From the NCBI RefSeq assembly GCF_016862895.1, contig NZ_BONV01000021.1, positions 62,001 to 126,000 of the forward strand: a DNA stretch of 64,000 nt, given 5' to 3'. How positions within the stretch are numbered: the first letter of the stretch is position 1; each line of letters opens with the position of its first letter. Below, in pieces: positions 1 through 64,000 of the stretch. This DNA is from Planotetraspora kaengkrachanensis (GTDB taxonomy: Bacteria; Actinomycetota; Actinomycetes; Streptosporangiales; Streptosporangiaceae). Made by a program: the position numbers and the translations under genes. Below the pieces are notes generated by a model that was not told where the DNA came from, made no database searches, and was given only the letters and a program-made list of their open reading frames with translations.

Positions 1-131
1 TCCGAGCCGACGTCGAATCCGTTGAACGGCGTTCCGCACCCCGGTCCCGCGTGTGTCGGCGTCGCGATCACCAGGACCGTCGCGGCGACGCCCCCGGCCA
101 TGACGATGCCCAGGAGCCTTCCACGCTTCAT
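1..131 (-). CDS. Secreted protein of unknown function, N-terminal fragment
   Basis: Only the first 43 codons are in the window and the gene continues past base 1. Translation from the ATG at 131 begins MKRGRLLGIVMAGG, then a run of small hydrophobic residues ending near TPTHA-GPG. This is a classic Sec signal peptide with a likely signal peptidase I site after THA. A Cys follows in the first mature residues (PGCG), but the position does not form a clear lipobox. GAGGAAGG lies about 14 nt before the ATG, which is far for a Shine-Dalgarno site. The mature domain is not visible, so no function can be given. Confidence 0.6.
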   Translation of the reverse strand, partial: MKRGRLLGIVMAGGVAATVLVIATPTHAGPGCGTPFNGFDVGS

Positions 132-244
132 GGGGTGCGTTACCCTTCCTCAGTTCCGGCTGCCGCGGGACACCACGGGGACCGGCCTCGATGACCAGCC
201 CCGGTGATCGGCGTCGAAGTTACCAGGGTAGATCACCATGGGAA

Positions 245-1513
245 TCACCCAGGCTCGGCGCCCAGTCCCTCCGGCCGGGGCCGCCGCACGGGCGTCAGCG
301 TGGCCGCCACGGCGATCGTCACGCACCCGAACCCCGCGACCAGGCACGCCGCGGCCACGCCGTGCCGCGAGGCCGCCCAGGTGAGGAGCCCGGCACCGAG
401 CGGCCCCAGCGCAGAGTGGATCGTCCAGAAGGCCGACGTCACCCTGCCGAGCAGCGCGTCGGGAGTGACCTCCTGCCGAAGCGACATGGACGAGATCCCC
501 GCCGCACCGGTGCAGAAGAGGAAGACCGTCGCCAGCACCGCCACCGCCGGGACGCTCGCCGCCAGGCCGACCCCGGCGACCGCGACGCCGCCCAGCGCGT
601 AGCAGCCGATCCACAGCGGGCCGAAACCCAGGGATCTGCGCAAGGCGGGCGCCAGGAGGGCGGCCGCCAGCGTCCCCGCGGTCGCCGCCGCCAGCACGTA
701 CCCTGCCGCGGTGTCGGGCTGCTCCAGATCGTGCTTGAGGTGGTAGATCAGCACGTCGGACATGCCGTACGTGACGAACGTCAGGACCGAGAGCAGGACC
801 GTCAGCGTCCGCAGGACCGGGTGGCGCCACAGGAACCGCGCGCCGGCCAGGAAGTCGTCGAGGGCTCCCCGCCGCGCTCCCCCGTGCCCGGCGGGCTCCG
901 GCGCGGGAGTCGTACGGGCACGGGGGCGCACCAGGCACAGGCCCGCGGCGGAGACGGCGAAGGTCGCCGCGTCGATCCCGATCGCGGCGGCCGGACCGAG
1001 CAGCGCGGAGACCGTGCCGCCGAGCGCGGGGCCGACGAGGCTCGCCACGGCGTAGGTCCCGTAGAGATGGCTGTTGGCCTTCATGACCTGGCCCTCGGCG
1101 ACCAGCGCGGGCACGACGGTGACGTACGTGACCGAGAAGAGCATCCCGATGGCGGCCCCGAGCGGCACGATCACGAAGATCAGCCACGTCTGCGGGGAGA
1201 CCAGCCAGACGATCGGGATGACCGCGTAGAGGACGGCCCGGACCGCGTCACAGGCGATCAGCAGGCGGCGGCGGTCCAGCCGGTCGGCCGTCATCCCCGC
1301 GAACATCCCGGCGACGATGCCCGCCGCGCCGGCCAGGGCCGTCACCAGCCCCATCTGGGTGACCGACCCCGTCGCGTGGAAGACGAGCAGGGGCAGCGCG
1401 ACCGCGGAGAAGGAGTCGCCGGCGACCGAGAGGGTCTGGACCCCCAGGAAGATCAGGAAGTCGCGGTTGGCCCGCAACGGCGGCGAGCTCCCCGGTCCCT
1501 CGTCCCCCGCCAC
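245..1513 (-). CDS. MFS transporter, EntS/MFS_3-like exporter
   Basis: This 422-residue integral membrane protein has about twelve hydrophobic segments, typical of a major facilitator drug or siderophore exporter. The loop after the second helix carries the MFS motif A variant around residues 75-85 (GMTADRLDRRRLL). The overall pattern, starting RDFLIFLGVQTLS, resembles the EntS/MFS_3 branch. The GTG start at 1513 has GGAGGG about 8 nt upstream. It stands alone on the minus strand, between the secreted-protein fragment downstream and the molybdoenzyme pair upstream, and no neighbour identifies the substrate. Family is confident; substrate is unknown. Confidence 0.88.
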   Translation of the reverse strand: MAGDEGPGSSPPLRANRDFLIFLGVQTLSVAGDSFSAVALPLLVFHATGSVTQMGLVTALAGAAGIVAGMFAGMTADRLDRRRLLIACDAVRAVLYAVIPIVWLVSPQTWLIFVIVPLGAAIGMLFSVTYVTVVPALVAEGQVMKANSHLYGTYAVASLVGPALGGTVSALLGPAAAIGIDAATFAVSAAGLCLVRPRARTTPAPEPAGHGGARRGALDDFLAGARFLWRHPVLRTLTVLLSVLTFVTYGMSDVLIYHLKHDLEQPDTAAGYVLAAATAGTLAAALLAPALRRSLGFGPLWIGCYALGGVAVAGVGLAASVPAVAVLATVFLFCTGAAGISSMSLRQEVTPDALLGRVTSAFWTIHSALGPLGAGLLTWAASRHGVAAACLVAGFGCVTIAVAATLTPVRRPRPEGLGAEPG

Positions 1514-1604
1514 CCAGGCGTCCCTCCGCGCGATCTCGTCCCGGCCGCGTCCACGCTAGGCGCGGCGGAGCGGAACCGCAACGGCCGTCGGGCCGTACGT
1601 CAGG

Positions 1605-2069
1605 TCAGGACGCCACGACCAGAGCCTGCGGGGCCGCGTGCCGCATGCGGGTGCGCAACCACAGGAGCTGAACGGCGAGCTCGCCTCCGCAGCGGCGGAC
1701 CACGTCGAGCAACTCGTCGTCGCGCGCCCCCAGGGCGCCCTGGGCGATCATCGCGCAGGCGATGTCGCACTCGGTGACCAGCAGGTAGAGGTCGTGCAGA
1801 TCGCGCAGCAGTCCGAGCCCGCCGGGCCTGGTCCCCGCGAACAGCGGCTGATGGAGCCGTTCCGGCTCCTGGGCGGGCGACGTCCACGGCTCGTAGCGCC
1901 GGACGAAGGGTTCCAGCCATCTGGCCTGGTCCCGGCACTGTACGGCCAGGCGCTCGCAGACGCCGTACATGTCGGGCTCATGTGGGTGGCCGCGCCTGAT
2001 CTCGCGGAACGCCTCCGCCAGCGCGGTTTGTGACCTGTGGAGCAGCCGCAGGTAGTGGGCGAGGTGCAT
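1605..2069 (-). CDS. Small helical protein coupled to the molybdopterin oxidoreductase
   Basis: This is a 154-residue, Trp- and His-containing, mostly alpha-helical soluble protein that I cannot assign to a named family. Its start (MHLAHYLRLLHRSQTALAEA) and the later helix DLYLLVTECDIACAMIAQG suggest a four-helix, ferritin-like bundle, but the paired Glu/His metal motifs are not clear. The ATG at 2069 follows the stop of the molybdopterin oxidoreductase by three bases. The strong AGGAGGT site that drives it lies inside the end of that gene, so the two are surely cotranscribed and translationally coupled. A role as accessory factor or stability partner is inference from position only. Confidence 0.7.
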   Translation of the reverse strand: MHLAHYLRLLHRSQTALAEAFREIRRGHPHEPDMYGVCERLAVQCRDQARWLEPFVRRYEPWTSPAQEPERLHQPLFAGTRPGGLGLLRDLHDLYLLVTECDIACAMIAQGALGARDDELLDVVRRCGGELAVQLLWLRTRMRHAAPQALVVAS

Positions 2070-2072
2070 CGC

Positions 2073-4259
2073 TCATACCTCCTCTAGCCGTTGGGAGACC
2101 TCAACAGGCACGACGCCGTCCGCCTCCGCACCTCCTCCCACTTCCGCGAGCTCGGCGGCCCCGGCGTCCGGGGCGGCGTCCGGCGTCACAGGCACGGTCG
2201 CCACGCTGTATATCGGCTGTTTGGACACCGGGTCCCAGTAGAGCGGGCGCCCGTCTCCGATCGCCTCCGACGAGGGTTCGTAGTCCACGACGTGGAGGAA
2301 GGCGCGCCCGCGCGCCTCCTTGGCGAGATAGGACTCCGCGCCCCACTCGGCGCCCGTGGCGAGATCGTGCCCGAAGCTCTGGCAGACGCCGGAGTCGGTG
2401 GCGAACCGCCCGCCCGCGTAGAGCCGCTCGGCGCCGTGGCCCGACGAGGGGGTGCACGGCCACTGAACGCCGCTGCCGCCGCGCAGCCGCTCGTAGGTGA
2501 TGCCGGTGTAGTCGCACGGCCTGCCCTTCGAGCAGGCCTTCCACGCCTCGAACGCCGATTCGGCGTCGTGCCAGCCGATGAGGGGCGCCCCGTCCCGGTC
2601 GCGGAAGTCCATCCGCCGGGCGTAGTCGAGGAAGATGTCCAGGTCGGCGCGGGCCTCCCCGGGCGGTTCAACGGCCCGCTCACAGAGGTGGACCGACCGG
2701 TCGGCGCCGGTGACGGTCCCCGGCTTCTCGCCCCAGCCCGCGGCGGGGAGGACCACGTCGGCCAGCCGGGCGGTCTCCGTCAGGTAGAGGTCCTGGACGA
2801 CGAGGAACAAGCCCTCACTCTCGAGGACGCTGCGGACCCGGTCGGCGTGGGGCAGCGAGACCACCGGGTCGGCGGCGGAGACCCACAGCAGCCGGATCGA
2901 GCCCTGCTCGGCGTAACGGAAGATCTGCATGGCGTGGGTCGGCGGCCCCCAGTGCGGAATGGCCGCGGGATCGACGTTCCACAGCTCGGCGAGCTCTCGC
3001 ACGTGGTCCGGGTTCTCCCAGTTGCGCATTCCGGGGAGGTCGCCGGTCGCCCCCGTCTCCCTGGCGTGCTGACCGGCGGGCCGGCCTGTCATCTGGAACA
3101 GGCCCGCACCCGGGCGGCCGAGCATCCCGCGGAGCAGGTGGAGGTTGTTGACCTGGCACGCCGCGGCCGTCGCCTGGTTGGACCGGTAGAAGCCCGGCAG
3201 CACGGCCGACACCAGCCGCTCGCAGGAGCCGAGGATCTCGGCGGCCTGCTCGATCAGGGCCGCCGGCACGCCGCAGATCTCGGCCGCGCGTTTGGGCGGG
3301 TACGCCTCGACGACCCGGCAGAGTTCGGCGAAGCCGATCGTGTGCCTGGCCACGTACGCCGCGTCGACGCGGTTACCGGCGATCAGTTCGTGCATCAGGG
3401 CGTTCATCAGCGGGACGTTGGTGCCGGAGCGGACCGGCAGGTGGACGTCGGCCTCCTTGGCCACCTGCGCGTCCCGCGAATCCACCGCGATCATGGCAGG
3501 CGGGCGCGGGCCGAGGCGGCGGTCGAGCATCCGCTCCCACACCACGCGGGACTCGGCCATGTCGTGCCCCCACAGGGCGATGGCGTCGCAGTGGTCGACG
3601 TCGGTGTAGGAGCCGGGCTGCCCGTCCGCGCCGAAGCTCGCCCTGAGCGCGGCCGCCGCCGTCGCGTCGCCGACGCGGGTGCTGCCGTCGACGTGCGGGG
3701 TGGCGATCCCGGCCTTGGCGATCACCGCGAGCGTGTAGTGCTCCTCGAGGAGAAGCCGGCCGCCCGTGTAGAACCCCACGCGGCCCCAGCCACCCGGAGG
3801 GCCGAGCAGTTCCTTCGACCGGCGGGCGACCGCGTCCATGGCCGTGTCCCAGTCGCATTCGACCAGGCGGCCCTCCTGCCTGATCATCGGGCTGGTCAGC
3901 CGGGCGCCGTCGCCGGTGGACGGACCGTACCGGTCCCGGGGGTCGATCCTGCCGTGGTTGACGCGGTCGGCCGACCTGCCGCGCACGCCCACGATCCGGC
4001 CGTCCCGCACCGCGATGTCGAGCGCGTCGCCGCTCGAGTGCGTCGCCGAGACGTTCTGGATCCAGGCGCCGACGTCGGCCTCGGTCACCCCCTCGTCGAG
4101 GAAGGTGTCGACGCGCACGGGCCAAGGACTGCCGAGGCCGATCTCCGAGGGAAGCGCGTCGCGCAGGCGTCCGGGAAGTGCCGCGGCGAGCCGTTCCACC
4201 CCACCCGGAGGTCCGTACGGCGTGCGCCTTCCCCCGTGGTCGGCGATCGGCTCAGGCAC
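2073..4259 (-). CDS. Molybdopterin oxidoreductase lacking usual Fe-S and Mo-ligand cysteines
   Basis: A 728-residue protein of the DMSO reductase/formate dehydrogenase/nitrate reductase superfamily. The GTG start at 4259 is set by GGAGG six bases upstream; an in-frame extension to about 4931 has no such site. The N-terminal strand that normally carries the four [4Fe-4S] cysteines reads VSATHSSGDALDIAVRDG (residues 70-87), with no cysteine. In the first molybdopterin segment, where the Mo-coordinating Cys, Sec or Ser is expected, the sequence is STRVGDATA with Gly197. The C-terminal dinucleotide-binding part is well kept (LADVVLPAAGWGEKPGT near the middle). It may be a cofactor-binding enzyme with unusual metal coordination, or one that lost redox function. 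It forms an operon with the following 154-residue gene. Confidence 0.85.
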   Translation of the reverse strand: MPEPIADHGGRRTPYGPPGGVERLAAALPGRLRDALPSEIGLGSPWPVRVDTFLDEGVTEADVGAWIQNVSATHSSGDALDIAVRDGRIVGVRGRSADRVNHGRIDPRDRYGPSTGDGARLTSPMIRQEGRLVECDWDTAMDAVARRSKELLGPPGGWGRVGFYTGGRLLLEEHYTLAVIAKAGIATPHVDGSTRVGDATAAAALRASFGADGQPGSYTDVDHCDAIALWGHDMAESRVVWERMLDRRLGPRPPAMIAVDSRDAQVAKEADVHLPVRSGTNVPLMNALMHELIAGNRVDAAYVARHTIGFAELCRVVEAYPPKRAAEICGVPAALIEQAAEILGSCERLVSAVLPGFYRSNQATAAACQVNNLHLLRGMLGRPGAGLFQMTGRPAGQHARETGATGDLPGMRNWENPDHVRELAELWNVDPAAIPHWGPPTHAMQIFRYAEQGSIRLLWVSAADPVVSLPHADRVRSVLESEGLFLVVQDLYLTETARLADVVLPAAGWGEKPGTVTGADRSVHLCERAVEPPGEARADLDIFLDYARRMDFRDRDGAPLIGWHDAESAFEAWKACSKGRPCDYTGITYERLRGGSGVQWPCTPSSGHGAERLYAGGRFATDSGVCQSFGHDLATGAEWGAESYLAKEARGRAFLHVVDYEPSSEAIGDGRPLYWDPVSKQPIYSVATVPVTPDAAPDAGAAELAEVGGGAEADGVVPVEVSQRLEEV

Positions 4260-4536
4260 CTGGCACCTCCGCGGTGGCGCGACAGCTCCGACATTGCTCC
4301 GTGACAGCGACATGGCTCCGACGACCTGCGCGAACGAGGCTGCTCGTACCCGGCGGCGCATCTCTGACCCCGGAAACGGAGGGACTGACCGGTTTCTTTT
4401 CGAATAATTTCCATAGGGGGTTAATGACGTTGTGTGTCCGGTGTGGGGGGAGCATGATCTGTAAAGTGCGTTTACTGAGGAATGTCGGCGCGAGCGATCG
4501 GGACCTCGGGCGTCTCCGCGTCGCTGTGGGGTGGGA

Positions 4537-7440
4537 ATGGACGGTCGTACGACCTCGCCGGCCGTGACCGGCTCTCCCGCGCCTGCGCGGGGCGCACCGG
4601 CAGGGCCTCTGGTCGGACGGCAGGACGCGCTGGACATGTTGCGGAGCGCGCTGAGCATCGGCGACGGCTTCCGCTTCCTGACCCTGGTGGGCGACCCGGG
4701 AGCGGGCAAGACGCGCCTGCTGTCCGAACTGACGACCCTGGCCGCCGCGCAGGGGTTCACCACGCTGTGGGGAAGAGCCGCCGAGTACGAGCAGGTCATG
4801 CCGTACAGCGCGCTGGTGGACGCGCTCGACGACCACATCGACGCCCGGCACTCGGACGTGGTCGGCGCCGTGGGAGCCGCGCAGGCCGCCATGCTCGCGG
4901 GAGTGTTCCCCGCCCTGGCCGCGCAGGACACCGGCGAGACCGTCGCCGACGACCGCAGCGGGCTGGCCCGCTACCGGCTCTACCGGGCCCTGCGCCAGAT
5001 GATCGACGCCCTGGCCGGGTCCAACGGGCTCGTCCTCATCCTCGACGACGTCCACTGGGCCGACGAGAGCTCCATGGAGTTCCTCGACCACGTCGTCCGC
5101 CACCCTCCGGGCGGTCCCGTGCTGGTGGCCGCGGCCTACCGCCCGGCGCAGGCCCCGCCCCGGCTCGCGACGCTCGTGGCCGCCGCCGGGCCGCGCGGTC
5201 ACGAGGTCACGGTCGGGCCGCTCAGCCGAGCCGAGGTCGACCAGTTCCTCGGCCCCGAGGTCGCCCGCAGCCGGGGCAAGGCCCTCTACGAGGCCAGCGG
5301 CGGCAACCCGTTCTACCTCGAGGCCCTCGCGCGGATGGACCACACCGAGGCCGGGGAGCTGCCGCCCACCGTGCCGGCCGTGCTCCAGGTCGAGCTCGGG
5401 GTCCTGTCCCCCGACGCGCTGCGGGTCGCGCAGGCCGCCGCGGTGGCCGCGGACGAGTTCGAGCCGGCGATCGCCGCGGTGGCCGCCGAGGTGTCCCAGG
5501 CCACGGCCCTGGCCGCCATCGACGAACTCGTGGAGCGCGACATCGTCAGGACCCGCGGGGGGCGTTTCAGCTTCAGGCATCCCCTCGTCCGGTGGGCCGT
5601 CTACGAGTCGGCCGCGGCCGGCTGGCGGGTGGGCGCCCACGCGAGGATCGCCGCCCACCTGGCCGAACTTGGTGCGCCGTCCACCGTCCAGGCCCATCAC
5701 GTGCAGCGATCCGGTTCGTTCGGCGACCACAAGGCCGTCGGCGTCCTGCTCGCGGCCGCCCGCACGGTGATCACGCAGGCGCCCGCCACCTCGGCCCACT
5801 GGCTGCAGGCCGCGCTGCGGCTCATGCCGGACGACCACGCGACGCGTGAGGACCGCCTGGCCCTGCTGATGGAGCTGAGCTGGGCCCAGGGCGTCAGCGG
5901 GAGGCTGGCCGAAGGACGCGACACCGCACGCGAGCTGCTGCGGCTCCTCCCCGGTGACGACTATCCCCGCAGGGGCCGGGCCGCCCGGGTGTGCGCCCTC
6001 ATGGAGCGCCAGCTCGACCGCCCGCAGGAGGCCCGGGCGCTGCTTCTCGACGAGCTGAGCCGCATGCCCAACCCGCGGTCGGCCGCCGCGGTGCCCCTGC
6101 GGATGCGGCTGGTCGCAGAGAGCCTCATGCGCGTCGACTTCCGCGCCGCCCAGGCCGTCCTCGACCTGATGCCGGACGCGGCCGACGACTGGGAGCCCGG
6201 CCTCGCCGTCGCGGTGGCCGCGCTCCGCCCGATGCCGGCCTACGCGGCGGGCCGCGCCGCAGAGGCGCTCGGATACGCCCGGACGGCCGACCGCCTGCTC
6301 GCCTCCGTGCCCGACGACCATCTCGCGGAGTGGCTCGACGCCATCGCCTGGCTGTGCTGGGCCGAGATCAACCTCGGCCGGTACGGAGACGCGCTGCGCC
6401 ACTTCGACCGGGCTGCGGAGGTGGCCCGCGCGACCGGCCAGAGCTACATCCTCACCAACCTGCTCGCCGGGCGGGCCAAGACGTTGGTGACGATGGGACG
6501 GCTGGCCGACGCGTCGGCCACCGCCGAGGAGTCCGTTGAGGGCGCCAGGCTGCTCGACTCGGGCCAGCAGCTCGTGTTCGCGCTCACCCAGGTCTGCCTG
6601 GCCGCGTCGTGGGCGGGTGACGACGAGACCGCCCTGCTCGCCGGGAACGAGGCGGTGCAGCGCGGCGTCGGAGGCGGCGAGGTGTGGGGGGCGCAGGCCC
6701 GTTACGCGCGGGGGCAGGCGCTGGTCAACGCCGGGCGGCTGGAGGAGGGCGCCGAGGCCGTCCTCGACGCGTGCGACAGGTTCGAGTCACCGCGCCTGGA
6801 CCGGGCGACGCTGACGTCGTCGTGCGAGGTGCTGGCCCGGGTGGCGGCGTCCCGCGGCGACGAGGCAGGGGCGATGACGTGGGCGGCTCGCGCGGCGCAG
6901 CTCGACGACCGGGGACTCGAGACGCCGTCCGGGATCGTCCCCCTCGCCCGGGCCCACGCGTTGCGGGGCAAGGACCCGGCCGCGGCGGCCGCCGCCGCGC
7001 AGGAGGCCGCCCGTCTCCTGTCGCGTGGGCAGCGCGACCTCGACGCCGGCAGGGCACTGCTGACGGCCGGGCTCGCCCACATGGAGGCGGGCGACAAGAG
7101 CGCGGCGCGCGACAGCCTCAGGTCGGCCGCCGCCGCGTTCGACGCGTGCGGGGCGCGCGGCCTCAAGGCGCAGACCGATCGTGAGCTTCGCCGCCTCGGC
7201 GTCCGCGTGAGCGGTGCGCCGAGCGCGGCCGGCGCCGGCCGGGACGCCGCGGACCTCGGGCTGTCGCCAAGGGAGCTCGAGGTGGCCCGGCTGGTCGCCG
7301 AAGGGCTCACGAACCAGCAGATCGCCCAGCGGCTGTTCCTCAGCGTGCGGACGATCGAGACCCATCTGTCGCGCATCTTCACCAAGCTCGACGTGTCGTC
7401 ACGGGTGGGCGTGGCCACCGCGCTCAACCGTCGTCACTGA
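4537..7440 (+). CDS. LAL-family LuxR transcriptional regulator with AAA-type ATPase
   Basis: This large regulator of about 967 residues has the MalT/LAL layout. An N-terminal P-loop ATPase carries Walker A GDPGAGKT near residue 52 and Walker [13 protein letters not shown] near residue 165. A long TPR-like helical region follows, and the last 60 residues form a LuxR/FixJ helix-turn-helix ([20 protein letters not shown] onward). ATG at 4537 and GTG at 4531 are both possible starts and neither has a good ribosome site. The upstream 4260-4536 region is relatively AT-rich and holds a small inverted repeat, GTAAA-5-TTTAC, at 4461-4475. The hydrolase gene 86 bp downstream and the oxidase after it are the obvious candidate targets. 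Confidence 0.9.
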
Positions 7441-7526
7441 CCTCTCACCACGAGTACGGGTTTTCCACGATGCCGCCGGACACGGCCGGATTGGGATCGT
7501 TGGCCTGGGCCAAGGAGGACGATCAG

Positions 7527-8642
7527 ATGGAGCACCGAATTCCCCGGTTCACGCTTGACGGCGTGCGGGAAGCCGAGGTCTCGATCCATCCGTTCGCCAC
7601 CGAGGACGAGTTGGGACTCACACTGACCCGGTTCCGCCGGGCGGGCGGTCCGACGGCGGAGGGGACGCCGGACGATGTGGTCCTGCTCATCCATGGCCTG
7701 ACCTCGTCGAGTGACATGTTCATCATGCCGGAGCACACCAACCTGGTCGGGTTCCTGCACGAGAACGGTTTCGGCGACGTATGGGCGCTGGACTTCCGGA
7801 TGAGCAACCGGTTCCCGTACAACGTCGAGACGCGCAGGCACACGCTGGACGACATCGCCCATTTCGATTACCCGGCAGCGTTACGTGAACTCCGCCGCCA
7901 TGTGGGGGCGCGGCGGATTCACGTGATCGCGCACTGCCTCGGGTCGTTGTCGTTCAGCATGAGCCTGTTCGCCGGCGCGGTCGACGGGATCGCGAGCCTG
8001 GTCGCCAACAGCGTGGCGCTGACTCCGCGGGTGCACCGGTGGTCCAGGGTCAAGCTGTCCCTGGGCCCCGTGCTGATGGAGTACGGCACGGGCCTGTCCT
8101 ACCTCGATCCGCGGTTCAAGGACGCGCCGCCGCTCACCCGCCGGTGGCTGCTGGCCCGGGCGGTGTCGCTCCTCCACCCGGAGTGCCGCGAACCCGCCTG
8201 CCACATGCAGAGCTTCATGTGGGGCAGCGGCAAGCCCGCGATGTACCGCCACGGCAACCTGCGGCCTGAGACCCACCTGCACGAGCGTCTCGCCGACCTC
8301 AACGGCGCGTGCGACATGCACTACTACCGGCACGTCCACAAGATGGTGGCGGCGGGGCAGGCGGTGAGGTTCGACCCCGGGGACCGGCGGCACGACGACC
8401 TGGGCGACGACTACCTGGCGGCGGCGGCCGACGTCACGACGCCGATCCTGCTCATGACCGGCGACCACAACGACGTCTTCACCGACTCCAACATCGTGTG
8501 CCACGAGAGGTTGTCGGAGGCCGCGCCGGGACGGCACGAGCTGCGGGTCCTGCCCGGCTACGGGCACATCGACACGCTGATCGGCAAGGACGCGCACCTG
8601 GACGTGTTCCCGCACATCCTCGACTTCATCAAGCGGCATTAG
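7527..8642 (+). CDS. Alpha/beta hydrolase with cysteine nucleophile, partner of GMC oxidase
   Basis: A 371-residue alpha/beta-hydrolase fold protein. The oxyanion strand is LLIHGLTSSSD (His56 region). The nucleophile elbow reads AHCLGS, putting Cys137 where most family members have Ser. The acid loop LLMTGDHNDVF and the C-terminal YGHIDTLIG with its His complete a plausible triad. The ATG at 7527 has AAGGAGG eight bases upstream, and an in-frame ATG at 7470 lacks one. The gene lies 57 bp before the GMC oxidoreductase in the same orientation, so the two probably act on the same lipid or sterol-like substrate. The substrate itself cannot be read from the sequence. Confidence 0.85.
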   Translation: MEHRIPRFTLDGVREAEVSIHPFATEDELGLTLTRFRRAGGPTAEGTPDDVVLLIHGLTSSSDMFIMPEHTNLVGFLHENGFGDVWALDFRMSNRFPYNVETRRHTLDDIAHFDYPAALRELRRHVGARRIHVIAHCLGSLSFSMSLFAGAVDGIASLVANSVALTPRVHRWSRVKLSLGPVLMEYGTGLSYLDPRFKDAPPLTRRWLLARAVSLLHPECREPACHMQSFMWGSGKPAMYRHGNLRPETHLHERLADLNGACDMHYYRHVHKMVAAGQAVRFDPGDRRHDDLGDDYLAAAADVTTPILLMTGDHNDVFTDSNIVCHERLSEAAPGRHELRVLPGYGHIDTLIGKDAHLDVFPHILDFIKRH

Positions 8643-8699
8643 GCCGGCTCTGGCCACTCGGGCCACTCGGCGCACGGGGCGACACGGAAAGCGAAAGAG

Positions 8700-11036
8700 A
8701 TGGAACACGTCGACGCGGTGGTGGTCGGCTCGGGGTTCGGCGGCGCTGTGGCGGCCTACCGGCTCGCCGAGGCGGGACTGTCGGTGGTGGTGCTCGAACG
8801 GGGCAGGCCGTACCCTCCGGGTTCGTTCCCCCGCAGCCCCTCGGAGCTGGGACGGGCCTTCTGGGATCCCCGTGAGGGCCTGCACGGCCTGTTCGACGTG
8901 TGGAGCTTCCGCGACTGCGACTCGGTGGTGTCCAGCGGGCTGGGCGGCGGTTCGCTCATCTACGCGAACGTGCTGCTGCGCAAGGAGGAGGACTGGTTCG
9001 TCAAGGACGAGCCGCTCCCCGGCGGCGGACACGAGTCCTGGCCGGTGACGCGGGCCGACCTCGATCCCCACTACGACGTGGTCGAGCGCATGATCGGCGC
9101 GACGCCGTACCCGCTCGGGCATCCGAGTTACGACGACACGCTCAAGACGCTGGCGATGCGCGACGCCGCCGCGGAGCTGGGCCTCGACTGGCGGCTGCCG
9201 CCCCTCGCGGTCAGCTTCGCCCCCTCCCCCGGTGCGGAACCCGGGCTCGGGCTGCCGATCGTCGACCCGGTGTACGGCAACGCGCACGGCGTGCCCCGCC
9301 GTACGTGCCGGTTGTGCGGCGAGTGCGACATCGGGTGCAACGACGGCGCGAAGAACAGCCTCGACCACACCTATCTGGCCGCGGCCCGCCGAAACGGCGC
9401 GGACCTGCGCACCCTCCACGAGGTGCGGGCCATCCGGCCCAGCGTCGGCGGCGGCTACGACGTCGACTACGTCGAGCACATGCCGAGCGCGGAGAACGAG
9501 GACGGCCCGCGCCGCGGACGCTGGACCGGCCCGCACACGATCAGCTGCGACCGGCTCGTCCTGGCCGCAGGCACGTACGGGACGACCTCGCTGCTGCTGA
9601 AGAACCGCGGGCGGTTCCCCCTCCTGGGCGACGCGCTGGGCACCCGGTATTCGGGCAACGGCGACCTGCTGTCGTTCCTGCTGCGCGCCAGGGACAGGAC
9701 CAGGACCAGGCCGATCAACGCGAGCCGCGGCCCGGTCATCACGAGCGCCATCCGGCTGGCCGACGGCGACGAGGGCCGGGGGGCCTACATCGAGGACGGC
9801 GGCTACCCCTCGTTCGTCGACTTCATCGTCGAGGGCGCGAACGTGGGAAGCGAACTCGGCAGGGCCGCCCGGTTCCTGCTGGAGCGGCTGCGCGGCCTGG
9901 TGACCGGCGACACCAACCTGTCCGCAGAGATCGCCGGGCTCATCGGCCCCGGCGAGCTGTCCGGGAGTTCGCTGCCGCTCCTCGGGATGGGGCGCGACGT
10001 GCCCGATGGGAGGCTACGGCTGCGCGACGGCCGGCTCGACGTGGTCTGGACGGCGGAGACGAGCGAGGAGTACTTCGACCGCGTCCGCTCGACGATGCGG
10101 CGGATCGGCGACGTGCTCGGCGCCGAGTACGCCGACAGCCCCTCGTGGCGGCACAAGCGGGTCATGACCGTGCACCCGCTCGGCGGGGCGCCCATGGGCC
10201 GCCATCCCGGGGAGGGCGTCTGCGACGCCTACGGGGAGGTCTTCGGCTACCCCGGGCTCTACATCGCGGACGGCGCGGCGATGCCTGGACCCGTCGGCGC
10301 CAACCCGGCGCTCACGATCGCGGCCCTGTCCGACCGCATGTCGACGCGCATCCTCGAGAACCGGCGGACCGCCGCCCTCGAGGTGCCCCGGGCGAAGGCC
10401 GCCGTACCCGCGTGGGACGCCGGCTCCCCCGGCGACCCGACCTCGCTGTGGTTCGTCGAGGAGATGCGCGGGTCCCTCGCGGTGGGCAGGACCGATCCGC
10501 ATTCGCGGATGGGCACGTCCGAGGCGGGCCAGTTCATGTTCCGCCTCACCATCACGGCCGACGACGTGCAGCGCTTCCTCGCCGAGCCGGAGCACCAGGC
10601 CAGGGCGGAGGGCTGGGTCGAGTCCGCGATGTGCGGGGGCAGGCGCCCGGTCACGCGCGGCTGGTTCAACCTGTTCGTGCCCGGGGACTCGCCCGACCGC
10701 AGGGAGATGCGCTACCGGCTGCACTTTTATGACGCGGAGAACCGGCCGCGCACTCTCGCGGGGTGGAAGGACGTCCACCACGGCCCGCCCACCCGGTTGT
10801 GGCTTGACACCTCCACGCTGTACGCCCGGCTGCTGGAGGGCCACGTCGAGGAGGGCGCGGACGACGACGCCAAGGCCATCGCCGCGGGCACGCTGCACAT
10901 CCTGCCCTCCGACCTGGTCAAGATGCTGACGACGTTCCGTACGGCGGGCCCCGACGGGCCGTCCTCGCTGGCCCGCTTCTGCGGCTTCTTCCTCGGCGAA
11001 CTGTGGGAGATCTACCGGCCGCGCCACGGGTCGTAG
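8700..11036 (+). CDS. GMC oxidoreductase, cholesterol-oxidase-like, with C-terminal extra domain
   Basis: A 778-residue FAD enzyme. The Rossmann motif GSGFGGAVAAYRLAEAG is at residues 10-26. SSGLGGGSLIYANVLLRKEEDW follows, and the catalytic region has His492 (VHPLGGAPMG) and Asn535 (GANPALT), matching the His/Asn pair of class I cholesterol oxidases. Residues 203-213 form a cysteine cluster CxxCGxCxxGC, seen in the ChoD-like branch of this family. From about residue 580 there is an additional domain of roughly 190 residues (DPTSLWFVEEMRGSLA onward) absent from simple cholesterol oxidases. No signal peptide is evident. Its 3' end overlaps the convergent LigD-like gene by 25 bp. Confidence 0.87.
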   Translation: MEHVDAVVVGSGFGGAVAAYRLAEAGLSVVVLERGRPYPPGSFPRSPSELGRAFWDPREGLHGLFDVWSFRDCDSVVSSGLGGGSLIYANVLLRKEEDWFVKDEPLPGGGHESWPVTRADLDPHYDVVERMIGATPYPLGHPSYDDTLKTLAMRDAAAELGLDWRLPPLAVSFAPSPGAEPGLGLPIVDPVYGNAHGVPRRTCRLCGECDIGCNDGAKNSLDHTYLAAARRNGADLRTLHEVRAIRPSVGGGYDVDYVEHMPSAENEDGPRRGRWTGPHTISCDRLVLAAGTYGTTSLLLKNRGRFPLLGDALGTRYSGNGDLLSFLLRARDRTRTRPINASRGPVITSAIRLADGDEGRGAYIEDGGYPSFVDFIVEGANVGSELGRAARFLLERLRGLVTGDTNLSAEIAGLIGPGELSGSSLPLLGMGRDVPDGRLRLRDGRLDVVWTAETSEEYFDRVRSTMRRIGDVLGAEYADSPSWRHKRVMTVHPLGGAPMGRHPGEGVCDAYGEVFGYPGLYIADGAAMPGPVGANPALTIAALSDRMSTRILENRRTAALEVPRAKAAVPAWDAGSPGDPTSLWFVEEMRGSLAVGRTDPHSRMGTSEAGQFMFRLTITADDVQRFLAEPEHQARAEGWVESAMCGGRRPVTRGWFNLFVPGDSPDRREMRYRLHFYDAENRPRTLAGWKDVHHGPPTRLWLDTSTLYARLLEGHVEEGADDDAKAIAAGTLHILPSDLVKMLTTFRTAGPDGPSSLARFCGFFLGELWEIYRPRHGS

Positions 11037-12190
11037 TCGACTTCGAGGGGTTCCTGGGCGGGCCGTTCCTCTTCGGGGACGTGCTGCAGGTTGACCCGGA
11101 TCCGCGTCCAGTTGGTGCTGCTGCCGCGCATGGAGTCGACCAGGACGTCGGCGGGTTCGAGCCGGGCGGCTGCCTCGGGATGCCTGGCCTTCCAGCGCTC
11201 GAAGCCGGCCATCGCCTCGTCCCTGGTCTCCGCGCGGGCGATCTCGATCAGCGGCATCACGGGCACCCGGCGTCCCGTGCCCTTGGGCGCCGCTGGCCGC
11301 GGGCCCTGGGCGTCGGCGAGCTCCAGGAGGGCGTCGAGCGAGCCTGCGGCCCGCTCCATGCCGGACCACAGGTCACCGGCCTCGCCGTACCTGTCGGGCA
11401 CCGTCGCCATCGTGAACTCCTCCGGACGGCGCCCGCCGACCTCGTCCCACTCGAGGGGGGTGGAGACCAGGCCCGTGGGGCGGACGGAGTAGGCCGAGGC
11501 CACGGTCCTGTCCCTGGCGTTCTGGTTGAAGTCGACGAAGACACCCTGGCGCTCCTCCTTCCACCACCGGCTCGTGGCGACCTCGGGCGCCCTGCGCTCC
11601 ACCTCGCGTGCGACGGCCTCGGCGGCCCGCCGCACGTCGCGGAAGGCCCAGCGGGGCTCGATCGCGGCGTAGACGTGGAAACCGCGGGAGCCGGACGTCT
11701 TGGGCCAGGCGGTGAGGCCGTGCTCCTCCAGCACGTCCCTGGCGACCAGGGCGACCGAGACGATCTGCTCCCATTCGATCCCCGGCACCGGGTCGAGGTC
11801 GATCCTCAGCTCGTCGGGATGGTCGAGGTCCTCGGCGCGCACGGGATGCGGGTTGAGGTCGACGCACCCGAGGTTGACCGTCCACAGCAGATGGGCGAGG
11901 TCGCGCATGACGACCTCGTCGGCCGTGCGGCCTGAGGGGTAGCTCAGCTCGACGACCTCGATCCAGGGGGGCCGTTTCGACGGCGCCCGTTTCTGGAAGA
12001 AGGCCGCCTGGTCGGTGCCGTGGACGAACCGTTTGAGTATCACCGGCCGGCCGGCCACGCCGCGGAGCGCGCCCTCGGCGACGACCTGGTAGTAGGCGAT
12101 GAGGTCCCGCTTGGTGTGCCCGGTCTGCGGGAAGACCACCCGGTCAGGATTGGTGATCTTCACTTCCCTGCCCTCGACCTCCAGCGTCAT
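11012..12190 (-). CDS. LigD-type DNA polymerase/primase domain protein (PolDom)
   Basis: A 392-residue protein matching the archaeo-eukaryotic primase-like polymerase domain of bacterial LigD, which extends and fills ends during non-homologous end joining. The N-terminus (VKITNPDRVVFPQTGHTKRD) is typical. The metal-binding acidic motif IDLDPVPG is near residues 127-134, and GSRGFHVYAAIEP with the histidine of the nucleotide site follows. No ligase or nuclease domain is attached and no Ku gene is in the window. The C-terminal 90 residues extend beyond the usual domain. The ATG at 12190 lies six bases after a TATCGT hexamer, so the mRNA is probably leaderless. The gene is convergent with and overlaps the GMC oxidase gene. 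Confidence 0.87.
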   Translation of the reverse strand: MTLEVEGREVKITNPDRVVFPQTGHTKRDLIAYYQVVAEGALRGVAGRPVILKRFVHGTDQAAFFQKRAPSKRPPWIEVVELSYPSGRTADEVVMRDLAHLLWTVNLGCVDLNPHPVRAEDLDHPDELRIDLDPVPGIEWEQIVSVALVARDVLEEHGLTAWPKTSGSRGFHVYAAIEPRWAFRDVRRAAEAVAREVERRAPEVATSRWWKEERQGVFVDFNQNARDRTVASAYSVRPTGLVSTPLEWDEVGGRRPEEFTMATVPDRYGEAGDLWSGMERAAGSLDALLELADAQGPRPAAPKGTGRRVPVMPLIEIARAETRDEAMAGFERWKARHPEAAARLEPADVLVDSMRGSSTNWTRIRVNLQHVPEEERPAQEPLEVDYDPWRGR

Positions 12191-12196
12191 GCCGCC

Positions 12197-12202
12197 ACGA
12201 TA
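12197..12202 (-). promoter_or_regulatory. -10 element for leaderless LigD-like gene
   Basis: TATCGT, six bases before ATG 12190, with no ribosome site between. Confidence 0.5.
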
Positions 12203-12220
12203 CGTCGCGGCCTCCCATGA

Positions 12221-13231
12221 TCACGGGGTCGCGAGATAGCGCTCGGCGAGTTCGCACGTGCCGCGGGTGTATCCCGCGCCTAGTTCGCGCGCGACGTCGA
12301 CCGCGGAGTGGGAGCCGATCCAGCCGACGAGGAGGAGGCGGCGGAACATGACGAACGTCCAGATCTCGTCCTCGTCGGCGCGCGGCAGGTCGGCGACGGA
12401 CCGGTAGCCGCGCACCCATGAGCCGATCATCTCGGGCACCCGCGGGTCGTGCTCGATGAAGCTGACGGCCGCGCCGAAGTCGTACAGGTACCAGCCCATG
12501 CCGCAGTCGTCGAAGTCGATGACGCTGGTCCCGGCGGCACCGAGCCCCGTGCCGTCCACGAGCAGGTTGGCCAGGCGCAGGTCGGCGTGTATCAGGCCGT
12601 AGCGCTCCGGTCCCGTGCCGAAGCGCCGCAGCCGGTCGCGCAGCCTCGCCTCCAGCCGGGTGAGTACGGCGCGGGCCTCGGCGTCGATGCCGAGGCCGTC
12701 CCGCCAGCTCCCCCAGCGGGGGGACGCGCCGAAGGCCGCGTCGAGGTCCCAGTGGAAGCGGGTGAACCCCGGCGGACGGGCCCATCCGCGGGCGTGGAGG
12801 TGCATCCGCGCCGTGATCGCGCCGAGCGGCTCGAAGTCCTCGACCAGCCGGTCCAGCGGCGGCTCGCCGCCGGGCAGGAACTCGAACATCACGCACTGGC
12901 GGACGTCGGCTCCCGGGGTCTCGACGGTGACGATCCTGGACCCGTCGCGCGCGGGAATCACCCGTGGCGTGCGCACCCCCGCCTCGGCGCGCAGCGCATG
13001 GGCCCAGTCGAGCTCGGACGCGATCGCCGGCGGCGAGTGGTAGCCGAGGCGGTGAACGCGCAGGACGGTGCGGACGCCGCCGCCGTCGACGGTGAAGGTG
13101 GCGTTCTCCGACACGTTGATGAGGCGGACGTCCGCGCCGGGCGCCACGTCGTAGTGGCGCAGCGCGCGGCGGGCGACCGTCTCGACGTGGGCGAGGACGC
13201 CGTCTCCCCCGGACAGGTCGTGGATCCCCAT
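12221..13231 (-). CDS. APH-family (aminoglycoside phosphotransferase fold) small-molecule kinase
   Basis: A 336-residue kinase of the choline/aminoglycoside/homoserine kinase fold. The catalytic loop IHADLRLANLLV and the metal-binding VIDFDDCGMGWYLYDF are intact. The N-terminal lobe begins RLINVSENATFTV, a pattern common in SrkA-like and homoserine-kinase-like proteins. The ATG at 13231 has GGGGGAG shortly upstream. It lies 30 bp before the LigD-like gene on the same strand, but that gene appears to have its own promoter. The phosphate acceptor is unknown; antibiotic resistance is only one of several options and has no specific support here. Confidence 0.8.
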   Translation of the reverse strand: MGIHDLSGGDGVLAHVETVARRALRHYDVAPGADVRLINVSENATFTVDGGGVRTVLRVHRLGYHSPPAIASELDWAHALRAEAGVRTPRVIPARDGSRIVTVETPGADVRQCVMFEFLPGGEPPLDRLVEDFEPLGAITARMHLHARGWARPPGFTRFHWDLDAAFGASPRWGSWRDGLGIDAEARAVLTRLEARLRDRLRRFGTGPERYGLIHADLRLANLLVDGTGLGAAGTSVIDFDDCGMGWYLYDFGAAVSFIEHDPRVPEMIGSWVRGYRSVADLPRADEDEIWTFVMFRRLLLVGWIGSHSAVDVARELGAGYTRGTCELAERYLATP

Positions 13232-13352
13232 GCGCTCCCCCGTCAGCCGGTCACCTGAACGTCACAGGCTCCCAAATTCGGCGGCCGGCGACAAAACGGG
13301 AGATGCTCCGGTTCAGTCCTCAGCGGCCTACGCGGGGCCGAGGATCAGGGGG

Positions 13353-14231
13353 TCAGGCCGTCAGTGCCGCGTCGATCTCGGCCCGGGCGGGCATGGACGT
13401 GCTCGCCCCCTCCCGTTGCACGGAAAGGGCCGCCGCCGTCGCGGCGAAGCGCAGGGCCTCCGCGTTCGACCGGCCTTCGGCGCGGGCGACGCAGAGCGCC
13501 CCGACGAAGGTGTCGCCCGCGGCTGTCGTGTCCACCGCCCGCACCGGTACGGCGGGCACATGCAGGCGCTCCCCGGCGCGTGATCCGTACAGGGCGCCCT
13601 CGGACCCCAAGGTGACGACCGCCTCCGGGACGCGCTCAAGCAGCGCGCCGAGCGCCTCCTCGGGATCCGCCAGGCCGGTGATCGCCCGAGCCTCGTGCTC
13701 GTTGGGGACGATCAGCGTGACCGCGTCGAGCAGTTCACCCGGGAGTTCCTGGACCGGCGAGGGAGTGAGGACGACGGGCGCCCCGGCCGCCCGTGCGGTC
13801 GCCACCACGGCCGCCATGGGGAGCTCCAGCTGGAGCAGCAGCGCGTCGGAGCGCCCGATCACCTCGAGGTCGTCCGCCGAGGCGCCCGTGACGGCGCCGT
13901 TCGCGCCCGGGACGACGATGATCGAATTGGATCCGTCGTCGTCCACGACGATCTGGGCGATGCCGGAGGAGCCCGCGACCGTCCTGAGGCCCCTCACGTC
14001 CACCCCCGCGGCCTCCAGCCCCCGCCGCAGCACGGGGCCGAAGGCGTCGTCGCCCACCGCGCCGAAGAAGGCGACGTCCGCACCCGCCAGGGCCGCGGCC
14101 GTCGCCTGGTTGGCGCCCTTGCCCCCGGGGATCGTCGCGAACGCCCTGCCCGCCACGGTCTCACCGCGCTGGGGAGCCCTCGCGGTGTAGGCGACCAGAT
14201 CCATGTTGGCGCTGCCGAAAACCGAGATCAT
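13353..14231 (-). CDS. rbsK: Ribokinase (PfkB family)
   Basis: A PfkB-family sugar kinase of about 292 residues, the normal length for ribokinase. Residues from the N-terminus read SVFGSANMDLVAYTARAPQRG. The substrate glycines GGKGANQA occur near residue 40. The second signature DTTAAGDTFVGAL near residue 245 holds the catalytic Asp. It would phosphorylate ribose to ribose 5-phosphate. Two adjacent ATGs (14234 and 14231) follow GAGAGG, and the inner one has the better seven-base spacing. No ribose transporter or LacI regulator is adjacent, so another pentose or nucleoside-derived sugar is possible. Confidence 0.85.
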   Translation of the reverse strand: MISVFGSANMDLVAYTARAPQRGETVAGRAFATIPGGKGANQATAAALAGADVAFFGAVGDDAFGPVLRRGLEAAGVDVRGLRTVAGSSGIAQIVVDDDGSNSIIVVPGANGAVTGASADDLEVIGRSDALLLQLELPMAAVVATARAAGAPVVLTPSPVQELPGELLDAVTLIVPNEHEARAITGLADPEEALGALLERVPEAVVTLGSEGALYGSRAGERLHVPAVPVRAVDTTAAGDTFVGALCVARAEGRSNAEALRFAATAAALSVQREGASTSMPARAEIDAALTA

Positions 14232-14467
14232 CATCCGTCCTCTCCCGTGCCCGCCCAGGCTCTCACGTCTCCGGCGGGTGTCTGCGCGGGGCTGAGAGGC
14301 GCCCAGGACGGCCGGGCCGGGCTCTCCCGGACCCGCGATCGCCCCGTTCCGCGAGCGGCCTTTCCAGCGCCTCGCGGGAGGCGCCTCCGTCCGGGGGACG
14401 GGACGCGAAAGGATCACCCGTCGGCAACAAGCCGCGCGTTGGTTCTGCTATTGGCGCTGATTCACCC

Positions 14468-14473
14468 TAGAAT
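14468..14473 (+). promoter_or_regulatory. -10 element for leaderless CbiX-like gene
   Basis: TAGAAT, eight bases before GTG 14482, no Shine-Dalgarno site. Confidence 0.5.
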
Positions 14474-14481
14474 CCGCCGAT

Positions 14482-15336
14482 GTGAACGAAGGTCACGAAG
14501 AGCCGCCAAAGCTCCCTATCCGGGAGCGATCCTCCCGAATGGGTAGCGGCCGTCACCGACGGCCGTTGCCGGCGAGCCTGCCGCCCGACGCCCCCTCGCT
14601 GGTCCTGGCGGTTCCGGGGAAGGCCGGCGACGTGGCGACCGAGGTGGCCGCCGTCATCAAGCTCGACAACCCCCAGATCGACCTTCGTCTCGTCTCCCTC
14701 GGCGACGGCGGCGCCGACCTCATCACGGAGTTCTCCTCGATCTCGGCCGAGCGCACCGCCGAGGGCCCGTCCGCCGTGGTCGTCCCCCTCGTCACGGGCC
14801 CCCACCCGCGTGTGCTGCGCGCCGTACGGGACGCCGTGACGCAGAGCGAGGCCACCGTCAAGATCACCGAGCCTCTCGGCCCGCATCCGCTGCTCGCCGA
14901 AGCGCTGCACATCCGGCTGTCCGAGGCCGGTCTGGCCCGGGCCGACCGCATGCGCCTGTTCAACGTCACCTCGCCCGTCGACGGGATCATCGTCGCGACG
15001 GCGGGAGGCGACGAGGCGGCGCGCGGGGCGGACGCCACCGCCGTCCTGCTGGCCGCGCGCCTCACCCTGCCGGTGGTCCCCGCCGCGCTCGACGGGGTGC
15101 CCACGGTCAGGGACGCGGCGGAGCGGCTGCGGAAGATCGGCGCGAACCGGCTGGCCGTGGCCCCCTACGTCATCGGGCCCGAGGCGGACGGCGACCGCAT
15201 CACCGCCGCCGCGGAGTCGATCGAGGCAGGCTGTTCCGCGCCGCTGGGCGCGCACGAGGCCGTGGCCAGGATGGTGTGCGTGCGCTACGGGGCCGCGCTG
15301 GGCGGACTCCCCGAATTCGACGACCTGACCGAGTAA
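14482..15336 (+). CDS. CbiX/SirB-like protein lacking the chelatase histidine
   Basis: This 284-residue protein has the duplicated architecture of sirohydrochlorin/cobaltochelatase CbiX. The first half is LVLAVPGKAGDVATEVAAVI and the second half restarts at IIVATAGGDEAARGADATAV. In true chelatases the strand ends in a GHGSR-type motif with the metal-binding His, which both halves lack here. A second-site His is kept in VTGPHPRVL. Annotation pipelines would likely call it a sirohydrochlorin chelatase, but the missing histidine argues for a divergent role. The GTG at 14482 lies eight bases after TAGAAT with no ribosome site, so it is probably leaderless. No sirohaem or cobalamin genes are nearby. 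Confidence 0.75.
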   Translation: MNEGHEEPPKLPIRERSSRMGSGRHRRPLPASLPPDAPSLVLAVPGKAGDVATEVAAVIKLDNPQIDLRLVSLGDGGADLITEFSSISAERTAEGPSAVVVPLVTGPHPRVLRAVRDAVTQSEATVKITEPLGPHPLLAEALHIRLSEAGLARADRMRLFNVTSPVDGIIVATAGGDEAARGADATAVLLAARLTLPVVPAALDGVPTVRDAAERLRKIGANRLAVAPYVIGPEADGDRITAAAESIEAGCSAPLGAHEAVARMVCVRYGAALGGLPEFDDLTE

Positions 15337-15339
15337 CCG

Positions 15340-15361
15340 CCCCGCCCAGGCTGGGACGGGG
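15340..15361. terminator. Hairpin between convergent CbiX-like and DUF2203 genes
   Basis: CCCCG-CCCAG and CTGGG-A-CGGGG form a ten-pair stem with a one-base bulge. It lies in the 55 bp between the stop of the CbiX-like gene and the DUF2203 stop, so it may end both transcripts. No U-run follows, which is usual in this GC range. Confidence 0.6.
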
Positions 15362-15403
15362 CTACACGTGGTCGGGCTACACGTGGTCGGGCTACACGTG
15401 GTC
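15359..15403. repeat. 3 x 15-bp tandem repeat covering DUF2203 stop
   Basis: Three exact copies of GGGCTACACGTGGTC. On the coding strand they read Asp-His-Val-stop-Pro three times in one frame, so stops recur at 15392, 15377 and 15362. Confidence 0.95.
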
Positions 15404-15769
15404 GCCGACGAGGGGCCTGCGGCCCGCGAAGCCCAGTTCGCTGCGGTGGAACCAGGCCAGTTCCTCCTCCCCCTCCATCCAGCACAGCCGGACGGAGACG
15501 CCGTCGTCCAGCACGGCGGGGAAGTCGATGAGGACGGGGGCGACCCCCTTGATCTCCATACCCTCGGCGGCGAACCAGCTGAGGATCTCGTCCATCCGCG
15601 CCTCGAACGCCTTGGACTCGGGGATCCCCCCGATGGCGGACAGCCCGGACTGTTTCAGGTCGTAGGAGAGCTCCGCCAGATCGGCCCGTAACGTGACGAG
15701 TTCACGGACGTGTTCGAGCACCTTCGGCAACAGCGACTTGGCCTCTTCTACGGTGAAGATCCTGTCCAC
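15392..15769 (-). CDS. DUF2203 family protein
   Basis: A small soluble protein of about 125 residues matching DUF2203, a family of unknown function. It opens with the family hallmark RIFTVEEAKSLLPKVLEHV and a helical hairpin. A conserved C-terminal half follows (GVAPVLIDFPAVLDD, CWMEGEEELAWFH). The GTG at 15769 starts exactly at the conserved region and I prefer it. An in-frame ATG at 15826 would add 19 weakly convincing residues. A good promoter lies at 15866-15895. The stop codon sits within a three-copy 15-bp tandem repeat (15359-15403), so the last residues and the stop recur in frame twice. Confidence 0.8.
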   Translation of the reverse strand: MDRIFTVEEAKSLLPKVLEHVRELVTLRADLAELSYDLKQSGLSAIGGIPESKAFEARMDEILSWFAAEGMEIKGVAPVLIDFPAVLDDGVSVRLCWMEGEEELAWFHRSELGFAGRRPLVGDHV

Positions 15770-16149
15770 CTCATTCGGCGACGTTCGGCAGGGCTCGGCA
15801 ACGCTTCGACGGGCGGAAAGCGCCATACCGCGGCGAAAAGCGGTTACATGCGACGCGCTGGGTGGTTTGTACTCCCGGCGGTGATCATGTGTCAAGGAAT
15901 TGCAGGGCCGCGCAACAAAACGCCCGTCCCGCCCCGCCGATCCCCCGTGTCACTTGACCGCGACGATACCCGGGGTTGACCGCGATCCGGGTGCGACCTG
16001 TCACACCCGCTTCCATCGTGGCAGCCGTTTCCGCCGCAACGCAGAGTTAACCCTGGAGAGGTTGCTGCCTGTTTGGGGCAAATGCGAAGATTCCCCGGAT
16101 CTGGTTGTGCGACGACGGGAGACCTCCCCCGATGGGCGAAGCGACGGCC
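15770..16149. other. 380-bp intergenic region before DUF2203
   Basis: Between the DUF2203 start and the XRE stop. It holds the TTGACA promoter at 15866-15895 and a direct repeat of TTGACCGCGA at 15954-15963 and 15976-15985, 22 bp apart. No convincing gene is seen on either strand. Confidence 0.6.
15866..15895 (-). promoter_or_regulatory. Sigma-70-type promoter for DUF2203 gene
   Basis: Minus-strand -35 TTGACA (15895-15890) and -10 TACAAA (15871-15866) with an 18-bp spacer. Predicted start near 15859 leaves about 90 nt before the GTG at 15769, or about 33 nt before the alternative ATG. Confidence 0.65.
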
Positions 16150-17058
16150 CTACTCACGATCGGCGGCATACGCCACGTCGTGCTCGCAGGCAGGCCCGGA
16201 ATGCGCCCGGACCAGTTCCATGCGCCGCCTGCTCTCGTCGTCCGCCGGGCTGTAGACGACGAGCCGCGTCTCCTGCGGCGACGACAGGGCCAGGCTGGTG
16301 GAGGTCACCCGGATCAGCCCGGCGGACGTGTGCTTGAGCATCTTCATCCGGCTACCCGGCTTGGCCACGTCGTGCGTCGCCCACATCCGGGCGAACTCGG
16401 GGCTCTCCGCGCACAGCCGGGACACCAGCGCGGTCCATGCAGGCTCGCCCGCGTGCCGGGCGTAGGCCCCCCGCAGTGTGGCGACCATCTGCGGCAACTC
16501 CTGCTCCCGGTTGACGAGGGGGCAGCAGCAGCCCGGCATCGCGAACATCAGCCACAGGACGTTGCGGCAGCACGCCGCCTGACGGACGAGGCTGGGGAAG
16601 AAGGCGGCGTAGGCGGCGTTCCAGGCGATGAGGTCGTAACGGCTGTTGTACACGCAGGCGGGCACCGGGTCGAGGTGCCCCAGGATCTTGTGGATCTCGG
16701 GGTCCAGTTCGTCGTCCGCCCCCGGGTCGACCACCTCGGGCAGGTCGGCCAGCCGGTAGAGGTGCTCCCGCTCGGCGGCGTCCATCCGCAGCGTCCGCGC
16801 GATGGCGTCCAGGACCTGCACGGACGCGTTGATCGGCCGGCCCTGCTCGAGCCAGGTGTACCAGGTGACGCCCACCCCGGCCAGCTGCGCGACCTCCTCG
16901 CGCCGCAACCCCGGCGTGCGGCGGCGCGTCCCGGGCGGCAGCCCCACGTCCTGGGGTGTGACACGCTCCCTCCTGCTCCGCAGGAACGAGGCGAGCTGGT
17001 CCCGCCTGGTGTGTGTGCCCCCGGTGTGTGTGCCTTGGGTGTGTGTGACCGTCGCCAT
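16150..17058 (-). CDS. XRE-type helix-turn-helix regulator with MmyB-like ligand domain
   Basis: A 302-residue regulator. The N-terminal HTH (RTPGLRREEVAQLAGVGVTW, then YTWLEQGR, residues 47-75) is followed by an MmyB-like/PAS-type ligand-binding domain (VYNSRYDLIAWNAAYAAFF). Such proteins usually repress a neighbouring oxidoreductase or transporter. It diverges from the MFS gene at 17166, with an inverted repeat between them. The ATG at 17058 has GGAGGG about five bases away. The extreme N-terminus contains an in-frame THT repeat (THTQGTHTGGTHTRR). The ligand is unknown; regulation of the divergent transporter is inferred. Confidence 0.88.
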   Translation of the reverse strand: MATVTHTQGTHTGGTHTRRDQLASFLRSRRERVTPQDVGLPPGTRRRTPGLRREEVAQLAGVGVTWYTWLEQGRPINASVQVLDAIARTLRMDAAEREHLYRLADLPEVVDPGADDELDPEIHKILGHLDPVPACVYNSRYDLIAWNAAYAAFFPSLVRQAACCRNVLWLMFAMPGCCCPLVNREQELPQMVATLRGAYARHAGEPAWTALVSRLCAESPEFARMWATHDVAKPGSRMKMLKHTSAGLIRVTSTSLALSSPQETRLVVYSPADDESRRRMELVRAHSGPACEHDVAYAADRE

Positions 17059-17102
17059 GCTCGCCCTCCGGTTCCGGCTGACGACGGCGCGCGCAGCCTG
17101 GT

Positions 17103-17165
17103 GGTGTCAGTACCAGTATCAGCAGGCTCTCGTTACTGGTATCGGGGTCTCCCCATGATGACACC
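17103..17165. promoter_or_regulatory. Nested inverted repeats between XRE and MFS genes
   Basis: TACCAGTA (17111-17118) and TACTGGTA (17134-17141) form an inner inverted repeat. GGTGTCA (17103-17109) and TGACACC (17159-17165) form an outer pair ending at the MFS ATG. Both lie between divergent starts and are candidate operators for the XRE regulator. Confidence 0.6.
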
Positions 17166-18548
17166 ATGACTACCCTCGCAACAGCCGCGCCCCCGGTGCA
17201 GCGGTCGAGGTCGTGGCTGCTCACCGTCATCCTCGTGGGGCAGTTCATGGCGATCCTCGATGTCTCCATCGTCAACGTCGCGGCCCCCACGCTGCGGACG
17301 GACCTGAACGCCGGCGGATCCGCCCTCCAGCTCGTCATCTCGGGTTACACCATCGCGTACGCGATGCTTCTCATCACCGGCGCGCGCCTCGGCGGCCTGC
17401 TGGGATATCGGAAGCTGTTCCTCTACGGCCTCGGCCTGTTCACCGTCGCCTCGCTGATGTGCGGGCTGGCGCCGTCCGCCGACCTTCTGATCGCCTTCCG
17501 GCTCCTGCAGGGCGCGGGAGCCGCCCTGATGGTGCCGCAGGTGCTCAGCCTGATCCAGCTCTCCTTCGACGGCGCCGCGCGGCTGAAGGCGATCAGCGTC
17601 TACGCGGCGGTCATCTCCGGCGCCGCCGTCGTCGGCCAGGTGCTCGGCGGCCTGCTGGTGACCGCCGACCTCTTCGGCACGTCATGGCGCCCGGTCTTCC
17701 TGGTCAACGTGCCGATCGGCGTCGTCCTGCTGATCGTGGGCGGCAAACTGCTGCCGACCGGTCACGTGCCGCGCGAGCAGGGCGTCGACGTGCCCGGCCT
17801 GCTCACCCTCTCCCTCGCCGTGTCGCTGCTCGTCGTCCCCCTCGTGCTCGGCCACGAGCAGGACTGGCCGCTGTGGGGCTGGATTTCCATGGCGGCGTCG
17901 GTCGTGGTGTTCTGCGCGTTCCTCCTCGTGGAGCGGCGGGCCAGGCATCCGCTCGTGCCGGGCCACCTGCTGCGCACGCCCGGGGTCTCCCCCGCGGCGG
18001 CCGGCATCTTCCTCGTCATGGTCACCTACGGCGGCTACCTGTTCACGATGGCCCTGCACCTTCAGGGCGCGCTCGGCGACAGCGCCCTGCACGCCGGGCT
18101 GCTCTTCATCCCCGCGGCGGCCATGTTCGGCCTGACCAGCCTCAACTGGAAGCGCCTGCCGGCCCGCCTGCACCGGCCGATGATCGTGTCGGCCACCGTG
18201 CTGACGGCGCTCGGCGAGCTCGGCCTCGCGGCCGTCCTGTCCGACGGCGGCCACCACGAGGTGCTGCTCGAGGTGCTCTTCGCCGTCATCGGAACCGGCC
18301 TGGCGGGCGCGTTCAGCCCGCTGATGACGGTGGCCCTCTCGCACGTCCCGCAGTCGGAGGCGCCGGACGCCAGCGGGCTGATGGCGATGATGCTCCAGCT
18401 CGGCCAGGTCGTCGGCGTCGCCGCGTTCGGCACCCTGTTCCTCAGCCTGACCCCGTCGGCGCACGCCATCTCGGTGACCTCCGTCGGACTGGCCATCACC
18501 GCACTGGCCGCCGGCGTCGTCGCCCTTCCCCTGCTCAGGAGGCGCTGA
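17166..18548 (+). CDS. MFS multidrug transporter, DHA2/EmrB-QacA type
   Basis: A 460-residue membrane protein with about fourteen hydrophobic segments. It carries the DHA2 signature LDVSIVNVAAPTLRTDL near residues 31-47 and motif C-like sequence (GAAVVGQVLGGLLV) in TM5. It is expected to export toxic compounds by proton antiport. The ATG at 17166 has no clear Shine-Dalgarno site and directly follows one arm of an inverted repeat, GGTGTCA/TGACACC. The divergent XRE gene is the likely controller. The last 14 bp overlap the convergent GNAT gene. Confidence 0.9.
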   Translation: MTTLATAAPPVQRSRSWLLTVILVGQFMAILDVSIVNVAAPTLRTDLNAGGSALQLVISGYTIAYAMLLITGARLGGLLGYRKLFLYGLGLFTVASLMCGLAPSADLLIAFRLLQGAGAALMVPQVLSLIQLSFDGAARLKAISVYAAVISGAAVVGQVLGGLLVTADLFGTSWRPVFLVNVPIGVVLLIVGGKLLPTGHVPREQGVDVPGLLTLSLAVSLLVVPLVLGHEQDWPLWGWISMAASVVVFCAFLLVERRARHPLVPGHLLRTPGVSPAAAGIFLVMVTYGGYLFTMALHLQGALGDSALHAGLLFIPAAAMFGLTSLNWKRLPARLHRPMIVSATVLTALGELGLAAVLSDGGHHEVLLEVLFAVIGTGLAGAFSPLMTVALSHVPQSEAPDASGLMAMMLQLGQVVGVAAFGTLFLSLTPSAHAISVTSVGLAITALAAGVVALPLLRRR

Positions 18549-19464
18549 CCGTCTTGCGCCACACGTCGATGGCGAGCACGGGGCGCATGCCGGCGGACAG
18601 ATAGAGACCGAGCGCGGGGGTGGTGTTGTTGGAGTCGACGTGCAGGATCGTGCCGACGCGCCCCCTCCGCTCGTCCGCCGCGAAGGCGTGCCCGAGCAAC
18701 ATCCTGCCGAGCCCCCTCCCCCTGAACCGCGGGAGCACGGCGAGCGTCCTCACATAGCCGCAGTTCTCGTCTTCGACGAAGTGGTCGGTGCCGAGCAGCA
18801 TCGCCGCAGGCTCGCCGTCGACGCGGGCGAGCAGGAGCTGGTTCCAGTCGTTGGCGCTTGACGCCTCCATCACCTCGACCCACTCCTCGAACGTCCGGGG
18901 AACGAACCCGAAATGCAGGGCGAACCCCTCCTGCTGGACGCCGTGCGCCGTGCGCATCAGCCGTATGTCGCCGGGAGAACCGGCCTCCAGGCTCGCCCCG
19001 GGCACGGTGACCGGCACGGGCGCGGGGAAGTCGATCCGCATCCGGTGAAAGCTGGTCGCCGGCGCGAACCCGCGCTCGGCCGCGGCCGCCCGCATGGCCG
19101 CGTCCTGCTCGTAGACGGCGATGTCGATCCGCACCCGCGGGTGACCGGCCTCCCGCGCCAGCCGCCGCGCCCGCTCCGTCACGGCGTCCCACAACAGGTC
19201 CGCGGCCGGCTGATTCCTGGCGCGCACGTCGACCTCGACGTTGTCGCTGTCCCCCTGCCGCTGCGCCCAGCCCCAGCCGAGGATCCGGTCGCCCTCGTGG
19301 ACCAGCCAGCTGTCGTTGCCGAGGTCGAGTTCCCCCAGCAGGTCGGCGACGTCGGCCCGGGTCATGTCCGGCCTGCCGATGACCGCGGTGTCGTGCTCGG
19401 CGACCAGGTCGTGGACCGCCTCTGCGTCGGCGACGTCCGGCCGCCTGGTGTCGAATGTGCTCAT
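18535..19464 (-). CDS. Tandem GNAT acetyltransferase (mycothiol synthase-like)
   Basis: A 309-residue protein with two GNAT folds. The C-terminal one has the acetyl-CoA loop LAVLPRFRGRGLGRMLLGHA (around residues 245-265) followed by HVDSNNTTPALGLYLSAGM. The N-terminal one is more degenerate. This double-GNAT plan is that of mycothiol synthase MshD, but overall similarity is not strong enough to assign that reaction, and other double GNATs acetylate antibiotics or peptides. TAGAAC lies six bases before the ATG at 19464, suggesting a leaderless mRNA. It is convergent with the MFS gene, overlapping by 14 bp. Confidence 0.82.
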   Translation of the reverse strand: MSTFDTRRPDVADAEAVHDLVAEHDTAVIGRPDMTRADVADLLGELDLGNDSWLVHEGDRILGWGWAQRQGDSDNVEVDVRARNQPAADLLWDAVTERARRLAREAGHPRVRIDIAVYEQDAAMRAAAAERGFAPATSFHRMRIDFPAPVPVTVPGASLEAGSPGDIRLMRTAHGVQQEGFALHFGFVPRTFEEWVEVMEASSANDWNQLLLARVDGEPAAMLLGTDHFVEDENCGYVRTLAVLPRFRGRGLGRMLLGHAFAADERRGRVGTILHVDSNNTTPALGLYLSAGMRPVLAIDVWRKTVSAS

Positions 19465-19610
19465 CCGGCAGTTCTACGCCGTACGCCGGGGTTCGCGCCT
19501 TCGAATATCCGCGGCGTTCAGCACAGCGCATCCCACCGTGCACCTGACCGTGCACCTCACCGCGCACCCCCGACTTGATCGTGGTGAGATGTCCGGAGGA
19601 GGTGTGGATA

Positions 19611-20585
19611 TTGGACTACGTACGGCTCGGCTCCACCGGAATGAAGGTCTCCCGGATCTGCCTGGGGATGATGAGTTACGGCGACCCCGACACGTGGGGC
19701 GGCTGGGTGCTCAACGAGGAGCAGGCGGAACCGATCGTCCGCAAGGCTGCGGACGGCGGCGTCACCTTCTTCGACACCGCCGACGTGTACTCGGGGGGCG
19801 TCAGCGAGCAGATAACCGGGAACCTGCTGCGCAAGATCTTCCAGCGCCGCGACGACTACGTGCTCGCCACCAAGGTGTACTTCCCGATGGGCGGCGGCAG
19901 GAACGATTACGGCCTGTCCCGCAAGCACATCCTCTCGGCGATCGACGCCTCGCTCACCCGGCTCGGCACCGATCACGTCGACCTCTACCAGATTCACCGG
20001 TTCGACCCTGAGACCCCCATCGAGGAGACGATGGAGGCGCTCCACGACGTCGTCCGCGCCGGCAAGGCCAGGTACATCGGGGCGTCCAGCATGTGGGCCT
20101 GGCAGTTCGCCAAGGCGCAGCACGTCGCGGAGCGGGGCGGCTGGACCAGATTCGTGAGCATGCAGGACCACTACAACCTCCTGCACAGGGAGGAGGAGCG
20201 GGAGATGGTCCCGCTCTGCGTCGACCAGGGCGTGGGGCTCATCCCGTGGAGCCCGCTCGCCCGCGGCCTGCTCGCGCGCGCCGGCGCCCCCGCCGACACC
20301 ACGCGCCAGGTCGGCGACGGGGCCCGCCAGGAGCAGCTCTACGGCGGGTACGGCGACGCCGCGATCCTGGAGCGGGTCGCGCAGACCGCGGCGGAACGCG
20401 GGACCACTTCCGCGACGGTCGCGCTGGCCTGGCTGCTGAGCCGGCCCGGTGTCGTCGCTCCCATCGTCGGAGCGACCAAGGAGCGTCACGTGGACGACGC
20501 GATCGCGGCGGCGGGTCTCACACTGTCCGACAAGGAGATCGCCTTCCTCGAGGAGCCGTACCAGACCCGGCCCCAGCAGTTCTGA
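19611..20585 (+). CDS. Aldo/keto reductase
   Basis: A 324-residue NADPH-dependent aldo/keto reductase of the YajO/Tas-like group. The catalytic tetrad is visible: Asp and Tyr in FFDTADVYSGGVSEQ, Lys in VLATKVYFP and His in DLYQIHRFD. The cofactor region IGASSMWAWQF and the C-terminal VAPIVGATKERHVDDA are typical. I chose the TTG at 19611 because a full AGGAGGT ends seven bases before it; in-frame upstream codons are less well placed. The gene stands alone between GNAT and PolX. The natural aldehyde substrate is unknown. Confidence 0.88.
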   Translation: MDYVRLGSTGMKVSRICLGMMSYGDPDTWGGWVLNEEQAEPIVRKAADGGVTFFDTADVYSGGVSEQITGNLLRKIFQRRDDYVLATKVYFPMGGGRNDYGLSRKHILSAIDASLTRLGTDHVDLYQIHRFDPETPIEETMEALHDVVRAGKARYIGASSMWAWQFAKAQHVAERGGWTRFVSMQDHYNLLHREEEREMVPLCVDQGVGLIPWSPLARGLLARAGAPADTTRQVGDGARQEQLYGGYGDAAILERVAQTAAERGTTSATVALAWLLSRPGVVAPIVGATKERHVDDAIAAAGLTLSDKEIAFLEEPYQTRPQQF

Positions 20586-20651
20586 CCGGTCGTGCCGGCC
20601 GCGGGGCCGTCCGGCTCGGGGATCCCCCCGGGCCGGCGGGTCCGGGCCGCG

Positions 20652-20657
20652 TACGCT
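20652..20657 (+). promoter_or_regulatory. -10 element for leaderless polX
   Basis: TACGCT, seven bases before ATG 20665, no Shine-Dalgarno site. Confidence 0.5.
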
Positions 20658-20664
20658 GATCTCC

Positions 20665-22353
20665 ATGGGACGGTCGAATGACGAGGCAGCGGCGGCCCTC
20701 GAGGAGTACGCGGACCTGTTCGCGCTGACGGGCGGCGACGCCTTCCGCGTGCGGAGCTACCAGAAGGCCGCGAAGTCGATCGCGGGGTTCCCCGAGGACC
20801 TCAGGAGCACCGACGTCAGGAAGATCCCCGGCGTGGGCGAGGCGATCGCCAAGAAGGTCGAGGAGTTCCTCGCCAGGGGCAGCTTCCGCCAGCTCGACGA
20901 CCTGCGCGGCCGCGTGCCCGACGGCGTGCGCAGGCTCACCCGCGTCCCGTCGCTCGGCCCCAAGAAGGCGCTGTTCCTGTTCCAGGAGCTCGGCATCGAC
21001 TCCCCGGACGCCCTCGCCGAGGCGATCAGGGCCGGACGGCTGACCGGGCTCAGGGGATTCGGCGCAAGGACCGAGGAGAACCTCCTCAAGGGCATCGAGC
21101 AGATGGAGCAGTCAGGTCGGCGGGTCCACCTCGGCATCGCCACGGACGTCGCCGAGCGGGTGATGGCCTCGCTCTCCGCCGAGCGGATCGCCTACGCGGG
21201 ATCCCTGCGCAGGATGAAGGAGACCATCGGCGACATCGACGTTCTCGCCGTCGGCCCGGTCAGCCTGATGGAGACCTTCGTGCGGCAGCCGTACGTCACG
21301 GAGGTGATCGCGCACGGCGACCGCAAGACGTCGGTCAGGACCGACCGCGGCATCCAGGTCGACCTCCGGGTCGTGCCCGCCGAGTCGTGGGGCGCGGCGC
21401 TGGTGTACTTCACGGGCAGCAAGCAGCACAACATCCGCATCAGGGAGATGGCGGTCAAGAAGGGCTGGAAGCTGTCCGAGTACGGCCTCTTCGACGCCGA
21501 CGACCAGGTCATCGCGTCCGAGACCGAGGAGGACGTCTACCGGGCGCTCGGGATGTCGTGGGTGCCGCCGACGCTCCGCGAGGACGGCGGCGAGGTCCAG
21601 GCCGCCCTGCGCGGCGAGCTGCCCGAACTGGTGACGCTCGAGGACGTCAAGGGCGACCTGCACACCCACACCGACCTCACCGACGGGATCGCGTCGCTGG
21701 AGGACATGGTGGCGGCGGGCGCGGCGCGCGGATACGCCTACTACGCCGTCACCGACCACGCGCCGAACCTGTCCATGCAGCGGATGACCCTCGACAAGGC
21801 CCTCGAACAGCGCGCGCAGCTCGCCGACCTTCAACGGAAATATCCGGATATGCGGTTGCTACACGGCAGCGAACTCAACATCGCGCCCGACGGCTCGGTC
21901 GACTGGCCCGCCGACGTGCTCGCCGGATTCGACCTCTGCGTCGCCTCCGTCCACTCGCATTTCGGCCAGTCCCGCGAGGAGATGACCCGCCGCTTCATCA
22001 CGGCGTGCGAGAACCCGCACGTCCACATCATCGGCCACCCGACCACGGGGAAGATCGGCAAGCGCCCGCCGGTCGACGCCGACTGGGACGAGGTCTTCCG
22101 CGCCGCCGCGCGCACCGGCACGATCATGGAGATCGACTCCTACCCCGACCGGGCCGACCTCCCCTCCGATCTCGTACGGCTCGCGCGCCACCACGGCGTG
22201 AAGTTCTCCATCGACAGCGACTCCCACGCGATCCCCCACCTCGCCCACCAGAGGTTCGGAATCGGCATCGCGCAACGCGCCTGGCTGACGACCGAGGACG
22301 TGGTGAACACCTGGCCGCTGGAGCGCCTGCTGGCCTACCTCGACCGGCCGTAG
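20665..22353 (+). CDS. polX: DNA polymerase/3'-5' exonuclease PolX
   Basis: A 562-residue family X polymerase used in base-excision gap repair. The N-terminus has helix-hairpin-helix segments (KIPGVGEAIAKKVEEFL and VPSLGPKKALFLFQ). The nucleotidyltransferase core follows, with GSLRRMKETIGDIDVL near residue 179 giving the two metal Asp residues and IQVDLRVV the third. A PHP exonuclease domain starts at about residue 330 with DLHTHTDLTDG and ends with HSHF, HPTT and DSDSHAI metal ligands, all present. Start ATG 20665 follows TACGCT by seven bases, so a leaderless transcript is likely. Confidence 0.92.
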   Translation: MGRSNDEAAAALEEYADLFALTGGDAFRVRSYQKAAKSIAGFPEDLRSTDVRKIPGVGEAIAKKVEEFLARGSFRQLDDLRGRVPDGVRRLTRVPSLGPKKALFLFQELGIDSPDALAEAIRAGRLTGLRGFGARTEENLLKGIEQMEQSGRRVHLGIATDVAERVMASLSAERIAYAGSLRRMKETIGDIDVLAVGPVSLMETFVRQPYVTEVIAHGDRKTSVRTDRGIQVDLRVVPAESWGAALVYFTGSKQHNIRIREMAVKKGWKLSEYGLFDADDQVIASETEEDVYRALGMSWVPPTLREDGGEVQAALRGELPELVTLEDVKGDLHTHTDLTDGIASLEDMVAAGAARGYAYYAVTDHAPNLSMQRMTLDKALEQRAQLADLQRKYPDMRLLHGSELNIAPDGSVDWPADVLAGFDLCVASVHSHFGQSREEMTRRFITACENPHVHIIGHPTTGKIGKRPPVDADWDEVFRAAARTGTIMEIDSYPDRADLPSDLVRLARHHGVKFSIDSDSHAIPHLAHQRFGIGIAQRAWLTTEDVVNTWPLERLLAYLDRP

Positions 22354-22591
22354 ACGCGCAGGCGATCGTGAGGTTTTGCGCAGGCCATACGACACCGATA
22401 CGACATCACGGGTCATTCCATCGACGGGATCGGGGAATGTCATCGGCAGTCAGCTAGGCGGACGGTTCGCGGACGACGCGAGATCGAGCGCGTCGTGCTG
22501 AAGGAATCTCCCGGAGATGCCTGAGTAATGTCCCGGTAACTCTCTGCCGCCATTATGGTCACACTCCGGAAGCGAGCAGAGGGGATGGAGC

Positions 22592-24142
22592 ATGCGCCAG
22601 CTGACGGCCCTCGACGCGCAGTTCCTGAGCGTCGAGTCGAGCACGACGGCCGCCCACGTGGCCGGCATGGCGATTCTGGACCCGTCCTCGGCCCCGTCGG
22701 GCACGGTGACCAGGCAGTGCCTCATCGGCCTGCTGCGTGCGCGGATCCACCTGGCGCCTCCGCTGCGGATGCGGCTCGCCGGGCTGCCCTTCGGGCTCGA
22801 CCGGCCCTACTGGGTCGACGACCCCGACTTCGACCTCGAGGACCACGTCCACGAGTCGACCCTCCCCGCGCCGGGCGACGACCGGCAACTCGCGGCGCAC
22901 GTGGCGGAGATCCACGCCCGGCGGCTCGATCGCGGGCGCCCGCTGTGGGAACTGCACCTGATCCACGGCCTGTCCGGCGGCAGGGTGGCCGTCTACACCA
23001 AGGTCCACCACTGCGCCATCGACGGCGTCTCCGGTTCGGAGATCCTCGTCTCGCTTCTCGACCCCTCCCCCGAGCCGCGCCTGGTGGAGGCTCCGCCCGA
23101 GGTCGCCCCGGCGGCCGAGCCGGGAATCCTGCCGATGCTCGCGGGCGCGTTCGCCCGGTCGGTCACCCAGCCCGTGGAGACGCTCCGCTCGATCGCCCGC
23201 GCCGCCGCCGACCTCGACACCATCCCCGTCGTGGCCGCGCTGCCGGGCGCGCGGTTCATGGCCGAGCTGACGCGCCGGATCACGGGCGACGACAGGCCGC
23301 TTCCCGAAGTGCCGCCCCTCGCCGCTCCGCGCACGCCGTTCAACGGCCCGATCTCCGCCGAGCGCGCCTTCGCCTACGGTTCGATCCCGATGAGCGAGGT
23401 CAGGACCGTCGCCCGCGCCTCCGGGATGAGCTCCAACGACGTGGTGATGACCCTGTGCTCGTCTGCGCTGCGGCGCTGGCTGACCGCCCACGACGCACTG
23501 CCCGACCGGCCGCTGCTCGCCGCCGTCCCCGTCGCGGTGCGTACGACCCGCGGCGGGGAGACGATCGGCAACCAGATCTCCGCGATGATCACTCCGCTGG
23601 CCACCAACGTGGAGTGCCCGAAGGAGCGCCTGACCACCGTCCGCGCCACCATGGCGGCGGCCAAGCGGCGCTTCGCGCTGTCGCGCAGGACCTGGCTGTC
23701 CGACGTCTGCGCGATGTTCCCCGCGGCGTTCACCGCGCTGGCCACCCCGGCGCTGTTCCGGCTGGCGGGCATGGCGGGCACCGGGGTCAACCTCATCGTC
23801 TCGAACGTCCCCGGACCGCGGGCCCCGCTGTACATGTGCGGCGCGCGACTGCTGTCGTACCACCCGATGTCCGTGGTCACCGACGTCACCGGCGGGATCA
23901 GCGTCACCTGCATGTCCTACGACGGCCGCCTCGACTTCGGCGTCGTCGCGTGCCCGACCCGGCTGCCTGACGTCTGGAGCGTCATCGGCCACCTCCGCGA
24001 GGCGATGGACGAACTGCTCGCCCTGGTCGAAGAGCCGGCCCAGGAAACGGACGAGTCGCCCGCCGACGTGCGGACGGAGGAGAGCGCGACGGCGACCGTG
24101 CCCGGGCCTGCCTCTCCGATCCGGGAGAAGATCCCGGCCTAG
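22592..24142 (+). CDS. Wax ester synthase/diacylglycerol acyltransferase (WS/DGAT)
   Basis: A 516-residue acyltransferase of the actinobacterial WS/DGAT family, making triacylglycerol or wax esters from acyl-CoA. The catalytic HHxxxDG motif is present as HHCAIDG near residues 139-145. The N-terminus (LTALDAQFLSVESSTTAAHV) and the second conserved block NLIVSNVPGPRAPLYMCGA are typical. The ATG at 22592 has a GGGGATGGAG stretch just upstream. The TetR gene that converges on it from 24752 may be its regulator, but this is positional inference only. Confidence 0.92.
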   Translation: MRQLTALDAQFLSVESSTTAAHVAGMAILDPSSAPSGTVTRQCLIGLLRARIHLAPPLRMRLAGLPFGLDRPYWVDDPDFDLEDHVHESTLPAPGDDRQLAAHVAEIHARRLDRGRPLWELHLIHGLSGGRVAVYTKVHHCAIDGVSGSEILVSLLDPSPEPRLVEAPPEVAPAAEPGILPMLAGAFARSVTQPVETLRSIARAAADLDTIPVVAALPGARFMAELTRRITGDDRPLPEVPPLAAPRTPFNGPISAERAFAYGSIPMSEVRTVARASGMSSNDVVMTLCSSALRRWLTAHDALPDRPLLAAVPVAVRTTRGGETIGNQISAMITPLATNVECPKERLTTVRATMAAAKRRFALSRRTWLSDVCAMFPAAFTALATPALFRLAGMAGTGVNLIVSNVPGPRAPLYMCGARLLSYHPMSVVTDVTGGISVTCMSYDGRLDFGVVACPTRLPDVWSVIGHLREAMDELLALVEEPAQETDESPADVRTEESATATVPGPASPIREKIPA

Positions 24143-24156
24143 CCGGCCGGCTCCAT

Positions 24157-24201
24157 CCATCCATCTATCCCGGGGCTGTCCCGGGGCTGTCCCGGGACTA
24201 T
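24157..24201. repeat. 4 x 11-bp CCCGGG-rich repeats at TetR stop
   Basis: Coding-strand units CCCTGGGATAG, TCCCGGGACAG, CCCCGGGACAG and CCCCGGGATAG run through and past the TetR stop. Three units make 33 bp, so the last TAG is again in frame. CCATC repeats adjoin at the low-coordinate end. The palindromic CCCGGG cores could fold as a bidirectional terminator between WS/DGAT and TetR. Confidence 0.8.
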
Positions 24202-24752
24202 CCCAGGGCGTGGGCGATCAGCTCCGCCACCGCGTCGGGGTCGATGTGGTGGCCGGTCAGCAGGCAGAGGCTCTCCTGGTAGAGGAGGACGGCGGCGAAC
24301 GTGGCGGCCGCGGCCTCCAGCCGGGCCGCGTCGCCGCGGGTACCCGGGAGCGCGAGTTCGAGAGCGAACCTGGCCCGCCTGATGATCTCGGCGTTCAGCC
24401 GCCCGAGCCGGTCCCGGACGGAGCGATGGGTGTCGGCCTCGCGGAACAGGATGCGCCGCATGTCGGGCGACGCCCGCAGGGGCAGCATGCGGGCCAGTTT
24501 CGACAACGTGCCCGCCGCGTCCCCGGGGACGGCCTCGACGTCCTCCTCTGTGACCATCGTGCGCTCGTCGACGAGCGACACCAGCACATCGATCTTGCGC
24601 GGGAAGTAGTGGAAGACCAGGCCCTTCGGAACGCCGGCCACCGCGGCGATCCTGGCCGTCGGCGTCGCGTCGTACCCGCCGTCGGCGAACAACTCCTCGG
24701 CGGCGTCGAGGATGCGGGTCCTCGCCTTGGCGGTTTCGAGCGGGTCGTCCAC
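24198..24752 (-). CDS. TetR family transcriptional regulator
   Basis: A regulator of about 184 residues. The HTH is ILDAAEELFADGGYDATPTA followed by IAAVAGVPKGLVFHYFPRK, a textbook TetR DNA-binding domain; the C-terminal half is the variable ligand domain. GTG 24752 is preferred because a TATCGT hexamer ends seven bases before it, consistent with a leaderless transcript. A TTG at 24797 would overlap that promoter. The stop codon TAG at 24198-24200 lies in the first of four 11-bp near-repeats rich in CCCGGG. It is convergent with WS/DGAT and upstream of the actP terminator. Confidence 0.88.
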   Translation of the reverse strand: MDDPLETAKARTRILDAAEELFADGGYDATPTARIAAVAGVPKGLVFHYFPRKIDVLVSLVDERTMVTEEDVEAVPGDAAGTLSKLARMLPLRASPDMRRILFREADTHRSVRDRLGRLNAEIIRRARFALELALPGTRGDAARLEAAAATFAAVLLYQESLCLLTGHHIDPDAVAELIAHALG

Positions 24753-24759
24753 GGGCCAG

Positions 24760-24765
24760 ACGATA
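24760..24765 (-). promoter_or_regulatory. -10 element for leaderless TetR gene
   Basis: TATCGT, seven bases before GTG 24752; this decides the chosen start over TTG 24797. Confidence 0.5.
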
Positions 24766-24834
24766 TCCGGACCTGGGGCCTCAACACCATGACGCAATGG
24801 ACAGTGGATCCTGCAAAAACGGGGCGAAATAGCA

Positions 24835-24870
24835 GAAGCCCGGCCGCGGGAAGGGACGCGGCCGGGCTTC
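24835..24870 (-). terminator. Strong 14-bp hairpin terminator of actP operon
   Basis: A perfect 14-bp inverted repeat (GAAGCCCGGCCGCG and its complement) with an eight-base loop sits about 70 bp past the actP stop. On the minus strand it is followed by TGCTATTTCG, a weak T-rich run. It also shields the TetR gene from actP read-through. Confidence 0.82.
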
Positions 24871-24910
24871 GCCGGGAGAGAGCCAAAAGGCTCGGTGTCA
24901 GGTCAGCACC

Positions 24911-24946
24911 CGATCAGTGCTCCGATCAGTGCTCCGATCAGTGCTC
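24911..24946. repeat. 3 x 12-bp tandem repeat covering actP stop
   Basis: Three exact copies of CGATCAGTGCTC. On the coding strand they read Glu-His-stop-Ser three times in frame, with TGA at 24938, 24926 and 24914. Confidence 0.95.
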
Positions 24947-26548
24947 TGCCGCCTTCTCCATGCCGACGCCGGTGAGCGAGCGGACCTCGATCTCGGCGTA
25001 CTTCGACGCGTTGTACTCCTTGCTGAAGATCGTCCCGAGGTAGCCGCACAGGAAGCCGATCGGGATCGAGAAGACTCCCGGGTTGGACAGCGGGATCAGG
25101 TGGAAGTCGACGTCCGGGAACATCGCGGTCGGCGCGCCGGAGACGGCCGGCGAGAAGATCACGAGCACGAGCGCCGAGACCAGGCCGCCGTAGATCGCCG
25201 AGACCGCGCCGGCGGTGTTGAACCTCTTCCAGAACAGGCTGTAGAGGATCGCCGGCAGGTTGCCGGAGGCCGCGACCGCGAAGGCCAGGGCCACCAGGAA
25301 TGCGACGTTGAGCGACTGGGCGGGGATGGCGAGGGCGATCGCGATCGCACCGATGACGAACGCGGCGATCCGCGCGACCCGCACCTCCTGCTTGTCGGTG
25401 ACCTGGCCCTTCTTGAACACGTGGGCGTACAGGTCGTGCGCGAAGCTCGACGACGAGGCCAGCGTGAGGCCGGCGACGACGGCGAGGATCGTGGCGAACG
25501 CGACCGCGGCGATGACGGCGAGCAGGATCGTGCCGCCCACCTCGCCGAAGATGTCCGCCCCGATGGCCTCGGCGAGCTGTGGCGCCGCCGTGTTGCCCGC
25601 CGCGTTCGCCGCCGCGATCTTCTCCGAGCCGACCACCGCCGCGGCGCCGAAGCCGAGGACGAGGGTCAGCAGGTAGAACACGCCGATGATGCCGATGCCC
25701 CACATGACCGACTTGCGGGCGTCCTTCGCGGTCGGCACGGTGTAGAAGCGGATCAGGATGTGCGGCAGGCCCGCCGTGCCGAGCACGAGCGCGATTCCCA
25801 GGCTGATCAGGTCGATCTTGCCCCAGATGCCCTGCGCCTCGGTGCCGTACTTGAGGCCGGCGTTGAGGAAGGCGTCGCCCTTGCCGCTCTGCTGGGCGGC
25901 GTCGCCGAGCAGGGTGGACAGGTTGAAGCCGAACTTGCCGAGGACGAGCAACGTCACCAGGGCGGCGCCGGTCATCAGCATGACGGCCTTGACGATCTGC
26001 ACCCAGGTGGTGCCCTTCATGCCGCCGATCACGACGTAGATCACCATCAGCAGGCCGACGGCGATGATCGTCCACACCTTGCCGGACTCCGACGTGATGC
26101 CCAGGAGCAGGCCCACGAGGGCGCCGGCGCCGACCATCTGCGCGAGCAGGTAGAAGATGCTGACGACGATCGTGGAGACACCGGCGGCCGTGCGGACCGG
26201 ACGCGGGGACATCCGGAACGCGAGCACGTCCGCCATCGTGAACTTGCCGGAGTTGCGCATCAGCTCGGCGACGAGCAGCAGCGCCACCAGCCAGGCGACG
26301 AGGAAGCCGATCGAGTAGAGGAACCCGTCGTAGCCGGACAGGGCGATGATTCCCGCGATGCCGAGGAACGAGGCGGCCGACATGTAGTCGCCGCCGATGG
26401 CCAGGCCGTTCTGCACACCGCTGAACGAGCGGCCGCCGGCGTAGTAGTCCGTGGCGGTCTTCGTGTTGCGGCTGGCCCAGAAGGTGATCGCCAGGGTTCC
26501 CGCGACGAACAGCAGGAACAGGATCGTGGCAAGCGTCTCGTGTTTCAC
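24938..26548 (-). CDS. actP: Cation/acetate symporter, SSS family
   Basis: A 536-residue sodium:solute symporter with about thirteen membrane segments, of the ActP/MctC group that imports acetate and other short monocarboxylates. Recognisable blocks are GGDYMSAASFLGIAG, VVIGGMKGTTWVQIVKA and LGTAGLPHILIRFYTVP. The GTG start at 26548 overlaps the stop of the preceding DUF485 gene as GTGA, so translation is coupled. The DUF485-actP pair is the standard yjcH-actP arrangement. The stop codon lies in a three-copy 12-bp repeat (24911-24946), and a strong hairpin terminator follows at 24835-24870. Confidence 0.92.
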   Translation of the reverse strand: MKHETLATILFLLFVAGTLAITFWASRNTKTATDYYAGGRSFSGVQNGLAIGGDYMSAASFLGIAGIIALSGYDGFLYSIGFLVAWLVALLLVAELMRNSGKFTMADVLAFRMSPRPVRTAAGVSTIVVSIFYLLAQMVGAGALVGLLLGITSESGKVWTIIAVGLLMVIYVVIGGMKGTTWVQIVKAVMLMTGAALVTLLVLGKFGFNLSTLLGDAAQQSGKGDAFLNAGLKYGTEAQGIWGKIDLISLGIALVLGTAGLPHILIRFYTVPTAKDARKSVMWGIGIIGVFYLLTLVLGFGAAAVVGSEKIAAANAAGNTAAPQLAEAIGADIFGEVGGTILLAVIAAVAFATILAVVAGLTLASSSSFAHDLYAHVFKKGQVTDKQEVRVARIAAFVIGAIAIALAIPAQSLNVAFLVALAFAVAASGNLPAILYSLFWKRFNTAGAVSAIYGGLVSALVLVIFSPAVSGAPTAMFPDVDFHLIPLSNPGVFSIPIGFLCGYLGTIFSKEYNASKYAEIEVRSLTGVGMEKAAEH

Positions 26549-26871
26549 TGGGTCTTCTCCTCGACCTGGGCGCGGAGCTCGTCGGCCAGCGGGTCGAGCT
26601 TGGCGGCCGCGTGGCGCGAGTACGCCCAGGCGATCAGGAACGTGGATACGAACTGCAGCACGCCGAACACCAGCGCGACGTTGATCTCACCGAGCAGCTT
26701 GGTGCCCATGAAGCCGCGGGCGAAGCCCGAGAGCACCACGTAGAGCAGGTACCAGGCCAGGAACGCGACGGTCATCGGGAAGGCCCAGGAACGGTACCGG
26801 CGACGCAGTTCCTGGAACTGCTCACTGGCCTGCATCTCCTCGTAGACCGATGAGTCGTGTTGTACGGTCAC
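26545..26871 (-). CDS. DUF485 membrane protein, ActP partner (YjcH-like)
   Basis: A small protein of about 108 residues with two central membrane helices (FPMTVAFLAWYLLYVVL and LVFGVLQFVSTFLIAWAY) flanked by charged ends. This is the DUF485 family found directly before ActP-type symporters. GTG 26871 follows AAGGAGG closely. The four-base GTGA overlap with actP shows coupling. A CRP-like palindrome lies at 26887-26902, just upstream of the ribosome site, so expression probably responds to a CRP/cAMP-type regulator. Its exact job is unknown in the family. Confidence 0.88.
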   Translation of the reverse strand: MTVQHDSSVYEEMQASEQFQELRRRYRSWAFPMTVAFLAWYLLYVVLSGFARGFMGTKLLGEINVALVFGVLQFVSTFLIAWAYSRHAAAKLDPLADELRAQVEEKTQ

Positions 26872-26886
26872 ATGCCCTCCTTCGAC

Positions 26887-26902
26887 AGTGATCTGAATCA
26901 CT
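26887..26902 (-). promoter_or_regulatory. CRP-like palindrome upstream of DUF485-actP
   Basis: AGTGATCTGAATCACT is a perfect 6-4-6 inverted repeat containing GTGA-N6-TCAC, the core of actinobacterial CRP/GlxR sites. It ends 16 bases before the DUF485 GTG start, near the expected transcript start, which would suit repression or close-in activation. Confidence 0.6.
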
Positions 26903-27074
26903 TCAAGGTAGGAGCGCGGTCCCCTCCATACGAGACCTTGACGCCGCCCCGTCGCCCAGCCGTACAGGCCGCACGTTCGCGCGAGCGGTGCATGCGACGA
27001 GAGGTCGGTTCCGCGCGCCGAACGGCAGTCGGCCCGTCAGGAGCACGACAGAAGGAACATGTCAGAGAGAACGC

Positions 27075-28547
27075 TCAGAGGGAACGCGGCCGCCAGTCGC
27101 CGCGGTCGAGGTTGAGCCTCTCCGGAGTGTGCAGCCGGACCATCGTGCGGGCGACGCCTGGCGGCACCCGCGACTGCGTCAGCAGGGAGACGACCACCAT
27201 GACGGTGAAGGAGACGGGCACCGTCCACGCGGCCGGCTGGGACAGCAGCGCACCCATCCAGCCGGTCTTCGGCCCGCCGGTGATCGTCGCCAGGACGGCG
27301 GCGCACGCGAGGCCGCCACCGAGGAGCAGCCCGGACATCGCGCCGACCGTCGTCAGCCGCCGCCACCAGATGCCCAGCACGAGCAGCGGGCAGAACGACG
27401 ACGCCGCGACGGCGAAGGCCAGCCCGACCACGGTGGCCACCGGCAGCGACCTGGCCGTGCCCGCCAGCGCGAACGGCACGACCACCGCGAGGATCGTGGC
27501 CACCCGGAACGAGCGCACGCCTCCCCGCAGGATGTCCTGCGCGATCACACCCGCGACCGAGACGGTCAGCCCGGACGACGTGGACAGGAAGGCGGCGAAC
27601 GCCCCCGCCGTGATGAGCGCGGTCAGCAGTTCTCCTCCCATGCCCCCGACCAGCCGCCCGGGCAGCGACAACACCACCGTGTCCGTCGCCGGCAGGCCGT
27701 ACACCCGGCCGAGGTAGCCGTAGATCGCGGGCATGAGGTAGAACGCGCCGAGCAGCGTCAGCACCACCAGGGTCGTACGGCGCGCCGCGCGGCCGTCGGG
27801 GTTGGTGTAGAAGCGCACGAGCACGTGGGGCAGGCCCATCGTGCCGAGGAACGTCGCGAGGATGAGCGAGTAGGTCTCGTAGAGGGGATGCTCGCGCCCG
27901 TGCAGCGGCAACGCCCACGGATCGCCGGGTGGCAGGCCGGGGAACCCGTCGGACCGCCACGCGAGCAGCATGAAGACCAGCGGCACGGCGAGCGCGGTGA
28001 GCTTCAGCCAGTACTGGAACGCCTGGACGAACGTGATCGAGCGCATCCCGCCCGACAGGACGTTGGCCGCGACGACGGCGGCGACCACGAGGCCGCCCGC
28101 CCATTCGGGCGCGCCCGTGATCGTGCGGAAGACCAGCCCCGCGCTCTGGAACTGCGGCATCAGGTAGAACCAGCCGATCAGCACGACCAGCACGCTGGAG
28201 GCCCGCCTGACCGCCATCGACTCCAGCCGCGCCTCCGCGAAGTCGGGCAGCGTGTAGGCCCCCGAGCGGCGCAGCGGCGCCGAGACGAGCACGAGCAGCA
28301 CGAGGTAGCCGCCCGTCCACCCGACCGGCAGCCACAACATGTCCGCGCCGTAGGTGATGAGCAGGCCGGCGATGCCGAGGAAGGAGGCGGCGGACAGGTA
28401 CTCCCCGCCGATCGCCGACGCGTTCCACAGCGGCGACACCGTCCGCGAGGCGACGTAGAAGTCCGAGGTCGTGCGGGACATCCGGATCCCGAACGCGCCG
28501 ATGAGGATGGCCGCCAGCACCACGACGACGATGGCGGCGATGCTCAC
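27075..28547 (-). CDS. Second SSS-family solute symporter
   Basis: A 490-residue sodium:solute symporter related to ActP, with matching blocks GGEYLSAASFLGIAG and LGTMGLPHVLVRFYTNP. Charged residues of the cytoplasmic loop are divergent, so the substrate may be a different carboxylate. GTG 28547 overlaps the stop of the preceding small membrane protein as GTGA, mirroring the DUF485-actP pair next door. Upstream lie LytR and LytS. In enterobacteria, LytS/LytR-type systems of the Bts and Ypd kind control pyruvate-related transporters, so a sensed pyruvate or similar acid is a reasonable inference. Confidence 0.88.
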   Translation of the reverse strand: MSIAAIVVVVLAAILIGAFGIRMSRTTSDFYVASRTVSPLWNASAIGGEYLSAASFLGIAGLLITYGADMLWLPVGWTGGYLVLLVLVSAPLRRSGAYTLPDFAEARLESMAVRRASSVLVVLIGWFYLMPQFQSAGLVFRTITGAPEWAGGLVVAAVVAANVLSGGMRSITFVQAFQYWLKLTALAVPLVFMLLAWRSDGFPGLPPGDPWALPLHGREHPLYETYSLILATFLGTMGLPHVLVRFYTNPDGRAARRTTLVVLTLLGAFYLMPAIYGYLGRVYGLPATDTVVLSLPGRLVGGMGGELLTALITAGAFAAFLSTSSGLTVSVAGVIAQDILRGGVRSFRVATILAVVVPFALAGTARSLPVATVVGLAFAVAASSFCPLLVLGIWWRRLTTVGAMSGLLLGGGLACAAVLATITGGPKTGWMGALLSQPAAWTVPVSFTVMVVVSLLTQSRVPPGVARTMVRLHTPERLNLDRGDWRPRSL

Positions 28548-28915
28548 TGGCGTTCCACCAGGTCGGCGAAGTCACGCTCGTTGCGCTCGGCCTGCCACAC
28601 GTAGAGCCACGCGCCCGCGATGAACGCGGGATAGATGAGCCCGGCCAGCACTACCCACGGCAGCGGCAGGCCGAGCAGGTGGGCCGACCGCAGGTCGGGG
28701 ACCAGCAGGAACAGCAACGGAAGGCCGCCGACCAGGCAGGCGAGCAGGGTGCAGACGAACAGCGCGAGGCGGAACTGCGTGCGCACGAGCGAGCGCATGT
28801 ACACCTCGCCGAGGCGGGTCTGCTCGTCGATCTCCCGGGTCAGCGGGTGGCGCGGCCTGCGGGCGGCGGCCGTCCGGGGGCTCGTCACCACGACCCGTCG
28901 CGGTTTGCCCGTCAT
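28544..28915 (-). CDS. Small two-helix membrane protein, symporter partner
   Basis: A protein of about 123 residues. An Arg-rich N-terminus is followed by a soluble helix (LTREIDEQTRLGEVYMRSLV) and two membrane helices (FRLALFVCTLLACLVGGLPL and WVVLAGLIYPAFIAGAWLYV), then a charged tail. The layout resembles DUF485 although the sequence is divergent. The ATG at 28915 is seven bases after the lytR stop and the gene end overlaps the symporter start by four bases. It is most likely an obligate small subunit of that symporter. This role is inferred from the paired arrangement, not from a recognised motif. Confidence 0.8.
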   Translation of the reverse strand: MTGKPRRVVVTSPRTAAARRPRHPLTREIDEQTRLGEVYMRSLVRTQFRLALFVCTLLACLVGGLPLLFLLVPDLRSAHLLGLPLPWVVLAGLIYPAFIAGAWLYVWQAERNERDFADLVERQ

Positions 28916-28922
28916 CGCTCGC

Positions 28923-29681
28923 TCATTCCGCGTCCTCCCGCTTGACCTTGCGGGCCCGCCGTACGAGGAGGTCGCGCAGCTCACGGGTGTGACGGCGGCT
29001 CACCGGGATCTCCGCCCCGCCGACCCGCACCACGCACTTGCCCGAGTCGATGTGCAGCTCCTCGATGTGCTTGACCGCGACGAGGTGGCTGCGGTGCACC
29101 CGGAGGAACCCCGCGGACGCCCACCGCTCCTCGAGCGCGGCGAGCGGGATGCGCACCAGATGGCTTCCCGTCGCCGTGTGCAGCCGGGCGTAGTCGCCCT
29201 GCGCCTCGACGTACCTGACCTCGGTGCTGGCCACGAACCGGGTGACCCCGCCCAGCTCGACCGGGATCGTGTCGGCCCGCGGCCCGACCTCCCCGACGTC
29301 CCGGTTCCCGCACACCCGGCGGATCGCCTCGGTCAGGCGTTCCGGCCTGACGGGCTTGAGCAGGTAGTCCTCGGCCTTGAGCTCGAACGCGTCGACCGCG
29401 TGGTCCTCGTAGGCCGTCACGAACACGACCTTCGGCGGGCTCGAGAACTGTGTGAGCAGCCGGCCGAGTACCACGCCGTCCAGGCCGCGCATGCGGATGT
29501 CGAGGAAGACCGCGTCGACCGGCCGCCCGTCCGCGATCGCCCGGTCGAGCAGCTTGAGCGCCGCCGCGCCGTCACGGGCCGTCAGGACGTCGCCGATGCG
29601 CGGATCCGCCCGCAGCAGGTACGACAGATCCTCCAGAGCGGGCTGCTCGTCGTCCACCGCCAGGACCCGGAGGCCGGTCAA
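28923..29681 (-). CDS. LytR/AlgR-family response regulator (LytTR DNA-binding)
   Basis: A 252-residue response regulator. The receiver domain has the acidic pair VDDE (residues 9-12), the phospho-acceptor Asp in AVFLDIRMRG, Thr/Ala in FVTAYEDHAV and Lys in YLLKPVRPER. The C-terminal LytTR domain (VRYVEAQGDYARLHT, FLRVHRSHLVAVKHI) binds DNA by beta strands instead of an HTH. The start is a TTG at 29681 preceded by GAGAGGGG. It follows the lytS-like kinase by 108 bp and is packed against the downstream transport genes, whose expression it presumably controls. Confidence 0.92.
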   Translation of the reverse strand: MTGLRVLAVDDEQPALEDLSYLLRADPRIGDVLTARDGAAALKLLDRAIADGRPVDAVFLDIRMRGLDGVVLGRLLTQFSSPPKVVFVTAYEDHAVDAFELKAEDYLLKPVRPERLTEAIRRVCGNRDVGEVGPRADTIPVELGGVTRFVASTEVRYVEAQGDYARLHTATGSHLVRIPLAALEERWASAGFLRVHRSHLVAVKHIEELHIDSGKCVVRVGGAEIPVSRRHTRELRDLLVRRARKVKREDAE

Positions 29682-29789
29682 GCTCCACCCCTCTCACCGA
29701 CGAATCCCCTAGAGAGTGATGACCCGGACATTGGAAAGTCAACGTTTCCCGCCATCACGACCGGATCACAGTGGTCGGGCACCAGGTGT

Positions 29790-30971
29790 TCAGTGCGCGG
29801 ACACCCCGGGGTGGTACTTGGGCACGCGCACGGTGACCTTCGTCCCCGCTTCGTGGCCGGTCTCCACGACGAGGCCGTACTCGTCGCCGTACACCTGGCG
29901 CAGCCGCTCGTCCACGTTGGCCAGGCCGATCCCGCCGGCGCCCGACCTGTCCTCGCCCGCGAGCACGCGGCGCAGGTGCTCGGGGTCCATCCCGATGCCG
30001 TCGTCCTCGACGGTGATGCCGCATTCGGCGCCCGCGTCCTCGGCGATGATCGTGACGTGGCCGACGCCCGGCTTGCTCTCCAGGCCGTGCCGTACGGCGT
30101 TCTCCACCAGCGGCTGCAGGCAGAGGAACGGCACGGCCACGGCCAGCACCTCGGGGGCGACGCGGAGCGTCACCTGCAACTGGTCGCCGAAGCGTGCCCG
30201 TTCGAGAGTGAGGTAGCGGTCGATCGACCGGAGTTCCTCGGCGAGCGTCGTGAAGTCGCCGTGCCGCCGGAACGAGTAGCGGGTGAAGTCGGCGAACTCC
30301 AGCAGCAGTTCCCGCGCCTGCTCGGGATCCGTGCGGACGAAGGACGCGATGGTGGTGAGCGAGTTGTAGATGAAGTGCGGCGAGATCTGCGCGCGCAGCG
30401 CCCTGACCTCCGCCTCCATGAGCATGGTCCGCGACCGGTCGAGCTCCGCCAGCTCGAGTTGGGAGTCGACCCAGCGGGCCACCTCCTGCGCCGCACGGAC
30501 GAGTCCCGCCGAGGCGTGGTCGCCGTACGCCGCCAGCGAGCCGATCACCCGGTCGTCCGTGGTGAGCGGGACCACCACGGCCTGCCGGATCGGGCACTCG
30601 GGCAGCCCGCAGTCGAGGGCGAGCACCTGCGTGCGGCCGTCCTCCAGCGTCTCCGCCGCGTGCGCGAACGCCTCTCGCGCGTGGTGTTCCCCCGCGCCGT
30701 CGTAGACCAGCAGCTCCTCGCCGTTGGTGATGGCGATGGCACGCGAGCCGAGCAGCTCGCGCAGGTGGCGGGACGCCTTGAGCGCACCCGCGGGGGTCAG
30801 CCCGGCCCGCAGGGGCGGCGCGGCCAAAGACGCCGTGTGCAGGGTCTCGAAGGTGGCCCGTTCCGCGGGACTGCTCCCGAGGTCGCGGCGGCCGCGCAGG
30901 ACCCGCCACAACACGGTGGCCGGCACCGCGATGAGTGCCACGACGACGAGGGCGGCGACGAGCGGTTCCAC
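29790..30971 (-). CDS. LytS-type sensor histidine kinase
   Basis: A 393-residue kinase with a single N-terminal membrane helix (LVAALVVVALIAVPATVLW). A GAF-like sensing domain with LDCGLPECPIRQAVVVPLTT follows, then the His_kinase domain ISPHFIYNSLTTIASF with the phospho-acceptor His. The ATPase blocks are VENAVRHGL, EDDGIGMDP and GIGLANVDERL. It lacks the multi-helix 5TM-Lyt sensor of classical LytS, so it senses through the GAF region. Start is GTG 30971, eight bases after TAGGCT, which overlaps the stop of the dehalogenase gene upstream; it may be leaderless or read from the upstream operon. Confidence 0.9.
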   Translation of the reverse strand: MEPLVAALVVVALIAVPATVLWRVLRGRRDLGSSPAERATFETLHTASLAAPPLRAGLTPAGALKASRHLRELLGSRAIAITNGEELLVYDGAGEHHAREAFAHAAETLEDGRTQVLALDCGLPECPIRQAVVVPLTTDDRVIGSLAAYGDHASAGLVRAAQEVARWVDSQLELAELDRSRTMLMEAEVRALRAQISPHFIYNSLTTIASFVRTDPEQARELLLEFADFTRYSFRRHGDFTTLAEELRSIDRYLTLERARFGDQLQVTLRVAPEVLAVAVPFLCLQPLVENAVRHGLESKPGVGHVTIIAEDAGAECGITVEDDGIGMDPEHLRRVLAGEDRSGAGGIGLANVDERLRQVYGDEYGLVVETGHEAGTKVTVRVPKYHPGVSAH

Positions 30972-30982
30972 GCCGCCGGAGC

Positions 30983-31876
30983 CTACTCGCGTACGAAGGC
31001 CGCCACGATCTCCCCCAGTTCAGGACCGGCGTCCTCCTGGAGGAAATGGCCGGCGCCCTTGATGACGGGGTGGTCGATCCCGGCGGCCCCCGCCATGGAC
31101 TTCTTCAGGATCGGCGCCATCCCGCCCGTGATCGGGTCTCCGTCGGAGAAGGCCACCAGGAAGGGCAGGTCCAGTGTCGTCAGCGTGGCCCACGCCGCCC
31201 GGTTGGCCTCCGACGCCGGGTCGTCCGGCGTGGTCGGCACCAGCCCCGGCATCGCCCGCGGCCCCGCCTTGTGCTCCTCCGAGGGGAAGGGCGCGTCGTA
31301 GGCCCGCCGTACGTCGTCGGGGAGCGTCGTGGCACAGCCGGACTGGACGAACCGCGCCACGTCGAGCACGGGCGCCGTGGCGACCGCCTCCCGGAAACGG
31401 TGCCAGACCTCCGGCATGGGGATGTCGCCGGTCGGCAGACCCGTGTTGGCCGCGACGACCCGGGCGAACCGGCCGGGATGTTCCGCGACGAGCCGCAGGC
31501 CGATCAGGCCGCCCCAGTCCTGCCCGACCATCGTGACGCCGTGCAGGTCGAGCACGTCGAAGGCGAGCGCGCGGGTCCACTCCACGTGTCGCGCGTAGGA
31601 GTGGTCCTCGGTCCGCGCGGGCTTGTCCGACCGGCCGAAACCGATCAGATCAGGTGCGATCGCCCGCAGTCCCGCCGCGGCGAGCCTCTCCATGACATGG
31701 CGGTAGAGGAACGACCAGCTCGGCTCGCCGTGCAGCAGCAGCACAGGCGGTCCGTCGGCGGGGCCCGTCTCGACGTACGCCATCCGCAGCCCGTCGCCCA
31801 CCTCGGCGAGGCGAGGCTCGTACGGGAAGCCGGGGAGATCGGTGAAGCGCTCGGCGGGGGTGCGGAGGACGTCCAT
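30983..31876 (-). CDS. Haloalkane dehalogenase-like alpha/beta hydrolase (HLD-I type)
   Basis: A 297-residue alpha/beta hydrolase. The oxyanion loop LLLHGEPSWSFLYRH is nearly that of Xanthobacter DhlA. The elbow GQDWGG supplies the nucleophilic Asp and a halide-binding Trp. DGDPITGG holds a candidate acid and GAGHFLQED the catalytic His. Family members hydrolyse carbon-halogen bonds, although many homologues have no known natural substrate. Start ATG 31876 follows an AAAGGA element. It lies ten bases after the HIT gene and so closes the MaoC-ACAD-HIT operon. The dehalogenase call rests on motifs; epoxide-hydrolase-like activity is less likely because the GQDWGG/GEPSW set is complete. Confidence 0.87.
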   Translation of the reverse strand: MDVLRTPAERFTDLPGFPYEPRLAEVGDGLRMAYVETGPADGPPVLLLHGEPSWSFLYRHVMERLAAAGLRAIAPDLIGFGRSDKPARTEDHSYARHVEWTRALAFDVLDLHGVTMVGQDWGGLIGLRLVAEHPGRFARVVAANTGLPTGDIPMPEVWHRFREAVATAPVLDVARFVQSGCATTLPDDVRRAYDAPFPSEEHKAGPRAMPGLVPTTPDDPASEANRAAWATLTTLDLPFLVAFSDGDPITGGMAPILKKSMAGAAGIDHPVIKGAGHFLQEDAGPELGEIVAAFVRE

Positions 31877-31886
31877 GCGCGGTCCT

Positions 31887-32378
31887 TTACGATGTAGATT
31901 TTTTGAGCGCAGACTTTTTGAGCGTGGACTTTTCGAGCGCCGCCCGGATGCGGTCGGCGGTCTCAACGGCCTCCGCGTCGTCGGCGTACTTCATGCGGGG
32001 CCAGAAGAACCCGCGCAGGCCGTCCTTGCGGTTGCGCGGCACGACATGGGCGTGCAGGTGCGGGACGCTCTGACTGACCCGGTTGTTCATGGCCACGAAG
32101 GTGCCGGCGGCCTCCATGCCCTCCTCGACCGCCCGGGCGACGGCCTGCACCCGCTCGAAGAAGGGCCCGACCATCTCGACCGGCAGGTCGGTCAGGGTCT
32201 CCACGTGCCCATGGGGGACGACCAGCACGTGGCCCTTGAACACCGGCCGGGCGTCGAGGAAGGCGGCCACGACCTCGTCGGAGAAGACGACCTGGGCCGG
32301 CCGCTCCCCGGCCGCGATCTCGCAGAACAGGCATCCGGGCACGTACGGCCCCGCATTCGGCATCTCGGTATTGTCCAT
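31887..32378 (-). CDS. HIT family nucleotide hydrolase with repeat tail
   Basis: A 163-residue histidine-triad protein. The metal-type N-terminus CLFCEIAAGERPA and the catalytic HLHAHVVPR (His-x-His-x-His) near residues 110-120 identify it. It likely cleaves dinucleoside or aminoacyl-nucleotide bonds. The ATG at 32378 overlaps the acyl-CoA dehydrogenase stop as TGATG. The C-terminus LEKSTLKKSALKKSTS is made of three 15-bp in-frame repeats, Lys-rich and A-rich, unlike the rest of the gene, and not part of the HIT fold. A function for that tail is not known. Confidence 0.9.
   Translation of the reverse strand: MDNTEMPNAGPYVPGCLFCEIAAGERPAQVVFSDEVVAAFLDARPVFKGHVLVVPHGHVETLTDLPVEMVGPFFERVQAVARAVEEGMEAAGTFVAMNNRVSQSVPHLHAHVVPRNRKDGLRGFFWPRMKYADDAEAVETADRIRAALEKSTLKKSALKKSTS
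31888..31937 (-). repeat. In-frame 15-bp repeats coding the HIT protein tail
   Basis: Three units reading Leu-(Glu/Lys)-Lys-Ser-(Thr/Ala) end the HIT protein just before its stop. The stretch is A-rich compared with its surroundings. Confidence 0.85.
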
Positions 32379-33538
32379 CACCAGCCGAGGGTGGCGGTGC
32401 CCTGGACGAGCGCCCTGGCGATCACCAGCCGCTGCACGTCGTTGGTGCCCTCCCCGATCGCCATCAGAGGGGCGTCGCGGTAGAGCCGCTCGACCACGAA
32501 CTCCTGGGAGTAGCCGTAGCCGCCGTGGATCCGCATCGCCTCCATCGTCGCCCTGAGCGCGACTTCCGAGGCGAAGTACTTCGCCATGGCGGCCTCGCTG
32601 GCGACGGCGCCCGACTCCGACCGCACCGCGGCCCAATAGGTCATCAGGCGGGCGGCCTGGATCTCGGTGGCCATGTCGGCCAGCTTGAGCTGCACGGCCT
32701 GGAAGTCCGCGATCGGCTGGCCGAAGGCCTGCCGCTGCCGCGAGTAGGCCAGCGCCGCGTCGAAGGCGCACTGGGCCACGCCCACGGCCCGCGCGGCGAT
32801 GTTGATGCGGCCGAGTTCGAGCGCCGACAACACCTGCTGCATGCCCCGCCCCTCCACGCCGCCGAGAAGACAGGACGCGGGGACGCGCACGTCGGTCAGG
32901 ACCACCTCGCACGTCTCGGTGCCCTTGTAGCCGAGCTTCGGCAGGTCCCTGCTGATCGTGAGGCCCTCCCGCGAGCCGTCGACGAGCAGCACCGACATGC
33001 CGCGGTGCGCGGGGGTCTCCTCTGAGGTCTTCACCAGCACGGGCAGCGGGTCGGCGTGCCGGGCGTTGGTGATCCACGTCTTCGTGCCGTTGATCACGTA
33101 CTCGTCCCCGTCCCTGACCGCCCGGGTGCGGATGCCCTGCAGGTCGGTCCCCGCGCCTGGCTCGGTCAGGGCGATCCCCGTGCGGCGGGCGCCGCTCGCC
33201 AGGTCGGGAAGATAGTGGGCTCGCTGCTCCTCGGTGCCGTGATGGGCGATCATCCAGGTGGCGAGCGAATGCGAGCCGAGGACGCCGGCCACCCCCATCC
33301 AGCCGCGGGCGATCTCTTCGAAGACGAGGGCGAACGACACCCGGTCGAGGTCGAGCCCGCCGTACTGCTCGGGGACCGTGAGGCCGAACAGCCCCATCTG
33401 GCGGAAACGGTCGACGATCTCCGTGGGGTAGCGCCCCGTCCGCTCCCATTCGGAGGCGACGGGCACGATGTCCTTTTCCACGAACTCCCGCAGAGTCCGC
33501 TGGAAGAGCCGCTGGTCCTCGTTCAGCTCGAAGTCCAT
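32378..33538 (-). CDS. Acyl-CoA dehydrogenase
   Basis: A 386-residue flavoprotein of the short/branched-chain acyl-CoA dehydrogenase family. Blocks present are ALTEPGAGTDLQGI (FAD contact), RQAFGQPIADFQAVQ and IHGGYGYSQEFVVERLYRDA, with IGEGTNDVQRLVIAR at the end. The Glu of GEGT is in the usual position for the catalytic base of the isovaleryl/glutaryl-type subgroups; I cannot choose the chain length. ATG 33538 overlaps the MaoC stop as TGATG with GGAGGC just upstream, and its own stop overlaps the HIT start, so the three genes are tightly coupled. Confidence 0.92.
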   Translation of the reverse strand: MDFELNEDQRLFQRTLREFVEKDIVPVASEWERTGRYPTEIVDRFRQMGLFGLTVPEQYGGLDLDRVSFALVFEEIARGWMGVAGVLGSHSLATWMIAHHGTEEQRAHYLPDLASGARRTGIALTEPGAGTDLQGIRTRAVRDGDEYVINGTKTWITNARHADPLPVLVKTSEETPAHRGMSVLLVDGSREGLTISRDLPKLGYKGTETCEVVLTDVRVPASCLLGGVEGRGMQQVLSALELGRINIAARAVGVAQCAFDAALAYSRQRQAFGQPIADFQAVQLKLADMATEIQAARLMTYWAAVRSESGAVASEAAMAKYFASEVALRATMEAMRIHGGYGYSQEFVVERLYRDAPLMAIGEGTNDVQRLVIARALVQGTATLGW

Positions 33539-34032
33539 CACGCCTCCAGCGGGCCGGTCTTGGCACGCGGGAAGTAGCCCTTGTCGTGCGGGGCGTCGCG
33601 CCGGTAGACCATGACGGACCGGCGCCAGGACATGACCTCGTCGCCGTCCTGGTTGAGCCCGCGCGTCCGGCACGTCACGATTCCGGCGTACGGCCGCGAC
33701 CTGGACTCCCGCGCCTCGAGCACGATCGACTCCGCGTAGAGCGTGTCGCCGATGAAGACGGGATGGGTGAGCTTGATCTCGTCCCAGCCGAGGTTCATCA
33801 TCGCGGTCTGGCTGACGTCCATGACCGACAGGCCGGAGTTGACGATGATCCGCCCCACCGGCGCACCGGCCGCGAAATGGGCGTTGAAGTGGTTCTGGTT
33901 CGTGTTCATCGTCAGCAACGTGAACCAGGTGTTGTCCGCCTCGCTGATCGTCCGGCCGAGGGGATGCTGGTAGACGTCTCCGACCACGAAATCCTCGTAG
34001 TAGCGCCCGATCCGGGCCTCATGCACCGTCAC
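33538..34032 (-). CDS. MaoC family enoyl-CoA hydratase
   Basis: A 164-residue hot-dog fold protein of the MaoC dehydratase family. Conserved pieces include YYEDFVVGDVYQHPLGRTIS, the catalytic-helix start FNAHFAAGAPVGRIIVNSGL (Asp/His pair replaced by the Asn/His form common in itaconyl-CoA hydratase-like members) and HPVFIGDTLYAES. It should hydrate the double bond introduced by the neighbouring acyl-CoA dehydrogenase. GTG 34032 lies six bases after TACGAT, so the operon probably starts with a leaderless message here. Confidence 0.9.
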   Translation of the reverse strand: MTVHEARIGRYYEDFVVGDVYQHPLGRTISEADNTWFTLLTMNTNQNHFNAHFAAGAPVGRIIVNSGLSVMDVSQTAMMNLGWDEIKLTHPVFIGDTLYAESIVLEARESRSRPYAGIVTCRTRGLNQDGDEVMSWRRSVMVYRRDAPHDKGYFPRAKTGPLEA

Positions 34033-34038
34033 ACTGGA

Positions 34039-34044
34039 ATCGTA
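34039..34044 (-). promoter_or_regulatory. -10 element for leaderless MaoC-ACAD-HIT operon
   Basis: TACGAT, six bases before GTG 34032. Confidence 0.5.
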
Positions 34045-34062
34045 TTCGGACGACCCCGTGGA

Positions 34063-34476
34063 TCATCGATACGATTTGTGTGGTGTCGCGGCGTCGATGT
34101 CGGACTTGATCCCGTGGATCGCCCGACCGGGAGTCGGCGGGGTCGCCCGAGAGACCTGACCCTTGCCGAGCATGCCCAGCACGGCCGCCACGATCAGCAG
34201 CAGGACGCCGATGACGAGCGCGCTCGCCCATCCGGGCAGCACCAGCGCCAGGGCGAGGATGGCGGCGGCCACCAGAGCGGCCCCGGCGTAGAAGCCCATG
34301 GCTCCCGCGCCGCCGAACAGGCCGGCGCCCCGGCCCGCCCGCTTGCCCTTCTGCGTCATCTCCGCCTTCGCCAGGCGCATCTCGTCGCGGACGAGTCTGG
34401 AGACGTCCTCGGAGAGGCGTCGTACCAGTTCACCGGTCGACGGCTTCTCGGTCTGTCTGATCATCTGGTCGGTCAT
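34063..34476 (-). CDS. Phage holin superfamily III-like membrane protein
   Basis: A 137-residue protein. An amphipathic N-terminal helix (ELVRRLSEDVSRLVRDEMRL) is followed by a Gly-rich link (GRGAGLFGGAGAMGF) and two membrane helices, as in the actinobacterial Phage_holin_3_6 family. Despite the family name these are chromosomal genes of unknown role, and no phage genes are near. The ATG at 34476 has GGGAGG six bases upstream. It precedes MaoC by 30 bp on the same strand but MaoC seems to have its own promoter. Confidence 0.87.
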   Translation of the reverse strand: MTDQMIRQTEKPSTGELVRRLSEDVSRLVRDEMRLAKAEMTQKGKRAGRGAGLFGGAGAMGFYAGAALVAAAILALALVLPGWASALVIGVLLLIVAAVLGMLGKGQVSRATPPTPGRAIHGIKSDIDAATPHKSYR

Positions 34477-34678
34477 GGCATGCCTCCCTTCCAGCGATGG
34501 GGTGCGGCCTACCCGCACAAAGGAGCCCTAACCCACACGGAGAACATGAAAGTTTCAGTCACGAAACGGCCGGGTCACGTGCCGCGACGTGGCAGAAGGC
34601 CGGTCCCGCGGGATCGGCTCACAACTGTCTGACGAGATCGTGTGAGGCCTGGCGGTCCCGTCGGCCGGGCGAGCCGGC

Positions 34679-34705
34679 TCATCCGGCTCATCCGGCTCAT
34701 CCGGC
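34679..34705. repeat. 3 x 9-bp tandem repeat covering sensor kinase stop
   Basis: Three exact copies of TCATCCGGC. On the coding strand they read Ala-Gly-stop three times in frame, with TGA at 34697, 34688 and 34679. Confidence 0.95.
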
Positions 34706-36118
34706 TGGAAGGAACACGCGGAACACCGTACGGCCGGGACGGCTTTCCAGGTCGACGGTTCCTCCGTGGGCGGTGACCACCGCCCGGACGATGGCCAGGC
34801 CGAGGCCGCTGCCGCCGGACGCCCGTGAGCGGGCCTTGTCCACCCTGACGAAGCGTTCGAAGATCTCCTTCTGCGGCTCCTCCGGGATGCCCGGCCCATC
34901 GTCGGCCACGGTCAGTTCGATCCTCCCGGCTTCCCCCGTGCCCAAAACCCGGAGCTTGACGGTGACAGTGGTGCCCTCCGGGGTGTGCAGCCGGGCGTTG
35001 CCGAGCAGGTTGGCGACGACCTGGTGGAGCCGGTCGGCGTCACCGGTCACCGTCAGCGGCTCTTCTGGGAGCTCCAGCCGCCACCGGTGGCCCGGGCCGT
35101 ACACGCGTACGTCTCCCGTCGCGTCGATCACCAGGCGGCTCAGGTCCACCTCGTCCCGCGCCAGCGGTCTGCCCTCGTCGAGCCTGGCCAGCAGCAGCAG
35201 ATCGTCGACGAGCGACCCCATCCGCGCGGACTCCGCGTCGATCCGCTCCAGGGCATGCCGTACGGCAGGGGGGACCTGGGCCGCGTCCCTCCGGGCCAGT
35301 TCGACGTGCGCACGGACGGTCGCGAGCGGCGTGCGCAACTCGTGGCCGGCGTCGGCCGCGAACGTGCGCATCCGCTGCTCACTCGCGTGCCTCCTGGCCA
35401 GCGCGTCGCCGACGTGGAAGAGCATGCGGTTGAAAGCACCGCCGACCTGCCCGACCTCGGTCCTGTCGTCGTCGTACGGCACCCGCTCGGGAAGCTGTAC
35501 CTCCCCGCTGGCCAGCGGCAACTCTGTCACCTGCCGGGCCGTGGCCGCGACCCGCTGCAGGGGGCGGAGCGAGAGCCGTACCCAGATCGTGCCCGCGACC
35601 CCGGTGCCCGCCATGACGGCGGCGAAGACGACGGCCTCGACGAGCTGAAGACGGCGAAGCGTGGCGTTGGCGCCTTCCGTCGGGAGCCCGTTGATCAGCA
35701 CGTCGCCGTCGGCGCCGGCGACGGCCATCACGCGATAGTCGTCGAGCACCGACAGGTCCACGCTGTGGGCCTTGCCGTCAAGCGGCACACCGGCCAGGAC
35801 GGACGCGTCGGCCCCGGAAAGCGTGATGCGAACGGTCCCGGATGCCACCACGGCGGCGTCGGTCACGTGCCCGCCAACCAGGCGGACTCCGAGCGTGCCG
35901 CGCGACTGCCCCCTGCTGTCCCCGCCCTCGCCGTTCTCATTGTGGTGCTCCAGGCTGGCGGCGAACCTGCCGACCGTCATCGACAGCTGCTGGTCCACCC
36001 GCTGCAGCAGGAACCCCCTGAGCGCGAGGGAGGTCGCCACGCCGACCACCACGCAGCCAAGAGCGAGCAGCACGAGCACTCCCGCCACCAGGCGGCCCCG
36101 AAGCGTGCGCGGCCTCAT
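34697..36118 (-). CDS. Two-component sensor histidine kinase
   Basis: A 473-residue kinase. An N-terminal helix (LVAGVLVLLALGCVVVGVA) is followed by an extracytoplasmic sensor of about 120 residues, a second helix (VFAAVMAGTGVAGTIWVRL), HAMP, and the dimerisation domain with DAGHELRTPLATVRAH. Then come the N, G1 and G2 boxes (NLLGNARLH, ADDGPGIP, GSGLGLAIV). The ATG at 36118 has no ribosome site; instead it is preceded by eight copies of a 9-bp repeat separating it from the response regulator. The stop codon is the first of three in-frame copies of GCCGGATGA. It pairs with the OmpR-type regulator upstream. Confidence 0.92.
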   Translation of the reverse strand: MRPRTLRGRLVAGVLVLLALGCVVVGVATSLALRGFLLQRVDQQLSMTVGRFAASLEHHNENGEGGDSRGQSRGTLGVRLVGGHVTDAAVVASGTVRITLSGADASVLAGVPLDGKAHSVDLSVLDDYRVMAVAGADGDVLINGLPTEGANATLRRLQLVEAVVFAAVMAGTGVAGTIWVRLSLRPLQRVAATARQVTELPLASGEVQLPERVPYDDDRTEVGQVGGAFNRMLFHVGDALARRHASEQRMRTFAADAGHELRTPLATVRAHVELARRDAAQVPPAVRHALERIDAESARMGSLVDDLLLLARLDEGRPLARDEVDLSRLVIDATGDVRVYGPGHRWRLELPEEPLTVTGDADRLHQVVANLLGNARLHTPEGTTVTVKLRVLGTGEAGRIELTVADDGPGIPEEPQKEIFERFVRVDKARSRASGGSGLGLAIVRAVVTAHGGTVDLESRPGRTVFRVFLPAG

Positions 36119-36208
36119 GTGTTCATTGTGTTCACGGTGTTCACGGTGTTCACGGTGTTCACGGTGTTCACGGTGTTCACGGTGTTCACGGTGTTCACGG
36201 CCTTCATG
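36119..36208. repeat. 9-bp tandem repeat between response regulator and kinase
   Basis: Eight exact copies of GTGTTCACG (36128-36199) plus a degenerate copy on each side. In the response regulator frame each unit contains TGA after the true stop; in the kinase frame it reads His-Arg-Glu up to the ATG at 36118. Each junction forms the small palindrome CGTGTTCACG. Confidence 0.95.
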
Positions 36209-36944
36209 GTTTTTCCGATGGCCTGAGGACGTATCCCACACCCCGGACCGTGTGAATGAGAGGCGGCCTGCCCACGTCGATCTTCTTGCGCAGGTAGCTG
36301 ATGTACAGCTCGACGACATGGGCCTGACCGCCGAAGTCATAGGACCAGACCCGGTCGAGGATCTGCGCCTTGCTGAGCACCCGGCGCGGATTGCGCATCA
36401 GGAAGCGCAGCAACTCGAACTCGGTCGGCGTCAGCTCGACGAACTCGCCGCCGCGGGTCACCTCCCGCGCGTCCTCGTCCATCACGAGATCCCCCACCGT
36501 CAGCGGGGTGCCCACCGCGGCCTGGGCCATGCCCGCACGGCGCAGCAGCCCCCGCAGCCGGGCGAGCACCTCTTCCAGGCTGAACGGCTTCGTCACGTAG
36601 TCGTCGCCGCCCGCGGTTATTCCGGCGATCCGGTCCTCCACGGCGTCCCTCGCAGTGAGGAACAGCACGCACACCTGCGGCGCGTCGGACCTCAGGCGCC
36701 GGAGCACCTCGAGGCCGCCGATGTCGGGCAGCATCACATCGAGCAGCACCGCGTCCGGACGGAAGTCGCGGGCCATGGTCAGGGCGCTCAGGCCGTCAGC
36801 GGCGGCACGGACATCCCAGCCCTCGTAGCGCAGGACCGCGCCGAGGACCTCGACCAGATCGGGCTCGTCGTCGACGACGAGGACCCTGACCGGGGTGCCG
36901 TCGGGACGGAGCACCTTCGGAAGCGGGAGGGAAACGGGCTGCAT
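36204..36944 (-). CDS. OmpR-family response regulator
   Basis: A 246-residue regulator. The receiver domain has VVDDEPDLVE, the phospho-acceptor in AVLLDVMLPD, and Lys in YVTKPFSLEE. The C-terminal winged helix ends ILDRVWSYDFGGQAHVVELY and HTVRGVGYVLRP. ATG 36944 is preferred; a TTG at 36953 is possible. The likely operator is the CTCTCTG direct repeat at 36979-36996, just upstream and in front of the divergent flavin operon, so autoregulation and control of that operon are both plausible. Its stop codon TGA is followed in frame by repeated TGAs from the 9-bp tandem repeat. Confidence 0.92.
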   Translation of the reverse strand: MQPVSLPLPKVLRPDGTPVRVLVVDDEPDLVEVLGAVLRYEGWDVRAAADGLSALTMARDFRPDAVLLDVMLPDIGGLEVLRRLRSDAPQVCVLFLTARDAVEDRIAGITAGGDDYVTKPFSLEEVLARLRGLLRRAGMAQAAVGTPLTVGDLVMDEDAREVTRGGEFVELTPTEFELLRFLMRNPRRVLSKAQILDRVWSYDFGGQAHVVELYISYLRKKIDVGRPPLIHTVRGVGYVLRPSEKP

Positions 36945-36978
36945 AGCTTCCAAGGGTCCTTCCTGGTCACCCTGCCGA

Positions 36979-36996
36979 CTCTCTGCGTTCTCTCTG
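36979..36996. promoter_or_regulatory. OmpR-type direct-repeat operator CTCTCTG-N4-CTCTCTG
   Basis: Two identical heptamers, 11 bp apart start to start, lie 35 bp before the response regulator ATG and 226 bp before the flavin operon. Heptamers with 4-bp spacing are the usual target form for PhoB/OmpR winged-helix regulators. Confidence 0.55.
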
Positions 36997-37106
36997 AGAA
37001 TCCTATGAATAATCCGTTTTGCCCCTTTTCAAGGGCGACTCAGAGGTTCGGCTGGCACGGTGGTGATCCGACAGACACTCCGGCGAATCGGACTCTCGCA
37101 CGGAGA

Positions 37107-37202
37107 CGGCTCGAGGGCTGAACGGCTCGAGGGCTGAACGGTTCGAGGGCTGAACGGTTCGAGGGCTGAACGGCTCGACGGCTCGACGGCTCGACGGCTC
37201 GA
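37107..37202. repeat. 96-bp tract of 16-bp and 8-bp tandem repeats before flavin operon
   Basis: Four 16-bp units (CGGYTCGAGGGCTGAA, 37107-37170) are followed by four 8-bp half-units CGGCTCGA (37171-37202). The tract ends 20 bp before the ferric-reductase GTG, just ahead of its ribosome site, and is non-coding on the plus strand. Confidence 0.95.
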
Positions 37203-37222
37203 CCGAGAAGGGAGACACTCGC

Positions 37223-38587
37223 GTGGCCATCGACGCACCCGGCGAAATGCCGGGCGACGCGACGGGCGGCATGCCCACCCGCATGGTCCCGGCCGCCGCG
37301 ATTTCGGCCATCGGGGCGGGCGCCGTGGCGGTACTGGCGCTGTGGTGGGCCGACACCCCGGCCGTGGTGGGCCTGGACGAATGGCTGACCGGCGCCGGCC
37401 GGATCACCGGTCTGCTCGCCGGATACGCGATCACGGTGTTGCTCGCGCTGATGGCACGCATTCCGGTGCTGGAGCACGGCGTCGGCTCCGACCGGCTCGC
37501 CCGCTGGCACGCGATGGGCGGACGGTACGTCGTGTGCCTGGCCGTGAGTCACACGCTCCTGATCATCTGGGGATACGCGGTCACCGACGGCACCGGCATC
37601 GTCAGCGAGACCGTCACGCTGAATTTGACCTACCCTGACGTGCTCAAGGCCACCGTGGCCGTGCTTCTCCTGGTCGGGATCGGGATCGTCTCCGCCCGCG
37701 CGATCAGACCGAGACTGCGCTATGAAACCTGGTTCCACCTGCACTTCTACACGTACCTGGCCGCATGGCTGGCGTTCGGGCACGTTCTGGCCGACGGCAA
37801 CGAGTTCATCGGGAACCGCACGGCTCAGGCCGCGTGGTACGCCCTCTACCTCGGGGTCGCTCTGGTGCTGGTGTGGAATCGATTCCTCACCCCGATACGC
37901 CAGGCCCTTCTGCACCGGTTCACGGTGACGCGGGTCATCGAGGAGGCTCCAGGGGTCATCTCGATCCACATCGCCGGGCGCCGCCTCGACAGGCTGAAGA
38001 TCGAGCCTGGCCAGTTCTTCCGCTGGCGGTTCCTCACCCGTGGACTGTGGTGGTCGGCCAATCCCTACTCGTTGTCGGCCGCTCCCCGCCGGAACGGGTT
38101 GCGGATCACCGTGAAGGACCTGGGTGACCACAGCAGGGGCCTGGCCGGGATACGCCCGGGGACCAGAGTCCTCGCGGAAGGGCCGTACGGCTCGTTCACC
38201 GCGAGACGCCGTACGAGGCGCAAGGTGCTTCTGATCGCCGGAGGAGTGGGCATCACGCCGCTGAGGGCTCTGTTCGAGTCGATACCGGCGGCGCCCGGCG
38301 ACCTGACGCTGCTCTATCGTGCCCGGACGTCCGAGGACCTGGTGTTCCGTACCGAACTTGAGCAGATCTCCGCCAGACGGGGCACGGGGCTCCTCTACTG
38401 CGTCGGGCCCCGCAGCGTGGTCGGCGACCCGTTCACTCCTCACACCCTTACGGCGCTGGTCCCCCACCTGCCCGACCACGATGTCTACGTCTGCGGGCCG
38501 ACCGGCATGACCGGCCGCGTGATCCCCGCGCTCCGGGCCGCGGGCGTGCCCCGCCGTCGTATCCACCACGAATCGTTCGAGTTCTGA
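37223..38587 (+). CDS. Ferric reductase-like transmembrane flavohaem oxidoreductase
   Basis: A 454-residue protein. The N-terminal half has six membrane helices of the ferric-reductase domain, with candidate haem histidines in RWHAMGGRY, SHTLLIIW, WFHLHFYTYLAAW and AFGHVL. The C-terminal half is a ferredoxin-NADP reductase module: FAD binding in NPYSLSAAP, NAD(P) binding in LIAGGVGITPLRAL, and YVCGPTGM. It would pass electrons from cytosolic NAD(P)H through haem to the outside. GTG 37223 has AAGGGAG eight bases upstream. It leads an operon with the FMN-binding protein and ApbE. Confidence 0.92.
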   Translation: MAIDAPGEMPGDATGGMPTRMVPAAAISAIGAGAVAVLALWWADTPAVVGLDEWLTGAGRITGLLAGYAITVLLALMARIPVLEHGVGSDRLARWHAMGGRYVVCLAVSHTLLIIWGYAVTDGTGIVSETVTLNLTYPDVLKATVAVLLLVGIGIVSARAIRPRLRYETWFHLHFYTYLAAWLAFGHVLADGNEFIGNRTAQAAWYALYLGVALVLVWNRFLTPIRQALLHRFTVTRVIEEAPGVISIHIAGRRLDRLKIEPGQFFRWRFLTRGLWWSANPYSLSAAPRRNGLRITVKDLGDHSRGLAGIRPGTRVLAEGPYGSFTARRRTRRKVLLIAGGVGITPLRALFESIPAAPGDLTLLYRARTSEDLVFRTELEQISARRGTGLLYCVGPRSVVGDPFTPHTLTALVPHLPDHDVYVCGPTGMTGRVIPALRAAGVPRRRIHHESFEF

Positions 38588-38596
38588 AGGGCGCCC

Positions 38597-39127
38597 ATGC
38601 GAAGCGCGATATTCGCCGTGATCGTCACCGCCACCGGCCTCGTCCTGTTGCTGTCCTTCAAGCCCCACAACGTCACGGCGGCCCCGGAACGCCCCGGCGT
38701 GATGTCAGACCCCCCCGCCGGCGACGCGAACGGTCAGGCCGATACTCCCGCGACATCCGGCAAGAAGAGCACGGGAAAGGCCGTACCGAAGGTAACGGCT
38801 AACCCGGGAAGCTGGCCGGGCGACGGCGCCGGCCTGGGCGAGACAGCCGGCGAGAAGGTCATCAGCGGTGTCGTCGCCGACACACGATTCGGTCCTGTTC
38901 AGGTGCAACTCGTGCTCTCCGACGGGAAGATCACGGGAGTGCAGGTCCTTCAGGCCCCGCAGGAGAGCCGCAGGGACTTCAGTATCAACAGCGAGGCGCT
39001 GCCGATCCTCGATCAGGAGGCCCTGGCCGCCCAGTCCGCGCGGATCGACACGGTCTCCGGCGCCACCTACACGAGCGACGGCTACGTCCGGTCCCTGCAG
39101 AGCGCACTCGACCGGGCCGGCCTGTGA
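38597..39127 (+). CDS. Extracytoplasmic FMN-binding domain protein
   Basis: A 176-residue exported protein with an uncleaved or cleaved N-terminal helix (AIFAVIVTATGLVLLLSF), then a Pro/Gly/Lys-rich linker of about 45 residues. The FMN_bind domain follows from about residue 92 (VISGVVADTRFGPVQV). The flavinylation motif is D151-x-x-S-G-A-T157, with Thr157 the predicted covalent FMN attachment site. It begins nine bases after the reductase stop and its own stop overlaps the ApbE start. It should carry electrons from the membrane reductase to an outside acceptor. Confidence 0.92.
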   Translation: MRSAIFAVIVTATGLVLLLSFKPHNVTAAPERPGVMSDPPAGDANGQADTPATSGKKSTGKAVPKVTANPGSWPGDGAGLGETAGEKVISGVVADTRFGPVQVQLVLSDGKITGVQVLQAPQESRRDFSINSEALPILDQEALAAQSARIDTVSGATYTSDGYVRSLQSALDRAGL

Positions 39128-39870
39128 CGCGCCATGCCGAGCATGTGATGGGCACCGTCTTCTCCTTCGACGTACGGGACGACGGCTTCGAACGTGCGGT
39201 CGCCGAGGCCGTGGAGTGGCTGCACCGGGTCGACGAGACGTTCTCGACGTATCGGCCAGAGAGCGTGGTCAGCCGACTGGACAGAGGGGAGATCACCCTG
39301 GCCGACTGCCCGCCGGAGGTCGTGGAGGTCCTTCGCCTGTGTGACGAGGCGTCGCGGGTGTCCCGCGGATACTTCACGCCCCGTCCCGGCGGCCGTCTCG
39401 ACCCGTCGGCCGTCGTGAAGGGCTGGGCGATCGAACGGGCCTCACGCATCCTGACGCGTGCGGGAGCGGCGAACCACTGCGTGAACGGTGGGGGCGACGT
39501 GCAGCTCGCCGGATCTTCCGCTTCCGGTGGCCCCTGGCGGGTCGGCATCGCCCATCCCCTGCGTCCGGGCGAACTCGCCGCCGTGGTGACGGGGCGCGAT
39601 CTGGCGGTCGCGACCTCGGGCACGGCTGAGCGCGGCGCACACATCATCGACCCGCACACCGGCCGCCCCGCGACGGCGCTCGCCTCCATCACGCTCATTG
39701 GAGAAAGCCTGACCATGACCGACACGTACGCCACGGCAGCCTTCGCCATGGGAGACGCCGCCCGCGACTGGGTCGGAGAACTGGAAGGCTTCGAGGCCTT
39801 CGCCGTCACGGCCTCCGGTGCCACCTGGCACACAGGAGACTTTCCGAAGCTTGCGGTTCTCACTGACTGA
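39124..39870 (+). CDS. apbE: FAD:protein FMN transferase (ApbE)
   Basis: A 248-residue ApbE/flavin transferase. Family blocks are VMGTVFSFDVRDD at the N-terminus, DPSAVVKGWAIERA, VNGGGDVQLAG and the metal-binding end TMTDTYATAAFAMG. It would attach FMN from FAD to Thr157 of the preceding protein. No signal peptide is visible, although many homologues are exported lipoproteins; a twin-domain or cytosolic form is possible. The GTG start overlaps the previous stop as GTGA. A 15-bp tandem repeat follows the stop at about 39886-39930. Confidence 0.92.
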   Translation: MTRHAEHVMGTVFSFDVRDDGFERAVAEAVEWLHRVDETFSTYRPESVVSRLDRGEITLADCPPEVVEVLRLCDEASRVSRGYFTPRPGGRLDPSAVVKGWAIERASRILTRAGAANHCVNGGGDVQLAGSSASGGPWRVGIAHPLRPGELAAVVTGRDLAVATSGTAERGAHIIDPHTGRPATALASITLIGESLTMTDTYATAAFAMGDAARDWVGELEGFEAFAVTASGATWHTGDFPKLAVLTD

Positions 39871-39885
39871 CGTCTACATGTCACG

Positions 39886-39932
39886 CCTGCCACGCCGCGA
39901 CATGCCACGCCGCGACATGTCACGCCGCCGAG
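39886..39932 (+). repeat. 15-bp tandem repeat after apbE
   Basis: Two to three copies of ACGCCGCGACATGYC follow the apbE stop by about 20 bp. No protein is predicted here. Confidence 0.75.
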
Positions 39933-40077
39933 CGATGGGTCACCCGTGGAGACGATCACCCGGCCCCGCATTGCCGGTGGCGGCGGCGCTGCGACCTCCG
40001 GCCTTCGGGGCAGGCGTCATTCCCGTCCGGTGGCGTGGTCGCCCCTCCCGGTGTCGGTACCGGCCGGCGTCTGCTGA

Positions 40078-41772
40078 TCATGTTCGCGTGGGTCGGTTGA
40101 CGGGCCCTCCGGCGTTCCGGTCAGTGTTCTGGCCGGTGTTCCGGGCGGTGTTCCGGCTGGTGTGGGTGCCGGTGTAGGTGAAGGCCCAGCGGTCTTTGCC
40201 GGTTCGCCGCCGTTGGTAGAGATGGGGGCGGCGGTAGCGGTCGCGGTTGTGGAACTGGCAGGCCGGGCCGAGCAGGCGCAGGTCGGTACGGCCGCCGTCG
40301 GACCAGTTGTCGGCATGGTCGATCTGGCACATCGTGGCCGGGAGCGGGCAGCCCTGCACCCAGCAGGTGGCGTAGCGGGCGAAGGCGGCTTTGCGCTGGG
40401 CCTTGGTCGCCAGCCGCACCGCCCGGCCCATGTCCAGGACCTGACCGTCGGCGTCCATCACCAACCGCACCAGCGACGAGGTCCGCGCCAGCCGGTGGAT
40501 CTCCCGCACCGGCAGCAGCTGCCCGGTCGCCAGCAACAGCCCGGGCACCAGGCGATCCACCCGTTCACCCAGGCCCGCCCACCAGGCCGCACCATCCCCC
40601 AACTCCGGCTCAGGCTCGTCCCTCGGTACTGCCCCCGGTTCTCGTTCTTGCTCTGGGGCGGCGGTTGATCGGCCGGGTCCCGGGTCAGTCTCGGCAGTGG
40701 GCTCAGCGCTGCCATCAGCTGTGGGCTCGGCACCGTCATCAGCACCGGCCTGCTCGCCCTTGTCTGCGGCCTGCGGGCCGGGCGGGGAGTTCTTGGCAGG
40801 GTGGTCATCGGGCAGGGACTCCGCGTTGACCAGCACCAGCAACTCGGTACTTATCTGCTGCCCCAGCAACGCGATGAACGCATCCGCGTTCCGCACCCGA
40901 AGCGGCCGATCATCCCCCTCCACCTTCGGCCGCGCGAATGCGTCCAGCAACGCCCGCAACCGCGCCCCCGCCTCCCGCGGCAATCGGAACTCCCCCTCCA
41001 GGCCACCCGACCCCGTCGGCCGCACGCGGAGAAAGCGGCGCCCATGGTCAGCCTCGGACTCCTTATCCGACCACCCAGGGTCCAGCACCTCCCGCAGATA
41101 CCGGCCCGCCCGGGACACCTCACCCGGACTCGCCCGATCCGCCAACCCCACCAAAATCGGCTCAGCCACCCTCGCCTGTTCATCGCTGAGCCCGCTCGTC
41201 GCCACGCAAATCGCGGCAACCTGCCCCTCACTCAACGACCCCTCAGCAAAACGAGTCCGCACCACCGGCAACCGAGCCAACTCCACCGCCAAACCCACCA
41301 GCGACGACGCCGAACCCGAACTCATTCCACACCCGCTGCGCAACCAGGTCCGCGTACTCGCATGACCGTGCGCCCGCGCCTCCCCCGCGCCGTGCACCCG
41401 CCCCACCCGCGCCGCGATCGCCGACATCAACCGATCCCGCGCGAACACCAACTCCTCAACCTCGGCCAGACACCCCGCCGCCGACCCCGGCATCCCCACC
41501 CCAGCCATCTCCAGTGCGACCCGCCGAACCTCAGCCACCACCACCCATGAGGCCCGACCGCTGACCCCGCCACGGCCGTGGTCACCCCCAGACGCGGCCC
41601 CCGCCTCGGATGACGCGTCACCAGCGCAGGCGCCGAAACCTGCCTCATCCGCGGAGCCGAAATCACGAGCAGCCGAACCATCCGACCACCACCCCGACGA
41701 ACCACCCACTCCAGAGAGCCACTCACCACCCGCGTCCGGCGCCCGCCCCACCGGCTCAACAATCTCGAACAA
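40078..41772 (-). CDS. DUF222-HNH endonuclease family protein
   Basis: A protein of about 564 residues of the DUF222/13E12 repeat family common in actinobacteria. The long helical DUF222 region (EVEELVFARDRLMSAIAARV and following) is split by an acidic low-complexity stretch with EPTADGSAEPTAETDPGPG. It ends in an HNH core: CWVQGCPLPATMCQIDH, then DLRLLGPACQFHNRDR. The TTG at 41772 is preferred since GGAGG lies nine bases upstream. The C-terminus carries four tetrapeptide repeats (RNTA-RNTG-QNTD-RNAG). Such genes are often multi-copy; nuclease function is unproven for this one. Confidence 0.87.
   Translation of the reverse strand: MFEIVEPVGRAPDAGGEWLSGVGGSSGWWSDGSAARDFGSADEAGFGACAGDASSEAGAASGGDHGRGGVSGRASWVVVAEVRRVALEMAGVGMPGSAAGCLAEVEELVFARDRLMSAIAARVGRVHGAGEARAHGHASTRTWLRSGCGMSSGSASSLVGLAVELARLPVVRTRFAEGSLSEGQVAAICVATSGLSDEQARVAEPILVGLADRASPGEVSRAGRYLREVLDPGWSDKESEADHGRRFLRVRPTGSGGLEGEFRLPREAGARLRALLDAFARPKVEGDDRPLRVRNADAFIALLGQQISTELLVLVNAESLPDDHPAKNSPPGPQAADKGEQAGADDGAEPTADGSAEPTAETDPGPGRSTAAPEQEREPGAVPRDEPEPELGDGAAWWAGLGERVDRLVPGLLLATGQLLPVREIHRLARTSSLVRLVMDADGQVLDMGRAVRLATKAQRKAAFARYATCWVQGCPLPATMCQIDHADNWSDGGRTDLRLLGPACQFHNRDRYRRPHLYQRRRTGKDRWAFTYTGTHTSRNTARNTGQNTDRNAGGPVNRPTRT
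40090..40150 (-). repeat. 12-bp repeats coding HNH protein C-terminus
   Basis: Four imperfect 12-bp units encode RNTA, RNTG, QNTD and RNAG near the end of the DUF222-HNH protein. Confidence 0.8.
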
Positions 41773-42199
41773 CGCCGCGCACCTCCAAGCAATTCGAACA
41801 CGTGTATGAATCCTTTCACAAACGCAGAGCGTGAGCAACTCGAAGCTTTAAGTAATCGAAACTGGTCGAGAAGGAGGCAATCGTCAATAACTTCCAAATT
41901 TCCGAGCAAAACGGCACGTATTGTCGGAACGGTCAGCGCCCGTACGCGAATCTCCGTGAGGCCTGCGCCAGCGGTCGGATCGCCGCTCTGCACCCAGTGA
42001 GGGCTATATAGCTGCAGGCTCGTCGCCGGGTCTGGCCTGTCACGCTCAGGAGTCCTTTTCGTGCCTCCGCTCGAGCCCACGATGCCCGGGTCGCGAAGGC
42101 GCGAGCTCGGCCAAGGCGATATCCACAGGCTGAGCCCGGCCCGGCATGGCAGGCATCTGCCGCTGCTACGGTTTCGAAGGGCGAAGGGAGGCGGCGGCG
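41773..42199. other. 427-bp AT-richer region between HNH and SNF2 genes
   Basis: This divergent intergenic region is markedly richer in A+T from about 41790 to 41930 than the rest of the window. It contains TATATA at about 42006 and TACGGT about 30 bp before the SNF2 start. I find no open frame with coding character and no clear pair of promoter boxes. Confidence 0.55.
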
Positions 42200-45100
42200 G
42201 TGCTGGTGGTCCACGGAACATGGATCGACGGCCGACTGGCGCTGTGGGCTGAGGACACGCCAAGCGAAGCCGAGACAAACGGAGCCGCGGCAAAGGGGCT
42301 CTCATCAAACGGAGCCTCCTCAGACAGACCCTCCTCAGGCAGACCCTCATCAACCAGAACCTCGTCGACCAGGACCTCATCAGGCGGGTCTTCGTCCGCG
42401 CGTGCGCATCCCTTCGCGGCCTCCACGGACGGGCTCCTCACCGAGTTGCCGCTCTGGGGTGACCTCGCAGCGGCGATCTCCGGCAAGGCGACCGTCTCCG
42501 AGCTGACCATGCTGCTGCCGAGCGCTGCTCGGAGCCCGCTCCCCTCTCCCGAGTCAGGCCTGAACGTCGGCGCCCGCCGGCCCAGGATCAGCTCGTGGCG
42601 CGTACCAGGGCTACTGGTCGAACCCGCCGCCGCGCTCGACCTGCTCGACGTGGTCGACGACATCGCCCGCCTCCCCGCGGCCGCGTACGAACCGGGCGAG
42701 TCACTCGACGGCGCGCCGGTTCCCGGCACCTCGCTGCGTTACCTCGCCGTCGTCGCGGCGAATGTTCGCGACATGGTCCGCCGGGGCCGGATCCTGCCGC
42801 AACTCGTCGCAGAAGGGGACGGCTACGCGGCACGCTGGCGGCCGGTGCTCACCGGTGCCGACGGGACGCGTTTCCGGGAACTCACGGCCGCGATGCCACC
42901 GGTCTGCCGCGCGGCGGGCGAGGAGCGGCCCTCCGTCCACGTGCTCGGCGAGCTCGTCGCCGGGCTCGCGGACGCCGCCGTACGGCAGGCGCTCCCCGAA
43001 CGCCTCCTCGGGGGCCACCGCCCGGGCACGCGCAGCCCTCTGGCCGACCGCTGGATCATCGCCCTCACCGGGGACGACGCCTTCCTTCCCGGTGTGACCG
43101 CGCATGCGGCCGAGCAACTGGCCCGGCCGCTCAACGCCTGGATGAGTCAGGCACAGCGTGCGGACGGCCCCTTCCGCGTGTGCTTCCGGCTCGCGGAACC
43201 ACCCGAACCGGAAGCGACCGAACCCGAGACCACCGAACAGGAGAGCACCGAACAGGAAGCGACTGGACCGGAACCGCCCACCACCGAGGACGGCGAAGCC
43301 TGGCAGGTCGAGTTCGCCCTCCAGGGCGCGGACGACCCGAGCCTCTACCTTCCCGCCGAGTTCCTGTGGGCGGGCGAGACCGTACCAGGCCTCCATGGAC
43401 GCCCCGAGGAGACGCTGCTGGCCGGGCTCGGCAGGGCCGCTCGCCTCTATCCCAAGATCGACGAGGCTCTCCGGGGCACCCGCCCGTCCGGAATCCGGCT
43501 CGACATGGCGGGCGCCTTCTATTTCCTCCGGCACGCGGCCCCTCTCCTGCAGGCGGCGGGATTCGGAGTCCAGCTGCCCGCCTGGGCCGGGAAGTCGCGG
43601 CTGGGCCTCAAGCTGACCACCAGATCACAGAGATCCGGCCCAGGAGCGGCCTCGGATCAGGGCTTCGGCCTCGGGCAGCTCGTGAACTTCCGGGTCGACC
43701 TTGCCATCGGCGACGAGACGATCACCGAGGACCAGCTGGCCGAGCTCGTCCGGCTCAAGGTCCCGCTGGTCCGCGTGAGAGGGCGCTGGGTCGAGCTGGA
43801 CGACCGCCAGCTCGGCGCCGCGCTCAGAGCGGTCGAACGCCGCCGTTCCGGCGAGATGACGGTCGCAGAGGTGATCCAGGAGGTCGTCCACGGCGGCGAG
43901 GAGGACCTGCCCATGGTCGTGGACGCCGACGGCCTGCTCGGCGACCTGCTGTCCGGCGAGGCGGACCGCCGTCTGACGCCGGTGGCCACGCCCGTGGCAT
44001 TCCACGGCAGCCTGCGCCCCTACCAGGAACGCGGCCTCTCCTGGCTGGCGTTCATGTCCGGCATCGGGCTGGGCGCCGTCCTCGCCGACGACATGGGGCT
44101 CGGCAAGACCGCCCAGACACTGTCCCTCCTGCTGGAGGAGCGGGCGGACGGCGCACGGCCGGACCCGACGCTGCTGGTCTGCCCAATGTCCCTGCTGAGC
44201 AACTGGCAGAAGGAGGCCTCGAGGTTCGCCCCCTCCCTCGACGTCTACCTCCACCACGGCGGGTCCCGCCTGCGCGAGGAGGAGCTCGCCGAGCGTGTCT
44301 CCCGGGCCGACCTCGTCCTCACGACGTACGGCACGGCGCTGCGCGACCGGGGGACGCTCGCCGGGTTCACCTGGGGCCGGATCGTGTGCGACGAGGCCCA
44401 GGCGATCAAGAACAGCGCCGCCAGGCAGGCCCAGGCCGTCCGCTCCCTACCGGCCAGGACGCGGCTGGCGCTGACCGGAACGCCGGTCGAGAACCATCTG
44501 GCCGAGCTCTGGTCGATCATGGAGTTCTGCAACCCGGGGCTTCTCGGGACCGCCAAGGCGTTCAGGACCCGTTTCCAGGAGCCGATCGAACGTCATGGCG
44601 ACGAGGCCGCGACGGCCGCTCTCCGGCGCGCCACCGGCCCGTTCGTTCTGCGCCGCCTCAAGACCGACAAGACGATCATCTCTGACCTGCCGGACAAGCT
44701 GGAGATGAAGATCTGGTGCACGCTCACGCCTGAGCAGGCGACCCTCTATCAGGCGGTCGTCGAGGACATGATGGGCAAGATCACGAGCTCTGAGGGCATC
44801 GAGCGCCGCGGCAACGTCCTGGCCGCGATGACCAAGCTCAAGCAGGTCTGCAACCACCCGGCGCACCTCCTCAAGGACGGCTCCCGCCTGGCCGGCCGTT
44901 CGGGGAAGCTCGCCCGACTGGAGGAACTGGCCGAGGAGATCGTCGCCGAGGGCGACAAGGCCCTGGTCTTCACCCAGTACGCCGAGTTCGGCACGCTGCT
45001 CCAGCCGTATCTGGCGGCGCACCTGGACCGGCCGGTGCTCTGGCTGCACGGCGGCCTGCCAAAGGCCGGGCGTGACGCGCTCGTCGAGCGGTTCCAGGAG

Positions 45101-45436
45101 GACGACGAGCCGATGGTGTTCCTGCTGTCGCTGAAGGCGGCCGGCACCGGGCTGAACCTGACCGCGGCCAACCATGTGGTCCACGTCGACCGCTGGTGGA
45201 ACCCCGCCGTCGAGAACCAGGCCACCGACCGGGCGTTCCGCATCGGGCAGACCAAGAACGTCCAGGTCAGGAAGTTCATCTGCGTGGGGACGCTGGAGGA
45301 GCGGATCGACGAGATGATCGAGCGCAAGAAGGCCCTCGCGGAGAGCGTCGTCGGCGCCGGCGAGGACTGGATCGCGAACCTGTCGACCGAGGAACTGCGG
45401 GAGCTGTTCCGCCTGTCGCCTGAGGCGGTGAGCTGA
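42200..45436 (+). CDS. SNF2/RapA-family DEAD/DEAH helicase
   Basis: A helicase of about 1078 residues. The N-terminal part is the SNF2-associated region, interrupted by two low-complexity 15-bp repeat tracts (Ser/Arg-rich near residues 36-65, Glu/Thr-rich near 334-360). The motor core has Walker A ADDMGLGKTAQT near residue 629, DEAQAIKN near residue 730, LTGTPVENHLAELWSI, and the C-terminal helicase motifs LSLKAAGTGLNLT and QATDRAFRIGQ. GTG 42200 is chosen for its GGGAGG. The stop overlaps the next gene as TGATG. It presumably remodels DNA-protein complexes with its SWIM partner. Confidence 0.9.
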   Translation: MLVVHGTWIDGRLALWAEDTPSEAETNGAAAKGLSSNGASSDRPSSGRPSSTRTSSTRTSSGGSSSARAHPFAASTDGLLTELPLWGDLAAAISGKATVSELTMLLPSAARSPLPSPESGLNVGARRPRISSWRVPGLLVEPAAALDLLDVVDDIARLPAAAYEPGESLDGAPVPGTSLRYLAVVAANVRDMVRRGRILPQLVAEGDGYAARWRPVLTGADGTRFRELTAAMPPVCRAAGEERPSVHVLGELVAGLADAAVRQALPERLLGGHRPGTRSPLADRWIIALTGDDAFLPGVTAHAAEQLARPLNAWMSQAQRADGPFRVCFRLAEPPEPEATEPETTEQESTEQEATGPEPPTTEDGEAWQVEFALQGADDPSLYLPAEFLWAGETVPGLHGRPEETLLAGLGRAARLYPKIDEALRGTRPSGIRLDMAGAFYFLRHAAPLLQAAGFGVQLPAWAGKSRLGLKLTTRSQRSGPGAASDQGFGLGQLVNFRVDLAIGDETITEDQLAELVRLKVPLVRVRGRWVELDDRQLGAALRAVERRRSGEMTVAEVIQEVVHGGEEDLPMVVDADGLLGDLLSGEADRRLTPVATPVAFHGSLRPYQERGLSWLAFMSGIGLGAVLADDMGLGKTAQTLSLLLEERADGARPDPTLLVCPMSLLSNWQKEASRFAPSLDVYLHHGGSRLREEELAERVSRADLVLTTYGTALRDRGTLAGFTWGRIVCDEAQAIKNSAARQAQAVRSLPARTRLALTGTPVENHLAELWSIMEFCNPGLLGTAKAFRTRFQEPIERHGDEAATAALRRATGPFVLRRLKTDKTIISDLPDKLEMKIWCTLTPEQATLYQAVVEDMMGKITSSEGIERRGNVLAAMTKLKQVCNHPAHLLKDGSRLAGRSGKLARLEELAEEIVAEGDKALVFTQYAEFGTLLQPYLAAHLDRPVLWLHGGLPKAGRDALVERFQEDDEPMVFLLSLKAAGTGLNLTAANHVVHVDRWWNPAVENQATDRAFRIGQTKNVQVRKFICVGTLEERIDEMIERKKALAESVVGAGEDWIANLSTEELRELFRLSPEAVS
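42304..42402 (+). repeat. 15-bp repeats coding Ser/Arg tract in SNF2 N-terminus
   Basis: Five to six imperfect 15-bp units encode SSDRP, SSGRP, SSTRT, SSTRT, SSGGS and SSAR. A second set encoding Glu/Thr pentapeptides lies near 43205-43275. Confidence 0.8.
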
Positions 45437-46311
45437 TGGGGCTCCCACCCGACCCGCACGACCCGCGCGACCTGCGCAACCAGCGCGACCAGCGCGACCA
45501 GCGCGACCAGCGCGACCTGCGCGACCTGCGCGAGCCGCAGGAGCAGCCCGAGGGGCTGCGGGCGCGCTCCAGGCGCGGGACCATGGGCGAGCGGTGGTGG
45601 TCCCGGCGCTTCATCGACATCCTGGAGACCATCTGCGACAAGGGCCGGCTCAGCCGGGGGCGCAACTACGCCCGCTCCGGCAGGGTGCTCGAGCTCGACA
45701 TCGCGCGGGGCCACGTCGCGGCCCGCGTCCAGGGTTCACGGCCCGATCCGTACCGCGTGGACGTCCGGATCGAAGCCTATGGGGACGGCGACTGGGAGAT
45801 CCTGACCGAGGCCCTCGCCGCACGCGCGCTGTACCGGGCCAAGCTGCTCGCCGGGGAGATGCCGCCGGAGATCGAGGACGTGTTCGCCGACTGCGGCCTG
45901 CCGCTGTTCCCCGACGAGCGGGGACTGGAGATGGAGTGCTCCTGCCCCGACTGGGGCTTTCCCTGCAAGCATCTGTCGGCGGTGCTCTATCTGCTCGCCG
46001 AGCGGTTCGACGACGACCCGTTCCTGGTGCTGGCGTGGCGCGGCATGCCGAAGCAGTCGTTGCTCGACGACCTCCGTGAGGTCACCGACGACGTGCCGTT
46101 CACCGAACGGCTGACCACCTTCTACGAGGCGGGAACGTCGCTGGCCCGGTTGCGGCACCAGCCTTCGCGGGCTTCGGCTCCCGCGGACATCCTGCTCCGC
46201 TCGCTCGACCCGCCCGCGGTCAAGGCCAGGCACATCCCCATCACCGATCTGCTGCGCCCGGCCTACCGGCGGCTCATCGATCCACGAAGTCCTGGGGAAC
46301 CATCACCCTGA
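45436..46311 (+). CDS. SWIM zinc finger protein, SNF2 partner
   Basis: A 291-residue protein. The SWIM zinc finger is C168-x-C170-x6-C177-x-H179 (ECSCPDWGFPCKHLSAV). SWIM genes directly after an SNF2 helicase are a common bacterial pair, and here the ATG overlaps the helicase stop by one base. The first 40 residues are an Arg/Asp/Gln-rich repeat, made of 9-bp units, preceding the conserved start GERWWSRRFIDILE. The true domain could also start at the internal ATG near 45583. The 3' end overlaps the convergent kinase gene by 38 bp. Confidence 0.9.
   Translation: MGLPPDPHDPRDLRNQRDQRDQRDQRDLRDLREPQEQPEGLRARSRRGTMGERWWSRRFIDILETICDKGRLSRGRNYARSGRVLELDIARGHVAARVQGSRPDPYRVDVRIEAYGDGDWEILTEALAARALYRAKLLAGEMPPEIEDVFADCGLPLFPDERGLEMECSCPDWGFPCKHLSAVLYLLAERFDDDPFLVLAWRGMPKQSLLDDLREVTDDVPFTERLTTFYEAGTSLARLRHQPSRASAPADILLRSLDPPAVKARHIPITDLLRPAYRRLIDPRSPGEPSP
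45467..45545 (+). repeat. 9-bp repeats coding RDQ tract at SWIM protein N-terminus
   Basis: Units of CGCGACCAG or CGCGACCTG encode Arg-Asp-(Gln/Leu) repeats in the first 35 residues, before the conserved SWIM-protein start. Confidence 0.85.
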
Positions 46312-47203
46312 CGCCGTTCGGGATCGTCTTGATGACCAGGGGGGTGCGCAGCCGCACCTCGCCGTCGATGTCGGCGGCCATCGGCGGATCGGTCTCCACC
46401 AGGATCTCGCTGCCGGTGACGAACGGGCCGCCGGCGAGGCTGCGCCACCGGCCGGTGGTGGCCCGCACGAGGGTCTCGCCGATCAGCCGCAGCCGCTTGC
46501 CGGACCCGAGCTGGTAGGCGACGAGCATGCGGTTGTCGATCCCGGCGTCCCTGGCGATCTGCCACCCGCCGTGGAAACGGCCGTTGGCGATGTTGAGCTG
46601 GTGGGTGAGCAGCTCGTGCCGCCGCCCGTCCGCGGTGATGTACGCGCGGAACGGCTGGTGGCCGGGGAGGACCCTCATCGCGGTGAGCGGATAGGCGGCC
46701 CGGCCCACGAGCCGCTTGAACCACGGCCGTACGGTCCCGGCGACCTCGACGGAGACTCCGAAGCTGGCGAGGTTGGCGAACGGCCGGTCGCCGCACAGGC
46801 CGAGGTCGATGTCGGCGACCTTGCCCTCGGTGAGGACGCGGACCGCCCCCTGAAGGTCGAGCGGCAGGCCGAGGCTGCGGGCGAAGTTGTTGGTGGTGCC
46901 GAGCGGGAGGGCGCCGAGGGCGACGTCCTTGCCGGCCACGTGCTTGATCGTGCTGCTCAGCGTGCCGTCGCCGCCGCCGGCGATCAGCAGGTCGGGCTTC
47001 GCGGACAGCGCGCGCTCGACGATTTCGCGGAGGCGGGAGGGGTCCGTGATCGGATGCACGCCGGTGAGCTGGAAGTTCGCGGCTTGGACGAGGTGTAAGA
47101 CCTCGGCGTAGTGACGCCGGCCTCGTCTGGATCTGGTGTTCACCACCAGGGCGGCCCGCCGGTGCTCGTGGATGGCCGCGGTGTGGTCCGCCTTACTCCG
47201 CAT
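46274..47203 (-). CDS. Diacylglycerol kinase-family lipid kinase
   Basis: A lipid kinase of about 309 residues. The catalytic domain has LVVNTRSRRG at the N-terminus, the glycine motif GGGDGTLSSTIKH, and LPLGTTNNFARSLGLP. The C-terminal domain ends with DIDGEVRLRTPL. It would phosphorylate diacylglycerol or a related lipid using ATP. ATG 47203 is chosen because TACGAT ends six bases before it; a GTG at 47209 would sit inside that promoter. It is convergent with the SWIM gene and follows the terminator of the M6 protease gene. Confidence 0.9.
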   Translation of the reverse strand: MRSKADHTAAIHEHRRAALVVNTRSRRGRRHYAEVLHLVQAANFQLTGVHPITDPSRLREIVERALSAKPDLLIAGGGDGTLSSTIKHVAGKDVALGALPLGTTNNFARSLGLPLDLQGAVRVLTEGKVADIDLGLCGDRPFANLASFGVSVEVAGTVRPWFKRLVGRAAYPLTAMRVLPGHQPFRAYITADGRRHELLTHQLNIANGRFHGGWQIARDAGIDNRMLVAYQLGSGKRLRLIGETLVRATTGRWRSLAGGPFVTGSEILVETDPPMAADIDGEVRLRTPLVIKTIPNGVRVMVPQDFVDR

Positions 47204-47209
47204 GATCAC

Positions 47210-47215
47210 ATCGTA
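47210..47215 (-). promoter_or_regulatory. -10 element for leaderless lipid kinase gene
   Basis: TACGAT, six bases before ATG 47203; makes the GTG at 47209 unlikely. Confidence 0.5.
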
Positions 47216-47256
47216 GGCACATCCGGAGGGTTCCGCGCCGGTGCCGGGAGCCGGGA

Positions 47257-47285
47257 GTGCCCGGCGGCCTGAGGCCGCTGGGCAC
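47257..47285 (-). terminator. Hairpin terminator after M6 protease gene
   Basis: GTGCCC-GG-CGGCC and GGCCG-CT-GGGCAC form a stem of eleven pairs with a small internal mismatch and a three-base loop, 17 bp past the protease stop and before the lipid kinase promoter. Confidence 0.65.
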
Positions 47286-47301
47286 CCGTGACGCTACTTG
47301 G

Positions 47302-50061
47302 CTACTTCTTCACCGGCGTGGTCTTCGGCGGCGTGACCTGGACGATCACACCGAGGTTGCCGGGCAGGGGGCTGACCAGCTTGACCTGGACGCCGAGCTG
47401 CTTGCCCTCGTCGCCGGGGTTGCCGGTGCCGAGGATGCTGCCGATGTCCGCGCCGTAGTAGTCCGTCGCCGGGGAACCGTCGGGGTTGACGACCCGGGTG
47501 GTGTACGGCTGGTTGTCCTTGGACGGCACGACGGTCGAGGCGTCGCGCATCCGGTAGAACAGGCTGCCGTCACGCACCTCGATGCCGGGGTACCAGCCCT
47601 TGGCGTCGGTGAAGGTCTTCACCGCGGGCTGCTTGCCGTACGAGGTGCAGTACTGCGTGAACGGCGCGCCCTCGATGCACTCCTTGAACGGGTAGGTGCC
47701 TTCGAAGTTGAACGCCGCGTTGGAGGACTGGGGCCGCGAGGGCAGGTTCTTCAGCGCGGACGTGTCGATCGTGGCCGCCGCACCCGTACGGCGGAGCGGA
47801 TCGAAGTGCGAGTCCACCAGGAGCAGCTCGCCCTTCGGGCCCACCGACGGCAGGTCGAAGGAGGAGTCGGCCACGTTGTTGTCGGTACGGGACGCGTCGC
47901 GGTACCAGACCAGCAGACCGGGCGCGTTGTACTTGATCTTCTCGACCTTCCAGGCGCCGTCGCGCTGGTAGGTGGTGTCGTAGGCGTACTGCAGGCCCTT
48001 GTCGAAGCCGTCGAGGTTGCGCCACTCCGCCAGGTAGTACTGGGCGGACTCGAGCTGGCCGGAGTGGATCACGAACCCGGCGCCCGACGTGTCGGTGAAG
48101 GTGCCCGTGGTGGCGGTCCAGCCGTTTGCGCCGCCTTCGACGTCGTCGCTCCACACGGTCGCCGCGCCGTTGGTGAGCGAGAAGTCGTCGTTGAACGAGC
48201 CGCGCTCCTCGGCCGCCGCGTCCGTGGCGTAGCGCAGGCGGACCTGCACGTTCTTGCCGGCGTAGGGGGCGAGGTCGGCGTAGAGGTTCTGCCAGCCGGC
48301 GCTCTCACCGGTGAGGCCGTACTTCTTGTTGCCGTAGTCGACCATGCGGTGGTTCGGGTCGTCGTAGCCGTCGTCGGTCGACGCGAGGGTGCCGTCCGCG
48401 TGGTAGATCTTCTGCTCGGTCCAGGTCGTGCCGCCGTCGGCGGAGACCTCGAAGAAGCCGTAGTCCCAGTCCTGCTCGATGCTGTAGTCGCTCCACCAGC
48501 GGAACTTCACGTCGGTGCCGGCCGGGACGCTGACCGTGCGGGTCAGGCGGGTGTCCGCCCAGCTCTGGTCGCTGTTGGACCACCACAGGTTGGATCCGCT
48601 GTGCGGGGTCGACATGACGACGTGCTTGTCCGGGAGGTTGATCCGCAGACCGTCCTCCGTGCCCTTCGGCGTCCGGGAGGTCTGGCCGATCACCTGGAGG
48701 CTCGTCCGGTCACCCGGGTTGACGATCTTCGGGTTGGCCCAGCCGAGCACCCACTTGTCCCAGATGCCCATGTGGGTCGGCAGCGACTGGAAGATCGGCC
48801 CGGAGTGCGAGCCGCTGGACATGAGGTCCCAGAAGTCGATGTCGGAGTCGCCCGTGCCCGAGGTGTCGTAGAGGTCGGGCAGGCCCAGGTCGTGGCCGTA
48901 CTCGTGGGCGAACACGCCGACGCCCGCGTCCTCCGGCTGGAGGATGTAGTTGGAGATCTTCACGTTCGTACCCGGCACGGTGTAGCCGCCGGTCACGTCG
49001 CTGGAGTGCGCCCAGAGGGAGAACGTGCCCTCGGCGCCGCCGCCGCCGGACTTGTCCTCGCCGGCGTGGATGAGCACGAGATGGTCGATCACGCCGTCGG
49101 GCTCGTCGAGGTTGCCGTCGCCGTCGGCGTCGGAGACGTCTTCCTTGTCATAGTCGGCCCAGTTGAACGACGGGTTCGACGCGGCCAGCGCGTTCACCGC
49201 GTCGATGGGAAGCTGGGCGGCTCCGCGCGGGTTGTCGGGGTGGCCGGACATGTCCTGCGGAATGGTGCCGCACTTGCCCGCGCCGTACCAGGCCTCGGAG
49301 TGCGGGACCTTGATCCAGCCGACCGCCTGGCCGGTGACGGTGTAGGCGCCCTTCGACAGCTCCTCGTACATGTTCTTCATCGTGGAGCCGGAGATGTCGA
49401 TGCCCTTCTTGCCGTCCCTGGGGTCGGTCAGGTCGGGGCGGACCCGCTTGGTGATCCCCTTGGACGTGTAGAGCATGTCGTTGTAGTGGGCCGTGTTGAA
49501 GTCGGAGACCCACATCGAGTTGTTGTCCTTGCCGCCGCCGGCGGCGAGGGCGGGGTTCTGGATCTTGTTGTGCAACGGCCCGTTCAGCTTGGTGCCCGGG
49601 GGCTCGGTCACACAATCGTTGACGTCGTCAATCGTCTTCGGGTGCGACCAGCCGGAGAAGTCGTCGTTCGCCTGGTCGTTGAACTCGACGAGCAGCGTGA
49701 GGAGTTCGGCCTTCTTGGTGGTCTTCGCCTTCTTGTAAATGAAGTCGAAGGGGTTCTTCCCGGTCCGCAGGGCCTGCTTCTCGTGCTTGGCCAGCACGCG
49801 CGCGGCCACCGGGTTGCCCATGGCGAACTTGCGGTCGATCTCCGCAGCCGTCGGGCCGCGCCTGGCGGCCTTGGACGGCACCCTCTCGTCGACCGTGGTG
49901 ACATCACCCTGGACGCGGGGGGACGCGTAGTTGATGTAGTGGTCCTTGGCCGACGGCTGGTACGAGGCGGTGGACTCGGCGGCGCCGGTGGTGGCCAGAC
50001 CGGCCGCTGCGAGCCCCAATGCAGGAACGATGGCGGCTAACCGCCGAAATCTCTTAGACAA
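47302..50061 (-). CDS. Secreted M6 family metalloprotease (immune inhibitor A-like)
   Basis: A protease of about 919 residues. The signal peptide is SKRFRRLAAIVPALGLAAAGL, ending near TTGAAES. A propeptide with PTAAEIDRKFAMGNP follows. The catalytic zinc motif HEYGHDLGLPDLYD lies near residue 383 with DFWDLMSSGSHSG downstream. The C-terminal half contains MAM-like beta segments (WWSDYSIEQDWDYGFFEVS). Of the two adjacent TTGs, 50061 is seven bases from GGAAGG and is my choice. A TTGACA promoter with a palindrome in its spacer is at 50155-50183. The lone TTG start and hairpin at 47257-47285 mark it as a single-gene unit. Confidence 0.92.
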   Translation of the reverse strand: MSKRFRRLAAIVPALGLAAAGLATTGAAESTASYQPSAKDHYINYASPRVQGDVTTVDERVPSKAARRGPTAAEIDRKFAMGNPVAARVLAKHEKQALRTGKNPFDFIYKKAKTTKKAELLTLLVEFNDQANDDFSGWSHPKTIDDVNDCVTEPPGTKLNGPLHNKIQNPALAAGGGKDNNSMWVSDFNTAHYNDMLYTSKGITKRVRPDLTDPRDGKKGIDISGSTMKNMYEELSKGAYTVTGQAVGWIKVPHSEAWYGAGKCGTIPQDMSGHPDNPRGAAQLPIDAVNALAASNPSFNWADYDKEDVSDADGDGNLDEPDGVIDHLVLIHAGEDKSGGGGAEGTFSLWAHSSDVTGGYTVPGTNVKISNYILQPEDAGVGVFAHEYGHDLGLPDLYDTSGTGDSDIDFWDLMSSGSHSGPIFQSLPTHMGIWDKWVLGWANPKIVNPGDRTSLQVIGQTSRTPKGTEDGLRINLPDKHVVMSTPHSGSNLWWSNSDQSWADTRLTRTVSVPAGTDVKFRWWSDYSIEQDWDYGFFEVSADGGTTWTEQKIYHADGTLASTDDGYDDPNHRMVDYGNKKYGLTGESAGWQNLYADLAPYAGKNVQVRLRYATDAAAEERGSFNDDFSLTNGAATVWSDDVEGGANGWTATTGTFTDTSGAGFVIHSGQLESAQYYLAEWRNLDGFDKGLQYAYDTTYQRDGAWKVEKIKYNAPGLLVWYRDASRTDNNVADSSFDLPSVGPKGELLLVDSHFDPLRRTGAAATIDTSALKNLPSRPQSSNAAFNFEGTYPFKECIEGAPFTQYCTSYGKQPAVKTFTDAKGWYPGIEVRDGSLFYRMRDASTVVPSKDNQPYTTRVVNPDGSPATDYYGADIGSILGTGNPGDEGKQLGVQVKLVSPLPGNLGVIVQVTPPKTTPVKK

Positions 50062-50154
50062 CAAGATCCCTTCCCCGCCCGGGGTTCTCCGGACGCCGTT
50101 CAGGTCGCACCGGGATAGGCGCGCTGGACGGACCATAAAGAGAAGGTAAAGGAG

Positions 50155-50183
50155 GGTAAAGACCCTTCACCGAAGGTTGTCAA
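50155..50183 (-). promoter_or_regulatory. Promoter of M6 protease with palindrome in spacer
   Basis: TTGACA at 50183-50178 and TTTACC at 50160-50155, 17 bp apart. The spacer holds CCTTC-ACC-GAAGG (50164-50176), an inverted repeat well placed as an operator. GGTAAA is also directly repeated here. Confidence 0.6.
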
Positions 50184-50233
50184 ACCGTGATCTTTCTTCG
50201 AAACGCGCGTTACCGCCTTTTTGTGACCGGCCG

Positions 50234-50239
50234 TACAGT
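50234..50239 (+). promoter_or_regulatory. -10 element for leaderless GlcD-like gene
   Basis: TACAGT, six bases before GTG 50246. Confidence 0.5.
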
Positions 50240-50245
50240 CCAGTT

Positions 50246-51610
50246 GTGAAAGACCACAACGCCGACCCTGTGACCGACCCGCTGAGCGGGCTCGTCGCCG
50301 CACTTCCCGAAGGCCGGGTGCTGACCGACCCGGACGTCACCGACTCGTACGCGCGGGACCGCACGTTCGTGACGCCGGGACGGGCGCTCGGCGTCGTGCT
50401 CGCGCAGTCCAGGGACGACGTGGTCGCGACGATGCGCTGGGCGAGCGAGCATCGCGTGCCCGTGGTGCCGCGCGGCGCCGGCAGCGGCCTCGCCGGTGGG
50501 GCGACCGCCGTCGACGGGTGCATCATCCTGTCGCTGGCCAGGATGACGGCGATCCGCGAACTGTCCCCGGCGGACGAGATCGCGGTCGTCGAGCCCGGTG
50601 TGATCACCGCCGACCTCGACCGGGCCGCCCGCGAGCACGGGCTCATGTACGCGCCCGACCCGTCCTCGTACGAGATCTCCACGATCGGCGGCAACCTGGC
50701 GACGAACGCGGGCGGTCTGCGCTGCGTGAAGTACGGCGTGACCCGCGACTCGACACTGGGGCTTGAGGTCGTGCTCGCGGACGGAAGGGTGCTCGACACC
50801 GGGCGGCGGACGGTGAAGGGGGTCACCGGATACGACCTGACGGGGTTGTTCGTCGGCTCGGAGGGCACGCTGGGCGTGATCACCGCGGCCACCGTCCGGC
50901 TGCGGCGCCTGCCGCGGCAGGTCGCCACCGTCGCCGCCGAGTTCACCTCGTTGCGGGACGCCGCCTCCGCCGTCTCGGCGATCATCGCGGCCGGCTGCCG
51001 GCCCTCGATGCTGGAGCTGATGGACAGGACCACACTGGAGGCCATCGACTCCTGGAAGAACATCGGCCTGGAGCCGGAGACGAGGGCCATGCTCATCGCG
51101 CAGTCCGAGGGCTCGACGGAGGAGATGGCCGCGCTGTGCGGGGCGGCCTCCTTCGTCGCGGAGGCGTCGACGCCCGAGGAGGCGGCGGAGCTGATCGGTC
51201 TGCGGCGGCTCGCCTACGAGGCCAAGGAGCGCCTCGGCCAGTGCCTCGTCGAGGACGTGTGCGTGCCCCGTTCACGCCTGCCCGAGATGATCTCCGCGGT
51301 CGAGGAGGCCGCGAGCAGGCACGGCGTCGCCATCGCGACGGTGGCGCACGCGGGGGACGGCAACCTGCACCCCGTGTTCATCTTCGACCGCGGCCTGGCG
51401 GACCCGCCGGCCGAGGTCTGGGCCGCGGCCGACGAAATCTTCCGCACGGCTCTCGATCTGGGCGGCACCCTGACGGGCGAGCACGGCGTGGGCGTGCTCA
51501 AGCGCCGGTGGCTCGGGCTGGAGATCGGGCCCGTCGCCGCCGAGCTGCAACTGGGGATCAAGCAGGTGTTCGACCCCCACAACATCCTCAATCCGGGAAA
51601 GGCCCTCTGA
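50246..51610 (+). CDS. FAD-binding oxidase, glycolate oxidase subunit GlcD-like
   Basis: A 454-residue flavoprotein of the vanillyl-alcohol oxidase fold. The FAD site is PVVPRGAGSGLAGGATAVDG and SSYEISTIGGNLATNAGGL. The FAD-oxidase C domain has ATVAHAGDGNLHPVF and GEHGVGVLKRRW, with the catalytic and metal histidines, and ends in DPHNILNPGKAL. It oxidises a 2-hydroxy acid such as glycolate or lactate. GlcE/GlcF partners are absent. GTG 50246 lies six bases after TACAGT, and a longer reading from 50177 has no start signal. It is divergent from the M6 protease and 30 bp before TetR. Confidence 0.9.
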   Translation: MKDHNADPVTDPLSGLVAALPEGRVLTDPDVTDSYARDRTFVTPGRALGVVLAQSRDDVVATMRWASEHRVPVVPRGAGSGLAGGATAVDGCIILSLARMTAIRELSPADEIAVVEPGVITADLDRAAREHGLMYAPDPSSYEISTIGGNLATNAGGLRCVKYGVTRDSTLGLEVVLADGRVLDTGRRTVKGVTGYDLTGLFVGSEGTLGVITAATVRLRRLPRQVATVAAEFTSLRDAASAVSAIIAAGCRPSMLELMDRTTLEAIDSWKNIGLEPETRAMLIAQSEGSTEEMAALCGAASFVAEASTPEEAAELIGLRRLAYEAKERLGQCLVEDVCVPRSRLPEMISAVEEAASRHGVAIATVAHAGDGNLHPVFIFDRGLADPPAEVWAAADEIFRTALDLGGTLTGEHGVGVLKRRWLGLEIGPVAAELQLGIKQVFDPHNILNPGKAL

Positions 51611-51627
51611 ATCGGTCCATTCGCGGG

Positions 51628-51633
51628 TAGGGT
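51628..51633 (+). promoter_or_regulatory. -10 element for the TetR-carboxylase operon
   Basis: TAGGGT, seven bases before GTG 51641, no ribosome site. Confidence 0.5.
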
Positions 51634-51640
51634 ACCTGAC

Positions 51641-52267
51641 GTGATCGTCAAGTCCGGGCCGCCGATCACCGGACGCGGCCGCCGCACCAGGACCGCCCTG
51701 GTCCGGGCGGGCCGGGAGGCGTTCGAGGAGCATCCGTACGAGGCCGTGCGGGTGGACGACGTGTGCACGCGGGCGGGCGTCTCGCACGGCACCTTCTACA
51801 CCTACTTCGATTCCAAGGAAGCCCTGTTCCGCGAGGTGGCCGAGGCGGTCGTCGGCGAGATGTTCGCGGCGAGCGCCGTCGGGACGGCCGCCTCCGGCGA
51901 TCCGCACGCCAGGGTCGCGGCGGCCAACCGGCTGTACCTGCGGGCCTGGGCGGACAACTCGCGCCTGATGCGCATGCTGGAACAGGCCGCGATGGCCGAC
52001 GAGAGCTTCCGCGGCCTGTTGCTGGAGCTTCGAGAGGTGTTCGTGCGGCGCGGCGCCGAGGGGCTGCGGCGCCTCCAGGAGGAGGGGCTGGCCGACCCCT
52101 CGCTCGACCCGCGGCTGACGGCCGTCATGCTGGGCGGGATGGTCGAACACTTCGCCCACGTGTGGCTGGATCTCGGGGAATCGTGCGACGAGGAGACGGC
52201 GGTGGACATGTTGACGACGTTGTGGGCCAGAGCGATCCGACTCGGAGAGGGGCAGGTGCCCCGATGA
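51641..52267 (+). CDS. TetR family regulator of the carboxylase operon
   Basis: A 208-residue TetR protein. The HTH is VRAGREAFEEHPYEAVRVDD then VCTRAGVSHGTFYTYFDSKE. The gene is the first of a coupled operon: its stop overlaps the carboxylase beta start as ATGA. GTG 51641 has TAGGGT seven bases upstream and no ribosome site, suggesting a leaderless operon mRNA. By position it resembles AtuR/LiuR-type regulators that are encoded at the start of acyclic-terpene or leucine degradation operons. The ligand is unknown. Confidence 0.9.
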   Translation: MIVKSGPPITGRGRRTRTALVRAGREAFEEHPYEAVRVDDVCTRAGVSHGTFYTYFDSKEALFREVAEAVVGEMFAASAVGTAASGDPHARVAAANRLYLRAWADNSRLMRMLEQAAMADESFRGLLLELREVFVRRGAEGLRRLQEEGLADPSLDPRLTAVMLGGMVEHFAHVWLDLGESCDEETAVDMLTTLWARAIRLGEGQVPR

Positions 52268-53859
52268 CCGTCGTCGACAGCCGGCTGGACGCCTCCGGCC
52301 CCGAGTACGGCTCCCGCCGCGCGGCCATGCTGGCCAAGCTGACCGACCTGGACGCCGAGCACGCCAAGGCCGTGGCCGGCGGCGGGCCGAAGTACGTCGA
52401 GCGGCACAGGGACCGGGGGAAGCTGCTCGCGCGCGAGCGGATCGAGTTGCTCGTCGACCCCGACTCCCCGTTCCTGGAGCTGTCCCCCCTCGCGGCGTGG
52501 GGATCCGACTTCCCCGTGGGCGCGAGCGTGGTGACCGGCATCGGCGTCATCGAGGGCGTCGAGTGTGTGATCACCGCCAACGACCCGACCGTCCGGGGCG
52601 GCTCCTCCAACCCGTGGACCCTTCGCAAGACCCTGCGGGCCGCCGACATCGCCCTGCAGAACCGCATGCCGTTCGTCAACCTGGTGGAGTCGGGAGGAGC
52701 CGACCTTCCGACGCAGAAGGAGATCTTCATCCCCGGCGGCCGGATATTTCGTGATCTGACCAGGCTGTCGGCGGCCGGGATCCCCACCATCGCGCTGGTC
52801 TTCGGCAACTCCACGGCCGGCGGGGCGTACGTCCCCGGCATGAGCGACTACGTCGTCATGGTCAGGGAGCAGGCCAAGGTCTTCCTGGGCGGGCCGCCCC
52901 TGGTGAAGATGGCGACCGGCGAGGAGTCCGACGACGAGTCGCTCGGCGGGGCCGAGATGCACGCGCGCACCTCCGGCCTGGCCGACTACCTCGCGGCCGA
53001 CGAGCGCGACGCCCTTCGCCTGGGCCGCCAGATCGTGCGGCGGCTCGGCCGGCAGAAGGCAGGCCGGCCTCCCGGCGCCGCGGCCGCACCCCTCTTCGAC
53101 GAGGACGAACTGCTGGGGATCGTCCCGGAGGACCTGAAGATCCCGTTCGATCCGCGCGAGGTCATCGCCCGGGTGGTGGACGGCAGCGACTTCGACGAGT
53201 TCAAGCCGCTCTACGGCGCGAGCCTGGTGACCGGATGGGCGTCGGTGCACGGGCACCCGGTCGGGATCCTCGCCAACGCGCGCGGCGTCCTGTTCGGCGA
53301 GGAGGCGCAGAAGGCGGCGCAGTTCATCCAGCTCGCGAACCAGTCGCGCACCCCGCTGGTGTTCCTGCAGAACACGACGGGCTACATGGTCGGCAAGGAC
53401 TACGAGCAGGGCGGCATCATCAAGCAGGGCGCGATGATGATCAACGCGGTGTCCAACTCGACCGTGCCGCACATCACGATCGTCATGGGAGCCTCCTACG
53501 GCGCGGGCAACTACGGGATGTGCGGGCGGGCCTACGATCCCCGGTTCCTGTTCTCGTGGCCGAGCGCCAAGTCGGCCGTCATGGGGCCGGCGCAGCTGGC
53601 CGGCGTCCTGTCGATCGTGGGGCGGGCCGCCGCCGAGGCGCGCGGCCAGGTCTACGACGAGGAGGCCGACGCGGCGATGCGGCAGATGGTGGAGGCGCAG
53701 ATCGAAGCCGAGTCGCTGCCGTTCTTCCTGTCCGGCAGGCTCTACGACGACGGCGTGATCGACCCCCGCGACACCAGGACCGTGCTCGGGATCTGCCTGT
53801 CCGCGGTCGGCAACGCGCCGGCCGCCGAACCCGCCGGCTACGGCGTCTTCCGGATGTGA
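52264..53859 (+). CDS. Acyl-CoA carboxylase carboxyltransferase subunit (MccB/AtuC-like)
   Basis: A 531-residue carboxyltransferase. Blocks HRDRGKLLARERIELLVDPDS and VITANDPTVRGGSSNPWTLRK are followed by NLVESGGADLPTQKEIFIPGG and, in the second half, FLQNTTGYMVGKDYEQGGIIKQGA and MGASYGAGNYGMCGRAYDPRF. These match 3-methylcrotonyl-CoA and geranyl-CoA carboxylase beta subunits more than propionyl-CoA carboxylases. It transfers the carboxyl group from carboxybiotin. ATG 52264 overlaps the TetR stop by four bases. Assignment between MCC and GCC is not possible from motifs alone. Confidence 0.92.
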   Translation: MTVVDSRLDASGPEYGSRRAAMLAKLTDLDAEHAKAVAGGGPKYVERHRDRGKLLARERIELLVDPDSPFLELSPLAAWGSDFPVGASVVTGIGVIEGVECVITANDPTVRGGSSNPWTLRKTLRAADIALQNRMPFVNLVESGGADLPTQKEIFIPGGRIFRDLTRLSAAGIPTIALVFGNSTAGGAYVPGMSDYVVMVREQAKVFLGGPPLVKMATGEESDDESLGGAEMHARTSGLADYLAADERDALRLGRQIVRRLGRQKAGRPPGAAAAPLFDEDELLGIVPEDLKIPFDPREVIARVVDGSDFDEFKPLYGASLVTGWASVHGHPVGILANARGVLFGEEAQKAAQFIQLANQSRTPLVFLQNTTGYMVGKDYEQGGIIKQGAMMINAVSNSTVPHITIVMGASYGAGNYGMCGRAYDPRFLFSWPSAKSAVMGPAQLAGVLSIVGRAAAEARGQVYDEEADAAMRQMVEAQIEAESLPFFLSGRLYDDGVIDPRDTRTVLGICLSAVGNAPAAEPAGYGVFRM

Positions 53860-53872
53860 AGGGGTGGTGGGG

Positions 53873-56002
53873 ATGATCCGGCGACTGCTGGTGGCCAACC
53901 GGGGAGAGATCGCTCGCCGGGTCTTCAGGACCTGTCGTGAGCTGGGCGTGGAGACGGTCGCCGTCTACTCCGACGCCGACGCGTCCGCGGCGCACGTGGC
54001 CGAGGCCGACCATGCCGTACGGCTGGGCGACCCCCGGGCGTACCTGGATCCCGAGCGGATCGTCGAGGCCGCCCGGCTGTCGGGGGCCGACGCCGTCCAT
54101 CCCGGCTACGGCTTCCTGTCGGAGAACGCGCCGTTCGCCCGGGCAGTGCTCGACGCGGGGCTGACGTGGGTCGGGCCCTCCCCCGAGGCCATCGCCGCGA
54201 TGGGGTCCAAGATCGAGGCCAAGGCGATGATGATCGAGGCCGGGGTGCCGGTGCTCAGCGGCATCGCCGTCACGCCGGACGCGCTGCCCGCGCTCGACCT
54301 CCCCGTGCTCGTGAAGGCCTCGGCGGGAGGCGGCGGGCGGGGCATGCGCGTCGTCCGCGACCAGGCGGAGTTGGCCGCCGCCGTCGAGTCGGCCCAGCGG
54401 GAGGCGCTGTCGGCGTTCGGGGACGGCACGGTGTTCGCCGAGCCGCTCGTCGAGGGCGCCCGGCACATCGAGGTGCAGATCCTCGCAGACTCCCACGGCA
54501 CCGTCTGGGCGCTGGGCGAGCGGGAGTGCTCGATCCAGCGCCGCCACCAGAAGGTCGTGGAGGAGGCGCCCTCCCCCGCCGTCTCCCCCGAACTGCGCCG
54601 GGAGTTGTGCGACGCGGCCGTCCGGGCCGCGAAGGCGATCGGCTACGTGGGCGCGGGAACGGTGGAGTTCCTGCTCGGGGAGAACGGCTTCTTCTTCCTG
54701 GAGATGAACACCCGGCTCCAGGTGGAGCACCCGGTGACCGAGTGCGTCTATGGAGTGGACCTCGTCCGGCTCCAGCTGGAGATCGCGGAGGGCGCCCAGC
54801 TGGCGGGGCTGCCGCCGAGCCCGGTGGGTCACGCGATCGAGGTCCGCCTCTACGCGGAGGACCCGGCGCGGGGCTGGCTGCCGCAGAGCGGCGTGCTGCG
54901 CCGGTTCGAGGTCCCGGACGTCGACGCCGAGTTCCGGCTGGGCGGACGGCTCCGGCTCGACTCCGGGGTGGTGACCGGAGACGAGGTCGGCGTCCATTAC
55001 GACCCCATGCTCGCCAAGATCATCTCCTTCGGCGAGACCCGCGCGGAGGCCGCGCGCAGGCTCGCCTCCGCGCTCGCCCGGACGAAGATCCACGGCCTCA
55101 CGACGAACCGCGACCTGCTCGTCTCGGTGCTCCGGCATCCCGACTTCCTGTCAGGAGCCCTCGACACCGGCTTCCTCGACCGGCACGCGGTGGACGCTCC
55201 GCTCGCGGGCGCGGAGGCCGTGCGGCTGTCTGGACTCGCCGCGGCACTCGCCCAGGCCGCGGGCAACCGCGGCTCCGCGCGGGTGCTGGGCGGCATGCCC
55301 AGCGGCTGGCGCAACGTCGTCTCCCAGTCCCAGCGCGCGGCCTTCCGCACCGAGCGGGGCGACACGGTCGAGGTCGCCTACCGGTTCACCCGCGACGGCC
55401 TCGCGGCGGAGGGCTTCGACGGAGTCACGCTGGTGTCCGCGGCACCCGGCCGGGTGGTTCTCGAGGCGGGCGGGCTCCGGCACGCGTTCGACATCGCCGC
55501 CTACCCGGGCCTCGTGCACGTCGACTCCCACCTCGGTCCTGTACGGCTCGAGCCGGTGGAGCGGCTGCCGGAGCCGGTCGAGCGGGTGGTGCCCGGCTCG
55601 CTGCTGGCCCCCATGCCGGGCACGGTGCTGCGGGTGGAGGTCGCGCTGGGCGACACGGTGACGGCCGGGCAGCCGGTGATCGTGCTCGAGGCCATGAAGA
55701 TGGAGCATCGGATCATGTCCTCAGCCTCTGGAACGGTGTCCGCCCTGAACGTCGCGCCCGGCCGTCAGGTCGAGGCGGGAGCCGTACTCGCCGTGATCGA
55801 GGAGGCCGTGGAACCCGCGGACCCGGCCGACCCGGTGGACCCGGCCGACCCGGTGGACCCGGGCACCCCGGCCGACCCGGTGGACCCGGCGGACCAGGCG
55901 CCCGCGGTACCGGGGCCCCAGAACGCCGGACCTCAGAACGCCGCGCCGCCAGGGGCCGCGCCCGCGGCGACGCCGATGACGGAACCGGCCGGGGAGCAGT
56001 GA
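53873..56002 (+). CDS. Acyl-CoA carboxylase biotin carboxylase/BCCP subunit (MccA/AtuF-like)
   Basis: A 709-residue alpha subunit. Biotin carboxylase domain: RRLLVANRGEIARRVFRTCR, ATP-grasp KASAGGGGRGM, and EMNTRLQVEHPVTE. After a linker domain comes the biotinyl domain LAPMPGTVLRVEV with Lys609 in EAMKMEHR. Beyond the BCCP, about 65 residues of Pro/Ala/Asp repeats (from about residue 645) form a tail not usual in the family. ATG 53873 follows an AAGGGG stretch, and GTG 53864 is the alternative. Its stop overlaps the enoyl-CoA hydratase start as TGATG. It works with the preceding beta subunit. Confidence 0.92.
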   Translation: MIRRLLVANRGEIARRVFRTCRELGVETVAVYSDADASAAHVAEADHAVRLGDPRAYLDPERIVEAARLSGADAVHPGYGFLSENAPFARAVLDAGLTWVGPSPEAIAAMGSKIEAKAMMIEAGVPVLSGIAVTPDALPALDLPVLVKASAGGGGRGMRVVRDQAELAAAVESAQREALSAFGDGTVFAEPLVEGARHIEVQILADSHGTVWALGERECSIQRRHQKVVEEAPSPAVSPELRRELCDAAVRAAKAIGYVGAGTVEFLLGENGFFFLEMNTRLQVEHPVTECVYGVDLVRLQLEIAEGAQLAGLPPSPVGHAIEVRLYAEDPARGWLPQSGVLRRFEVPDVDAEFRLGGRLRLDSGVVTGDEVGVHYDPMLAKIISFGETRAEAARRLASALARTKIHGLTTNRDLLVSVLRHPDFLSGALDTGFLDRHAVDAPLAGAEAVRLSGLAAALAQAAGNRGSARVLGGMPSGWRNVVSQSQRAAFRTERGDTVEVAYRFTRDGLAAEGFDGVTLVSAAPGRVVLEAGGLRHAFDIAAYPGLVHVDSHLGPVRLEPVERLPEPVERVVPGSLLAPMPGTVLRVEVALGDTVTAGQPVIVLEAMKMEHRIMSSASGTVSALNVAPGRQVEAGAVLAVIEEAVEPADPADPVDPADPVDPGTPADPVDPADQAPAVPGPQNAGPQNAAPPGAAPAATPMTEPAGEQ
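55807..55905 (+). repeat. Repeats coding Pro/Ala/Asp/Val tail of carboxylase alpha
   Basis: Degenerate 9- and 15-bp units encode PADPADPVDPADPVDP and similar after the biotinyl domain. Confidence 0.8.
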
Positions 56003-56769
56003 TGGAGCCATTCGTACGCCGTGAGGAGGCGGGCGGCGTGGCCACGATCACGCTCGACTCGCCGCACAACCGCAACGCGCTCTCGTCCCGGCTTCTGGCG
56101 GAACTGGACGACGCGCTGACCTGGGCGATCGGCGAGCGGGACGTACGCGTCGCCGTCCTGACCGGGGAAGGGCCCGTGTTCTGCTCCGGCGCCGACCTGA
56201 AGGAGCAGCGCGGCGGCGCGCCGGTCACGGCGTCGTTCCCGGAGATCATGAGCCTGATCTGGGAGAGCCCGAAGCCGGTCGTCTGCCGCCTGAACGGCAC
56301 GGCACGCGCGGGCGGGCTCGGCCTCGTGGCCGCATGCGACTTCGCCATCGCCCCGGAGACGGCGTCGTTCGCGTTCAGCGAGGTGCGACTGGGCGTGGTC
56401 CCGGCGATGATCTCGGTGACCACCCTGCGCAGGCTCGATCCGCGTGCCGCCGCCGAGTACTTCATGACCGGCGAGGTCTTCACCGCCGCGCGCGCGGCCG
56501 AGATCGGCCTGCTGACGCGTGCCGTGCCTGAGGAGGATCTCGACGCCACGGTGGCGCACTACACGGACATGCTGCTGCGCGGCGCGCCCGAGGCGCTCGC
56601 CATCACCAAGCGGCTCGTCCGGGAGGTCCCGGCGATGCCGGTCGACGAGGGGTTCCGCCGGATGGCCGAGCTGTCGGCGCAGCGGTTCACCTCCGAGGAG
56701 GGCCAGGAGGGCATCCGCGCCTTCATGGAGAAGCGGCCCGCCTCCTGGGTGCCGGACGGCCGGGCATGA
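56002..56769 (+). CDS. Enoyl-CoA hydratase/isomerase family protein
   Basis: A 255-residue crotonase. It begins with VATITLDSPHNRNALSS, has the oxyanion loop FCSGADLKEQRGG, and GTARAGGLGLVAACDFAIA. The catalytic Glu is in FAFSEVRLGVVPAM; the second usual Glu is Ala-like in this region. In an Atu/Liu pathway it would hydrate 3-methylglutaconyl-CoA or isohexenylglutaconyl-CoA, matching AtuE/LiuC position. Both ends overlap neighbours (TGATG and ATGA), so it is firmly part of the carboxylase operon. Confidence 0.92.
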   Translation: MEPFVRREEAGGVATITLDSPHNRNALSSRLLAELDDALTWAIGERDVRVAVLTGEGPVFCSGADLKEQRGGAPVTASFPEIMSLIWESPKPVVCRLNGTARAGGLGLVAACDFAIAPETASFAFSEVRLGVVPAMISVTTLRRLDPRAAAEYFMTGEVFTAARAAEIGLLTRAVPEEDLDATVAHYTDMLLRGAPEALAITKRLVREVPAMPVDEGFRRMAELSAQRFTSEEGQEGIRAFMEKRPASWVPDGRA

Positions 56770-58499
56770 CGACCCGGCGGGTGCGCATCGCCAACTGCAG
56801 CGGCTTCTACGGCGACCGCCTGTCGGCCGCGCGGGAGATGGTCGAGGGCGGCCCGATCGACGTGCTCACCGGCGACTGGCTGGCCGAGCTGACCATGATG
56901 ATCCTCGCGGGCAACCGGCTGAAGGGACGTCCGGGCTACGCCCGCACCTTCCTCACCCAGATGGAGCAGGTCCTCGGCACCTGCCTCGACCGGGGCATCA
57001 AGATCGTCTCGAACGCGGGCGGCCTCGATCCGCGTGCCTGCGCCGAGGCCGTCTCCGAGCTCGCCGCCCGTCTCGGACTGAGCGCGTCCGTCGCCCATGT
57101 GACCGGCGACGACCTCATGCCGCTGGACGGTCCGGTCGTCGACGCGGTCACGGGCGAGATCCTCGCGGCCACGCCGATCACGGCCAACGCCTACCTCGGC
57201 GGGCGCCCCATCGCGGTGGCGCTCGAGCACGGCGCCGACGTCGTCGTCACCGGGCGCGTGACCGACGCCGCCCTGGTGACCGGGCCCGGCATGTGGTGGT
57301 ACGGCTGGGGCCCCGGCGACCTCGACGCGCTGGCGGGGTCGGTGGTCGCGGGCCACATCATCGAGTGCGGCTGCCAGGCCACCGGCGGCAACTACGCGTT
57401 CTTCGGCGAGGTGCCCGACCTGGCGCACTGCGGCTTCCCCATCGCCGAGTTGCGGGCCGACGGGTCCAGCGTGATCACCAAGCATCCCGGCACGGGCGGC
57501 CTGGTGTCGGTGGGCACCGTGACCGCCCAGCTGCTCTACGAGATCGGCTCGCCGCGATATCTCGGGCCGGACGCGACGGCCCGGTTCGACACGATCCGGC
57601 TGGAGCAGGAGGGCCCCGACCGCGTGCTCGTGTCCGGGGTGCGCGGGGAGGCTCCGCCGGCCACGCTGAAGGTCGCGGTCAACCACCTCGGCGGCTACCG
57701 CAACACGATGACGCTTGTGCTCACCGGGCTCGGCATCGAGGAGAAGGCCCGCGTCGCGCAGGAGGCCGTCTGGGCCCGCGTGCCCCGCGAGTCCTTCGAC
57801 CAGGTCCACGTCGAGCTGACCCCGATGCTCCCGCCGGCCGGCGGCGCGGGCACCGCCCTGCTGCGCATCACCGTGATGGACGCCGACAAGGCGAAGGCCG
57901 GGCGGGCGTTCTCCTCTGCCGTGGTCGAGACCGGTCTGGCGGGCTATCCGGGTTTCTACGGCCTCACTCCCCCGGGCGACGCCTCGCCGTACGGCGTCTT
58001 CACCGCGTCGTCGGTCGACGCGGAGGCCGTGCGCGCGGTGGTGACCGTGGGCGGCACCCGGATCGAGGTGCCCCACGTGGCCCCGTCCGAGAGCGCGCAC
58101 GAGCCCGTGGCTCCCGGTTCGGTCGGCGCGGCGGGCTCGCCCGCGGACGGCCCGGTCCGGCCGCTCGGGACGGTGGCCGGGGCCCGCTCCGGCGACAAGG
58201 GCGGCGACGCGAACCTGGGCGTCTGGGTCCGTACGGCGGAGCAGTACGCGTGGCTGAGCGATTTCCTCACCGCCGACAGGCTGAGGGAGCTGCTGCCGGA
58301 GACCGCGGGCCTGCCGGTCGAGCGGTTCGCGCTGCCGAACCTGCTCGCGCTCAACTTCGTGGTGCGGGGCCTGCTGGGGCGGGGTGTCGCGGCCAGCCCG
58401 CTGCTCGACGCCCAGGCGAAGGCGCTGGGTGAACGACTGAGAGCCGTCTCCATGCCCATTCCCCTGTTTTCCGACGCCCCCAAAAACGACATTTCCTGA
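56766..58499 (+). CDS. AtuA-like acyclic terpene utilization family protein (DUF1446)
   Basis: A 577-residue protein of the AtuA family (formerly DUF1446), of unknown enzymology but required for growth on citronellol-type terpenes in Pseudomonas. Blocks: RVRIANCSGFYGDR, IVSNAGGLDPRACAEAV, TGRVTDAALVTGPGMWWYGW and ATGGNYAFFGEV. A C-terminal small domain (VAGARSGDKGGDANLGVWVR, then LNFVVRGLLGRGV) is typical. ATG 56766 overlaps the hydratase stop by four bases. It is the last gene in the operon. Presence of AtuA favours an acyclic-isoprenoid or related branched acid substrate over plain leucine. Confidence 0.9.
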   Translation: MTTRRVRIANCSGFYGDRLSAAREMVEGGPIDVLTGDWLAELTMMILAGNRLKGRPGYARTFLTQMEQVLGTCLDRGIKIVSNAGGLDPRACAEAVSELAARLGLSASVAHVTGDDLMPLDGPVVDAVTGEILAATPITANAYLGGRPIAVALEHGADVVVTGRVTDAALVTGPGMWWYGWGPGDLDALAGSVVAGHIIECGCQATGGNYAFFGEVPDLAHCGFPIAELRADGSSVITKHPGTGGLVSVGTVTAQLLYEIGSPRYLGPDATARFDTIRLEQEGPDRVLVSGVRGEAPPATLKVAVNHLGGYRNTMTLVLTGLGIEEKARVAQEAVWARVPRESFDQVHVELTPMLPPAGGAGTALLRITVMDADKAKAGRAFSSAVVETGLAGYPGFYGLTPPGDASPYGVFTASSVDAEAVRAVVTVGGTRIEVPHVAPSESAHEPVAPGSVGAAGSPADGPVRPLGTVAGARSGDKGGDANLGVWVRTAEQYAWLSDFLTADRLRELLPETAGLPVERFALPNLLALNFVVRGLLGRGVAASPLLDAQAKALGERLRAVSMPIPLFSDAPKNDIS

Positions 58500-58534
58500 A
58501 ATAGCGGAGCAGAGAGAACGGGATTCGTCCTACT

Positions 58535-58549
58535 ATTGCGCGCAATTGC
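58535..58549. promoter_or_regulatory. Overlapping palindromes before first WhiJ-locus small gene
   Basis: ATTGCGCGCAAT (58535-58546) is a perfect 12-bp palindrome and overlaps GCAATTGC (58542-58549). The octamer recurs before the second small gene at 59747-59754. Confidence 0.55.
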
Positions 58550-58581
58550 ACTTCTTGGCGCTCAATGCGGGGGTTACTGCC

Positions 58582-58788
58582 ATGCGACTGCGGTTTCTCG
58601 GTTCCACCTCGGAGTCCGGCGCGTGCCCCTCGCTGTACGAGACCGACCGGGGCACGATCGTCGTCCAGGGCCTCGAACTGGTCGACCACGACGCCCGGGG
58701 CGACCTCCGCCACGTGCTCGACGGCGAGACCGCCGTCGAGGTCCCGCGCGAGCTCCTGGTCGAGATCGCCCGGCGCGTCCTCGACTGA
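58582..58788 (+). CDS. Small conserved protein of a WhiJ-like XRE locus
   Basis: A 68-residue protein, MRLRFLGSTSESGACPSLYE at the start, then TDRGTIVVQGLELVDHDARG and a short C-terminal helix. Similar small proteins sit beside XRE/DUF5753 regulators in many actinomycetes; the function is not established. ATG 58582 begins at the conserved MRLRFLG; the in-frame ATG at 58546 lies within the palindromic region and is less likely. An ATTGCG/CGCAAT palindrome at 58535-58546 and the overlapping GCAATTGC lie just upstream. Confidence 0.75.
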   Translation: MRLRFLGSTSESGACPSLYETDRGTIVVQGLELVDHDARGDLRHVLDGETAVEVPRELLVEIARRVLD

Positions 58789-58794
58789 TCACGA

Positions 58795-58810
58795 ATAGGG
58801 ACCTCCCTAT
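58795..58810. promoter_or_regulatory. Inverted repeat ATAGGGA-CC-TCCCTAT before WhiJ-like regulator
   Basis: A perfect 7-bp inverted repeat with two-base spacer directly after the small gene stop and 55 bp before the regulator GTG. It could be an operator or a short hairpin terminator. Confidence 0.5.
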
Positions 58811-58865
58811 GGCTTGATCCTCCGGACCGGGTCTAGTTTTGAGCCCACCACGGCCGGAGGTAGGA

Positions 58866-59741
58866 GTGAGCGGTTTCCAGCAAGCCCGCATCGACCTTGG
58901 GGTCCGGCTGCGGCAATTGCGCGAGGCCGCCCATCTGTCGGGAAAGGACCTGGCCGAGCGCCTGGGCTGGCAGCCGTCCAAGGTCTCCCGCATCGAGAAC
59001 GCCCGGCAGACCGCCACGGAGGACGACGTGGTCGTCTGGGCGCAGGCCGTACAGGCCGGGCACGAGACGTTCGACGACCTGATCGAGCAGGCCGTGGGGC
59101 TGCAGGCCCGCCAGGACACCTGGCGGCAGCGGCACAAGACCGGGCTCGCCGCCCTCCAGGAGGACGTCAGGGACCTGGAGTCGCGCACCCGGCTGTTGCG
59201 CGCGTTCGAGCCCGGCCTGGTGATCGGGCTCCTGCAGACCGCCGAGTACGCCAGGCACATCTTCAGCAAGGTCCGCAGGCTCTACGACTCGACCGACGAC
59301 ATCGACGCCGCCGTCCGGGTCAGGATGCAGCGGCAGGAGATCCTCTACGACCCCGAGCGCCGGTTCCGCTTCGTCATGCCGGAGTCGGTGCTGCGTTACC
59401 GCCTGGCGCCGCTCGACGTGATGCGCGGCCAGCTCGACCGGCTGCTCGCGGTCACGACCCTGCCCAACGTCGAGTTCGGGATCATCCCGTTCGAGGCGCC
59501 GCTGCCGTCCGCGCTCGTCAACTCGTTCTACATCTACAACGACGCCCCTGTGGGCGTGCCGACGCGGACGAAGGACCTGCTCCTGCGCGACCCCGACGAC
59601 GTCGCGTTCTACGCCCGGGCGTTCGAGGAGCTCTGCGAGGCGGCGTCCTTCGACGAGGCGGCCAGGGCGATCATCGTCGGCGTCGTCGACGAGGGGCTGG
59701 CACGGGACTCGGAGCGGGTGCGGGAACAATCACCGGGCTGA
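58866..59741 (+). CDS. XRE-family regulator with DUF5753 domain (WhiJ-like)
   Basis: A 291-residue regulator. The HTH is LRQLREAAHLSGKDLAERLG then WQPSKVSRIENAR (residues 16-50). The DUF5753 region follows with LRAFEPGLVIGLLQTAEYAR and RFRFVMPESVLRYRL. GTG 58866 has GGAGG close upstream; a TTG at 58839 is less well placed. An inverted repeat ATAGGGA/TCCCTAT lies at 58795-58810. The gene is flanked by two small proteins, the usual WhiJ-type locus arrangement, where the regulator and small proteins act together in developmental gene control; that role here is inference. Confidence 0.9.
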   Translation: MSGFQQARIDLGVRLRQLREAAHLSGKDLAERLGWQPSKVSRIENARQTATEDDVVVWAQAVQAGHETFDDLIEQAVGLQARQDTWRQRHKTGLAALQEDVRDLESRTRLLRAFEPGLVIGLLQTAEYARHIFSKVRRLYDSTDDIDAAVRVRMQRQEILYDPERRFRFVMPESVLRYRLAPLDVMRGQLDRLLAVTTLPNVEFGIIPFEAPLPSALVNSFYIYNDAPVGVPTRTKDLLLRDPDDVAFYARAFEELCEAASFDEAARAIIVGVVDEGLARDSERVREQSPG

Positions 59742-59746
59742 TCGTG

Positions 59747-59754
59747 GCAATTGC
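59747..59754. promoter_or_regulatory. Second GCAATTGC octamer in WhiJ-like locus
   Basis: The same palindromic octamer as at 58542-58549, here 57 bp before the ATG of the 85-residue protein. A shared site for the XRE regulator is inferred. Confidence 0.45.
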
Positions 59755-59811
59755 TTGATGGCCGCTGTCGGGCCGTGCAATCCTGTCCACCTGAACGGGA
59801 GGTGACGGGCG

Positions 59812-60069
59812 ATGGTCGACACGGTGTCCGGCATTCAGGAGTTCGCCACCGCCGCTCGCCGGCACATCGACCTGTCGGTCCGGGTCATGGCCGGCACGCC
59901 TCCCCGAGTCGAGGTCCGCAACCGCTTCAGCGAAACCCTGCGCGAGACGGTGACCTGCTCCGAGGAGGGCGCCTTCGTCACCTCGTGGGGGTACCGGGTG
60001 GGGACCGTGGACGACGTGCCGGACGCCGCGGCCCGGCTGGCGTACCTCATGGCCGCCCTCCCCGCCTAG
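59812..60069 (+). CDS. Small protein downstream of WhiJ-like regulator
   Basis: An 85-residue protein with MVDTVSGIQEFATAARRHID, a beta-rich middle (RVEVRNRFSETLRETVTC, then SEEGAFVTSWGYRVGT) and a C-terminal helix DAAARLAYLMAALPA. It is not a typical DUF397, though it occupies the place of that small partner. A GGGAGGT site eight bases upstream supports ATG 59812. The same GCAATTGC octamer found before the other small gene lies at 59747-59754. No function known. Its stop is three bases from the end of the convergent ferritin-like gene. Confidence 0.75.
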   Translation: MVDTVSGIQEFATAARRHIDLSVRVMAGTPPRVEVRNRFSETLRETVTCSEEGAFVTSWGYRVGTVDDVPDAAARLAYLMAALPA

Positions 60070-60072
60070 CCG

Positions 60073-60489
60073 TCACTTCCCCAGGGCCGTCTGCAGGTCC
60101 ATGACGTGGTCCTGGGTCTGCTGAAGCAGCGGCCGCAACGCCTCCCCGACGTCGAGCAGCCCGAGTTCCTTGGCCTGCTCGACCCGCTCGCGGTAGCGGC
60201 GCAACTGCTCCTGTTCCAGTTCCAGGTCGAGCCGAAGTGCGGCGGCGCCGTCGGTCTCCACGGGCACCCGCGGCACCGTGACGCTCGGGACCCCGCCCAG
60301 GAAGTCGATCTGCTCGGCCAGGGTGGTCGCGTGGGTGAGCTCCTGGCCGAGGTGCTTCTTGAGCTCCTCGATGATCGACAGGTACTCGGCCCCCTTGATC
60401 GTGGCCGTGTGCTGGACGTACTGGACGATCGAGCGGTACTCGCTCTCGAGGTCCTCATTGAGAAGGGCGATGAAGGCCTGCTGGTCCAT
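60073..60489 (-). CDS. Ferritin-like/bacterioferritin-type diiron protein
   Basis: A 138-residue four-helix bundle. Helix 1 is NEDLESEYRSIVQYVQHTA with a metal Glu near residue 17. Helix 2, ELKKHLGQELTHATTLAEQI, has the Glu-x-x-His pair near residues 49-52. Helix 3 (LDLELEQEQLRRYRERVEQA) and the C-terminal helix with TQDHVMDL complete the diiron set. It resembles bacterioferritin-like proteins that store iron or act in oxidative stress. Gene stands alone; convergent with the WhiJ-locus small protein. Confidence 0.87.
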   Translation of the reverse strand: MDQQAFIALLNEDLESEYRSIVQYVQHTATIKGAEYLSIIEELKKHLGQELTHATTLAEQIDFLGGVPSVTVPRVPVETDGAAALRLDLELEQEQLRRYRERVEQAKELGLLDVGEALRPLLQQTQDHVMDLQTALGK

Positions 60490-60553
60490 GTCGTGATCAT
60501 CCTTCCGTTCGGCAGGGTCTCCCCGTACCCCTGAAATCCGGAACCGAACGCGG

Positions 60554-62473
60554 TCATCCGAGCCGGTAGAGCGTGCCTCCGGCCGTGCCGCCGTATTCCG
60601 CGGGGTCCACGCGCGTACCGCTGCCGGTGACCCAGTCGGTGAGGTCGGCGCTCATCCCGCCGCCCCGGCCCCGTCCCGGCAGCCGGGGGGTGAGCCTGTC
60701 GCCGACCAGGACGTACTTGAGGAGCCCCTCGGAGGCGTACTCCTTCAGCTTGTCGAGGGTCATCGCCGGATCGCGGCCGCTGAACCCGCCCATCGCCAGA
60801 ACGGGCCGGCCCGTGGACAGGATGATCGACGACGCGCTGTGCGCCTGGCCGACCGCGAGCAGCCAGGTGGCCCCGCCCTGGTTGCGCTCGAGATAGTCGA
60901 TCATCCCCTCGGCGACGCTCGCGTTCCGTCTCGTCCAGGGGCTGAGCGCGCGCGCCAGGACGCCCTGCGACCGTGTGGCGCCCGGCCAGAACGCGCGCCG
61001 CTCCGACGCCGGCCCTGCGGTCGGGTCGCCCCCGCGCACCGTGACGGTCAGCGGGGTCAGGGCGTAGGAGGCCGGCCCGGCGAGACAGGCGAACAGGCCG
61101 GCGAGCGAGGTCGCCACGAGCAGCCGCCGCCTGCCTGGCCGTATCAGGAGGATCCGGCGGCTCACGGCGACCAGGCCGATCACCGCGACCGCCGTCGCGG
61201 CCGCGACCGCCCAGGGCAGCCACGGCACGAAGTCGGGCGTACGGCGGAGCACAACGAACGACCACCCGCCGGTGACGGCCACCCCCGTGGGCAGCACCCA
61301 CCTCCAGACGGGCGACTCGCGCTGCGCCCGCCAGAGCAGGACGGCCCCGATCCCGGTCAGCGCCGAGACCGCCGGAGCCATCGCCGTCGTGTAGTAGGGA
61401 TGGAAGGTGCCGTGGGAGAAGCTGAAGACGGCGAAGTGAACCACGAGCCAGGACCCCCACAGGACCAGCGCCGCCTGAGCGGGCGAGCGGCGGGAGGCCA
61501 GCATCAGGCCCGCCACGAGGGCCAGGGCCGCGAACGGCAGGAGCCAGGAGATCTGCCCGGCCATGGAGTCGTTGAAGAGCCGCCCGGCGCCGGACCGGCC
61601 GCCGAAACCGCCGAAGCCGCCCCACCCGCCCGCTTCGCCGGCGATCGCACCCGGGACGTTCCCGGCCTCCGCGCCGCGGCCGACGATCCGGCCGATGCCG
61701 TTGTATCCGACGACGAGGTCCAGGACGCTGTTGTCCGTGCTGCCTCCGATGTAGGGCCGGGAGGACGCCGGCCACAGGTCGACCACGACCATCCACCAGA
61801 CGCTGCAGACCGCCAGGACGGCCCCCGCCGCGAGCAGGTGCCGTACCCGCCGCGCCAGACCTCCCCCGGCCACGCACAGGTACGCCAGGCAGAGCGCGGG
61901 GACGGCGAGATACGCCTGCAGCATCTTGGCGTTGAACGCCAGGCCGGCGAAGGCCGCCGCCAGCAGGAGGGGCCGCAGGCGGTCCCTGCGCACCGCCTCC
62001 AGGCAGAACCACGCCGCCGTGACGAGCAGCAGCACGAGGATCGTGTCGGGGTTGTTGTCCCGCGTGATGGCGACGGTGATCGGCGTCAGCGTCATCACCA
62101 GGGCCGCGATCAGCGCCGCTACCCGGGCCTGCGTGCCCCTGAGGGAGCGCAGCACCGCCGAGTGGACGACGGCGACCGACGCCACCCCGGCGACGGCCTG
62201 CGGCAGGAGCATGCTCCACGTGCCGAAGCCGAAGATCCGCGCCGACAGGCCCATCACCCACAGGGCGAGGGGCGGCTTGTCGACGGTGATGAACGACCCG
62301 GCGTCGAGCGCGCCGAAGAAGAACGCCTTCCAGCTCCGGGTCCCGGAGTAGACCGCCGCGGCGTAGTACTCGTTGGCGTAGCCGTTGCGGCCGAGCGCCC
62401 AGGTGTAGAGCACCGCCGCGAGGGCGAGGACGCCCCACATGGCGGGTCGTGCCCAGCGTGCCGTCCCGGTCAT
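60554..62473 (-). CDS. GT39/ArnT-like polyprenyl-phosphate glycosyltransferase
   Basis: A 639-residue membrane protein with about eleven helices and a C-terminal soluble domain. The acidic/aromatic loop after helix 1 (NGYANEYYAAAVYSGTRSWK, then AFFFGALDAGSFITVDKPPL) is the PMT_2/GT39 signature, and SRPYIGGSTDNSVL is conserved in the actinobacterial group. It transfers a sugar from a polyprenyl-phosphate donor to a cell-surface acceptor. A Gly/Phe-rich repeat (GGWGGFGGFGGRSG) lies in the middle. ATG 62473 has GGGGAGGAG upstream. No glycan cluster is adjacent. Confidence 0.87.
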   Translation of the reverse strand: MTGTARWARPAMWGVLALAAVLYTWALGRNGYANEYYAAAVYSGTRSWKAFFFGALDAGSFITVDKPPLALWVMGLSARIFGFGTWSMLLPQAVAGVASVAVVHSAVLRSLRGTQARVAALIAALVMTLTPITVAITRDNNPDTILVLLLVTAAWFCLEAVRRDRLRPLLLAAAFAGLAFNAKMLQAYLAVPALCLAYLCVAGGGLARRVRHLLAAGAVLAVCSVWWMVVVDLWPASSRPYIGGSTDNSVLDLVVGYNGIGRIVGRGAEAGNVPGAIAGEAGGWGGFGGFGGRSGAGRLFNDSMAGQISWLLPFAALALVAGLMLASRRSPAQAALVLWGSWLVVHFAVFSFSHGTFHPYYTTAMAPAVSALTGIGAVLLWRAQRESPVWRWVLPTGVAVTGGWSFVVLRRTPDFVPWLPWAVAAATAVAVIGLVAVSRRILLIRPGRRRLLVATSLAGLFACLAGPASYALTPLTVTVRGGDPTAGPASERRAFWPGATRSQGVLARALSPWTRRNASVAEGMIDYLERNQGGATWLLAVGQAHSASSIILSTGRPVLAMGGFSGRDPAMTLDKLKEYASEGLLKYVLVGDRLTPRLPGRGRGGGMSADLTDWVTGSGTRVDPAEYGGTAGGTLYRLG

Positions 62474-62674
62474 CGCGTTCTCCTCCCCGATGGGCCTGCG
62501 GGTGGCCCAGCCGCAAGTGTCACGGCGACCGGCACGCGGCCGCGGAAGGCGGCGCCGCCGGCAGGAGGACTCCTTACGGGGATATGGCGTGCCAATCAGG
62601 CGGGAAAGGGAAACCGCGGAAACCGGGGAAACCGGACCGGGAAACGGGACAGGGGATGCGAGAACGCGCGGCGA

Positions 62675-64000
62675 TCAGGCGAGGACGGCCATCGCGGCGT
62701 TGTGCCCGGGGATTCCGCTGACGCCGCCGCCCCTGCGGGCTCCGGCGGCGCACAGCAGGACGCGCGGGTGCGGGGTCTCGACGCCCCAGGGGCCGTCGTC
62801 GCCGGATTCCGCGAACGGCCAGGACAGATCGCGGTGGAAGATGTGGCCTCCGGGCAGTCCCGCGTCCCTCTCCAGGTCGGCGGGCGTCTTCACCTCGAGG
62901 CACGGCTCGCCGGAGGGAGTGCGCAGCAGGCAGTCCTCGATCGGCTCCGCGAGCACCGCGTCGACGGACGCGATGGTCCTGCGCAACGCCTCGTCCCGCG
63001 CGCGCGGGTCCTGGAAGAGCCGGGCGGGCATGTGCAGCCCGAACAGCGTCATCGTCTGCGCGCCGGACTCCCGCAACGGCTCGCCGAGGATCGACGGGTC
63101 GGTGAGCGAATGGCAGTAGACCTCGACGGGCGGCAGGTCGGGGATGCTTCCCGCGGCCGCCTGCGCGTAGGCCGCGGCGAGCTGGTCACGGCTCTCGTTG
63201 ATGTGGAAGGTGCCGCTGAACGCCTCCGCCGGGCTCACGGCGGGATCCTTCAGGCGGGGCAGCCGCGACAGCACCATGTTGACCTTGAGCTGGGCGCCCT
63301 CCGGCGTGCCGGCCTCCTGCCCGAGGAGGCGGGCGAGCACGGCGGGCGGCAGGGCGGCCAGCACCCGTTCGCCCGTGACCACGTGCTCCGTGCCTTCTGA
63401 TCCGGCCGTTCCGTCGGCTGTGTCGGCTGCGTCGGCTGTGTCGGCTCTGTCGCTGAAGGTGACGTCGCCGGTGTCCGGGTCGATCGCCAGCACCTCGGCG
63501 CCGGTTCTGATCTCCGCGCCCGCGCGGAGGGCGATCTCGGCGAGGGAGGTGGTGACGGCGCCCATCCCGCCGACGGGGACGTTCCAGTCACCGGTCCCGT
63601 CGCCGATGACGTGGTAGAGGAAGCAGCGGTTGGCCAGCAGGTCGGTGGCGGGGTCGGCGAAGGTGCCGATGAGGGCGTCGGTGAGCACCACCCCGCGGAC
63701 GGTGTCGTCGGCGAACCGCTCGTCGACGACCGCGCCGATCGGCCGCTCGAACAGGTCGCGCCACGCCTCGTCGTCGCCGACGACGTCGCGCAGCGCCGCA
63801 CGGTCCCGGAGGGGCTCCAGGAGGGTGGGGGCGACGCGGGCGGCCACGTGGGCCGTCATCCGGTAGAAGCGGTGCCAGGCTTCGAGGTCCCCGGTGCCGC
63901 CCGTGACCGCGGCGAACGAGGCGGCCGTGCGCCCGGCGTCGCCGTTGTCGACGAGCAGCCCGGTGTCGCCGACTGGTGTGTAGGACGCGAAGCGCCGGTG
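62675..64000 (-). CDS. Phytoene desaturase-like FAD oxidoreductase (C-terminal part)
   Basis: A partial gene: at least 441 residues, with the N-terminus and FAD motif beyond the right edge. The visible part begins HRRFASYTPVGDTGLLVDNG and includes the family helices NRCFLYHVIGDGTGDWNVPV, GGMGAVTTSLAEIALRAGAEI and the ending GGGVSGIPGHNAAMAVL. It resembles PYROXD2/carotenoid-desaturase-type NAD(P)/FAD oxidoreductases. An in-gene 9-bp repeat encodes ADTADAADTADG near the middle. No carotenoid genes are in view, so a desaturase role is not assumed. Confidence 0.88.
   Translation of the reverse strand, partial: HRRFASYTPVGDTGLLVDNGDAGRTAASFAAVTGGTGDLEAWHRFYRMTAHVAARVAPTLLEPLRDRAALRDVVGDDEAWRDLFERPIGAVVDERFADDTVRGVVLTDALIGTFADPATDLLANRCFLYHVIGDGTGDWNVPVGGMGAVTTSLAEIALRAGAEIRTGAEVLAIDPDTGDVTFSDRADTADAADTADGTAGSEGTEHVVTGERVLAALPPAVLARLLGQEAGTPEGAQLKVNMVLSRLPRLKDPAVSPAEAFSGTFHINESRDQLAAAYAQAAAGSIPDLPPVEVYCHSLTDPSILGEPLRESGAQTMTLFGLHMPARLFQDPRARDEALRRTIASVDAVLAEPIEDCLLRTPSGEPCLEVKTPADLERDAGLPGGHIFHRDLSWPFAESGDDGPWGVETPHPRVLLCAAGARRGGGVSGIPGHNAAMAVLA

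Follow-up and report, generated by a model that had tools for sequence, protein, structure and literature searches.

What becomes of a molybdoenzyme when the sites for its cofactors have disappeared? The question is raised by a gene in a stretch of 64,000 nucleotides from Planotetraspora kaengkrachanensis, which was analysed as a whole and is called the window in the following. The initial annotation of this DNA described the gene product as a molybdoenzyme which lacks the Fe-S cysteines and carries Gly at the expected Mo ligand, and proposed that the metal either has no protein ligand or is held by the adjacent Asp198, as in the respiratory nitrate reductase NarG. Our main reading, to which we give a probability of about two in three, is that the protein is a cofactor-free MopB pseudoenzyme derived from a NapA/NasA/formate dehydrogenase-like Mo enzyme and kept as a structural or regulatory scaffold together with a four-helix partner protein. 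The features on which the argument is built are collected in Table 1.

Table 1. Positions in the window of the MopB-derived gene, of sites within it and of neighbouring genes
Feature	Position	Strand	Basis
MopB-derived protein, 728 aa, without Fe-S cysteines, Mo ligand or MopB C-terminal domain	2073..4259	-	frame, Pfam, AlphaFold
Former Fe-S motif, residues 71-78; S71/H74/D78 here, Cys in three-Cys rows	4026..4049	-	alignment
Arg120, same in 98 of 98 pocket-keeping and 22 of 22 pocket-losing rows	3900..3902	-	alignment
Gly197 (Mo-ligand position) and Asp198	3666..3671	-	alignments; ligand position aligned to NapA
Glu511, same in 98 of 98 pocket-keeping and 22 of 22 pocket-losing rows	2727..2729	-	alignment
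Stretch with Cys576, Cys582, Cys602 and Cys626	2382..2534	-	alignment
RPLYW, residues 671-675, where about 115 residues of the relatives' MopB C-terminal domain are gone; WDPVSKQP directly after	2235..2249	-	alignment
Codons of C-terminal EEV and stop, GAGGAGGTATGA; look also like the partner's Shine-Dalgarno	2073..2084	-	sequence, tail comparison
Partner protein, 154 aa, predicted four-helix bundle; start 3 nt past the MopB stop	1605..2069	-	frame, AlphaFold, comparison
MFS transporter, downstream of the partner gene	245..1513	-	Pfam
Divergent AAA/TPR/LuxR-type regulator gene	4531..7440	+	Pfam

The MopB-derived protein and its missing sites

The gene is a single open frame, in which 728 codons are followed by a stop; it starts with GTG and has a GGAGG six bases upstream of this start codon. 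The product falls within the MopB/DMSO reductase superfamily by its match to PF00384 (residues 120-544, 147 bits, cut-off 24). Of the Fe4S4 domain PF04879 Pfam finds only a sub-threshold trace (15.9 bits, cut-off 22.7), and the C-terminal domain PF01568 (Molydop_binding) was not found by Pfam in the window protein. All 25 NCBIfam models among the matches listed score below their cut-offs. TIGR01591 gives 316 bits (cut-off 666), the NasC model 287 (1100) and the NapA model 203 (904), so that the protein does not reach the curated thresholds for NapA, NasA and formate dehydrogenase; the pocket-complete relatives L074, L033 and L077 are likewise below these cut-offs. The NuoG model TIGR01973 gives 83.8 bits (cut-off 470) in a match that starts only at profile position 218, the QrcB model NF041783 gives 62.4 (440), and TIGR03129, which is a generic model of formylmethanofuran dehydrogenase subunit B and not specific for FhcB, gives 35 (327.8).

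The initial annotation had asked for a predicted structure to be superposed on formate dehydrogenase. The AlphaFold model (pLDDT 82.9, pTM 0.86) has confidence below 50 at residues 395-407, 670-672, 685-691 and 693-717, and also locally within the N-terminus. It superposes on formate dehydrogenase 7bkb_D with Z 38.1 (543 residues, 1.9 A) and on NapA 2nap with Z 36.0 (598 residues, 2.0 A) in the VIA comparison. Among the nearest relatives by sequence in the PDB, FdhF 7qv7 ranks first and NapA 2jim fourth. The predicted fold is thus MopB and still NapA-like despite the lost sites. A surface salt bridge which matters for the stability of complex I is described for NarG and NuoG in a passage of PMC5123574, and Arg120 and Glu511 may be the partners of a bridge of this kind.

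The relatives came from a scan of genome contigs, which gave 79 distinct loci, the nearest of them in Planotetraspora, and with the window 80 aligned rows. Residues 70-79 of the window protein read VSATHSSGDA, with no Cys at 69-79, and the relatives' Fe-S motif CVLCSNGC falls on S71, H74 and D78. Residues 193-201 read STRVGDATA, and the Cys of the relatives' NTRLCTATA aligns to Gly197. That this column is the Mo-ligand position follows from NapA of Desulfovibrio desulfuricans, whose NPRLC is matched by NTRLC in L074, a relative from Nitrospira; the Cys is NapA Cys140 by count along the alignment. Both observations of the initial annotation, the absent Fe-S cysteines and the Gly at the ligand position, are therefore correct. 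A Cys elsewhere that takes over the ligand position, named there as a possible refutation, was not found in these alignments. As far as the sequence tells, the window protein, with Gly197 and no C-terminal domain, has no Mo/W-bisPGD site with a Cys, Sec, Ser or Asp ligand, a type of site which is not universal within the superfamily. The missing ligand Cys is not an assembly error in one genome, since it is also absent in four separately deposited Planotetraspora genomes, with Gly in L009, L010 and L073 and Trp in L011.

Across the 80 rows, positions 71, 74 and 78 are Cys at all three (23 rows) or at none (57 rows), and there are no intermediates. The fourth Fe-S position is Gly in 50 rows and Asp in 30, so the whole family departs from the usual four-Cys motif; L001 and L002, two other molybdopterin enzymes of the same genome, have Cys there. 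At the ligand position the three-Cys rows and most of the Fe-S-less rows carry Cys; Planotetraspora and Microbispora vary there between Gly, Trp, Gln, Asp and Cys, and the distant row L046 has Gly.

The missing C-terminal pterin-binding domain was not mentioned in the initial annotation. It is absent from the alignment in five Planotetraspora rows (window, L009, L010, L011, L073), and Pfam found no PF01568 in the window protein, L009 and L011. The domain gives 97-116 bits in L033, L013, L074 and L077, 92 in L046, 69 in L012 and 43 in L017; in L109 and L110, from another genus, it is likewise unrecognisable by eye. No free or split copy was found in the window's genome at the PF01568 level, because all seven matches lie inside open frames of 680-941 aa elsewhere.

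Order of the losses and selection on what remains

In a first comparison 62 pocket-keeping rows were set against 17 rows from Planotetraspora and Microbispora, L046 being left out of the keepers. In the keepers 203 columns show an invariance of at least 97%, and the window protein retains 155 of these and loses 48; 25 of the lost columns are within the missing C-terminal domain. Fourteen losses were assigned to the pocket: K108, Q168, N193, C197, T198, N233, Q355, Q359, N391, Q393, N398, T463, N464 and K685. The loss is not confined to the pocket, since nine of the 23 losses outside the C-terminal domain (W9, D119, Y174, G186, L196, P261, A275, L472, A688) fall outside the pocket set. R262 and R400, which are lost in other members of the same clade, were added to the fourteen to give 16 scored pocket columns. 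By count along the alignment of L074 with D. desulfuricans NapA the lost residues map to NapA K49, Q111, N136, C140, M141, M308 and Q312 among others, several of which we take to line the molybdenum site; the assignment of the 16 columns to the pocket rests partly on background knowledge of NapA, and a search of open-licence literature for publications which name the active-site residues of FDH-H or NapA gave none.

Another 60 loci were then included. L001 and L008 were omitted beforehand; of the resulting 141 rows 19 near copies (at least 99.5% identity) were removed, and with L002 as outgroup there were 121 family rows. All 16 pocket residues are present in 98 rows (the keepers), 13 in L046, and 0-7 in the remaining 22 (the losers), where L012 has seven, the others 0-2 and the window protein two. 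The counts for the first set are partly circular because the 16 columns were picked from the first alignment; among the independent rows from the further loci all 36 new keepers have 16 of 16 and the five new losers 0-2. To judge from this near all-or-none pattern, the pocket is lost nearly as a whole. Within residues 1-640 the 98 keepers (L046 again left out) share 183 invariant columns. Of these, 126 persist in 20 or more of the 22 losers and 13 in no more than two, while 44 are intermediate.

The complete pocket is found in all 23 three-Cys rows and, out of the 121, in 75 Fe-S-less rows, among them Streptomyces, Mycobacterium, Planobispora and others. The latter group is unusual, as its members are candidate Cys-ligated Mo enzymes which have no Fe-S cluster and work with a four-helix partner.

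The tree was a quick one by maximum likelihood, computed after the trait columns had been taken out of the alignment, with SH-aLRT support and no bootstrap. On it the Fe-S state changes once and the pocket state changes once, and the 22 losers form one branch (SH-aLRT 100). The Fe-S motif was probably lost rather than gained, a direction which is given by the root, set by the single long outgroup branch L002, and by the fact that superfamily members usually have the Cys motif. L012, from Planotetraspora sp. A-T 1434, is within the loser branch; it may still bind something, because it keeps the Cys ligand and seven of the 16 pocket residues. L083 and L025 have Cys at the ligand position in the altered context DTRGCAAAA, as L101 does with D193, C197 and A198; since the surroundings have changed, the Cys of L083 and L025 may have reappeared by chance instead of having been kept as the ligand. 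By alignment, the relatives display three stages: a three-Cys Fe-S motif with a Cys ligand, a pocket without the Fe-S motif, and loss of the pocket in Planotetraspora, Microbispora and relatives. A further refutation named in the initial annotation was the finding of relatives which keep Cys. There are relatives of this kind (the 98 rows with all 16 residues). They show what the ancestral protein was like and leave the window protein without a Mo site.

Selection was estimated as approximate dN/dS values (NG86), and only pairs with dS within 0.05-0.9 entered the genus medians. Over the six pairs among the window, L009, L010 and L073, which share the VGD motif and had already lost the pocket, the MopB gene has dN/dS 0.10-0.22, and over all 15 Planotetraspora pairs 0.10-0.30. 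The medians are 0.24 for Planotetraspora and 0.29 for Microbispora (55 pairs) among the loser genera, 0.34 for Planobispora (3 pairs), 0.27 for Streptomyces (105), 0.15 for Hymenobacter (6), 0.12 for Arthrobacter (6) and 0.11 for Mycobacterium (10). According to these medians the constraint on the stripped genes is about that of pocket-complete Streptomyces and Planobispora and weaker than in Mycobacterium and Arthrobacter, the Planotetraspora value being about twice the latter two. The partner gene has a median of 0.09 in Planotetraspora (15 pairs) and 0.46 in Microbispora (3 pairs), where it is less constrained. These ratios indicate that in Planotetraspora the remaining MopB protein and the adjacent four-helix gene are still under purifying selection.

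The partner gene and the neighbourhood

The 154-aa partner has no match in Pfam, DUF1641 included, or in NCBIfam. With the window's partner as the only query a relative was found at E 1e-3 in 56 of the 79 loci. When 37 partners were used as queries, 36 of them drawn from the same loci, the number was 76 of 79 at E 1e-4, and in all 76 the partner gene adjoins the MopB gene or is fused to it; L064, L066 and L069 gave no relative in this search. The fusions place the partner domain at the MopB C-terminus and are found in L063, L075, L077, L079 and L081. Adjacency and these natural fusions in distant relatives suggest that the two proteins probably form a complex. Window and L009 are 100% identical in the partner and 94% in the MopB protein.

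AlphaFold predicts the partner as a four-helix bundle (pLDDT 89.6) with helices at residues 2-27, 32-59, 83-115 and 118-151; nine Microbispora partners have in-frame extra sequence between the second and third helix. The best Foldseek match points to a weak resemblance to ferritins (9bts_A, E 1.7e-3, TM 0.64, 12% identity), and nothing reached E 0.001 or better; four-helix bundles are common. Invariant or nearly so in the 37 partners are D90, L91, W137, Q148, H28, Y59, P69, L87, L88, Q134, A146 and L150. There is no Glu among them, and so the set does not provide the Glu/His ligands of a ferritin-like di-iron site.

The MopB protein ends in an ERxEEV-like tail in 20 of the 22 losers and, in a slightly different pattern over a shorter stretch, in 2 of 99 keepers. 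We considered this conserved tail as a new docking motif; the idea is weakened because the EEV codons in the window also form the likely Shine-Dalgarno sequence of the partner.

In L009, L012 and L017 a gene of similar size and orientation to the divergent regulator lies upstream, a likeness of layout alone. The predicted genes around 10 loci, inspected by eye, appear to include isochorismatase-like, thioredoxin-like and ferritin-like ones in one or two loci each, and no constant neighbour besides the partner was seen among them. The window's genome encodes other molybdopterin enzymes. At an E limit of 1e-60 no second copy of the family was seen in it; the only other match was L002 on contig C50, a NasC-like enzyme with 36% identity.

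Possible explanations and comparison with known systems

That the protein is still a Mo/W enzyme, with bis-PGD bound either through Asp198 as in NarG or without any protein ligand, was the proposal of the initial annotation. Asp198 adjoins the ligand position, other molybdopterin enzymes are encoded in the genome, and AioA and IdrA, by their entries in Table 1 of PMC10100899, hold Mo without a protein ligand. However, Asp198 is present in only four of the 22 losers (window, L009, L010 and L073) and is replaced by A, G or T in the other 18; being unconserved, it was rejected as a NarG-type ligand. A metal without protein ligand is also unlikely, the precedent of AioA and IdrA notwithstanding, as K108, Q168, N193, N233, Q359, N391, Q393, N464 and K685 are gone in the window protein along with the ligand, and so is the C-terminal pterin-binding domain, of which no split copy turned up in the genome. 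We regard a surviving Mo/W enzyme as highly improbable. It is easier to imagine, and in our view still unlikely, that the pocket has been replaced by a site for another cofactor or metal, for example at Cys576, Cys582, Cys602 and Cys626, or for a nucleotide. All four cysteines are present in 22 of 22 losers, and Cys576 and Cys582 have no Cys counterpart in the alignment with NapA 2jim. They are, however, equally conserved in the relatives which keep the pocket (90, 97, 93 and 94 of the 98 keepers, respectively) and thus did not arise as a replacement, and Cys602 and Cys626 align to Cys of NapA.

The stepwise loss of functional sites and of a domain might suggest a non-functional relic on its way to being lost, and dN/dS above that of the Arthrobacter and Mycobacterium homologues and the loss of some invariant non-pocket positions agree with this. 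Against it stand the dN/dS of 0.10-0.22 between species already without the pocket, a Planotetraspora median not above those of pocket-complete Streptomyces or Planobispora, the 126 of 183 invariant columns which persist in at least 20 of the 22 losers, and the partner, in which window and L009 do not differ. That every one of the 22 loser rows has an open frame counts for less, because the rows were extracted as open frames. A relic seems to us an unlikely explanation. According to the scaffold model, the Fe-S cysteines were lost first with the molybdopterin pocket retained; one Streptosporangiaceae lineage then shed most of the pocket residues including the Cys ligand, and in Planotetraspora the C-terminal pterin-binding domain went as well, steps which the comparison of the sequences shows. 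The window protein would bind neither Mo-bis-PGD nor an Fe-S cluster and carry out no redox chemistry, and would be retained for a scaffolding role, structural or regulatory, in a complex which it would form with the four-helix partner, like FhcB or the MopB domain of NuoG.

We also lean, somewhat, towards a wider reading in which a Mo enzyme of the nitrate-reductase/formate-dehydrogenase branch became cofactor-free in living actinobacterial lineages with all stages surviving, and took on a new role with a dedicated four-helix partner. Surviving in that reading would be members with both Fe-S and Mo, members with Mo alone, L012 with its pocket half stripped, members whose pocket is empty, and finally those which have an empty pocket and lack the C-terminal domain in addition. 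The loss lies within a single bacterial family. Proteins from the different stages can be produced and studied next to one another, and the order in which the cofactors went and the change from enzyme to scaffold thereby become open to test. It should be noted that 12 of the 15 plasmid relatives among the matches listed are annotated 'nitrate reductase', a label which would mislead if carried over to the stripped members. A search of open-licence literature gave no published account of such a case, which may be in print elsewhere; what appears to be new is the branch concerned, the prior absence of Fe-S in Cys-ligated relatives and the intermediates that are still extant.

Several known systems resemble the one described here. 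For one of them, FhcB, we know of no four-helix partner. It is listed in Table 1 of PMC10100899 as a MopB homologue without Mo/W-bisPGD, which in methylotrophs serves as scaffold for the other subunits of the formyltransferase/hydrolase complex; according to the same source FhcB is related to FwdB, whereas the window protein has only 35 bits on TIGR03129. NuoG/Nqo3 of respiratory complex I has the MopB fold and has lost molybdopterin, as stated in a passage of PMC5123574. NuoG differs in having Fe-S clusters, including N7 at the place where the window's motif was lost, and the window protein has no such cysteines. QrcB and ActB are precedents for Mo-free MopB proteins and are described in part of PMC6303296 as components of membrane-bound assemblies that also contain cytochrome and Fe-S subunits, in which they differ from the window protein; ActB is a MopB-like subunit fused to an Fe-S subunit in alternative complex III. 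NapA, NasA and formate dehydrogenase share the fold and include the closest sequence relatives in the PDB, but the window protein lacks their Fe-S motif, Cys/Sec ligand and C-terminal domain. In ForCE the MopB subunit ForC has a small, adjacently encoded partner, ForE (DUF1641), which is essential for activity according to an excerpt of PMC8808070; the partner in the window has no DUF1641 match, and ForC, unlike the reading proposed here for the window protein, actively interconverts formate as an oxidoreductase. In the relevant passage of PMC10100899, which surveys the superfamily, only three independent losses of the cofactor are counted, among distantly related lineages. Mo-free MopB proteins are thus already known (NuoG/Nqo3, ActB, FhcB, QrcB), and the window case looks like a further independent one of which intermediates have survived.

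The C-terminal region and the partner gene

The four cysteines Cys576, Cys582, Cys602 and Cys626 of the window protein are kept in the alignment in 90-97 of the 98 relatives with a complete molybdopterin pocket (16/16 columns) and in all 22 members of the stripped clade (0-7/16, window protein included); judged from sequence they could form a disulfide or a metal site. The last codons of the gene, coding for EEV, double as the likely Shine-Dalgarno sequence of the following four-helix partner gene, and this overlap may be the reason why the stripped clade has a conserved tail. In L109 and L110, relatives from another genus of the same bacterial family, N/D/G-rich low-complexity sequence appears to stand in place of the C-terminal pterin-binding domain. 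Nine Microbispora partner genes (L016, L017, L020-L023, L025, L047 and L083) carry in-frame extra sequence in the interval between helix 2 and helix 3.

Elsewhere in the window the alpha/beta hydrolase gene adjoins the GMC-type FAD oxidoreductase gene (pair at window:7470-11036, + strand).

Features and the basis of their assignment
Feature	Location	Strand	Basis
Stretch with Cys576, 582, 602, 626	window:2382-2534	-	conservation in alignment
C-terminal EEV codons, likely Shine-Dalgarno of partner gene	window:2073-2084	-	sequence
Alpha/beta hydrolase gene	window:7470-8642	+	Pfam
GMC-type FAD oxidoreductase gene	window:8700-11036	+	Pfam
MopB relative L046	L046:5989-8502	+	distant actinobacterial MAG row

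Glycine at the ligand position in L046

The initial annotation proposed, as one of two options should its alignment hold, a molybdenum without protein ligand for the window protein. L046 has Gly at the ligand position, yet alignment scoring finds 13/16 pocket residues kept, and the C-terminal domain is present (92 bits in a profile search). Relatives fetched with L046 as query have Cys at this position in 30/30 cases. By its sequence L046 would fit the proposal more closely than the window protein does; it is a single MAG in which an error is possible.

Fe-S motif and annotation of relatives

A large actinobacterial group (e.g. L033, L039, L013) lacks all Fe-S cysteines and has a complete pocket with Cys ligand (39/80 rows, 75/121 in the larger set); its members are candidate Fe-S-free, Cys-ligated Mo enzymes. 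Family members are found in 21 plasmid records from Streptomyces, Rhodococcus, Deinococcus and others (e.g. NZ_CP071045.1, NZ_CP070611.1, NZ_AP026561.1), and among the plasmid matches listed 12/15 are annotated "nitrate reductase". The Fe-S form (23/80 rows, e.g. L074, L034, L068) has only three of the usual four cysteines, the fourth position being Gly or Asp in 80/80 aligned rows.
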